A stretch of DNA of 33,980 bases from the NCBI GenBank assembly GCA_021831685.1, contig JAKBMG010000116.1, positions 1 through 33,980 on the forward strand. Direction: 5' to 3'. Both the position numbers and the translations under genes were made by a program. Position 1 is the stretch's first letter. Each line of letters starts with the position of its first letter. The notes beneath the pieces were generated by a model. The model worked only from the letters and a program-made list of their open reading frames with translations, had not been told where the DNA came from and searched no databases. Shown piece after piece: positions 1-33,980 of the stretch. The DNA comes from Bacteroidota bacterium (GTDB lineage: Bacteria > Bacteroidota > Ignavibacteria > Ignavibacteriales > Ignavibacteriaceae).

Positions 1-39
1 GGATCAGTTCTTCGGTGAAAATGATCTCTAAGAAAGAGT

Positions 40-200
40 TGTGTCATATCGAAGGATCCGCCGCGGCGGACTCGACTGAGATATCCCATGTTCAACTTGT
101 GTACTTAAGCTATATATGGGATTTCTCCCTCCGGTCGAAATGACATTTTGGAGTTGTGCAACACTCTCTGCCGGTAGGCAAGCTCCTTCGATATGACACA
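40..200. repeat. Palindromic interspersed repeat (MITE-like)
   Basis: A 17-bp perfect inverted repeat (TGTGTCATATCGAAGGA at 40-56, its complement at 184-200) brackets about 160 bp. Nested inside are a 14-bp perfect palindrome at 57-70 (TCCGCCGCGGCGGA), an 11/12 inverted pair at 78-89 and 116-127 (GAGATATCCCAT / ATGGGATTTCTC), and TGCCGGTAGGCA near 171-183. No open reading frame or RNA gene is visible in 1-298. The nested palindromes and the CCTCCGGTCGAAATGACA-like stretch near 130-150 resemble the multicopy non-coding repeats common in Bacteroidetes/Chlorobi-type genomes. That family link is from memory, not from a search. Confidence 0.6.
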
Positions 201-298
201 TTACTATTTGTCAAATAATAGTAAGACGATTGAAAAGTGGATTTTTATAAGAATGGGGTATAGGATTTAACTTCAGTACAAGATTAAATGCCTAATCC

Positions 299-1027
299 TT
301 ATACATTATCTAAAAGTAAAAATGTATTTTCCTTATAACTGTTTTTTGCTTCAAAGTTTTTTTGGGGATAATTACAAATTCTAACTAAAGGGCAAATAAA
401 ACAATTTGGATTTGCAGGTTTACAAATTTCCCTGCCTAATCGGATTAAGTTTGTGTGAAAAGAATGTGCAATTCCTTCCGGTAAATTTTCATTTAAAATC
501 AAGAAAGTTTTATCTGGTGTTTTTGTACTGACAATTCCAATCCGGTTTGTTGTACGATGGACATGCGTATCAACAGGACAAATATTTTTTCTCAAAGAGA
601 AAAGCAAGACACAGCTTGCGGTTTTTACTCCTACACCTTCATAACCCGTTAACTCTTTTAAAATTTCGCCATCTTTTTTATTTAATAAATGGTCAAGACT
701 AATTCTTCCATTATTTTTTAGAAGTGATCTTAAAACATTTTTAATAGCTTTTGATTTTTGTTTCCCAAGTCCTGCTATTTTAATTTCTTTTTCAATTTTC
801 GCTAATGGCAAGGTTGAGACATCATACCAATTTTGGTAAGTCTTCTTCAAGTTTGTAAAAGCTTTATAAGAATTTTTATCGTTTGTGTTTTGCGAGAGAA
901 TAGTCGCGATTAACATATCCACCGGATCGGGCGGATTTTGAGGACGGAATGGTATTCCATATTTTTGGATCAAGAGTTCATTCACTTTTGAAATTCTTTT
1001 TGATACCGTTTTTGATTTCTTAAGCAT
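299..1027 (-). CDS. nth: Endonuclease III-type DNA glycosylase/AP lyase
   Basis: Base-excision repair enzyme that removes oxidised pyrimidines and nicks the abasic site. The 242-residue protein has the helix-hairpin-helix GYEGVGVKTA with the catalytic lysine. It is followed by CPVDTHVHR, which holds the catalytic aspartate. The C-terminal 4Fe-4S loop has the spacing C-X6-C-X2-C-X5-C (CKPANPNCFICPLVRIC). The length is slightly above the usual 210-220 residues, with a short extra tail after the cluster. It diverges from the glmM-type gene across an 89-bp spacer. The ATG start has only a weak, distant AGGA upstream, so the start is less certain than the identity. A related HhH-GPD subfamily remains possible, but the cluster and both catalytic residues are intact. 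Confidence 0.93.
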   Translation of the reverse strand: MLKKSKTVSKRISKVNELLIQKYGIPFRPQNPPDPVDMLIATILSQNTNDKNSYKAFTNLKKTYQNWYDVSTLPLAKIEKEIKIAGLGKQKSKAIKNVLRSLLKNNGRISLDHLLNKKDGEILKELTGYEGVGVKTASCVLLFSLRKNICPVDTHVHRTTNRIGIVSTKTPDKTFLILNENLPEGIAHSFHTNLIRLGREICKPANPNCFICPLVRICNYPQKNFEAKNSYKENTFLLLDNV

Positions 1028-1116
1028 CGTGTAAAAGTCGTTTGTATAAAATTATTTTCCTTAGTCCTAACATAAATAATTCTTTAGTCATTAATATAAT
1101 TCAGACAGGAGGATAA

Positions 1117-2466
1117 ATGCCTACTTTAATGGTTAGTATCTCAGGTATTCGTGGAATAGTCGGCGATGGGCTTGATCCGGACACAATAGTAAAATACACT
1201 TCAGCCTATGCAGATTTTATTGGAAAGGGAAAAGTCGTCGTCGGTAGAGATGCGCGAATTTCGGGCGAGATGGTCCAATCAATTGTTACCGGAACTCTAT
1301 TAGCAAAAGGATTAGATGTATTAGTAATTGGAATTTGCCCGACTCCGACGGTTCAATATGCGGTGAAAACTTTATCAGCTGACGGCGGAATAGCAATCAC
1401 AGCAAGTCATAATCCTAATCAATGGAATGCTTTGAAGTTACTGAATAATACGGGTCAATTTATGACTCCAGAGCAAAACAATGAAATGCTGAAGGTCTTA
1501 AATACTTGTCAAACCTTCAAAAGTTGGGATGAGCTTGGGACCTTAAAATATTTTGAAGAAGGATTAAAAAGACATGTAACCGATGTATTAAATTTAGGAT
1601 TTTTAAGAATAGATGAAATAAGAAAACGAAAATTTAAAGTCGTAGTAGACTGTGTTAACGGCGCCGGAGTTTATGTAATTCCCAATCTTCTAAAAGATTT
1701 TGGTTGTGAAGTAATAGAGATGAATTGCGAGCGAACAGGCATTTTCCCCCGCCTTCCTGAACCTTTGCCTGAAAATTTAACAGAAACAATGAAAGCAGTC
1801 GCATTTAACAAAGCTGATCTTGGTATTGTAGTTGATCCGGATGTTGACAGGTTAGTGCTTATTACGAATGAGGGGAAACCTTTCGGGGAAGAAAACACAA
1901 TTACGCAAGCCGTAAAATTCATTTTGTCTAAGCAGAAAGGAAATGTAGCTGTCAATTTATCGACAACGAGAGCTGTAGAAGATGTAGCAGCGGAGTATGG
2001 CCAAAAGGTATTCAGGTCGCCTGTAGGAGAAGCAAATGTCGTAAAAAAAATGAAGGAAGTCGATGCAGTAATAGGCGGGGAAGGAAGCGGCGGAGTGATT
2101 TATCCCGCATTGCATTATGGTCGTGATGCGCTAGTCGGTATTGCAATTACGCTTCAGCACTTAACAGAATTCGGCGGGACAATTTCTGATTTAAAAAAAT
2201 CTTTGCCTTCCTATTTTATTGCAAAGAAAAAGATTGATTTGGGTAATTCACAACCGGATGAAATAATCAGGCATCTTTTAGAAAAGTACCGGGATGAAAA
2301 GATAAATAACGAAGACGGATTAAAGATTGATTTTGACGATCATTGGGTACATTTTAGAAAATCAAACACCGAACCTATAATAAGAATAATAACAGAAGCA
2401 AAGACACAGGATTCTGCAGAAAAATATTCACAAAGATATTTTGATGAAATTAAAAAAATGTTTTGA
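1117..2466 (+). CDS. glmM: Phosphoglucosamine mutase / phosphohexomutase
   Basis: Alpha-D-phosphohexomutase family enzyme, probably converting glucosamine-6-phosphate to glucosamine-1-phosphate for UDP-GlcNAc synthesis. The 449-residue protein has all four signatures. The phosphoserine loop is TASHNP with Ser97. The Mg site is DPDVDRL with Asp240, Asp242 and Asp244. The sugar-specificity loop is GEGSGG at 321-326, followed by HYGRDAL. The C-terminal phosphate-binding loop is RKSNTEPIIRI. GEGSGG with GRDAL is typical of the archaeal-like GlmM/phosphomannomutase branch rather than E. coli GlmM, so phosphomannomutase or phosphoglucomutase activity cannot be excluded. A strong AGGAGG lies 5 nt before the ATG. 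A TATAAT at 1095-1100 could be a -10 box, but it has no convincing -35. The gene converges on the DUF58 gene with a 23-bp gap and no obvious terminator. Confidence 0.8.
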   Translation: MPTLMVSISGIRGIVGDGLDPDTIVKYTSAYADFIGKGKVVVGRDARISGEMVQSIVTGTLLAKGLDVLVIGICPTPTVQYAVKTLSADGGIAITASHNPNQWNALKLLNNTGQFMTPEQNNEMLKVLNTCQTFKSWDELGTLKYFEEGLKRHVTDVLNLGFLRIDEIRKRKFKVVVDCVNGAGVYVIPNLLKDFGCEVIEMNCERTGIFPRLPEPLPENLTETMKAVAFNKADLGIVVDPDVDRLVLITNEGKPFGEENTITQAVKFILSKQKGNVAVNLSTTRAVEDVAAEYGQKVFRSPVGEANVVKKMKEVDAVIGGEGSGGVIYPALHYGRDALVGIAITLQHLTEFGGTISDLKKSLPSYFIAKKKIDLGNSQPDEIIRHLLEKYRDEKINNEDGLKIDFDDHWVHFRKSNTEPIIRIITEAKTQDSAEKYSQRYFDEIKKMF

Positions 2467-2489
2467 AGATTGAGTGTCACAAACCTGCG

Positions 2490-3398
2490 TTAAAATAATT
2501 TGCTTCTTTTTTGGATATAGCTAAAAAGCGCTTTGTCAAACGGCATAGAAGTTTCAATAAGGTTGTAGTCAATATTTGAATTTAGACATTCCGTTTTAAT
2601 CTTGTTTAGAAAGCTTTCCATTGATTCCCGGTAAGCTTTTTGAATTTGATAAGGTTGGGTAGTAATTTCATCTTCGGTCTCTAAATCCTTAAATACTGCA
2701 TCATTTCCAAATGCAAAACTTCTTTCAAGCGGGTCAAGAATCTGAAAGACTATAACTTCATTTTTTTGGTAGCGGAAATGTTTCAGAGCTTTTAGAATTG
2801 AGTTTATATCATCAAAAAAATCAGAAAAAATTATGACTAAGCCTCTCCTCTTAATTTTTTCTGCAATGATGTTTAAGGAAGTAGCCGTGTTGGTTTTATT
2901 AGACGGAGTTAAAGAGCTAAGACTTTTCAACATTTCTTGAAGATAAGCTCTGCTGGTTTTGGGAGGGAAATATTTGTCAATTGTTTCGGAGTAAAGCGAC
3001 AAACCTACAGCATCCTGCTGTTTTATCATCAGATAGCTTAAACCCGCAACCAAAGTTATTGCATATTCTAACTTTGATATATTTGTTCCGGAAGAATAAC
3101 CCATCGACTTACTTGAGTCTAACAGGATATAACTTTTTAAGTTAGTTTCTTCTTCATATTGTTTGATAAAAAACCTTTCGGTTTTCCCATAGGCTTTCCA
3201 ATCTATATCCTTAACCGAATCGCCCTGCATATAAGGTCTATGCTGAGTAAACTCAACACTGAAGCCATGGTATGGGCTTTTATGAAGTCCAACCATAAAG
3301 CCTTCAACTACTAATCTTGCTCGAAGCTCTAATGAATTTAATTTTGAAATGACCGCCGGGTTTAAATATTTCCGGTAATCATTTGAAGATTCTTGCAT
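2490..3398 (-). CDS. DUF58 domain protein (vWA-like)
   Basis: A 302-residue soluble protein of the DUF58 family. The family core is visible: QHRPYMQGDSVKDIDWKAYGKT at about 52-73, then ILLDSSKSMG at about 91-100. The latter gives the D-x-S-x-S metal-site start of a von Willebrand A fold (Asp94, Ser96, Ser98). DUF58 proteins usually sit with MoxR AAA ATPases and are thought to assist assembly or maturation of other proteins; no moxR gene is in this window. The ATG overlaps the stop of the upstream lipoprotein gene by 1 nt (TAATG), so the two are probably co-translated. No membrane segment is apparent. The exact role is unknown. Confidence 0.85.
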   Translation of the reverse strand: MQESSNDYRKYLNPAVISKLNSLELRARLVVEGFMVGLHKSPYHGFSVEFTQHRPYMQGDSVKDIDWKAYGKTERFFIKQYEEETNLKSYILLDSSKSMGYSSGTNISKLEYAITLVAGLSYLMIKQQDAVGLSLYSETIDKYFPPKTSRAYLQEMLKSLSSLTPSNKTNTATSLNIIAEKIKRRGLVIIFSDFFDDINSILKALKHFRYQKNEVIVFQILDPLERSFAFGNDAVFKDLETEDEITTQPYQIQKAYRESMESFLNKIKTECLNSNIDYNLIETSMPFDKALFSYIQKRSKLF

Positions 3399-3925
3399 TA
3401 TTTGCCAGCCATTTTTTTCCGCTGAAGAATTTCTTCCGGAGTTAGCCCCATATTCTCTAATTCTTCTTTTACGGATGTTGCTAATTCATTATTAGGATAT
3501 TGCTTCAAAAAAAGGTTAAAGGTCAAAGTTGCATTCTTAAAATCTTTCTGATCATTTGCTTGAATGAATCCGGACAGAAATAAACACTTAGGGGCAATAT
3601 CACTTTGAGGATATTTATCATAAGCACTTCTAAAGAGTAAAACAGCACGTCGCAACGATTCATCCGGAGTTAAATTTTGATTTGTCGAAGGTATTTTTTT
3701 AATCATGAAATTTTGATACAGAGTCGCCATCTTAAATATTGCCTGGGGGGCTAATTGACTTTCGGGATAATGATCTACTAATTTCTCAAAAGATTCTAGT
3801 GCCGCATCATAATTTTTTTGTTCAACACTTGCATTGCCCAAATCTAAATAATTCTGATCAGTTTTTTTGCTGCAACCGAATAAAACAAAGGCTAAAATGA
3901 GTGCGGATATAATAGAGAGTTTCAT
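3398..3925 (-). CDS. TPR lipoprotein, BamD-like
   Basis: A 175-residue predicted outer-membrane or periplasmic lipoprotein. The N-terminus is a lipoprotein signal with a hydrophobic core and a lipobox ending LFGC, so lipidation would fall on Cys18. The mature part carries tetratricopeptide-type helix pairs, for example NYDAALESFEKLVDHYPESQLAPQAIFKMATLY and a second unit ending FLKQYPNNELATSV. This is the pattern of BamD/YfiO and YbgF-type proteins. It is shorter than E. coli BamD (about 245 residues), so it may be a related TPR lipoprotein rather than the essential BamD. It is translationally coupled to the DUF58 gene (TAATG). Upstream is a 200-bp spacer carrying a palindromic repeat. Confidence 0.8.
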   Translation of the reverse strand: MKLSIISALILAFVLFGCSKKTDQNYLDLGNASVEQKNYDAALESFEKLVDHYPESQLAPQAIFKMATLYQNFMIKKIPSTNQNLTPDESLRRAVLLFRSAYDKYPQSDIAPKCLFLSGFIQANDQKDFKNATLTFNLFLKQYPNNELATSVKEELENMGLTPEEILQRKKMAGK

Positions 3926-4017
3926 ACATTTTCTATAATTTTTATTAGAAATATTGGTTCCAAAGTTATCAAATTAGAAATGAAGTAGCAATCAAAGGAA
4001 TATTAAAAGAATTATTT

Positions 4018-4121
4018 CTCATGTTACGCAAGATTTGGAGAAATGGAGTAATGGAATAGACAAATTCTCTCCATTATTCCAACATTCCATTACTCCAAAG
4101 AGAAATCCAGCGTAATGTGAG
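4018..4121. repeat. Near-palindromic 104-bp element
   Basis: Outer arms CTCATGTTACGC (4018-4029) and GCGTAATGTGAG (4110-4121) pair with 10 of 12 matches. The inner arms GGAGTAATGGAAT (4045-4057) and ATTCCATTACTCC (4084-4096) pair perfectly. The segments between the arms (AGATTT- and AAATCC-like) are also partly complementary, so almost the whole element can fold into one long hairpin. It lies between purE and the lipoprotein gene, where it could also stop transcription of the purK-purE end of the operon, although no T-run follows. It is likely one copy of a genomic palindromic repeat; copy number is not checked. Confidence 0.6.
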
Positions 4122-4126
4122 TTATT

Positions 4127-4633
4127 TTATTTTTTTCGAATATTCATTAATTGATTGTTTTTTATTTCAGATTCTTCTGCTAATTTCTTTTTGTAGTTAA
4201 TTATTTTTTCTTGAAGACTCTTATCGCAAACAGAAAGAATTTGAGCCGCAAGAATACCCGCGTTTTTAGCCTGGTTGATTCCGACAGTTGCTACCGGAAC
4301 ACCTCCAGGCATTTGGACAATTGAAAGAAGCGAATCCATACCGTCAAGAGATTTTGATTTTACAGGTACTCCAATTACAGGCAGAGGCGAATGAGAGGCA
4401 GTCATACCTGGCAAATGAGCTGCACCGCCTGCTCCTGCAATTATTACTTTAATTCCTCTCTTGTGAGCAGAGGCTCCGTATTCTGCCATTAAGTTTGGAG
4501 TTCTATGCGCAGATACGATTTTTATTTCGTACATAATCTCAAATTCTTCAAGTACAAGAGCGGCTTCATTCATTACCGGAAGATCAGAATCGCTGCCCAT
4601 GATTATTCCGACTAGGGGGTTATTGTGTTTCAT
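4127..4633 (-). CDS. purE: N5-carboxyaminoimidazole ribonucleotide mutase
   Basis: Class I PurE, which rearranges N5-CAIR to CAIR in de novo purine synthesis and acts after PurK. The 168-residue protein starts with the conserved [13 protein letters not shown] phosphate-binding loop. SAHRTP with the catalytic histidine follows, then [12 protein letters not shown] and the PVIGVPV strand. A GTG five codons further upstream (4646-4648) would start 2 nt after purK and add five residues. The ATG at 4631-4633 is preferred because it is preceded by a purine-rich AAGAAG at good spacing and gives a family-typical N-terminus. The purK-purE order and spacing indicate one transcript. The C-terminal tail after KKKLAEE is slightly longer than usual. 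Confidence 0.93.
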
Positions 4634-4650
4634 AATTTTCTTCTTCACTT

Positions 4651-5787
4651 TTATATTATTATTTGTTTTTCAATTTCTTTCACACGCCTTAAAATTGGGT
4701 AAAGATTATCGCCTAAAATAGTTATGTGCCCCATTTTTCTACCAACCCGTGATTTCTCTTTTCCATAAATGTGAAGATGGACATTGTCATCCGTAAAGGC
4801 TTTGTTATAATTTCGAACAATACCATCTCCGATTCTTTTACCGAGAAGGTTAATCATTACGGCAAACGGTCTCAACATTTCGGTTGAGCCAAGCGGTAAA
4901 CCCAAAATAGCACGAATATGATTTTCAAACTGCGAGGTCACACAAGCTTCAATTGTATAATGCCCAGAATTATGAGGTCTCGGAGCCATTTCATTTACTA
5001 AAATCTTTTCATCTTTTGTAAGAAACATTTCGATTCCAAAAATGCCATAACCGCTTACCGCCTCGACTGCAGAAATTGCGATCTCTTCAGAAAACTTTGC
5101 TAGTTTTTTTGAAATCTGCGCCGGTGCAATCACTGTTTTACAAATATGATTTTCCTGAATCGTTTGAACAACCGGATAAGTCTTAATTTCCTTTTTAGTT
5201 CTAACAATCATTATTGAAAGCTCCATTGCAAAGTCAACGAACTCTTCCGCATAGACTTCACTGCCACGCGATTCAAGCTTCTTCAAGCCTGAATTAAAAG
5301 AATTAATATTTTTCACAAGTGCATTGCCATAACCATCATATCCCATCTTCCGGGACTTCAGAACAAACTTTTTACCAAGTTTAGAAGAAACATCCTTATA
5401 AAGATTTTCATAATTATATTTCACAAACTTCGGAACCGGAATTCCATTTCGTTCAAGAGTTTTTTTTTGAATATATTTATCCTGAATTAAAGAGATTGTT
5501 TTTGATGATGGGATTACTTTCTTTCCCAGGGTCTCTAGGTAATGCAATTTTTCAGAATCTATAAATTCATTTTCCAAAGTAACTACATCAGACTGCTTTG
5601 AAAATTCCTTAAGAATAGCTTCATTATCAACCCATCCAACATACTCTTTTTTTGTCAATTGACCTGCCGGAGAATTTTTTTCTTTCTCTAATATTGCAAC
5701 ATCAAAACCAAGCTTAAAAGCCTGATAAGCCGACATTCGGGCAAGCTGCCCGCCTCCAAGTATTCCAATACATTTTTTAATATTCAC
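4651..5787 (-). CDS. purK: N5-carboxyaminoimidazole ribonucleotide synthase
   Basis: ATP-grasp enzyme that uses ATP and bicarbonate to carboxylate AIR, supplying PurE. The 378-residue length is normal. The N-terminal pre-ATP-grasp signature is [11 protein letters not shown]. The ATP-grasp central domain includes [15 protein letters not shown] and [15 protein letters not shown]. The metal and ATP loop is [27 protein letters not shown] near 265-291. The start is GTG; no in-frame ATG lies near the conserved N-terminus. It follows comEC with a 41-bp gap and precedes purE. The presence of PurK means purine synthesis here uses the two-step bacterial route rather than direct CO2 carboxylation by a class II PurE. 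Confidence 0.94.
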
Positions 5788-5828
5788 TTTAACCTTTGTA
5801 TTCTTTATTAATAAAAATCCAGTTCAAT

Positions 5829-8228
5829 TCAACTTTCCCAGTCGACCCGGGAAAATCTTTCCCCGTCTGACTTAAGCAAAATCCCGCCTTGTTTGTCTGT
5901 CCGTATAACTTTTGATTTATGTCTCTCCAGTCGTTTTAAAACTTCATAAGAAGGATGGCCAAATTTATTTTTAATTCCGACACTTATCAAACTAATTTTT
6001 GGTTTCACGCAGCTCAAGAATTCTTCGCTTGAACAAAAATTACTTCCATGATGAGATATTTTTAGGACGTCTGAGTTCAAAAAACTTCCATATGTGTCTG
6101 CATAATATTTTTCTCCTTTTGCATCAACATCACCAGTAAATAGGATGCTTGTTTTACCGTATACGATTTTTATTATTCCACTTTTATTATTAGAAGTGGT
6201 TTTATTAGCATTAATTCTTGGGCGATCATTTAATATATATATTTTAGAGTTACCAACTGTAAAACATTTTTTCGAATAGTGCTCAAACTGTATTTTTCTG
6301 TGAATAAGAAATTGTTGAAACTTAATTTCCTTCTTTAATGCCGAATCGATTTCAGGAATGAACACCTTTTCTATTTTGTTTTTTTCAATAAGAGAAACGA
6401 TTCCGCCATAATGATCAGCATCAAAGTGAGAGATAAACGCATAATCGATTTTATTGATGTTAAATTGATTCAGCAGCGGGTCGATTATTTTTTCTCCGTT
6501 GTCGAAATCAAACGAAGCCATGCCGGCATCTACTAAAGCAGTCTTGCCGTTTGGGAATTGCAGAAGAAAAGAATCCCCCTGCCCTACATCAATAGCATAA
6601 ACATTAAGAAGGTTCTTAGATAGAATATCTTTATGGTCTAACGAACTATATACAATAATATTTAGAAAAACTAATAACACAAGGATGGTTCTGGAAAAGA
6701 AAGTGGAAAACTTATTCATAAAGAGAAAGAAAACGATAAGGAAGAAATAAAAGATAAGAGAATCGAGTAGAGTAAAATTTCTAATCCACAAAAATGAATA
6801 TTGAAATCTACCAGTTAACTTAACAAATTCAAAAATAAAGGAAGTTGTTAAGTTATTTGCTGCGGCTGACAGAGAGGCAAAAAAGGGTGAAAAGAAAGTT
6901 AAGGTTAAGGTAAAAAAGGAAATTCCAACTATTACACCTATTGTTGGAATAACAATTAAGTTAGCGAGCAGTGCGACCACAGATAGTTTACTAAAGTAAA
7001 CAAGCGTAAACGGAAGAGTTCCTATTTGTGCGGATAATGAAACTGCAAAAAACAACAGAAGGTTTTTAAAGACGTTTGAGTGAATCTTTAAATTCTCTAT
7101 TTTTTCGTGAAGGTAAGGATAAATCGCTGCTATTGAAAAAACTGCCGCAAAAGATAACTGGAACCCAGGACTAAATAATTCGTTGGGATAAAATAGAAGA
7201 ATCACCAGAGCAGCCAACGCCAAGGAATTAAAGATGTTTGTGGTTCTATTCGTTAACAAAGTAATTATGAAAGCTATCGACATAATAACAGCTCTTACAA
7301 CTGATGCCGGCATACCAGTAATAACCATAAACATAATTAATCCGGCTATAGTTAATATTGAACCTATATACTTATTTAGTCTTCCAAATAGGAACATAAA
7401 AATTATAGCAATGAAGCCAACATGTAAACCCGAAACAGCAAGTACATGCATTACTCCGGAATTAATAAAATCTACTTTTGCGTTCTGATCTATTTCACTT
7501 CTGTCCGCCAATAGCAGCCCTTTAACTAATGCTGCGGTTTGCGGTGCAAACAATGTAGAAATAGTTGTATTAAGATTTTTTCTCATCAAGAAAACTATTG
7601 ATTTTACTTTATCTTTGTTCTGATTAAGCAAAAAGAAATCCTTAACACTGTAGGAATTTAATACTCCGCTTATGCCTTTGGAATTAAGATAATTGTTATA
7701 GTCAAACTCACCGGGATTTCTCCGGTTTCTACCTGTGGAATAATTACCTGTAATTTTAATAAAATTGCCCGGGTTAATTGAAGAATAAATCGAATCAAGC
7801 TTACTTTTTGAAATATCGTTCAACCTGCAAAGGATATTAGTTTTTAACTTTGATGAAAAGCTATTAGACCTAAGAGAATCAATACTTAATTCAAATAAAA
7901 TCCCTTTTCCTTTATTTAGTTCAATATTTGAAATCTTTCCATATGCAGTAATGTCTTTAACGTAATTGATATTTGAAGGAAGAATTTTTTGGGTACTAAG
8001 TGAAATAGATTCTACAGCGTTGCCTGCTCCGACGACAGCAATAAAAGAAATAATACTCAATAGATGTTTTCTTTTACTTTGTTTATCAAAAACCACTATT
8101 GTAAAAAGTAAAATGAGAGTTATTAAAGCCAGAATCAAATAAGCAGTGAATGTAAATGAAATAAATTTGTTTAAAATTATTCCGGCGATAAAAAGGACAG
8201 CCACCTTTATCAATGGATAATCCTTCAT
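5829..8228 (-). CDS. comEC: ComEC/Rec2 DNA-uptake channel
   Basis: Inner-membrane channel that passes single-stranded DNA into the cytoplasm during natural transformation. The 799-residue protein has three parts. The N-terminus has membrane helices, then an OB-like extracytoplasmic region (DUF4131) at about 95-195. A polytopic competence domain at about 230-510 contains the family signature GVMHVLAVSGLHVGFIA. A C-terminal metallo-beta-lactamase-like domain starts at YAIDVGQGDSFLLQF and includes ISHFDADHYGG and LKISHHGS. All three parts are present, as in full-length ComEC. The ATG overlaps the stop of the upstream metalloenzyme gene by 4 nt (ATGA). dprA in the same window supports functional transformation. 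Confidence 0.92.
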   Translation of the reverse strand: MKDYPLIKVAVLFIAGIILNKFISFTFTAYLILALITLILLFTIVVFDKQSKRKHLLSIISFIAVVGAGNAVESISLSTQKILPSNINYVKDITAYGKISNIELNKGKGILFELSIDSLRSNSFSSKLKTNILCRLNDISKSKLDSIYSSINPGNFIKITGNYSTGRNRRNPGEFDYNNYLNSKGISGVLNSYSVKDFFLLNQNKDKVKSIVFLMRKNLNTTISTLFAPQTAALVKGLLLADRSEIDQNAKVDFINSGVMHVLAVSGLHVGFIAIIFMFLFGRLNKYIGSILTIAGLIMFMVITGMPASVVRAVIMSIAFIITLLTNRTTNIFNSLALAALVILLFYPNELFSPGFQLSFAAVFSIAAIYPYLHEKIENLKIHSNVFKNLLLFFAVSLSAQIGTLPFTLVYFSKLSVVALLANLIVIPTIGVIVGISFFTLTLTFFSPFFASLSAAANNLTTSFIFEFVKLTGRFQYSFLWIRNFTLLDSLIFYFFLIVFFLFMNKFSTFFSRTILVLLVFLNIIVYSSLDHKDILSKNLLNVYAIDVGQGDSFLLQFPNGKTALVDAGMASFDFDNGEKIIDPLLNQFNINKIDYAFISHFDADHYGGIVSLIEKNKIEKVFIPEIDSALKKEIKFQQFLIHRKIQFEHYSKKCFTVGNSKIYILNDRPRINANKTTSNNKSGIIKIVYGKTSILFTGDVDAKGEKYYADTYGSFLNSDVLKISHHGSNFCSSEEFLSCVKPKISLISVGIKNKFGHPSYEVLKRLERHKSKVIRTDKQGGILLKSDGERFSRVDWES

Positions 8229-9142
8229 CGGCTTATCTCGATAATTGCCTTTTTAATTTGGGAAATGTCTTTTATCGTATTAAATAAATATCTCCCATAC
8301 TTCCCTGCGCTTATTGTTAATGAAGGATTCAGTGAATGTGTCTTTATAGATAAATCTTCGACATTACCGTGATCGGAACAAATTAATAAAGTAGTATTCG
8401 ATTGATCTATTTCAGATAAAATTGTAAATAGGAATTCATCCAAAGTCTTCAGAGTGGGCTCAATATTCCCTTCATGTCTACCATGTCCGATGTAATCAGT
8501 AAGATAATATTCGAAAAGAGTGAAAGAATTTTGAAACGCAATTTTTAATAGGCGCCTAGCTGCGGTCTCAGATTTAATAACCGGCAGTGTATAGCCTAAT
8601 TTCTGATTCCATTTTTCGTTTGTAATTTCTGCAGTTAGTGCCTTACCCTTCTTAACATCTGTAGCATGGTTTAGTCTAACTCCGCTAAACCTGCAGCTTA
8701 ATGAAGTAACGCTAAGTCTTAGTTTACCGGATTTAAGATAATCAAAAAAAGGTTTCGGGTATGCGTTTGCAAAAAAAACTTTTTTGTTTTTCTTTAGAAA
8801 GTATTTGAATATATTTTGCTCTTGAATGATAGGTAGGAGAGTAGAATATGGATACGGACCAAAATGTTTCCCAACGATTTTGGGTGCATTGACACCACAG
8901 AAGATAGCTGTCTGCCCAGTACCGCTTTGCGGAAAACCTTCAACTCCTAAGCGCGCATCAGCCGGAAAGATAAAGGAGCTGTTTGATTCGATGACCTGGT
9001 CTGTAATTGAGGGGGTTTTTCCGAATATTTTAGTAAAGGTTTTAAATGGATACTTAAAAAATGGATTGTTTTGATAATCTTCGTTTCCGATTCCTACTCC
9101 GTCTATGAATATCATTAAAACATGGTCCAAGAGATTCACCAC
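8225..9142 (-). CDS. Alkaline phosphatase superfamily metalloenzyme
   Basis: A 305-residue member of the superfamily that includes cofactor-independent phosphoglycerate mutase and alkaline phosphatase. Metal-binding elements are visible at both ends: MIFIDGVGIG near 10-19 and CSDHGNVEDLSIKTHS near 255-270. The probable nucleophile region is PQSGTGQTAIFCGVNAP. At about 300 residues it is far shorter than true iPGM (about 510) and lacks the inserted transferase domain, so phosphoglycerate mutase activity is unlikely; a phosphatase or phosphodiesterase is more plausible. The start is uncertain: GTG at 9140-9142, the adjacent GTG, or the ATG nine codons in (MIFIDG) are all possible, and no clear Shine-Dalgarno decides. 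The stop overlaps the comEC start (ATGA). Confidence 0.75.
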   Translation of the reverse strand: MVNLLDHVLMIFIDGVGIGNEDYQNNPFFKYPFKTFTKIFGKTPSITDQVIESNSSFIFPADARLGVEGFPQSGTGQTAIFCGVNAPKIVGKHFGPYPYSTLLPIIQEQNIFKYFLKKNKKVFFANAYPKPFFDYLKSGKLRLSVTSLSCRFSGVRLNHATDVKKGKALTAEITNEKWNQKLGYTLPVIKSETAARRLLKIAFQNSFTLFEYYLTDYIGHGRHEGNIEPTLKTLDEFLFTILSEIDQSNTTLLICSDHGNVEDLSIKTHSLNPSLTISAGKYGRYLFNTIKDISQIKKAIIEISR

Positions 9143-9181
9143 TTAATAGTTTTTAAAGAGACAGAAAGCAAAAGCTTAATC

Positions 9182-9670
9182 TTATTTTGAATCGACAATT
9201 AATGTAACGGGTCCATCGTTAATTATTTTCACTGACATCATAGTCTTAAAGATACCGCTCTTGACATTATGCTCGCCTATATTTTCCTTTACTCTCAATA
9301 TAAATTTTTCATAAAGCTCATTTGCAATTTCCGGTTTTGCTGCCTCTGTAAAGCTCGGGCGATTACCGCGCGATGTATCGCCATATACAGTAAATTGCGA
9401 GATAATTAAAGCTTCCCCGTTAATATCTTTCAAGGATAAATTCATTTTATTCTCTTCATCTTCCGAATAATCTTTGAGTAAAAGTGGTTGATCTTTTCGC
9501 GAAAATATTCGAAGATTGCAACATTTGTCTGCCACAAATTTAACATCAACAAGAGTATCACTGTTTTTAATTCCCAGTAAAATCACAACTCCCTTCTTAA
9601 TTTCCTCATGAATATTTATTGAGTCAATATATACTCCTCCTTCAGATACTTTTTGGACAACAGCTCTCAA
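9182..9670 (-). CDS. dtd: D-aminoacyl-tRNA deacylase
   Basis: Proofreading enzyme that hydrolyses D-aminoacyl-tRNAs. The 162-residue protein begins MRAVVQKVSEGGV and has the two catalytic motifs SQFTVYGDTSRGNRPSF and NDGPVTLIVDS (the GPVT cross-subunit motif). Family proteins usually have 145-150 residues; the extra length comes from a small insertion around SRKDQPLLLKDYSEDEENKMN. The start is TTG, embedded in a TTGA overlap with the prmC stop, and it is supported by an AGGAGA six bases upstream. It is part of the long minus-strand operon. Confidence 0.94.
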   Translation of the reverse strand: MRAVVQKVSEGGVYIDSINIHEEIKKGVVILLGIKNSDTLVDVKFVADKCCNLRIFSRKDQPLLLKDYSEDEENKMNLSLKDINGEALIISQFTVYGDTSRGNRPSFTEAAKPEIANELYEKFILRVKENIGEHNVKSGIFKTMMSVKIINDGPVTLIVDSK

Positions 9671-10521
9671 AGCATCTCTCCTATCATAACCCTGTCAATA
9701 TTTTGATAATCTTTTATAATTCGAATATTCTTAAAATTATTAGACGATAATAATTCTTCCACCTGGAGAGAGTGGCAATGCCCGATCTCAAAAAATAATT
9801 TACCGTTATTTTTAAGATAATTGACTGCCTTTGAAGTAATGGCTCTATAAAAGCTTAAACCATCAGCTTGGTCCGTCAATGCTATTGTAGGCTCGTAGTT
9901 TTTTAGTTCGTTATCGAGATTTGCATAATCGTTTATAGTAACGTAGGGAGGATTAGAAACAATTACATCAAAATTATTATCAGCTAATGGAGTGTTAGCT
10001 AAAATATCATGTTTAAGAAATTGAATTCTATCAGAAGTATTATTATGTTCTGCATTTTCTCTTGCAATGATTAGGGCATCTTCGCTAATATCAATAGCAA
10101 CAATCAAAGCCTCCGGGAGAAGCTTCGCTAAGGTAACGGAAATATTTCCGCTGCCTGTACCTATATCTAATATCTTAACAAATTTCTTTTCTCGATATTC
10201 ATTTATAACTGTCTCAACCAGCAATTCCGTTTCGGGGCGAGGAATTAGAACTGCGGGAGTAACTCTAAACTCTAAACCATAAAACTCCACCGAGCCGGTT
10301 ATATATTGAAGAGGTTCAAAATTACATCTTCGTTTTAATAATTCTCTGTATAAAATTACCTCATTTTCTTTTAGCGGTCTATCGTATGAAAGATAAAGCT
10401 GAAGCCGTTTGCATTTTAGAATGTGGGCTAATAATAATTCCGCATTAATTCTTGGGGAATCAATTCCTTTTTTTTTCAAGTATTCTGTGGAAAGATTTAT
10501 TGAGTCTAAAACTGTAAGCAT
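9667..10521 (-). CDS. prmC: Release factor glutamine methyltransferase
   Basis: SAM-dependent enzyme that methylates the GGQ glutamine of peptide-chain release factors. The 284-residue length is normal. An N-terminal helical domain carries SPRINAELLLAHILKC. The Rossmann SAM site is ILDIGTGSGNISVTLAKLLP. The diagnostic catalytic motif NPPYV sits in VSNPPYVTINDY. The ATG start lies 20 bp after the ptsI stop, and the stop overlaps dtd by 4 nt (TTGA). PrmC and its homologue PrmB share these motifs; the length and the EPLQYITGSVEFYG segment favour PrmC. Confidence 0.93.
   Translation of the reverse strand: MLTVLDSINLSTEYLKKKGIDSPRINAELLLAHILKCKRLQLYLSYDRPLKENEVILYRELLKRRCNFEPLQYITGSVEFYGLEFRVTPAVLIPRPETELLVETVINEYREKKFVKILDIGTGSGNISVTLAKLLPEALIVAIDISEDALIIARENAEHNNTSDRIQFLKHDILANTPLADNNFDVIVSNPPYVTINDYANLDNELKNYEPTIALTDQADGLSFYRAITSKAVNYLKNNGKLFFEIGHCHSLQVEELLSSNNFKNIRIIKDYQNIDRVMIGEML
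9677..9682 (-). promoter_or_regulatory. Shine-Dalgarno fixing the dtd TTG start
   Basis: On the minus strand AGGAGA is followed by GATGCT and then TTG. This supports TTG at 9668-9670 as the dtd start, inside the 3' end of prmC. The family-typical N-terminus MRAVVQKV agrees. Confidence 0.75.
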
Positions 10522-10541
10522 AAAGATAGAAGATTAAAATT

Positions 10542-12308
10542 CTAAATAATGTTCCTGGTTCTTTTGATTGAATTATCCTTAAAAAATTTCTCAAGTTTTT
10601 CCGTAACTTCATCTACCGTTGCAGAAGCGAGACAATCTTCCGCTAATAACTTTGATTTTTCAAAAGAAATACTCCTCAAAATTCTCTTTGCATAAGGAAT
10701 AGTAGCCGGTGCAAGGCTTAAACTAGTTAGACCAATTCCGACAAGCAAAGGAATTGCAAGCGTATCTGCAGCCATTTCTCCGCAGATGCTTAGTGGTTTC
10801 TTAGCTTTCTTGGCTTCTTTAACAATATGACTTAGCGTTCGTATTACCGCAGGATGAAATTCCTGGTATAAATCGGAAACTAAATCATTACCCCGGTCAA
10901 CAGCGATTAAATATTGGATTAAATCGTTTGTTCCAATGCTTAAGAAATCAACATAGCCGGCAAGCTCAAAAGTTAATAATGCGGCTGAAGGCACTTCAAT
11001 CATTATACCAATTTTAAGTCCTTTATCAAAGTATATTTTCTCATCTCTGAGTTCGTTCTTGCATTCATGAATTATTTCCAACGAACGTTTTATTTCCAAA
11101 ACAGTTGAAATCATCGGCAGCATAAATAAAATATTATTATTTTTACTTCCTTTTAGAACAGCGCGTATTTGAGTCTTAAACATTTTCTGGTTCTCCAGCA
11201 AAAGTCTTATTCCACGTAGTCCAAGAAACGGATTCGGCTCGTCAAAATCTAAAAACTTAAATTTATCTCCGCCAATGTCAAAAGCTCTAATAACTAAAGG
11301 TTTCGGATAAATTCTTGTTGATAAGTTCAAATAAATTTTTGCCTGTTCATCCTCGCCGGGCAGCTCTCCAAGCTCTTCGATTATTTGTTCAGTTCTGTAA
11401 AGTCCAATACCTTTAGCATCGTTGGTAATTACCAAATCAATTTCTCCGGTTACATCAACATTTGCCAGTAAAGTTATTTCTTTACCGTCAATAGTTTTGG
11501 CAGGCTGGTCTTTCAATTCGGCAAGGCTTTTTTGAAGTTCCACCAACTTTTCAATTTTTTCTTTGAAGAAATCTATTTGCTCTTTACTCGGATTAACTAG
11601 AACGTAACCATGGAAGCCGTCAACAATTATTGTATCGCCGTCTGCAATATGTTTGGTTGCATTGTGAGTGCCCACAACCGCGGGAATATTTAATGAACGA
11701 GAAATAATTGCCGCATGTGAAGTTAACCCGCCGTGATCGGTGACAAAGCCTTTTGCATTAGAGCGCGAGAGCAAAATTGTATCCGCAGGAGTAAGGCTAT
11801 CGCTTACGACAATCATATCATTCTTAATTTTTGACTCCCATCTTTTCTTCTGAAGATTTCTGATGATACGATTTTTTATATCTTCAATATCCCCTGCTCT
11901 TTCCTTCATATAAGTTTCATAGGAATGCATCATGAGTGATTGGTATTTTGAGATTTCATCATTTACAATAAATTCCGGTTGTTTTTTTTCTGTTTCAATC
12001 CTGTCGTTAATATTTTTAAGAAGAATAGGGTCATCGAGAATCATAACCTGGGCTTCAAAAATGGCAGCGCGTTTCTCTTCCATTTTTTCTTTTGCAATCG
12101 CAAAGATTTTCTTTAGCTCCTTTTTTGATTTAGCCAGAGCATCAATCAAATTTTGCTTTGCTTCCTCAACGTCTGTTATTTCGCTTTCATTTATTACGAG
12201 TTTTTCTTTTGTAAACAGATAGGCTTGAGCTATAACAATTCCCGGCGCAGCAGCAATGCCGGTAATTTTATTTTCAGCATCCTTAAATATTTGACTAAAT
12301 TTTTTCAC
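10542..12308 (-). CDS. ptsI: PTS Enzyme I (PEP-protein phosphotransferase)
   Basis: Cytosolic kinase that takes phosphate from PEP and passes it to HPr. The 588-residue protein has the N-terminal HPr-binding region, then GGLTSHAAIISRS with the phosphorylated His198. A PEP-utilising TIM barrel follows, with GLYRTEQ, FDIGGDKF, LSIGTNDLIQYLIAVDRGND and the catalytic Cys509 in SICGEMA. All key residues are present. The start is GTG and overlaps the ptsH stop (GTGA). No sugar-specific Enzyme II or EIIA is in this window. That could mean the EIIs are elsewhere or that the pair serves a regulatory PTS. A PTS-Ntr form is unlikely because no N-terminal GAF domain is present. Confidence 0.95.
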   Translation of the reverse strand: MKKFSQIFKDAENKITGIAAAPGIVIAQAYLFTKEKLVINESEITDVEEAKQNLIDALAKSKKELKKIFAIAKEKMEEKRAAIFEAQVMILDDPILLKNINDRIETEKKQPEFIVNDEISKYQSLMMHSYETYMKERAGDIEDIKNRIIRNLQKKRWESKIKNDMIVVSDSLTPADTILLSRSNAKGFVTDHGGLTSHAAIISRSLNIPAVVGTHNATKHIADGDTIIVDGFHGYVLVNPSKEQIDFFKEKIEKLVELQKSLAELKDQPAKTIDGKEITLLANVDVTGEIDLVITNDAKGIGLYRTEQIIEELGELPGEDEQAKIYLNLSTRIYPKPLVIRAFDIGGDKFKFLDFDEPNPFLGLRGIRLLLENQKMFKTQIRAVLKGSKNNNILFMLPMISTVLEIKRSLEIIHECKNELRDEKIYFDKGLKIGIMIEVPSAALLTFELAGYVDFLSIGTNDLIQYLIAVDRGNDLVSDLYQEFHPAVIRTLSHIVKEAKKAKKPLSICGEMAADTLAIPLLVGIGLTSLSLAPATIPYAKRILRSISFEKSKLLAEDCLASATVDEVTEKLEKFFKDNSIKRTRNII

Positions 12309-12571
12309 AACTCATCAAATCCTCTCTTGAAATAGTCTATTATTTCTTCAGACGCCTGTTTCTCATCATCGCCGTCAAAAGTAAGGACAAGCTCTGAACC
12401 CATTTCTGCAGCAAGCGTCATAACTCCGATAATGCTTTTTGCATTAATATTTAATCCGTCTTTGGAGATATAAAATTCACATTTAAACTTTGCAGCCATT
12501 TTAACAATAGTAGCTGCCGGACGCGTATGCAGTCCTGCTTTGTTTACAATTTTCACCGTCTGTTCAATCAT
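12305..12571 (-). CDS. ptsH: Phosphocarrier protein HPr
   Basis: Small PTS phosphocarrier of 88 residues. The active-site motif NKAGLHTRPAA places the phosphorylated histidine at position 15. The regulatory site NAKSIIGVMTL places a serine at position 46, exactly as in HPr proteins phosphorylated by HPr kinase. This suggests a HprK elsewhere in the genome. The ATG overlaps the polyprenyl synthase stop by 1 nt (TAATG) and the stop overlaps ptsI by 4 nt, so the two PTS genes are translated as a unit inside an isoprenoid-led operon. The His15/Ser46 arrangement argues against an NPr-type protein. Confidence 0.95.
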   Translation of the reverse strand: MIEQTVKIVNKAGLHTRPAATIVKMAAKFKCEFYISKDGLNINAKSIIGVMTLAAEMGSELVLTFDGDDEKQASEEIIDYFKRGFDEL

Positions 12572-13566
12572 TATTTGCTTCTTTTAATAAGTGAGTTAGC
12601 AAGCCAAGTAAAAAATTCCCTGTCAGTATTATTTTGTAAAACTTGTACTGACATCAAGGCTTTATCTGTATATCGTTTTATTTCTGTTTTAGCATCATCG
12701 AGCACTCCGAGTTTTTTATACAATTCTCTGTATACCAAAATTTCATCTAGTTTAATCCCTTTTCGGTCTATAACTCTTTGAAGTTTTATTCTATCTTCAC
12801 CTTTTGCAACTTCAGAGGCTTTAAGTAAAAGAAATGTTTTTTTTCCTTCCACCAGATCTCCGCCAACAAATTTGCCGAATTCCTTTTCATCTCCAATAAT
12901 GTCAAGCAAATCATCCTGGATTTGAAAAGCAATGCCGATGTTTTTACCAAAATTTGCTAGTGCTTGAATATCTTTTGGTGAGCCACCTCCAAGTATAGCA
13001 CCAATTTTACAGCACATTTCAGCCATTGCGGCAGTTTTCTTTTTAATCATCAAGATATAATCATTAATCGAAATATTTCTTTTCGATTCAAAATCTTTAT
13101 CCATACTTTGGCCTTCACAAACTTCCACTAATCCCTTTGTGAATGCCTCTAGTACGGGTTTTGCGTTATCTTTACAGTCTTTCAATAGATTTTCATAAGC
13201 AACGGAGAGTAAACTATCTCCAACGAGAATAGCGGTGTTCACGTCATATTTTTTGTGTAGCGTTAGTTTTCCTCTTCGCTTATCAGCATTATCCATAATG
13301 TCGTCATGAACCAAGGTAAAATTATGCAGAAGCTCTACCGCAACGGCTGCGTTGTAAACAGAGGATAATTTACCTCCCACTGCTTTAGTAGAAAACAAAA
13401 CAAGTAATGGTCTAAGTCTTTTCCCTCCACCTCTTAAAATATAAGAACCAGGTAGATAAAGAGAAGCCGGTTTTCTATCTTGTAATAATTGTTCAAGCTT
13501 CTTCTCAACTTTTATTCTTTCACGTTCATAAAGAAAGTAAAATTTATCTTTTTTATCCCCGATCAA
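12571..13566 (-). CDS. Polyprenyl diphosphate synthase (trans-isoprenyl)
   Basis: Head-to-tail prenyltransferase that condenses IPP with allylic diphosphates. The 331-residue protein has both aspartate motifs: LVHDDIMD (first, uninterrupted DDxxD) and FQIQDDLLD (second). The GGGKRLRPLLVL substrate-binding motif lies near 46-57. Phe at the fifth position before the first motif (HNFTLVHDD) and the absence of a two-residue insertion resemble type I short-chain GGPP/FPP synthases. Long-chain synthases usually have a small residue there. I therefore lean to a C15-C20 product, but chain length is not proven. The start is TTG inside a TTGA overlap with the IPP isomerase stop, with AAGGA nine bases upstream. 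Confidence 0.9.
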   Translation of the reverse strand: MIGDKKDKFYFLYERERIKVEKKLEQLLQDRKPASLYLPGSYILRGGGKRLRPLLVLFSTKAVGGKLSSVYNAAVAVELLHNFTLVHDDIMDNADKRRGKLTLHKKYDVNTAILVGDSLLSVAYENLLKDCKDNAKPVLEAFTKGLVEVCEGQSMDKDFESKRNISINDYILMIKKKTAAMAEMCCKIGAILGGGSPKDIQALANFGKNIGIAFQIQDDLLDIIGDEKEFGKFVGGDLVEGKKTFLLLKASEVAKGEDRIKLQRVIDRKGIKLDEILVYRELYKKLGVLDDAKTEIKRYTDKALMSVQVLQNNTDREFFTWLANSLIKRSK

Positions 13567-14606
13567 TTCAGTTTATCCTTTCTGATTAATTTATTGTTTT
13601 GTAATTCAGCAAGGGATGATGAGCCGGTAAGGAATAAAATTTTCCTGACAATTTCAAACCATTCTCTTACAAGCGACATTACACCCTCAACGCCGTTCTT
13701 ATCTAATTGAATTAAAACGGTTCTTGCTGATGCAGTAATTTCAGCGCCAAGTGCAAATGCTTTTGCCATATCAATTGCATTGTTTATTCCTCCGGAGCCA
13801 ATCAGATAAAAATCAAACTCATTCTTAAGTTTAGAAATTTTTCTGAGGCAATATGAAGTCGGCAATCCCCAATCCCAAAAATAATTAGATTCTTCTTTAT
13901 TACGAAGAATTTCCACACCTGCCCAGCTTGTGCCGCCTGCACCGGCAACATCAATTCCTTTCACACCGGTTTGAAGTATTTTCTTAGCAGCTTCTTTTGA
14001 AATTCCCGCACCAACCTCTTTAACCACAACCGGTATATCTAAAGATTCAACTAATTTTCCAAGTGACTTAAGAAGACCGGTAAAATTTGGTTCTCCTTTT
14101 TTTTGCATCAATTCCTGAAGAGAATTTAAATGTACTACCATTGCATCGGCATTAATTAATTCAGCCAATATTTGTACAGGCTTAAATGATTTGAAAAGTA
14201 CCAACTGCGAAGCGCCTATATTTCCAAGAATCGGAATATGCGGCGCATTCTTTCTAATAATTTTATAAGAATTATGAAACGAGGTTGATTCAAGAGCCTG
14301 CCGCTGGCTACCAACACCAAGCGGAATATTTAATTCATTAGCTGCAATTGCCAGCTTAGCATTAATATTTTCAGATTCCTCAGTTCCGCCGGTCATGCAT
14401 GAAATTAAAAACGGATAATTTATTTTCTTTCCTAAAAAATCAGTTTTAAAGGAGATTTTATTTAGGTTCACTTCAGTTATGGCATAATGCTTAAAATCAT
14501 AATTATCAAAGCCATTTCTTTTTTCTTTATAAGAAACATCGCCGGTAAGGCATAATTGAAGATGCTCTTTTTTCCGTTGAGAAATGGAATTTGAATCGTT
14601 TGCCAT
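13563..14606 (-). CDS. fni: Isopentenyl-diphosphate delta-isomerase, type 2
   Basis: FMN- and NADPH-dependent isomerase that interconverts IPP and DMAPP. The 347-residue protein has the family features: SQRKKEHLQLCL at the N-terminus, PFLISCMTGGTEES, LGVGSQRQALE, PVVVKEVGAGIS, GAGGTSW and the C-terminal flavin phosphate site GSGGINNAIDMAKAFALGA. Type 2 enzymes are unrelated to the metal-dependent type 1 Idi and occur in Archaea, Firmicutes and the Bacteroidetes/Chlorobi group. It is the first gene of the long minus-strand operon and feeds the adjacent prenyltransferase. No strong promoter was recognised upstream, where the non-coding island begins. Confidence 0.94.
   Translation of the reverse strand: MANDSNSISQRKKEHLQLCLTGDVSYKEKRNGFDNYDFKHYAITEVNLNKISFKTDFLGKKINYPFLISCMTGGTEESENINAKLAIAANELNIPLGVGSQRQALESTSFHNSYKIIRKNAPHIPILGNIGASQLVLFKSFKPVQILAELINADAMVVHLNSLQELMQKKGEPNFTGLLKSLGKLVESLDIPVVVKEVGAGISKEAAKKILQTGVKGIDVAGAGGTSWAGVEILRNKEESNYFWDWGLPTSYCLRKISKLKNEFDFYLIGSGGINNAIDMAKAFALGAEITASARTVLIQLDKNGVEGVMSLVREWFEIVRKILFLTGSSSLAELQNNKLIRKDKLN
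13576..13580 (-). promoter_or_regulatory. Shine-Dalgarno for the polyprenyl synthase TTG start
   Basis: AAGGA on the minus strand lies nine bases before TTG (13564-13566), within the last codons of the IPP isomerase gene. It supports the TTG start and the TTGA stop-start overlap. Confidence 0.55.
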
Positions 14607-14823
14607 AAAAATGATTTACCGCTAACAATATTGTTAAAATTTTTGATGCCAAGATATTAAATTTTAGAACAATATTCTCATTCAAGCGGGCTAAAGCACT
14701 AAGCGAGTTTTCACCTTTTAGTTCAATTACTCAAGTTGACCGCAAGTTTTTATTTAGGTATTAAAAACCGTTGAAACGGTTAATAAATAAGGTTTTATGT
14801 TAAGCAACCCACGACTTGAGGGG
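14607..14823. other. Non-coding spacer with small hairpin
   Basis: No gene is seen. The clearest structure is AACCGT-TGAA-ACGGTT at 14765-14780, a perfect six-base-pair hairpin with a tetraloop. A distant pair CTCAAGT (near 14729-14735) and ACTTGAG (14814-14820) could bracket it. The stretch should also contain the promoter of the isoprenoid/PTS operon, but I could not pick a convincing one. Confidence 0.5.
14765..14780. repeat. Small REP-like hairpin
   Basis: AACCGTTGAAACGGTT forms a perfect 6-bp stem with a TGAA loop. No U-run follows, so it is not a terminator. Its form matches the other mini-palindromes in the adjacent element. Confidence 0.6.
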
Positions 14824-14904
14824 CTGTGTGAAAATTCAGAAGTGATGAATAAATATTCTAATTATGGTTTTAAAATATGACTACATTAATATGTTTTTTT
14901 ATTG

Positions 14905-14924
14905 CCCCGACATTTATGTCGGGG
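14905..14924. repeat. Hairpin CCCCGACAT/ATGTCGGGG
   Basis: A perfect 9-bp inverted repeat with two bases between the arms lies inside the terminal-repeat element. GC-rich arms in AT-rich DNA make it stand out. It is followed by TGAAATG rather than a T-run, so terminator function is unlikely. Confidence 0.7.
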
Positions 14925-14947
14925 TGAAATGAACTCCAATAAATACT

Positions 14948-14988
14948 GGGCTTCAGCCCCATTTGTGCTATTTATGTGGCTAAAGCCA
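14948..14988. repeat. Two mini-palindromes GGGCTTCAGCCC and TGGCTAAAGCCA
   Basis: GGGCTTCAGCCC occupies 14948-14959 and TGGCTAAAGCCA 14977-14988. They are sequence variants of one pattern (xGGCT-NN-AGCCx), 17 bases apart. Such paired short palindromes are typical of REP-like or BIME-like repeats. Confidence 0.65.
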
Positions 14989-15010
14989 TAATTATCTTTT
15001 TTACACTAAT

Positions 15011-15051
15011 CCCCGCCATAAACCTGCCTGACCGGTAGGCAGGTGGCGGGG
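15011..15051. repeat. Long GC-rich nested hairpin
   Basis: Outer arms CCCCGCCA (15011-15018) and TGGCGGGG (15044-15051) enclose inner arms CCTGCCT (15023-15029) and AGGCAGG (15037-15043). This gives a 15-bp interrupted stem. The loop GACCGGT and the arm share CCGGTAGGCA with position 174-183 at the left edge of the window, hinting that both belong to a dispersed family. Confidence 0.7.
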
Positions 15052-15123
15052 CAATTGATGAATAAATTTTAAGTAATAAAAATTAAAATGGCTTATACAA
15101 AAATATTAATATTTATTCTTTGA

Positions 15124-15228
15124 AAACTAATTTTCACACAGGCTCTAGAAGAGGTGGACATCAAAGGAAATTCTTATTGCAAAAAATGCGCTTCAAAAGT
15201 GGAGGGGTATAAATCCCTTTATTTTTGA
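15124..15228 (+). pseudogene. Possible 3' relic of a zinc-ribbon-type gene
   Basis: Immediately to the right of the terminal-repeat element one frame stays open and ends with a TGA at 15226-15228. From 15148 it reads EEVDIKGNSYCKKCASKVEG and ends YKSLYF. The CxxC pair in a charged context looks like the end of a small zinc-ribbon protein. There is no start codon or ribosome site, and a stop at 15121-15123 lies inside the element's terminal repeat. This would fit an insertion that cut off the 5' part of a gene. With about 30 codons it may be chance. Confidence 0.25.
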
Positions 15229-15241
15229 TATTATAAAGTCG

Positions 15242-16423
15242 TCAAAGACCAAATTCAAGTTTTAAGACTTTAAACATTTTAATAACGTAATCTAAATCTT
15301 CTTTTGAATGAGCCGCAGAAATTTGAATCCTTATTCTTGCGGTTTCCTTGGGAACTACAGGGTAGAAAAATCCAATTACATAAATATTCTTTTCAAGCAT
15401 ACGGGCCGCTACATTTTGTGCAAGCACCGCATCTCCGAGCATGATAGGAACAATTGGGTGTACACCCGGTTTAACCTTGAGCCCGGCTTTTGTGATTTCG
15501 TCTCTAAAATATTTTGTATTATCTTCAAGTTTGTCGCGTAAATCAGTTGATGATTTTAATATATCAAGAACCTTTAACGAAGCGGAAATGATACTCGGGG
15601 CAACAGTGTTTGAAAACAAATATGGTCTTGAACGCTGACGAAGCAAGTCAATGATCTCTTTTCTTCCGCTTGTATAACCGCCGCTGGCACCTCCCAAAGC
15701 TTTTCCAAGCGTACCGGTAATTATATCTATCCGTCCCATTACCTTGTTATATTCGTGAGTTCCTCTTCCGGTTTTACCCATAAAGCCAACTGCATGTGAA
15801 TCGTCAACCATAACAAGCGCGCCGTATTTATCGGCAAGGTTACAAATGTTTTCTAAGTTGGCAATACTTCCGTCCATCGAAAAAACACCGTCGGTAGCAA
15901 TTAATTTTATCTTATTTAAAGAAGCTTCCTTCAGTTTATCTTCAAGGTCATTCATATCATTATTCTTATAACGAAAGCGATTTGCTTTGCAGAGCCTAAT
16001 GCCATCTATAATACTGGCGTGATTTAGTTCATCGCTTATAACAGCGTCTTCCTCCGAAAGGATCGTTTCGAATAAACCCCCGTTTGCATCAAAACATGAA
16101 GAATAAAGGATCGTATCTTCTGTTCCGAGAAATTCCGAAATCTTATATTCTAACTCTTTATGAATTTCTTGAGTGCCACAAATGAATCGAACAGAAGAAA
16201 GTCCGTATCCCCAGGTATCATAACTTGCCCTTGCCGCTTGAATAACTTCAGGATTATCTGCTAAACCAAGATAATTGTTTGCACACATATTTAAAACTTT
16301 TTGTCCTTTTACCTGTATGTAAGCGCTTTGAGGGCCTCCTATTATTCTTTCATTTTTATAAAGCCCTTCGTCTTGAATGTGTTGAAGAATGGTGCTGTAA
16401 TGATTTTTTATATTCTCGTTCAT
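15242..16423 (-). CDS. kbl: Glycine C-acetyltransferase (2-amino-3-ketobutyrate CoA ligase)
   Basis: PLP enzyme that cleaves 2-amino-3-ketobutyrate with CoA to glycine and acetyl-CoA, the second step of threonine breakdown. The 393-residue length fits the family. Visible motifs are [41 protein letters not shown] (PLP-binding Asp and His) and [14 protein letters not shown] with the Schiff-base lysine. Related alpha-oxoamine synthases (BioF, SPT) share the fold, but the directly upstream tdh gene settles the role. The ATG has GAGGA five bases upstream (16429-16433). The gap to tdh is 27 bp, indicating one operon. Confidence 0.95.
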
Positions 16424-16450
16424 TGAATTCCTCTTTATTACATTATTTAG

Positions 16451-17491
16451 TTATTCTTTTATCCAGTCTAAAACTATTTTCCCGGAATTTCCGGATTTCA
16501 TCAATTCAAATCCTTCGATGTAAGATTCGTAAGGAAAACGATGAGTTATTATAGGAGTTATATCTAATCCACTTTGGATCATTGTTGTCATCTTATACCA
16601 GGTCTCAAACATTTCTCGTCCATAAATTCCTTTAAGAGTAAGACCATTAAATACAACGGTGTTCCAATCGATAGCTGCGCTTTCCGGTAAAATTCCTAAG
16701 AGTGCAATTTTCCCGCCGTGGCACATTACCGTAAGCATGCTTTTAAGTGCAGCAGGACTTCCGGACATTTCTAATCCCACATCAAATCCTTCTTTCATAT
16801 CAAGTTCGTTCATTACATCGTTAAGATTTTCTTTAGCAACATTTACAGCACGGGTAACGCCCATTTTTTTTGCAAGTTCAAGCCGGTATGGGTTTATGTC
16901 TGTAATTACGACATAACGCGCACCAGCATGTTTTACTATAGCGGCAGCCATTATTCCGATTGGTCCGGCGCCGGTAATTAAAACATCTTCGCCCAGAACA
17001 TCAAAAGAAAGGGCAGTATGAGTTGCATTTCCAAAGGGATCAAAAGTTGATAAAATTTCTTTTGGAATATTCGGATCGCACTGCCAAATATTTGAAACCG
17101 GGATGCATAGATATTCCGCAAATGCACCGGGGCGATTTACTCCAACACCCATTGCATTTTTACAAAGATGCCTTCTGCCGGCTCTGCAGTTTCTACAATG
17201 CCCGCATACAATGTGTCCTTCTCCGCTGACTAATTCACCAACTTTTAGATCATGAACGTTGCTTCCGATAGCTTCAACAGTTCCAACATATTCGTGTCCT
17301 GTGACCATCGGTACTGGTATAGTTTTTTGAGCCCATTCGTCCCAATTGTAGATATGAATATCTGTTCCGCAAATTGATGTTTTGTGAATTTTAATTAAGA
17401 CATCGTTTATACCAACTTCAGGTATAGCAACTTCGTCAAGCCATAAACCCGGTTTTGAATATTTTTTTACAAGCGCTTTCATTGTTTTCAT
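16451..17491 (-). CDS. tdh: L-threonine 3-dehydrogenase
   Basis: Zinc- and NAD-dependent medium-chain dehydrogenase that oxidises threonine to 2-amino-3-ketobutyrate, which Kbl then cleaves. The 346-residue protein shows catalytic zinc ligands in [17 protein letters not shown] and GHEYVG. The structural zinc cluster is [15 protein letters not shown]. The NAD Rossmann site is [22 protein letters not shown]. The open frame extends 22 codons further upstream to 17557, but the ATG at 17489-17491 is chosen. AAGGA sits seven bases before it, the protein then begins [10 protein letters not shown] as in the family, and its length matches E. coli Tdh (341). Confidence 0.95.
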
Positions 17492-17498
17492 TTTGAAT

Positions 17499-17503
17499 TC
17501 CTT
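17499..17503 (-). promoter_or_regulatory. Shine-Dalgarno fixing the tdh start
   Basis: AAGGA, then ATTCAAA, then ATG on the minus strand. The kbl start has a very similar context (GAGGA, ATTCA, ATG), so both genes of the pair share an AGGAATTCA-type translation start. Confidence 0.75.
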
Positions 17504-17629
17504 TTTGAAAAACGAATTTGAAGATTTATTGTATTTCAAAATTATAGATTCAGCCAATAAACACCAAACGAAGATATGCCTACCAATCGGTGGGAGTATT
17601 GTCTTTTAGCACAGGATTTGGCAAAAAAA

Positions 17630-18031
17630 TTAGATTATAGAAAAAAGAGCAAACTCGATATTTGAAGATTCCTTATACTTTTTAATTTTATCCGCAAACC
17701 ATCCTTCATCAATGTTGTTAACTCCGGCAGTAGACCTTAACCATTTTAATTCTTTGTCATAATTTGAAAAATCTGAGAAGGTTAATTTTAGTCCGTCGGA
17801 AACGAACGACTGGGCAACTTTTGCAGTGGAAAATTTTATCGGATCATCCGCAATATATTTATTTACCAGCAAGCTCTTTAACGTGTCTTCGTAAAACTCC
17901 TTGGCAAACCCAAGTTTTAATGCAACATCGCGAATAATTTGCTTTTCCGGTTCAGTTAATTGATTATCTTTTTTAGCTACGATCAGTAGCCCCTTTAAGT
18001 AATTGCTCTTGTCTTGAAGTGTAAGCTCCAT
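17630..18031 (-). CDS. TerB-like helical protein, function unknown
   Basis: A 133-residue soluble, helix-rich protein. The opening DKSNYLKGLLIVAKKDNQLTEPEKQIIRDVALKLGFAKEF resembles the start of TerB-fold (tellurite-resistance protein B-like) domains: an acidic helix followed by a D-x-Q-L-T-x-x-E turn. The second half, ending FALFSII, has no motif I recognise. TerB-fold proteins are scattered across bacteria with no shared proven function, and no tellurite genes are nearby. It lies 121 bp downstream of the cytidylate-kinase-like gene and 138 bp upstream of tdh. GGAG precedes the ATG by five bases. The family call is tentative. Confidence 0.6.
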   Translation of the reverse strand: MELTLQDKSNYLKGLLIVAKKDNQLTEPEKQIIRDVALKLGFAKEFYEDTLKSLLVNKYIADDPIKFSTAKVAQSFVSDGLKLTFSDFSNYDKELKWLRSTAGVNNIDEGWFADKIKKYKESSNIEFALFSII

Positions 18032-18152
18032 TCCAACTCCACAAAAAATTTGAGTGTTAAACTACAAAAAATTAATTAAGAGAAAAATTCTAAAAACTCG
18101 TCTGGAATGCCAAAATATCCCCAATGTGTTTACAAACAATAATTTCCAAAGC

Positions 18153-18863
18153 TTAGTCGAAGAAGAAAAAACTTGAAAACTTTTTAAGTAACCCAGTTTT
18201 AATAATTTCCGCGCAATCTTCATCGTTTTGAAGCCCTGTATTAATAATAAGATGATATAAAAGAGGATCTGAGATGTCTTTATGAAAATAATTTCGCAAA
18301 TACTCTTTCCTATCAGCATCTTCTCGCTTTATAAAATCTAAAGCATCTTTTTTATCGAGGTTGAATAACTGCTGAATATGTGAGATACGGGCTTCAATAG
18401 GAGCTACTAAACGGATATGATAAGCATTTGACAAATTTGATGTAATAATGTTGGCGCCTCTGCCAATTATAATTACATTGCCAATCCGTCCAAGTTCAAA
18501 TATTGTCTTTGTTGTTTTATGGGCTAGAGACCAAACACCCGGTTGTCCTGCAAGCAATTCATTTAAAATCGAATTCATGCTCGGGTATTTTTTCTCTTCC
18601 ATTAACTTAGAAAGGGTTTCGGGGAGATGATGATCTTGCAGAACTTTTTCAATTAAGTTTTTGTCGAATACCGCCCAATGAGCCTTATTGTTTAATTTTT
18701 GAAAAATATCGATCAATAATTCCGAAATCTTATCTGCTCTTGCTCCGGTTTCCCGCGAAATAGTAATACAAGGTCCGATAGGTTCTTTTGGTTGCCTCGA
18801 ATCCTTTAAAGCAGAATGCGACTCAATATACAATTTTGCTTTTTCAAATGATCCTATTGTCAT
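18153..18863 (-). CDS. Cytidylate kinase-like P-loop family protein
   Basis: A 236-residue protein resembling the cytidylate-kinase-like family (Pfam PF13189). GPCITISRETGARADKISELL near 30-50 occupies the P-loop position but lacks the classic GxxGxGKS/T, as is usual for this family. FDKNLIEKVLQDHHLP and GNVIIIGRGANIITS are typical downstream motifs, followed by a lid-like KREDADRKEYLRNYF. The natural substrate of this family is not established. The frame continues 17 codons upstream to a TTG (18912-18914), but ATG at 18861-18863 is preferred because GGGAGAG lies five bases before it. The run FFFFD at the C-terminus reflects a T-rich 3' end. Confidence 0.75.
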   Translation of the reverse strand: MTIGSFEKAKLYIESHSALKDSRQPKEPIGPCITISRETGARADKISELLIDIFQKLNNKAHWAVFDKNLIEKVLQDHHLPETLSKLMEEKKYPSMNSILNELLAGQPGVWSLAHKTTKTIFELGRIGNVIIIGRGANIITSNLSNAYHIRLVAPIEARISHIQQLFNLDKKDALDFIKREDADRKEYLRNYFHKDISDPLLYHLIINTGLQNDEDCAEIIKTGLLKKFSSFFFFD

Positions 18864-19166
18864 TTCATCTCTCCCAAAAAAATTTGTTAGAAAAGGAAAA
18901 AGTTCGTTTTGCAAATCTTTCCGGATAAATCTTGCACAGGATTAGCGCTAATAAAATTTTATTCTAGAAATAACATCTATTCAAATGTCGATAATAATTT
19001 GATTAATTGAAAGTGCATTTGTTTTCTATTTCATAAGTACATTCTATTATTGAGATTATTTCTCTTAAAAATTTATCGTAAATTAATAGTATTATTTTTT
19101 TGAAGTTAATTTTTTTAACTCCAAGATAAAATATTTTTTCAAAGAAATTTTAATGGAGAAAAATTT
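18864..19166. other. Divergent intergenic region before fumC
   Basis: AT-rich spacer between the divergently transcribed kinase-like gene and fumC. It must hold promoters in both directions, but no -35/-10 pair is convincing. A short inverted repeat GTTAA...TTAAC lies about 50 bases before fumC. No RNA gene or repeat copy was seen. Confidence 0.5.
18869..18875 (-). promoter_or_regulatory. Shine-Dalgarno fixing the cytidylate-kinase-like start
   Basis: GGGAGAG on the minus strand, then ATGAA, then ATG (18861-18863). It favours this ATG over the upstream TTG that extends the frame. Confidence 0.7.
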
Positions 19167-20558
19167 ATGGACTATAGAATCGAAACCGACAGTATGGGAG
19201 AAATAAAAGTGCCTACAAGTAAATATTACGGCGCTCAAACTGCCAGATCTTTGATGAACTTTAAAATTGGTGGAGAAAAATTTCCGCGCGAATTGATAAG
19301 AGCGCTTGGTATTCTTAAAAAAGCTGCTGCTTTAACAAATAGAGAGCTTGGTATTTTAACGGTAGAGAAAGCAGACCTTATAGTTAAAGCTGCCGATGAG
19401 GTTATCGAAGGAAAGCTTGACGACCATTTTCCTCTGGTTGTCTGGCAGACGGGAAGCGGCACTCAGACAAACATGAATGCCAATGAGGTTATTTCTAACC
19501 GGGCGATTCAACTTTCAGGCGGACAAATGGGAAGTAAAAAACCCATTCACCCGAATGACGATGTAAACAAAGCTCAGTCTTCTAACGATACTTTCCCTAC
19601 CGCCATGCATATTGCCGCTGTTGAAGAGATTCATAGAAGACTTATTCCCATGGTTACTAAGCTTCGCGATGCGCTTGCAAAAAAATCTTTTGAGTTTAAA
19701 GATATTATTAAAATCGGTAGAACACATTTAATGGATGCAACTCCTCTTACGCTTGGACAGGAATTTTCCGGCTATGCGCAGCAATTAACAAACGGACTTG
19801 AAAGGATTAACACATCCCTTCCGCATCTTTATGAATTGGCTTTAGGCGGAACAGCGGTAGGAACCGGCTTAAATACTCATCCTGAATTTGCCGTAAAAGC
19901 TGCCGCTAAAATTGCTGAGTTAACCGGAAGTCCCTTTGTCTCGGCTCGCAATAAATTCGAAGCGCTTGCAACACACGATGCGCTTGTCGAAACAAGCGGT
20001 GTACTTAAAACATTAGCAGCATCTTTAATGAAAATTGCGAATGATATTAGATGGCTTGGCTCCGGTCCCCGCTGTGGTATTGGGGAATTATCCCTTCCGG
20101 AAAATGAACCCGGGAGTTCAATTATGCCTGGAAAAGTTAATCCCACACAGAGCGAAGCAATGACGATGGTTTGTGTCCAAGTTTTTGGTAATGATGCAAC
20201 TGTAACTTTCGCCGGCGCAAGCGGAAATTTTGAACTTAATGTGTTTAAGCCAGTAATTATTTTTAATGTGCTTCAATCCATTCGCCTTCTTGCAGATGCC
20301 TGTGAAAGTTTTACCGACAATTGCGTTGTAGGAATTCAAGCGAATGAAATAAATATTAAAAAGCATTTGGAAAATTCTTTAATGCTTGTAACGGCGCTTA
20401 ATCCCCATATCGGGTATGATAATGCTGCAAAAGTTGCAAAGAAAGCTCATAAAGAAAATAAAACATTGCGAGAAGTTGCAATTGAACTTGAACTATTAAC
20501 AGGTGAAAAGTTTGATGAAGTTGTTCGTCCGGAAAAAATGACCGGCCCAAAGGCTTAA
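19167..20558 (+). CDS. fumC: Fumarate hydratase, class II
   Basis: TCA-cycle enzyme that interconverts fumarate and L-malate without an iron-sulphur cluster. The 463-residue length is normal. Motifs in order are [60 protein letters not shown] with the catalytic-site histidine, and the superfamily signature [16 protein letters not shown] with the catalytic serine loop. The aspartase/argininosuccinate lyase superfamily shares the last motif, but the whole pattern matches FumC. GGAG lies eight bases before the ATG. It is a single-gene unit ending in a hairpin shared with the converging Rossmann gene. Confidence 0.97.
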
Positions 20559-20582
20559 GTTCTGATATAAATAAGATAAATC

Positions 20583-20615
20583 GAGATGACATCCTTTTCT
20601 AAAAGATGTCATCTC
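20583..20615. terminator. Bidirectional terminator-like hairpin
   Basis: A perfect 11-bp stem GAGATGACATC / GATGTCATCTC (20583-20593 and 20605-20615) encloses an 11-nt loop that can itself extend the stem (CTTTTCTAAAA). It sits exactly between the converging fumC and the Rossmann gene. T-runs after the stem are weak on both strands, so termination efficiency is uncertain. Confidence 0.65.
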
Positions 20616-20628
20616 TTCATTATAAGCT

Positions 20629-22329
20629 TTACGCTTTCATCCTTGTGCCTTGTTCTTCATGAATGAAAAGCCAACTGCATATCTTTCCAATATTTATTTC
20701 TTCAAAATAATTCCAGTATTCTTTTGTACGGACATGCATAGAGCTTGTCTCAGTGGCGGGAATTTTTTCTGCCTCGTCTATCAACTCTGAAATTCTTGTC
20801 TGCCATTTGCTCATGTTAATTGGACGCAAATCAACCCACCCTTCGTTAGACCATTTTTCAATATTCTCTTTAGAAATATCAAGTACGTTCTCTCCGCGAA
20901 ATGCAGGTATTTTTATTGTGTTTCCTCTTAACAAAGACTCTCCGTCCGGCAAAAGCACCGGTATACCGATTGAAATTATTTCACTTCTTAGCTTAGAATT
21001 TTCTGTGATAATTTCAAAACATTTTTCGGATAGCTCTTTCGAAGACAAGCTTAAAACATCTTTCATAGTTTTATTGAATAAACTTATTAGATGAATTTCG
21101 TACAGCAGCTTTGAAAGCCTCGGCGGTCCCAGCAATTCAAAAGCTACACTGCTTACATGATTTTCTTTTTCAAGCTGATTAAGTTTTTTAACTGCCATGT
21201 GTTGTAAATATCCCGCACGGTAGGTCGGCTCCATTGTTGCATGGTCTAATGAGCTGACGATATCATGCCCGGTGTTGCCGCCCTTAATTTCGTAGATAAC
21301 AACGTCGGCAATTTCTTCGGGTGTAACAAATTCCATCTGTTTTTGTGCTGAAATGGTTTCAAATTCGCCCTTAGAAAAGATTCCATTCTCGCCGGTGTCG
21401 ATAAAAACAGATTTTAAGGTTTCTCCTGTTGTCCTGTATTGTTTATCCGAAAAGAGAACAAATTTATCTTTAAGAGGAACAGCTTCTGTAACAGGTACAT
21501 CTACCAGCTCTATAGCTTGGCCTCTTTTTTTAATTTCACCGTATTCTATCTTTTTCCATGCAATAGCTGCGGTTGGTTTTATTTCTTTTGTGATAGGTCC
21601 ATCGGGAGTTCTTGCCATCAAAAAGAGTAAAAGCGTATGAGCGCCGGCAATTGAAGATTTGCTTAACAAAACGCGTGAAGGCTTTTCTTCGCTGTGGGTA
21701 TAAGGAATGTTAAGTCCCATTCCTCCGGTTCCGCTTGTGCCGATCTTAACATAAATTTCGGATTTAACCCGGCTCATACTGGAATATAAAATTTGAACAT
21801 GCCGGATTAGCTGAGGGATATAAAGAGTGCAAAGAAGTTTTTCTGTTTCTGTTACCAGGTCATCATAACCGGCATTGGTTTTTATTGCTTTGAAGATGCT
21901 GCGATAAGTTGTATAAACATCCTGGTAAGCAATTGCCGTTGCAGTATTGATGCAGTCAACAACAATATCCGGCTTGTAGAGAGTAAGAAGGTTATAAAGT
22001 GCTGAATTTTTCAGAATCTCTTCTGAAAGTTCATCCATAGTATCCTGCATCAAAATTTTTCGTTTCTCTTTGTCTGAAAGGATGGAAAGCCTATTCAAAT
22101 CCTTAAACTCATTGCGTACAAAAATATCTCCTCCCCAAGGAATAAAATAGTTTTGCCCTTTCTCAGGAAATTCTTGACTTAATTTTGAAACTGCTTCTTC
22201 CGCTTCGGATAATTTTAATGATGTAATAATAATTTGCTTGGGCATTTGTTCGACTAATTTTCTTGCAACTGCGTTGCCTACTAAGCCCCAACCTCCGAGG
22301 ACGAGTACCGTTTTGTTTTGGATATTCAT
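20629..22329 (-). CDS. Large Rossmann (SDR-like) protein, function unknown
   Basis: A 566-residue protein whose N-terminus VLVLGGWGLVGNAVARKL is a classic GxxGxxG NAD(P)-binding fold. IVVDCINTATAIAYQDVY near 120-137 fits the substrate region of an epimerase/short-chain dehydrogenase, but no clear YxxxK catalytic pair was found. KIGTSGTGGMGLNIPYTHSEEKPSR near 200-225 is striking and glycine-rich. The remaining roughly 300 residues have no motif I recognise and make it about twice the usual SDR length. No signal peptide or membrane segment is seen. AGGG precedes the ATG. It stands alone, divergent from the TPR gene and converging on fumC, so context gives no substrate. Confidence 0.7.
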   Translation of the reverse strand: MNIQNKTVLVLGGWGLVGNAVARKLVEQMPKQIIITSLKLSEAEEAVSKLSQEFPEKGQNYFIPWGGDIFVRNEFKDLNRLSILSDKEKRKILMQDTMDELSEEILKNSALYNLLTLYKPDIVVDCINTATAIAYQDVYTTYRSIFKAIKTNAGYDDLVTETEKLLCTLYIPQLIRHVQILYSSMSRVKSEIYVKIGTSGTGGMGLNIPYTHSEEKPSRVLLSKSSIAGAHTLLLFLMARTPDGPITKEIKPTAAIAWKKIEYGEIKKRGQAIELVDVPVTEAVPLKDKFVLFSDKQYRTTGETLKSVFIDTGENGIFSKGEFETISAQKQMEFVTPEEIADVVIYEIKGGNTGHDIVSSLDHATMEPTYRAGYLQHMAVKKLNQLEKENHVSSVAFELLGPPRLSKLLYEIHLISLFNKTMKDVLSLSSKELSEKCFEIITENSKLRSEIISIGIPVLLPDGESLLRGNTIKIPAFRGENVLDISKENIEKWSNEGWVDLRPINMSKWQTRISELIDEAEKIPATETSSMHVRTKEYWNYFEEINIGKICSWLFIHEEQGTRMKA

Positions 22330-22533
22330 AAAAAACCCTATTCTATTTATTTAATAATGGTCAAAATTAAAGCTTAAACAAACGCAATGCAATTGAAAAT
22401 ATAGATTTATTTGTCCGTCAATTTGACCGCAATTTTACTTTTTACAACCGTTAAGCGAAAGTGGTTTGATAATTTTTACATAATGAATTATTTATGCAAT
22501 GTAAAATTTGACTAATAATTTAACATTTTAATA

Positions 22534-22538
22534 AAGGA
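22534..22538 (+). promoter_or_regulatory. Shine-Dalgarno supporting the TPR gene TTG start
   Basis: AAGGA lies eight bases before TTG at 22547-22549. No ATG lies in frame near the N-terminus, so this site supports the TTG start. Confidence 0.65.
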
Positions 22539-22546
22539 ATATTTTT

Positions 22547-23032
22547 TTGGCGACAGATAAAAATGTTACACTTGCGGCAGAGTATTTTGATAAAGCAGTC
22601 AAATCTCAAGTTAAGGGAAAGATTGAAACAGCTATTGAAAATTACAGAGCATCAATCGAAATCTTTCCTACTGCAGAAACGCATGTTTATTTAGGAATTG
22701 CTTATAGCCTTCAAGGTTGTTTTGATGAAGCAATTTCCGAATGTAAAATTGCAATCAGCCTAAAATCAGATTTTGGAATGCCATACAATAATATCGGTGA
22801 TTATTTAATTAGTCTCGGTAAACCTGATGAAGCAATTTCGTGGCTTGAAAAAGCGTTAACATTTAGGGATTGCAGTTTGAATTATCAAACATACTTTAAC
22901 CTTGGAAAGGTTTATGAGAAAAAGTGGGATTTTCTTAGAGCACTTCGTTTTTACAACAATTCGCTTGACTTTTATCCTGATTTCGATGAAGCTCAAAATG
23001 CGATAATTAGAATTTCCGCATTAATGAATTAA
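22547..23032 (+). CDS. TPR repeat protein
   Basis: A 161-residue soluble protein made almost entirely of tetratricopeptide repeats. AAEYFDKAVKSQVKGKIETAIENYRASIEIFP, THVYLGIAYSLQGCFDEAISECKIAISLKS and PYNNIGDYLISLGKPDEAISWLEKAL are successive units. A further unit ends SLDFYPDFDEAQNAI. TPR arrays are protein-binding scaffolds; the partner is unknown. No signal peptide or membrane helix is present, so it is likely cytoplasmic. The start is TTG with AAGGA eight bases upstream. It diverges from the Rossmann gene over a 217-bp spacer in which I could not assign a promoter. Confidence 0.88.
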   Translation: MATDKNVTLAAEYFDKAVKSQVKGKIETAIENYRASIEIFPTAETHVYLGIAYSLQGCFDEAISECKIAISLKSDFGMPYNNIGDYLISLGKPDEAISWLEKALTFRDCSLNYQTYFNLGKVYEKKWDFLRALRFYNNSLDFYPDFDEAQNAIIRISALMN

Positions 23033-23194
23033 GGGCATCTCAAAAACCACATTTTTGCTCCCGGAGTTTTATAAAACGTCCCATCTGGATTTTTAATAAT
23101 CAATATTTAATCCTCTTTTTTATTGAAAGCTTCTATTAGCACCTTGCAAAAAAATCTATTCAAAGTTTTACTTATTTGAACGAGACTGTGTCAA

Positions 23195-23337
23195 TTTTGT
23201 CACACTTTTTTTTCTGCAATATTTAGGTAAGTTTTATAGGCTTGGTGGAGGCTTGTTTTAGGCTTGTCAGAAGCCTGGTAGAAATTGGGAAAATTTAGTC
23301 AAAAAACAGAGGGAAAAAAGACTAAAGTGTGACAAAA
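23195..23337. repeat. 143-bp inverted-repeat-flanked element
   Basis: TTTTGTCACACTTT (23195-23208) and its exact complement AAAGTGTGACAAAA (23324-23337) face each other, and flanking T- and A-rich bases extend the similarity. Inside, the heptamer AGGCTTG appears three times, the last forming the hairpin AGGCTT-GTCAG-AAGCCT (23260-23276). It looks like a small non-coding repeat unit rather than a terminator, since no U-run follows the inner hairpin. Confidence 0.55.
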
Positions 23338-23362
23338 ATGGTCGACGGTGGGAAATAGAATG

Positions 23363-23401
23363 TGGAATATGGAATATGGGGGATGGAATATGGAATATGG
23401 G
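23363..23401. repeat. Short tandem repeat, 18-bp units
   Basis: TGGAATATGGAATATGGG occurs at 23363-23380 and again, identical, at 23384-23401, giving a 21-bp period. Each unit is itself two copies of GGAATAT. Further imperfect TGGGA units flank it. This would allow slippage between strains. Confidence 0.75.
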
Positions 23402-23534
23402 AAGTGGGACATTTCTCTCCGAATGTTCGATAGATTGATAGCAAATTAAATTCTTCAAGAAATATTATTGTAATGTAGTTTAACTTTGAAAGTATTAAAT
23501 TTGTTTTTAAAAATATGGAACTGATAGAAATTAT

Positions 23535-24500
23535 ATGAAAGTAACAGAACATCTTTCTAAGGCAAAAGAACCCTTAATCAGCTTTGAGTTAATTCCGCCA
23601 AAACGAGGTGGGGATATAAAAAGTTTACTCTCGGTTTTGGACGATATAACAAAATTCAATCCCCCATTTATAGATATAACAAGTCACTCGGCTGAAGTTT
23701 ATTATGAAGAGACTCCGCACGGTATCGAAAAAAAAATTAAGAGGAAAAGGCCCGGCACGCTGGGCATTTGCGCACTTATCCAGAATAAATATAATATTGA
23801 CGCAGTGCCACATATTCTAACTCAGGGATTTACCCGCGAGGAAACGGAAGATTTTTTAATCGAGTTAAGATATTTAGGAATTGACAATGTGCTCGCCATT
23901 CGCGGCGATGACAACGGTTATCAAAAGCCAATACCTGAAGGGAAAAGCGCTAATAAACATGCCGTTGATTTAGTAGCACAAATTGTTTCAATGAATCGCG
24001 GCAAATATTTGGAAGAGAATCTTTTGGATGCAAAACCTTCTGATTTTTGTGTTGGGGTAGGCGGCTACCCGGAGAAGCATTACGAAGCTCCAAACTTAAT
24101 TACCGATATAAAATTTGCTAAAGCAAAAGTAGATGCCGGCGCGGATTATATAGTGACTCAAATGTTCTACGATAACAAAGCTTATTTTAATTATGTTGAA
24201 CTGTCCCGGAAAGAAGGCGTAAATGTACCGATAATTCCCGGGCTAAAGATTTTAACTAATAAAACCCATCTGATTAACGTTCCTAAGAATTTTTATATTA
24301 ATCTTCCTTCTGAGTTAGTTGACGAAGTTTATGCCGCAAAGAATGAGCATGTAATGGACATTGGTGTTGAGTGGGCGGCTAAGCAAGTTGAAGAGCTTTT
24401 TAATAAAGGAGTTTTAAGCATTCATTTTTATATAATGCAAAATTCCGGACCAGTAAAAAAAATGATGGATAGATTAAAGCTTCATAAAAAAATATATTAA
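23535..24500 (+). CDS. metF: Methylenetetrahydrofolate reductase
   Basis: FAD-dependent reductase that makes 5-methyl-THF from 5,10-methylene-THF for methionine synthesis. The 321-residue protein is the single-domain bacterial form. Key segments are the N-terminal ISFELIPPKRGGD with the conserved glutamate (SFE), IDITSHSAEVYYEETPH, LAIRGDDNG (flavin site), FCVGVGGYPEKHYEAPN, and DYIVTQMFYDNKAYFNYVE with the conserved Gln-Met-Phe-Tyr-Asp. The ATG has only a weak ribosome site. The next gene begins 20 bp downstream, so they may be co-transcribed. Confidence 0.94.
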   Translation: MKVTEHLSKAKEPLISFELIPPKRGGDIKSLLSVLDDITKFNPPFIDITSHSAEVYYEETPHGIEKKIKRKRPGTLGICALIQNKYNIDAVPHILTQGFTREETEDFLIELRYLGIDNVLAIRGDDNGYQKPIPEGKSANKHAVDLVAQIVSMNRGKYLEENLLDAKPSDFCVGVGGYPEKHYEAPNLITDIKFAKAKVDAGADYIVTQMFYDNKAYFNYVELSRKEGVNVPIIPGLKILTNKTHLINVPKNFYINLPSELVDEVYAAKNEHVMDIGVEWAAKQVEELFNKGVLSIHFYIMQNSGPVKKMMDRLKLHKKIY

Positions 24501-24520
24501 AAAAGAAATAGCCTTTTGAA

Positions 24521-25516
24521 ATGAAAACAATAAAACCACCGAGACTAAAAAAAATTAAATGGGGAGTTGCAGGCTGCGGAAGATATACTGAATTTTCTTT
24601 TATACCGACGCTTCATCTTTTGAGAAGAAGTACTCTGGATTCTGTTTTTAGCAACAATCGCGAAAGAGCAAAATTTATTTCGGAAAAATTCGGGGCTCCG
24701 AATTATTTCAATAACTATGAAGAGTTCTTGCATTCCGACATAGATGCTGTTTATATCGGCAGCGCGAATAATCATCATTACGAAGAAGTAATAAAGGCTG
24801 CGGAAGCCGGGAAAAATATTTTATGCGAAAAACCTTTGGCGCTTACTTCTGCCCAGGCGGAAAAAATGGTGAATGTTTGCAAGCGGCATAATGTTCTTTT
24901 GTCGGTTAATTATCCTCTGCGTTTTCATCCTTCAATTTTAAAAGCAAAGGAGTTGTTGGATAATCAACTTTTGGGAAAGCTTATTTCAATAAATGTTTCA
25001 TATAATTTTGATTTACCACCGGATACAAATTTCAGATTTAAAAAAGAAGAGAGCGGAGGCGGTGCTTTAAGAGATGTAGGAACACATATGATAGATTTAC
25101 TCCGGTTTTTCGGTGGAGAAATTGCCGAGATTAACGGAGTGATGGACAATATAATTTATGGTAGTGAAGTTGAAGATTTCGCCGCCGCAATTTGTAATTA
25201 TAAAGAAGGCGGCTACGGTTATTTCAATGTTTCTTTCAACAGCAAGAAGGGAATTAACCGGATTGAAATATTGGGGCATAAAGGTGCGATTAGCATTGAT
25301 CATTTAATAGCTGCAAAGAACGCCACTTCAAAATTAAATATTCTGCTTGAAGGTGAGGCTAGGAAATCATTTAGGAAAAGAGCAAATAAACTTTTTAATT
25401 TGCTAAAGTCAGTTCAAACATCCTTCTTAAATAATGAAGAACCTCTTGTTACGGGCTATGATGGCTTCGTTAATATGAAAATAATGGAAGAGCTTGAAAA
25501 GAAATGTCGCCGTTAA
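24521..25516 (+). CDS. Gfo/Idh/MocA family oxidoreductase
   Basis: NAD(P)-dependent sugar or cyclitol dehydrogenase family, 331 residues. The Rossmann start is KWGVAGCGRYTEFSFIPTL, the family signature is CEKPLALTSAQAEKMV, and the C-terminal alpha/beta domain holds GGGALRDVGTHMIDLLRFFGGE with the catalytic-region Asp and His. Substrates in this family range from inositol to UDP-sugars and cannot be called from sequence. The stop lies 13 nt inside the next gene (class II aldolase), so the two are translationally linked. That suggests one pathway, perhaps dehydrogenation and retro-aldol cleavage of a sugar derivative (inference). Confidence 0.88.
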   Translation: MKTIKPPRLKKIKWGVAGCGRYTEFSFIPTLHLLRRSTLDSVFSNNRERAKFISEKFGAPNYFNNYEEFLHSDIDAVYIGSANNHHYEEVIKAAEAGKNILCEKPLALTSAQAEKMVNVCKRHNVLLSVNYPLRFHPSILKAKELLDNQLLGKLISINVSYNFDLPPDTNFRFKKEESGGGALRDVGTHMIDLLRFFGGEIAEINGVMDNIIYGSEVEDFAAAICNYKEGGYGYFNVSFNSKKGINRIEILGHKGAISIDHLIAAKNATSKLNILLEGEARKSFRKRANKLFNLLKSVQTSFLNNEEPLVTGYDGFVNMKIMEELEKKCRR

Positions 25517-26142
25517 AAGAATTAGTTGAAATCTGCCACCGGGTTTATGAAAAGGGCTTTGTTGCTGCTTATGACGGGAATTTATCTGTAAAGATTTCAA
25601 ATAATAAATATTTAATAACCCGCTCCGGAGTTTGTAAAGGAGAAGTTTCCGAAGATGATATTTTGGAAATTGATCCCAGCGGAAAAATATTAAACGGAAA
25701 AGGAAAAATTACTACCGAAGCGAAAATTCATTTGTTTGCTTATTCAAAAAGAAAAAACATTAATGCAGTTGTTCATTGCCATCCGGTTTATGCAACGGGA
25801 TTTGCGACATTTGGCGAAGGCTTTACAAAATATATTTTTCCCGAAGTAATTTTAACACTTGGAAAAGTACCTCTTTGCGATTATGGAACGCCATCGACAG
25901 AGGAATTGACACAGAGTATGGAACCATATATAAAGGATTCATGGGCTCTGCTTTTGAAGAATCACGGAGCAGTTACTTTTGGAAATACTTTGAAAGATGC
26001 ATACTTCAAAATGGAAAAGTTAGAACAATCGGCAAAGATTCTTTTTGTTGCGAGAATGCTCGGCGGGGAAAAAGAAATTCCGGCAGAAAAGGTTATTGAA
26101 CTTTTGGGAATTGCTAAAACCGTTTATGGAATTGAAAAATAA
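25504..26142 (+). CDS. Class II aldolase/adducin family protein (FucA-like)
   Basis: Zinc-dependent aldolase or epimerase family, 212 residues, close in length to L-fuculose-1-phosphate aldolase (215). Zinc ligands are visible as VVHCHPVYATGF (two histidines) and KNHGAVTFG (third histidine). The catalytic glutamate is expected in ITTEAKIHLFAYSKR. YDGNLSVKIS and RSGVCKGEVSEDDIL match the substrate phosphate-binding regions. It could be FucA, ribulose-phosphate epimerase-like or methylthioribulose-phosphate dehydratase-like; the sequence does not decide. It overlaps the oxidoreductase gene by 13 nt. Confidence 0.87.
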   Translation: MSPLKELVEICHRVYEKGFVAAYDGNLSVKISNNKYLITRSGVCKGEVSEDDILEIDPSGKILNGKGKITTEAKIHLFAYSKRKNINAVVHCHPVYATGFATFGEGFTKYIFPEVILTLGKVPLCDYGTPSTEELTQSMEPYIKDSWALLLKNHGAVTFGNTLKDAYFKMEKLEQSAKILFVARMLGGEKEIPAEKVIELLGIAKTVYGIEK

Positions 26143-26186
26143 TAATTAAAATTAAAAGTAGAATAAAAAACAGGATATAAATTTTA

Positions 26187-27191
26187 ATGATGGAAAATTC
26201 TAAAATAAAAGTTGCATTACTACTGGGCGGTACATCGCCGGAAAGAGAAGTTTCTAAATCATCGAGTTTGTCAATTAATAAAGCATTAAAAAATTTGGGA
26301 TACCAAATTGTATTAATTGACCCGGCTTACGGAAAAAATCAGCCGGTGAATGAATCAGATTTTTTCGCTGAGAAAGATTTTTCAGAATTATCGAACCGTA
26401 ATTATGTGGAGGCAATAAATTCTTCACTTTTTAATGATGTCGATATTGCATTTCTCGGTCTTCACGGAAAGTGGGGCGAAGACGGAACGATTCAATCGCT
26501 TCTTGAATTGCGCGGAGTAAAGTACACAGGTTCTAATATAATCTCAAGCGCAATGTCTATGGACAAAATTATGTCAAAGATTTTATTTCAGCATTACGGT
26601 GTTAGTACTCCTAAGTGGATAGCTATTGAAAAGAAAAATCTTGATGTTGAAAAATTAATAAAGGAAATAAAAGATAAATTTGGTTATCCGTGCGTAATAA
26701 AGCCAAACGATCAAGGCTCTACAGTTGGGTTGACGATTTGTCAATCCGCAGCTGAAGTTTCAGAGGCAGTTAACCTGGCATTTCAGTTTTCCGGAAAAGT
26801 TTTGATTGAAGAGTATATCGCCGGGCACGAAGTGACAGTTGGAATTATAGATAACAAAGCTTTGCCCGTTCTCGAAATAAAGCCGAAGCATGGCATTTAT
26901 GATTACGAGTGTAAATACACGCACGGCATGAGCGAGTATGAGGTGCCTGCAAACCTTCCGGAAAATGTAAAAGAGGAATTGCAGTCGCAAGCTTTAAAGG
27001 CATTTGAAGCTCTTGAATGCAGTTCTTATGGGCGAATTGATTTTAGAGTCAACAACGAATACAAAACATATTGTCTTGAAGTAAATTCTCTACCAGGGAT
27101 GACAGCTACAAGTTTAGTTCCGAAAATGGCAAAGGCAGTGGGAATTTCTTTTGAAGAGTTAATTGATAAAATAATTAAGTTGTCACTTTAA
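26187..27191 (+). CDS. ddl: D-alanine--D-alanine ligase
   Basis: ATP-grasp enzyme that makes the D-Ala-D-Ala end of the peptidoglycan precursor. The 334-residue protein has the N-terminal LLLGGTSPEREVS, then FLGLHGKWGEDGTIQSLLELRGVKYTGS. ATP-grasp elements follow: FGYPCVIKPNDQGSTVG and VLIEEYIAGHEVTVGI. The metal and substrate loop is EVNSLPGMTATSLVP. Two adjacent ATGs (26187 and 26190) are possible starts; AGGA lies about 11 bases before the first. The next gene begins 1 nt after the stop, linking peptidoglycan synthesis with a divisome-like protein. Confidence 0.95.
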   Translation: MMENSKIKVALLLGGTSPEREVSKSSSLSINKALKNLGYQIVLIDPAYGKNQPVNESDFFAEKDFSELSNRNYVEAINSSLFNDVDIAFLGLHGKWGEDGTIQSLLELRGVKYTGSNIISSAMSMDKIMSKILFQHYGVSTPKWIAIEKKNLDVEKLIKEIKDKFGYPCVIKPNDQGSTVGLTICQSAAEVSEAVNLAFQFSGKVLIEEYIAGHEVTVGIIDNKALPVLEIKPKHGIYDYECKYTHGMSEYEVPANLPENVKEELQSQALKAFEALECSSYGRIDFRVNNEYKTYCLEVNSLPGMTATSLVPKMAKAVGISFEELIDKIIKLSL

Positions 27192-27192
27192 A

Positions 27193-27486
27193 ATGGCATC
27201 ATCAAAGTTCAATAAAACTTTATTTATCATTTTAGGTCTGATTTTTCTTACAGGTGCTGTATATATTTTTTTTAACGACGAGGGAATTTTAAAATACTTA
27301 AAGTTAAAAAGCGATGTGAATGATTTGAAGGAACAAATTTTAACTGTAGATAAAGATAACAAAAGCCTTCAAGCAGAAATAGATTCATTGCAGAGAAAAG
27401 ATCCGGCAAAAATAGAAAAGATTGCACGAGAAAAATACGGAATGATTAGAAAGGGAGAAACAACAATTAAGATAATTGAAAAGTAA
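27193..27486 (+). CDS. Septum formation initiator (FtsB/DivIC-like)
   Basis: A 97-residue bitopic membrane protein. A short positively charged N-terminus (KFNK) precedes one membrane helix at about 9-27 (LFIILGLIFLTGAVYIFF). A periplasmic coiled coil at about 36-75 follows (LKSDVNDLKEQILTVDKDNKSLQAEIDSLQ), and the conserved tail is IEKIAREKYGMIRKGE. This layout defines the FtsB/DivIC family, which with FtsL and FtsQ activates septal peptidoglycan synthesis. It is packed between ddl (1 nt before) and rarA (7 nt after). Position and pattern are strong; whether to call it FtsB or DivIC is convention. Confidence 0.9.
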   Translation: MASSKFNKTLFIILGLIFLTGAVYIFFNDEGILKYLKLKSDVNDLKEQILTVDKDNKSLQAEIDSLQRKDPAKIEKIAREKYGMIRKGETTIKIIEK

Positions 27487-27493
27487 GTTTTAA

Positions 27494-28786
27494 ATGAATA
27501 AAAACGACTTCCCTCAAATACCGCTTGCGGAGAGAGTCCGGCCGAAAACTTTAGATGAATTTCAAGGGCAGGAATCATTGCTTGGTAAGGGAAAACCAAT
27601 TCGTTTGATGATTGAGAATGACAGCTTGAGTTCATTTATTTTATGGGGACCTCCCGGCACCGGGAAGACAACAATCGCAAGAATCATTGCCGAACATACA
27701 AAGTCAGAATTTCATCAGATAAATGCCGTTTCTTCCGGTGTAAAAGACATTCGCTCGGTAATAGACATAGCTTCCCAAAATAAATTGATGAATCGGAAGA
27801 CCATTTTATTCATTGATGAAATACACCGTTTTAATAAAGCGCAACAGGATGCTTTGCTTAATTCGGTGGAATCCGGATTAATTATTTTAATCGGAGCTAC
27901 AACTGAGAATCCGTCCTTTGAAGTAATACCGGCGCTTCGTTCAAGAGCAAGGGTTTATATCCTGGAGGAGCTATCAAAAGACAATTTAACCGGTATTCTA
28001 AATTCTGCAATTAAAAAAGACGAATTTCTCGCCTCGTTAAACTTCATAGAAATTGATATAAATTTTTTGCTCTACCTTTCCGGCGGCGATGCCCGCTCAA
28101 TGCTAAGCATTTTTGAAGCGGCTGTCCTTCAGCAAATTCATTCCGGGGAAATAAAAATTGATAAAGAAGTTTTAGAGAATGTGGTTCAGAAGAAAAACAT
28201 TCTTTATGATAAAAGCGGGGAGGAACATTATAACGTAATTTCTGCTTTCATAAAAAGCATAAGAGGCAGCGACCCCGATGCGGCTCTTTATTGGATGGCA
28301 AGGATGCTTGAAGGCGGCGAAGATCCTTTATTTATTGCTCGCCGGCTAGTTATTCTTGCTTCTGAAGACATCGGTAATGCTTCTCCGAACGGGTTAGTGC
28401 TTGCTGAAGCCGCGTTCGGCGCTGTTGATAAAGTCGGAATGCCGGAGGCAAGAATTATTTTAGCTCAATGTGTTACTTATCTTGCATCCTCTCCAAAGAG
28501 TAATGCTTCTTATATGGGAATGGAAAAAGCTTTTGCAGATGTAAAGAATCAACCTCTCTATAACGTGCCGGTTCATTTAAGGAATGCTCCTACTAAATTG
28601 ATGAAAGATATTGGCTACGGAAAGGAATATAAATATCCACACGATTATGAGAATCATTTTGTCGCAGAAAATTATCTTCCTGAAGAATTAAAAAATGCGC
28701 AGTATTATTTTCCGACAGAGAACGGGCAGGAAAAGTCTTTGAAGGAAAGATTAAAGTTTTTATGGAAGAACAGAAAAAGATATTAA
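27494..28786 (+). CDS. rarA: Replication-associated AAA ATPase RarA (MgsA)
   Basis: Clamp-loader-like AAA+ ATPase of the RarA/Mgs1/WRNIP1 family that acts at stalled replication forks. The 430-residue protein starts PLAERVRPKTLDEFQGQESLL. Walker A is GPPGTGKTT and Walker B IDEIHRFNKAQQDALL; the sensor 1 segment is GATTENPSFEV and the arginine-finger region LRSRARV. The C-terminal family domain is clear from RGSDPDAALYWMARMLEGGEDPLFIARRLVILASEDIG to YKYPHDYENHFVAENYLP. The stop overlaps the methyltransferase ATG by 1 nt (TAATG). Confidence 0.95.
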   Translation: MNKNDFPQIPLAERVRPKTLDEFQGQESLLGKGKPIRLMIENDSLSSFILWGPPGTGKTTIARIIAEHTKSEFHQINAVSSGVKDIRSVIDIASQNKLMNRKTILFIDEIHRFNKAQQDALLNSVESGLIILIGATTENPSFEVIPALRSRARVYILEELSKDNLTGILNSAIKKDEFLASLNFIEIDINFLLYLSGGDARSMLSIFEAAVLQQIHSGEIKIDKEVLENVVQKKNILYDKSGEEHYNVISAFIKSIRGSDPDAALYWMARMLEGGEDPLFIARRLVILASEDIGNASPNGLVLAEAAFGAVDKVGMPEARIILAQCVTYLASSPKSNASYMGMEKAFADVKNQPLYNVPVHLRNAPTKLMKDIGYGKEYKYPHDYENHFVAENYLPEELKNAQYYFPTENGQEKSLKERLKFLWKNRKRY

Positions 28787-29742
28787 TGGAATTTTCCTGC
28801 AAAATATGCGGCAACAAAAACGGCAATCAATTCTACAATGTTAGAGAGATGCAATTTGGAACAAGAGATGAATTTATATATTGCCAGTGTTCCGGTTGCG
28901 GATGCCTCCAATTAGTAAATCCTCCGGCGGACTTATCAAAATATTATCCGAAAGAATATTTTTCTTTTCAAATTCATAAAGAAAAATATTTGAAGCAAAA
29001 ACTTAACATTTTACGCGACCGTTATGCATTCGGCATAAAAAATAATCTGGGAAAATTATTGTTTAATAGATACGGAGAGCCAACTTACATAGGGTGGCTT
29101 AAAAAATTTAACATTGATTTAGAAAGTAAAATATTAGATATCGGATGCGGCTCCGGAAAACTTCTTTATAGAATGGGGGACACCGGATTTAAGAATCTAA
29201 TGGGAATAGATGCTTTCATCGAAAAAGATATTTACTATCATAATGGTGTTAGGATATTTAAAAAGGATTTGAATGGGCTCACCGAAAAATTCGATCTGAT
29301 AATGATGCACCATTCATTAGAGCATTTTGAAGATCAACATGGAATATTTAACAAGCTTTCATCAATGCTAACAGAAGATAAAAATTTATTAATTAGAATC
29401 CCTATTTGCAGTTCTTATTCATGGAAATTTTATCGGGAGAATTGGTTTGCTCTTGAAGCTCCGAGACATTTTTACAATCACTCATTAGAGAGTATAAAAT
29501 ACTTGGCGGATAAATATAGGTTTGAAATTATCAACATTTTTTTTGATTCTCGAAGCATTCAATTTTGGGGCAGCGAACAATATAAAAGGGATATACCGTT
29601 GATGGATCAAAGATCATTCTTTATCAACCAAGATAATTCAATTTTCTCAAAGGTGGAGATTGAAAAATTTGAAAGAGAAACGGAAAGATTAAATAAAATC
29701 GGAGAAGGCGATCAGGCGGTTCTTTTTATGAAGAAAATTTGA
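28786..29742 (+). CDS. Zinc-ribbon class I SAM methyltransferase
   Basis: A 318-residue protein with an N-terminal cysteine-rich module (CKICG near residue 5, then CQCSGCGCLQL near 33-43) that looks like a zinc ribbon. A Rossmann methyltransferase domain follows, with the SAM loop ILDIGCGSGKLLYRMG and HHSLEHFED. Such proteins often act on nucleotide sugars or small molecules in polysaccharide clusters, but the substrate is unknown. The frame extends eight codons upstream to an ATG at 28762 inside rarA. The ATG at 28786 in the TAATG overlap is preferred because it begins MEFSCKICG and matches the coupling seen elsewhere here. It converges on dprA with a 2-bp gap. Confidence 0.85.
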   Translation: MEFSCKICGNKNGNQFYNVREMQFGTRDEFIYCQCSGCGCLQLVNPPADLSKYYPKEYFSFQIHKEKYLKQKLNILRDRYAFGIKNNLGKLLFNRYGEPTYIGWLKKFNIDLESKILDIGCGSGKLLYRMGDTGFKNLMGIDAFIEKDIYYHNGVRIFKKDLNGLTEKFDLIMMHHSLEHFEDQHGIFNKLSSMLTEDKNLLIRIPICSSYSWKFYRENWFALEAPRHFYNHSLESIKYLADKYRFEIINIFFDSRSIQFWGSEQYKRDIPLMDQRSFFINQDNSIFSKVEIEKFERETERLNKIGEGDQAVLFMKKI

Positions 29743-29744
29743 GA

Positions 29745-30908
29745 TTACAGAAGCGCAAACATTTTACCCGGTAATTGCTTCACCACTCCTTTGAATTCCA
29801 ATGAAAGAAGATGAACAAGGCAGTCGGAAGTAGATAAGTTTGTAACTGCAGCAATCTTATCAATTTGCACCGGCTCATTGGAAAGAGATGAAATAATTTT
29901 TTCTTCGAACAAATTTAATCCAACCTGGGGCTTAGGAATATTTTTACCAATTACCGGTTTTAACTTAAGCTCCAGTTCAATCAAAACATCCTCGAATGAT
30001 CTAATTAGTTTTGCTTCTCCTCTTTGGATTTTTAGATTTGTTCCTTCAGATTGTTTTACTCCAAGATTTCCCGGTACGGCAAATACTTCTCTGTTCTGAT
30101 CCAGAGCGTAGGAAGCGGTTTGCATTGCGCCGCCGGTAACGCCGGTTTCAATTATAATAGTACCTAGACTGATTCCAGAGATAATTCTATTTCTTTTAGG
30201 GAAATTTACCGCATCCGGTTTTGTTCCCAAACTATATTCTGAAATTATTAATCCGTGTTCGGAAATCTCATTAAATAATTTTTTATTCTCAGGAGGGTAT
30301 ATAACATCTAATCCTGATCCGATAACTGCAATGGTTCTGCCGTTATTCTTTAAAGAAGCGGTATGGGCAATAGTGTCTATGCCGCGAGCAAGTCCGCTTA
30401 CAATTGTAATTCTTTGAGATGCAAGATCGTTAACTAATCTTTCTGCTTGAAGTTTTCCATAATTGGAAGGCTGTCTCGTACCAACAACAGCAATGGAGTA
30501 ATTATCCGGTTCGGCAAAATTTCCTTTATAAAAAAGAATTATAGGAGGGTCATAAATTTTTTTTAAAATCGATGGATACTCATTGTCCCACACAGTAACA
30601 ATAGAGCAACCAAGTTTGTCAAGCTTATCAAGCTGTTTTAATACAATATCTTTTGTTTCGTTACGCTTGTGGTTAATTTGACGTATCCGCTTAGCAAGGT
30701 TGGTGCTTATTCCTTCTATTTCTAAAAGTGAATCGTAGTTTGCGGAAAGAATGTTTTCTGTAGTTTTAAATTTGGAGAGGAGGCTCCTAAATTTTGCGGG
30801 GCCAATTCCCTCTACGGAAAGGAGCAAAAATAAATCAGTTAATTGTTCTGGGTTTAGCTTAGTCAATTTTTCAATAAAATGAATATAATAATAACTGACG
30901 TTACACAA
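29745..30908 (-). CDS. dprA: DNA-protecting protein DprA (Smf)
   Basis: Transformation-dedicated RecA loader that protects incoming single-stranded DNA. The 387-residue protein has three parts. The N-terminal helix-hairpin-helix region (SVEGIGPAKFRSLLSKF, LEIEGIS) is followed by the Rossmann-like core with VVGTRQPSNYG, IVSGLARGIDTIAHTASL, VIGSGLDVIYPPEN and FPKRNRIISGIS. A C-terminal winged-helix-like part ends KGVVKQLPGKMFALL. The start is uncertain: the TTG at 30906-30908 has no good ribosome site, and a TTG 14 codons in (LTKLNPEQLT) is an alternative. Together with comEC it indicates natural competence. Confidence 0.93.
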   Translation of the reverse strand: MCNVSYYYIHFIEKLTKLNPEQLTDLFLLLSVEGIGPAKFRSLLSKFKTTENILSANYDSLLEIEGISTNLAKRIRQINHKRNETKDIVLKQLDKLDKLGCSIVTVWDNEYPSILKKIYDPPIILFYKGNFAEPDNYSIAVVGTRQPSNYGKLQAERLVNDLASQRITIVSGLARGIDTIAHTASLKNNGRTIAVIGSGLDVIYPPENKKLFNEISEHGLIISEYSLGTKPDAVNFPKRNRIISGISLGTIIIETGVTGGAMQTASYALDQNREVFAVPGNLGVKQSEGTNLKIQRGEAKLIRSFEDVLIELELKLKPVIGKNIPKPQVGLNLFEEKIISSLSNEPVQIDKIAAVTNLSTSDCLVHLLSLEFKGVVKQLPGKMFALL

Positions 30909-30972
30909 TATTTATTTTTTAATAACCACTTTCACCTTAGTCGGAGCCGCAACGGATTCACGTCAAGGAGAA

Positions 30973-31032
30973 ATGATCTCAATAATAGGTTTGAGTCACA
31001 GAAATTGCTTATTTAGGCTAAAGGCTGAATAA
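30973..31032 (+). CDS. Possible 19-codon ORF or gene-start relic
   Basis: In the spacer between dprA and the DUF3098-like gene, the plus strand has AAGGAG two bases before an ATG and a 19-residue frame MISIIGLSHRNCLFRLKAE. The first ten residues resemble the start of glutamyl-tRNA reductase (HemA), whose N-terminus has an I-x-GLxHR pattern, but the frame ends at once. It could be a deleted gene's start, a small peptide or coincidence. It would run antisense to readthrough from the DUF3098-like gene into dprA. Confidence 0.2.
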   Translation: MISIIGLSHRNCLFRLKAE

Positions 31033-31033
31033 A

Positions 31034-31324
31034 TTATTTTATCTGAGTATCAGAAGTATTAGTTGATTCAGTTGACTCTTTCTTGGTATAAAGAATTGAT
31101 AAAGGCAAAATAATTAAGTAGCCGATAATTAATAAAACAGGGGAAATATCTAATGAAGCTATGCTATTCCACGGACCCATTGACATAAAAATGAAACCAA
31201 TTATTATTGTAGCAATTCCCGCAAAGAAAATGGCATAATTTGTTTTTGTCCAATATGCGGAAAAGGGAGCGATAAATGTTTTTTTTGCTTTAAGAATACT
31301 TTTCTTTTTAATTGCTTTAGCCAT
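31034..31324 (-). CDS. DUF3098-like small membrane protein
   Basis: A 96-residue inner-membrane protein. A strongly basic N-terminus (KAIKKKSILKAKK) precedes two predicted helices at about 29-48 and 60-79. The block KTNYAIFFAGIATIIIGFIFM followed by ILYTKKE fits the DUF3098 pattern (N-Y-x-hydrophobic, GF-x-M) known from Bacteroidetes, where these genes often adjoin ftsX. No ftsX is seen here. The tail is Ser/Thr-rich and polar. AAGGAG lies seven bases before the ATG. An intrinsic terminator and a strong promoter-like sequence lie just upstream, so expression may depend on readthrough. Function is unknown. Confidence 0.7.
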   Translation of the reverse strand: MAKAIKKKSILKAKKTFIAPFSAYWTKTNYAIFFAGIATIIIGFIFMSMGPWNSIASLDISPVLLIIGYLIILPLSILYTKKESTESTNTSDTQIK

Positions 31325-31342
31325 AGTAAAACTCCTTGTAAT

Positions 31343-31380
31343 AAAAAAAGAAGCCCGGCGATGGGGGTGACACCGGGCTT
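31343..31380 (-). terminator. Intrinsic terminator upstream of the DUF3098-like gene
   Basis: On the minus strand AAGCCCGG (31380-31373) pairs with CCGGGCTT (31358-31351) across a 14-nt loop. A single C and then seven T residues (31349-31343) follow. This is a textbook rho-independent terminator. It lies between a promoter-like sequence (31433-31461) and the start codon at 31324. It must therefore either end a short RNA or attenuate the downstream gene. It may also stop readthrough from the 82-residue gene upstream. Confidence 0.85.
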
Positions 31381-31427
31381 AACTCTGTTTGCTTCAAAGG
31401 GCAGGGGAGAACCCTTCGAAAGAGTCG
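31343..31427 (-). ncRNA. Candidate ~84-nt structured small RNA or attenuator leader
   Basis: From the predicted start near 31427, the minus strand folds as two adjacent hairpins. The first has stem GACTCT (31426-31421) with AGAGTT (31386-31381). It stacks on TTCGAAGGG (31420-31412) with CCCTTTGAA (31401-31393), leaving a 10-nt loop TTCTCCCCTG and a one-sided bulge GCAAAC. The second is the terminator at 31380-31351, which begins at the very next base. Nearly every base is in a helix or loop. I do not recognise it as tRNA, 6S, SRP RNA or a known riboswitch class. Confidence 0.55.
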
Positions 31428-31432
31428 AACTA

Positions 31433-31461
31433 AATATATAATCTTTAAATTATTTTGTCAA
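31433..31461 (-). promoter_or_regulatory. Sigma-70-like promoter TTGACA-17-TATATT
   Basis: On the minus strand TTGACA (31461-31456), a 17-bp spacer and TATATT (31438-31433). The -35 is a perfect consensus and the -10 matches five of six. Initiation is expected near 31426-31427, exactly where the structured RNA begins. It lies 13 bp after the stop of the 82-residue gene. Confidence 0.7.
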
Positions 31462-31473
31462 GATAAAAAATTA

Positions 31474-31722
31474 TTATTTACTAATTTGATAAACAATTTT
31501 TCTAATTGTATCAAATTGCAGATAAGGGTATTCTTCGCGTATGGAGTCGATAGCATCTCCGGCGCTTATTTTGCTCGCCCTAAGCTGCTTAAATTTTTTC
31601 CTTATTTGATAGTCTCTAACTGATTTCTCATCAATTAGACCTTGAGCGCTTAATAGCTCATAAATTTCGTCGCTAATTAAGTCAGACAAGGGGTTGTCAA
31701 TTTTCGCTTTTAAAGTTGCCAT
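31474..31722 (-). CDS. Small hypothetical protein, possible DNA-binding
   Basis: An 82-residue, mostly helical, charged protein with no cysteines, signal peptide or membrane helix. I do not recognise the family. The C-terminal half, SAGDAIDSIREEYPYLQFDTIRKIVYQ, could form a helix-turn-helix: a first helix around DAIDSIREEY and a second around FDTIRKIVYQ. That would suit a small regulator, but this is a weak structural guess. AGGAAGG precedes the ATG at good distance. Upstream is a long leader with alternative RNA hairpins, downstream the small-RNA/DUF3098 region. Confidence 0.6.
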   Translation of the reverse strand: MATLKAKIDNPLSDLISDEIYELLSAQGLIDEKSVRDYQIRKKFKQLRASKISAGDAIDSIREEYPYLQFDTIRKIVYQISK

Positions 31723-31811
31723 AGCTGCCTTCCTTTTTTTTGTGTTTAATCTGTTGCTTAAGAAACAAGTATCAATTATTTAGACGTATACTCCGTTAAT
31801 TTTATTACAAC

Positions 31812-31895
31812 AAAAAACCGATCAGAGAAGTTCCCAAATCGGCACACCTTTGCTACTCTGATCAGAAAAATATTAAAATTTCCCTTAGTAGCAAA
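31812..31895 (-). ncRNA. Candidate regulatory leader with mutually exclusive hairpins
   Basis: On the minus strand three helices compete. Helix A is TTTGCTACT (31895-31887) with AGTAGCAAA (31857-31849). Helix B is GATCAGAG (31863-31856) with CTCTGATC (31827-31820). Helix C is CCGAT (31842-31838) with ATCGG (31822-31818), directly followed by TTTTTT (31817-31812). A and B share bases 31856-31857; B and C share 31820-31822. Helix C with its U-run is a terminator shape, so forming A would free C, while forming B would block C. This is the logic of an attenuator or riboswitch upstream of the 82-residue gene. No known class is recognised. Confidence 0.45.
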
Positions 31896-31901
31896 TCTTT
31901 T

Positions 31902-31930
31902 ATATTACAAGTCCTTTTTTTGTGAGTAAA
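31902..31930 (-). promoter_or_regulatory. Weak promoter candidate for the leader
   Basis: Minus strand TTTACT (31930-31925), 17 bp, TAATAT (31907-31902). Each box matches four of six consensus bases. Initiation would fall near 31895, the first base of helix A, which is the main reason to list it. Confidence 0.35.
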
Positions 31931-32223
31931 AATACAAGGATAATTGAAAAAGTCAAATAGCGGAATAAAAGAATTTTGAATATTTCGAAAATATATCTGC
32001 CTGATGTTTTTAAGGATATGGAGTTTATAATTATTATTCTTAACGTTTTAGCCTTCAAAGAAGAGTTTGATTAAAAAACGATTATTTACTATTGAAGTGT
32101 CTAATAGAATTTTTATACATATTCTTGTTAAAATTATCAAGAATCAAAATGCCAATTTACTTCAATCTTGATTTCAAATTGGAAACTATTAATGCAAATG
32201 ATCACTTCCATTTGGCAATCGAA

Positions 32224-33303
32224 CTAAATTGCTTCAATTGCGCTAAATACTTTTTCCGGGTATAAATACTTCATACAGTCATTAGGGCATATCGGAGAAA
32301 AGTAACAATCACAATCGAAATCTGGCTCTAAAATTTCACCTCTTCCATATAAATAAAATTCATTTTTATTAAAGATATTGTTAAAAAGAATTAGATTCTT
32401 TTTTAATCCAATTGCCAGATGCATAGCCATTGTAACTGCGGACACTATAGTGTCGCAGTTGTTTATCAAAGAAATAAATGTTTTTATCGGATAAAAACCG
32501 AAGTATTTTGCTCCACTTTCTTTTTGTATAAATTTATTTTTAACATCTTCTTGTTCGCCTCCGAGAAGAATAACTTCATAATCATTATTTAATAATTCTT
32601 TTGCAAGCCTTATCCAATAATCGGTTGGCCAAAGACGTGAAGTCCATCTTCCTCCGCAGCCTGTATTTAATCCAATAACTTTTTTAGACCTATCAATATT
32701 CCAACTTTGTCCGGATGTATCTACTTCAAGGATATATTCTTCTCCGTTGAATTCATAACCGCAGATTTCAAAAATTTCCTTTACATAATGTTTTGAATTT
32801 TGCTTATTTAAGTCATCAAACAAGCCAGTTTCCCATTTATGTTTTTCAGCTTCTGTGGCAATCGGCTTTGCATGACCAAATTCATCAATCGTAAAACCCG
32901 ATTTCCTTTTGGCATTTATGGAATTTGTTAAGGAAATTGCAATCGCGTCCTTGTCTAGATTTATCAACCAATCGAAACTAATATTCTTTAGGAACTCAAT
33001 ATTTTCAACTGAAACATTTAATATTCTATCAACTAATGATTTACCTAAGTCTGCTTGTCCTGTAGGGAGAATATCTGGCGAGTAAGTAATCCAGGTAATA
33101 TGAGCATTTGGATGTTCCTTGCGAATTCTACTTAAAAGGGGTGTAGTCCTTATGACATCACCAATTGCGCCTAATTTTATAATTAGAATTGTATCGGAAA
33201 CTCTATTGTATTTTGGACAATCTTCACAATGATAGCCAAATTCTTTATGCGGCTTACAGGGAATATCGCCCTTAAAATAAAGACAGTCAGAATGAATAAT
33301 CAT
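32224..33303 (-). CDS. Family 9 glycosyltransferase with Cys-rich N-terminus
   Basis: Heptosyltransferase-type (GT9, GT-B fold) enzyme of 359 residues, likely adding a sugar to LPS or another surface glycan. ILIIKLGAIGDVIRTTPLLSRIRKEHP is the family N-terminal acceptor loop and VIGLNTGCGGRWTSRLWP the nucleotide-sugar half. SAVTMAMHLAIGLKKNLILF is the donor-binding end. Before the GT domain sit four cysteines (CLYFKGDIPC, then CEDC), and at the C-terminus CDCYFSPICPNDC. This suggests bound metal, which is not part of the standard GT9 core. The frame begins at a TTG (33315), but ATG at 33301-33303 is chosen because GAGG lies six bases upstream. The adjacent Wzz-type gene fits a polysaccharide locus. 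Confidence 0.88.
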   Translation of the reverse strand: MIIHSDCLYFKGDIPCKPHKEFGYHCEDCPKYNRVSDTILIIKLGAIGDVIRTTPLLSRIRKEHPNAHITWITYSPDILPTGQADLGKSLVDRILNVSVENIEFLKNISFDWLINLDKDAIAISLTNSINAKRKSGFTIDEFGHAKPIATEAEKHKWETGLFDDLNKQNSKHYVKEIFEICGYEFNGEEYILEVDTSGQSWNIDRSKKVIGLNTGCGGRWTSRLWPTDYWIRLAKELLNNDYEVILLGGEQEDVKNKFIQKESGAKYFGFYPIKTFISLINNCDTIVSAVTMAMHLAIGLKKNLILFNNIFNKNEFYLYGRGEILEPDFDCDCYFSPICPNDCMKYLYPEKVFSAIEAI

Positions 33304-33615
33304 TTTTAACCTCAAATTTTATAAAAATTATTTTATAGTAGATATAATTTCTTTTGAAAGCTAATTTAATGATTTTTTATTTCTTTTGGGCCCTTAATAA
33401 AAACTTTAATTTATAGGTAATAATTCAAATTTAGACTAAAACCACCTTAATTATTACATTACATTATAAACCCGAGGTAATATTTATTTGTTTTTTCAGA
33501 GTGATTATTCCCATTTTGCTTTCTAATAAGGATATCTTGCAATGTGCATGGTAATTATATTAACTTTGTATAATCTTTTACTAACTTTTAAAATAAAAAA
33601 GTATTAAAATCAATT
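33304..33615. other. Divergent spacer between glycosyltransferase and Wzz-type gene
   Basis: AT-rich region of about 310 bases without a gene. For the plus strand, TATAAT at 33569-33574 and an overlapping TAACTTTG (33561-33568), which fits the Bacteroidetes -7 pattern TAnnTTTG, are candidate core elements. Neither has a clear upstream partner. No repeat or RNA gene was seen. Confidence 0.4.
33310..33313 (-). promoter_or_regulatory. Shine-Dalgarno fixing the glycosyltransferase start
   Basis: GAGG, then TTAAAA, then ATG on the minus strand. The upstream TTG lies inside this site, so the ATG at 33301-33303 is the more likely start. Confidence 0.65.
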
Positions 33616-33980
33616 ATGGTTGAAAAAAAAAACATTGAAAAACGAATGCTTTCCGATTACTTATATATTTTGTATAAGTGGAAAAAATTTTTAATAATTA
33701 ACCTAATTATTGTTGGTGTTATTTCATCAATAATTGCATTTTTATTGCCTAAAGAATACAAAGCTTCTTCTACCATAATGATCCCACCTTCTCAGGATAT
33801 GGGATTGGGCGGATTGAGCAGTTTGCTAGGTGGCAAGTCATCACTAGCGTCTTTGGGCGTGAAAGCGTTTGGGATGTCGGGTACTTCTGAGGATGTCATT
33901 CTTGGTATTATAAATAGTAGGTCTGCATTAACAGATGCAATAAATAAATTTAATTTAATGAAATATTATGAAACTAATAA
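33616..33980 (+). CDS. Wzz/chain-length determinant family protein (5' part)
   Basis: Partial gene cut by the window end; 121 codons are visible with no stop. It starts MVEKKNIEKRMLSDYLYILYKWKKF, then a membrane helix at about 25-44 (LIINLIIVGVISSIIAFLLP), then KEYKASSTIMIPPSQDMG. This is the Wzz pattern: a short cytoplasmic N-terminus, the first membrane helix and the start of the periplasmic domain. A Gly/Ser/Leu-rich loop (GLGGLSSLLGGKSSL) follows. Wzz-type proteins set polysaccharide chain length or take part in capsule export. Whether a C-terminal tyrosine kinase domain follows cannot be seen. It diverges from the glycosyltransferase and probably opens a surface-polysaccharide cluster. 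Confidence 0.8.
   Translation, partial: MVEKKNIEKRMLSDYLYILYKWKKFLIINLIIVGVISSIIAFLLPKEYKASSTIMIPPSQDMGLGGLSSLLGGKSSLASLGVKAFGMSGTSEDVILGIINSRSALTDAINKFNLMKYYETN

Follow-up and report, generated by a model that had tools for sequence, protein, structure and literature searches.

The window analysed here, a stretch of 33,980 nucleotides from a genome of the Ignavibacteriaceae, contains on its minus strand a predicted small RNA of about 84 nt (31343..31426), which is defined by its copies and by covariance matches. The RNA family and its structure are well supported by comparison of the sequences, which also show its promoter, terminator, paralogues and linkage to a gene. We favour, with modest confidence, the reading that it is a small RNA in its own right that acts in trans, that it is usually made as the terminated first part of a transcription unit with a DUF3098-like gene, and that it probably binds G-rich sites through its loop. 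Its transcription, the readthrough, the action in trans, the type of target and the direction of the effect are what we infer.

The −35 box TTGACA (31456..31461), which was read from the sequence and recurs in other members, and the −10 box TATATT (31433..31438) lie on the minus strand with a 17-nt spacer. This confirms, by reading of 31461-31433, the TTGACA-17-TATATT promoter described in an earlier note on this DNA. The predicted transcription start is near 31426, where a basal helix GACTCT/AGAGTT begins (minus strand, 31381..31426; 31426-31421 pairs with 31386-31381). This helix encloses hairpin 1 (minus strand, 31393..31420), in which TTCGAAGGGT at 31420-31411 pairs with GCCCTTTGAA at 31402-31393, and the loop between them reads TCTCCCCT (31410-31403). 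The conserved C-rich apical loop with its flanks, as delimited by loop conservation, is GUUCUCCCCUGC (minus strand, 31401..31412), with CUCCCC as its core. The terminator hairpin (minus strand, 31343..31380) follows as AAGCCCGGTG-TCACCCCCAT-CGCCGGGCTT, then C and seven T residues: AAGCCCGGTG (31380-31371) forms 10 bp with CGCCGGGCTT (31360-31351), and TCACCCCCAT is a second C-rich loop. The T run occupies 31349-31343 and the AAGGAG of the downstream gene 31337-31332, so that the gap is five bases and not six as had been noted; the ATG starts at 31324. The stacked helices and T7 terminator of that description were borne out by reading and by folding. The minimum free energy of the window copy was −36.2 kcal/mol (z −5.2), none of 200 shuffled sequences folded equally well, and the two hairpins were seen in the window copy and in all eight copies folded.

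Scans of the region 28000-33980 gave 21 promoter-like sites against 25.7 in shuffled sequences and three terminator-like sites against 3.7; neither is above chance. The terminator of the window was not listed by the scan because its 10-nt loop exceeds the 3-8 limit of the scan. Since both scans are at chance level in this AT-rich region, the case rests on comparison, and it is the copies in the genome and the matches through the class that raise the locus above chance. It should be mentioned that a further promoter-like sequence, TTGACA-16-TATTAT (11/12), is located on the plus strand at 31180-31207, within the DUF3098-like gene.

A DNA search of the source genome (4.5 Mb, 221 contigs) with the RNA found seven places, and the covariance model R1 was built from these copies. 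R1 then recognised eight strong copies in the same genome, with scores of 76.9 to 112 bits, the next match being at 39.6. The seven copies show compensatory changes, for example GAAGGG/CCCTTT to AAAAGG/CCTTTT. The DUF3098-like gene accompanies the window copy only; other copies adjoin unrelated frames, named by eye from their translations, such as SecF-like and helicase-like frames (L011) and an integrase-like frame (L015). A degenerate copy on contig C107 (L016) retains the terminator half, with hairpin 1 replaced. In one relative, a tandem pair of copies whose starts are 205 nt apart occurs at 1547-1842 of L091.

The family extends through much of the class. With R1 at E ≤ 0.01, matches were found in 47 of 59 related genomes, the source genome included: 13/13 in the genus, 22/24 in the rest of the family and 12/22 in the rest of the order, where many are weak. 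A second model, R2, built from 88 members, matched 102 of 294 class genomes at E ≤ 1e-4, again including the source genome. The RNA is conserved and covarying in these relatives, which is the outcome that the earlier note had asked of a covariance search. In a sample of the phylum, R2 matched 33 of 296 genomes; in the only genome matched from beyond the class (G522, at 38.8 bits) the loop is missing, and this doubtful hit is put down to chance. When named genomes were scanned for an exact pattern, 57 stretches were returned, from genomes labelled Ignavibacteria, Ignavibacteriales, Ignavibacteriaceae, Ignavibacterium, Ignavibacteriota, "Bacteroidetes bacterium" MAGs and BMS3Abin03.

Covariation was counted in two alignments, which were fitted to a model and consist of related sequences, so that the following numbers lean towards structure. 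The first set (99 distinct sequences) has 2301 cells, of which 96.4% are paired; both partners have changed in 23 of its 24 pairs, in 362 cells altogether, where shuffling gives 74.9 and sliding 42-68. The class-wide set (81 distinct sequences) has 1911 cells, of which 94.3% are paired; again both partners have changed in 23 of 24 pairs, in 324 cells compared with 77.3 and 39-69. The structure-free MAFFT alignment of the seven source-genome copies (A1), in which 96.4% of the cells are paired, points in the same direction: in six of the 24 pairs both partners have changed, compared with 2.6. In hairpin 1, all eight modelled pairs change on both sides, and 98.7 and 98.9% of the cells are paired in the two alignments. 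The basal helix is the weakest, with 87.8, 91.7 and 81.5% of cells paired, the last value being that of the class-wide set.

Dispersed copies, one of them beside the integrase-like frame and one degenerate, might also be expected of a passive element, which would insulate genes as a strong terminator or as a dispersed repeat and have no function in trans. Class-wide compensatory change, constant promoter spacing and a nearly frozen loop, however, would not persist in an insulator, and no plasmid or phage record matched the window copy; this explanation is considered to be highly improbable. A mobile element was rejected on the same null result.

While the stems are rewritten, the loop of hairpin 1 is nearly constant. 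CCCC is kept in loop 1 in 165 of 180 rows, and the commonest form of this loop is UUCUCCCCUG (93 rows). The motif occurs in both loops in 116 rows, in loop 1 only in 49, in loop 2 only in seven and in neither in eight. These rows come from alignments A2 and A4 merged by row name; they include weak or doubtful rows, and four loci appear a second time with a different name or different coordinates. GUCGCCCGAU was counted as one loop 2, which single-sequence folds close to a GCCC tetraloop. Of the seven rows with the motif in loop 2 only, L010 and L058 retain UCCC in loop 1; four of the others belong to family f2 and one to f13 (L240). In f2, four of six rows of the loop table have a C-run in the loop of the terminator and none in loop 1, CCCC being in neither loop in the other two (L108 and L109). 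All five matching upstream regions of f2 likewise have the C-run in the terminator only. The reverse is found in f25, where all five rows keep the motif in loop 1 and have lost it in the terminator. We read this as one putatively functional C-rich motif that is carried once or twice per RNA. In the f2 leaders L365, L366, L312, L330 and L334, the gene and the terminator with the C-rich loop are kept, and hairpin 1 is shortened or lacks the CUCCCC loop.

The gene behind the RNA in the window (31034..31324, minus strand) encodes a small protein and is apparently reached only via readthrough or upstream promoters. The protein matches Pfam PF11297 at 22.6 bits (E 7.7e-5). This is below the gathering score of 25, though the protein is related, and the label "DUF3098-like" is used for this reason. 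All 12 aligned relatives of the protein match DUF3098 at E ≤ 0.01 (best 3.9e-7). PMC10434189 contains a table row with a DUF3098 protein.

A DUF3098-like gene is located behind a copy in 89 of 112 genomes and was not detected at 75 of 164 copies. This linkage set of 164 copies from 112 genomes leaves out four repeated entries, L052, L105 and the weakest R1 matches; the 75 unlinked copies include the doubtful rows L246 and L247, and L032 and L048 with less than 600 nt of downstream sequence. L052 is gene-linked on reading, and genome G011 is counted as unlinked only because this copy was left out. The predicted gene start is 0-60 nt behind the end of the model in 58 of the 89 copies and 72-279 nt behind it in four; the remaining 27 starts were called upstream of the model end, an effect of a script that picks the farthest upstream start codon. 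By family, linkage is 32/38 in f1, 2/2 in f2, 4/4 in f3, 17/17 in f5, 6/6 in f7, 1/1 in f13, 12/12 in f14, 12/13 in f19, 2/2 in f22 and 1/1 in f31, and zero in f16 (two genomes), f17 (one), f25 (five), f27 (three), f29 (four) and f43 (one).

The other neighbours differ among these families. Upstream of the RNA in the window is a gene for an 82-aa protein of unknown family (31474..31722, minus strand), for which no Pfam match was found. This neighbour is confined to part of the class: in f1, f2, f3 and f13 it precedes the RNA at linked loci, where dprA follows, and it is absent from this site in the other families. In the latter, LolCE/LolD-like frames (by eye) are upstream in four of six loci read, and tRNA-Lys(TTT), often together with tRNA-Leu(GAG), is downstream in many. 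Since linkage persists amid differing neighbours, the RNA and the DUF3098-like gene travel as a unit. At L043, the RNA is behind the 82-aa gene as usual, and no DUF3098-like frame was found behind the RNA.

Each partner is also found alone. The DUF3098-like gene occurs in 113 of 119 class genomes, and in many families it has no RNA just upstream: among 43 regions upstream of the gene, mostly from genomes with no strong RNA match, five (all f2) matched at E < 0.001 and four more at 0.0057-0.018. Conversely, the RNA is located directly behind tRNA-Met (CAT) in all five f25 loci (L238, L242-L245) and 40-41 nt behind tRNA-Met (CAT) in all three f27 loci (L226, L229 and L230), in both cases with no DUF3098-like gene. 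As judged from these genomes, neither the RNA nor the gene depends on the other.

A sigma70-type promoter (at least 9/12) was found in 106 of 162 distinct member upstreams, compared with 21 of 168 shuffled ones (168 upstreams, one single-base shuffle each), and in 100 of the 106 its end is 5-8 nt before the first paired base. The window copy has both its own promoter and an intrinsic terminator. A promoter at the usual spacing was found in 77 of 89 gene-linked copies, and in only 23 of 75 unlinked ones. Several genus copies away from the gene have CTTGCA-type boxes (by eye), and their control may differ. In f25 there is no room for a promoter behind tRNA-Met; these RNAs would therefore need processing or other promoters.

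Linkage and promoter distribution bear on a second explanation, in which the RNA is a cis attenuator: the two-hairpin leader would set readthrough into the DUF3098-like gene, and the other copies would be decayed or recruited duplicates. The gene is kept behind the RNA even where other neighbours differ, the promoter is far commoner in linked copies, and in f2 the gene has stayed with the C-rich loop of the terminator where hairpin 1 is without its own; all of this would fit such a role. On the other hand, the alignments back the single two-hairpin fold, and loop 1 is kept in the f25 and f27 copies behind tRNA-Met. Nor did pairing within the leader support it: among 85 linked members, cis pairing between the loop and the leader downstream did not exceed that in shuffles (median fraction as good 0.35), and 11 members had at most 10% of shuffles as good, compared with 24 in a coding control region. 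Attenuation is not the general function, because 75 of the 164 copies lack the gene and the gene is without the RNA in many families. At linked loci the RNA may still attenuate the downstream gene, in view of the 89 of 112 genomes; as an account of the family this is rather unlikely. The earlier note had offered an independent small RNA or an attenuator of the membrane protein gene. The former gained from the paralogues away from the gene, the covariation, the nearly frozen loop and the lack of an Rfam match at gathering, and the latter did not hold as the general function. An exception in the leaders is f7 (L171, L172, L173, L178 and L183), where GGGG is directly behind the terminator in five of six, with 0.3 expected; when transcription reads through, this GGGG might pair with the C-rich loops of the same transcript.

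The trans-acting reading requires base-paired targets, and the searches gave no clear ones at ribosome-binding sites. The core CUCCCC might also be complementary to a G-rich stretch of 16S rRNA. The pattern AGGGGAGA-N2-11-ATG was not enriched in 13 genomes of the genus (69 against 67 in the backward control). In 28 genomes outside the genus, AGGGGAGA before ATG occurred 411 times against 271 in controls (1.5-fold), and one of these genomes (G014) had 48 against 13. AGGGGA-N4-13-ATG occurred 151 times in the source genome against 106 in backward controls. Ordinary Shine-Dalgarno sites may explain both excesses (411 against 271 and 151 against 106). In 290 predicted genes of one relative, pairing of the loop was best at the ribosome-binding window (−3.44, compared with −0.97 just upstream), in a set that is biased towards such sites, since the start codons were chosen partly by anti-Shine-Dalgarno pairing. 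Scrambled loops paired with the same windows about equally (−3.02 to −3.63), which leaves little specificity; this comparison used four scrambled CU-rich loops and 400 kb of the relative, and one artefactual tabulated mean was ignored. GGGGAG was found in none of the 290 predicted ribosome-binding windows. In view of this and of the equal scrambles, the loop may bind through a shorter GGAG/GGGA seed, or may bind a protein. The suggestion that the loop could bind ribosome-binding sites is plausible, being favoured by the excess outside the genus and disfavoured by the genus counts and the scrambled loops.

Protein binding is the third explanation, according to which an RNA-binding protein (e.g. 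an RRM or cold-shock protein) recognises the C-rich loop and is titrated or guided by the RNA. A near-invariant short loop on freely changing stems fits recognition by a protein as well as pairing. No Hfq was found over the cut-off in 21 genomes (the source genome and 20 relatives), where one sub-threshold match contained stops; RRM proteins were found in 19 of them, with three in the source genome. According to PMC11697453, the RRM protein RbpB binds a multicopy sRNA family in Bacteroides. However, genomic context ties no protein to the RNA, and one of the two genomes in which no RRM protein was found (G041) has a weak RNA match. This explanation is regarded as unlikely, and we return to the independent RNA that pairs with its targets.

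The order of events under this preferred reading would be as follows. Transcription would start at the base of hairpin 1 from the sigma70-like promoter and mostly end at the second hairpin, giving an independent RNA of ~84 nt on which one or two C-rich loops are exposed. Readthrough would then allow expression of the DUF3098-like gene. In trans, the loop UCUCCCCU would pair with other transcripts where these are rich in G, probably in or close to the translation start (sites of the GGAG/GGGA type), so that translation would be lowered. The extra copies in the genus, several with diverged upstreams, might serve dosage or separate control. Our fuller picture is tentative: the RNA might be an ancient, class-wide translational regulator with a C-rich loop, in a lineage in which no Hfq was found, whose loop was nearly frozen while its stems turned over. 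It would normally be tapped off as the terminated head of the DUF3098-like unit, so that one promoter yields both the RNA and the membrane protein; it would stand behind tRNA-Met in two families, and have eight siblings with differing upstreams in the source genome. The locus offers a natural example of a single promoter that may supply a small RNA and, via terminator readthrough, an mRNA as well, and the RNA provides a handle on post-transcriptional control in bacteria with no Hfq over the cut-off.

Regulatory RNA in Ignavibacteria looks unexplored in the open-licence literature: none of 717 open-licence texts naming Ignavibacteria mentions "sRNA" or "noncoding RNA", and a broader search gave no description of this RNA among the matches listed. 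Rfam 15 gave no match at gathering in the window and only rRNA and tRNA matches in 20 member loci, in agreement with the earlier note, which recognised no known family. At relaxed E there were only sub-threshold matches at the RNA, several of them to small RNAs with C-rich loops. The best weak alignment is with anti-hemB (RF02837, Burkholderia), which likewise has a C/U-rich-loop hairpin followed by a GC-rich terminator; with 25.2 bits, where the gathering score is 49.5, membership was rejected, and anti-hemB is from another phylum. 6S RNA is also an independent RNA just upstream of a co-transcribed protein gene that is reached by readthrough, but its size and structure are unlike those of the RNA described here, and 6S was not matched at gathering in the window or the 20 member loci.

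The nearest parallel to this pattern of evolution is found in the alpha-r14/NfeR1 and cuckoo RNAs of Alphaproteobacteria, which, according to PMC10746234, are short multi-hairpin sRNAs whose stems diverge and whose C-rich motif recurs in two or more loops, the hairpins of alpha-r14/NfeR1 having identical anti-Shine-Dalgarno loop motifs. The present RNA differs in having two hairpins instead of three and CUCCCC instead of CCUCCUCCC, and in its phylum; CCUCCUCCC is absent from the loops listed for the 180 rows. Membership of Rfam ar14 was rejected (22.8 bits against a gathering score of 58.8). The FopS/GibS RNAs of Bacteroides are from the same phylum and are multicopy and RRM-associated; the FopS RNAs bind near start codons and associate with RbpB (PMC11697453). 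RRM proteins are present here too. The phylum sample gave one doubtful match outside the class. We file the RNA as a new family, which may work like the small RNAs with C-rich loops, and assign it to none of these.
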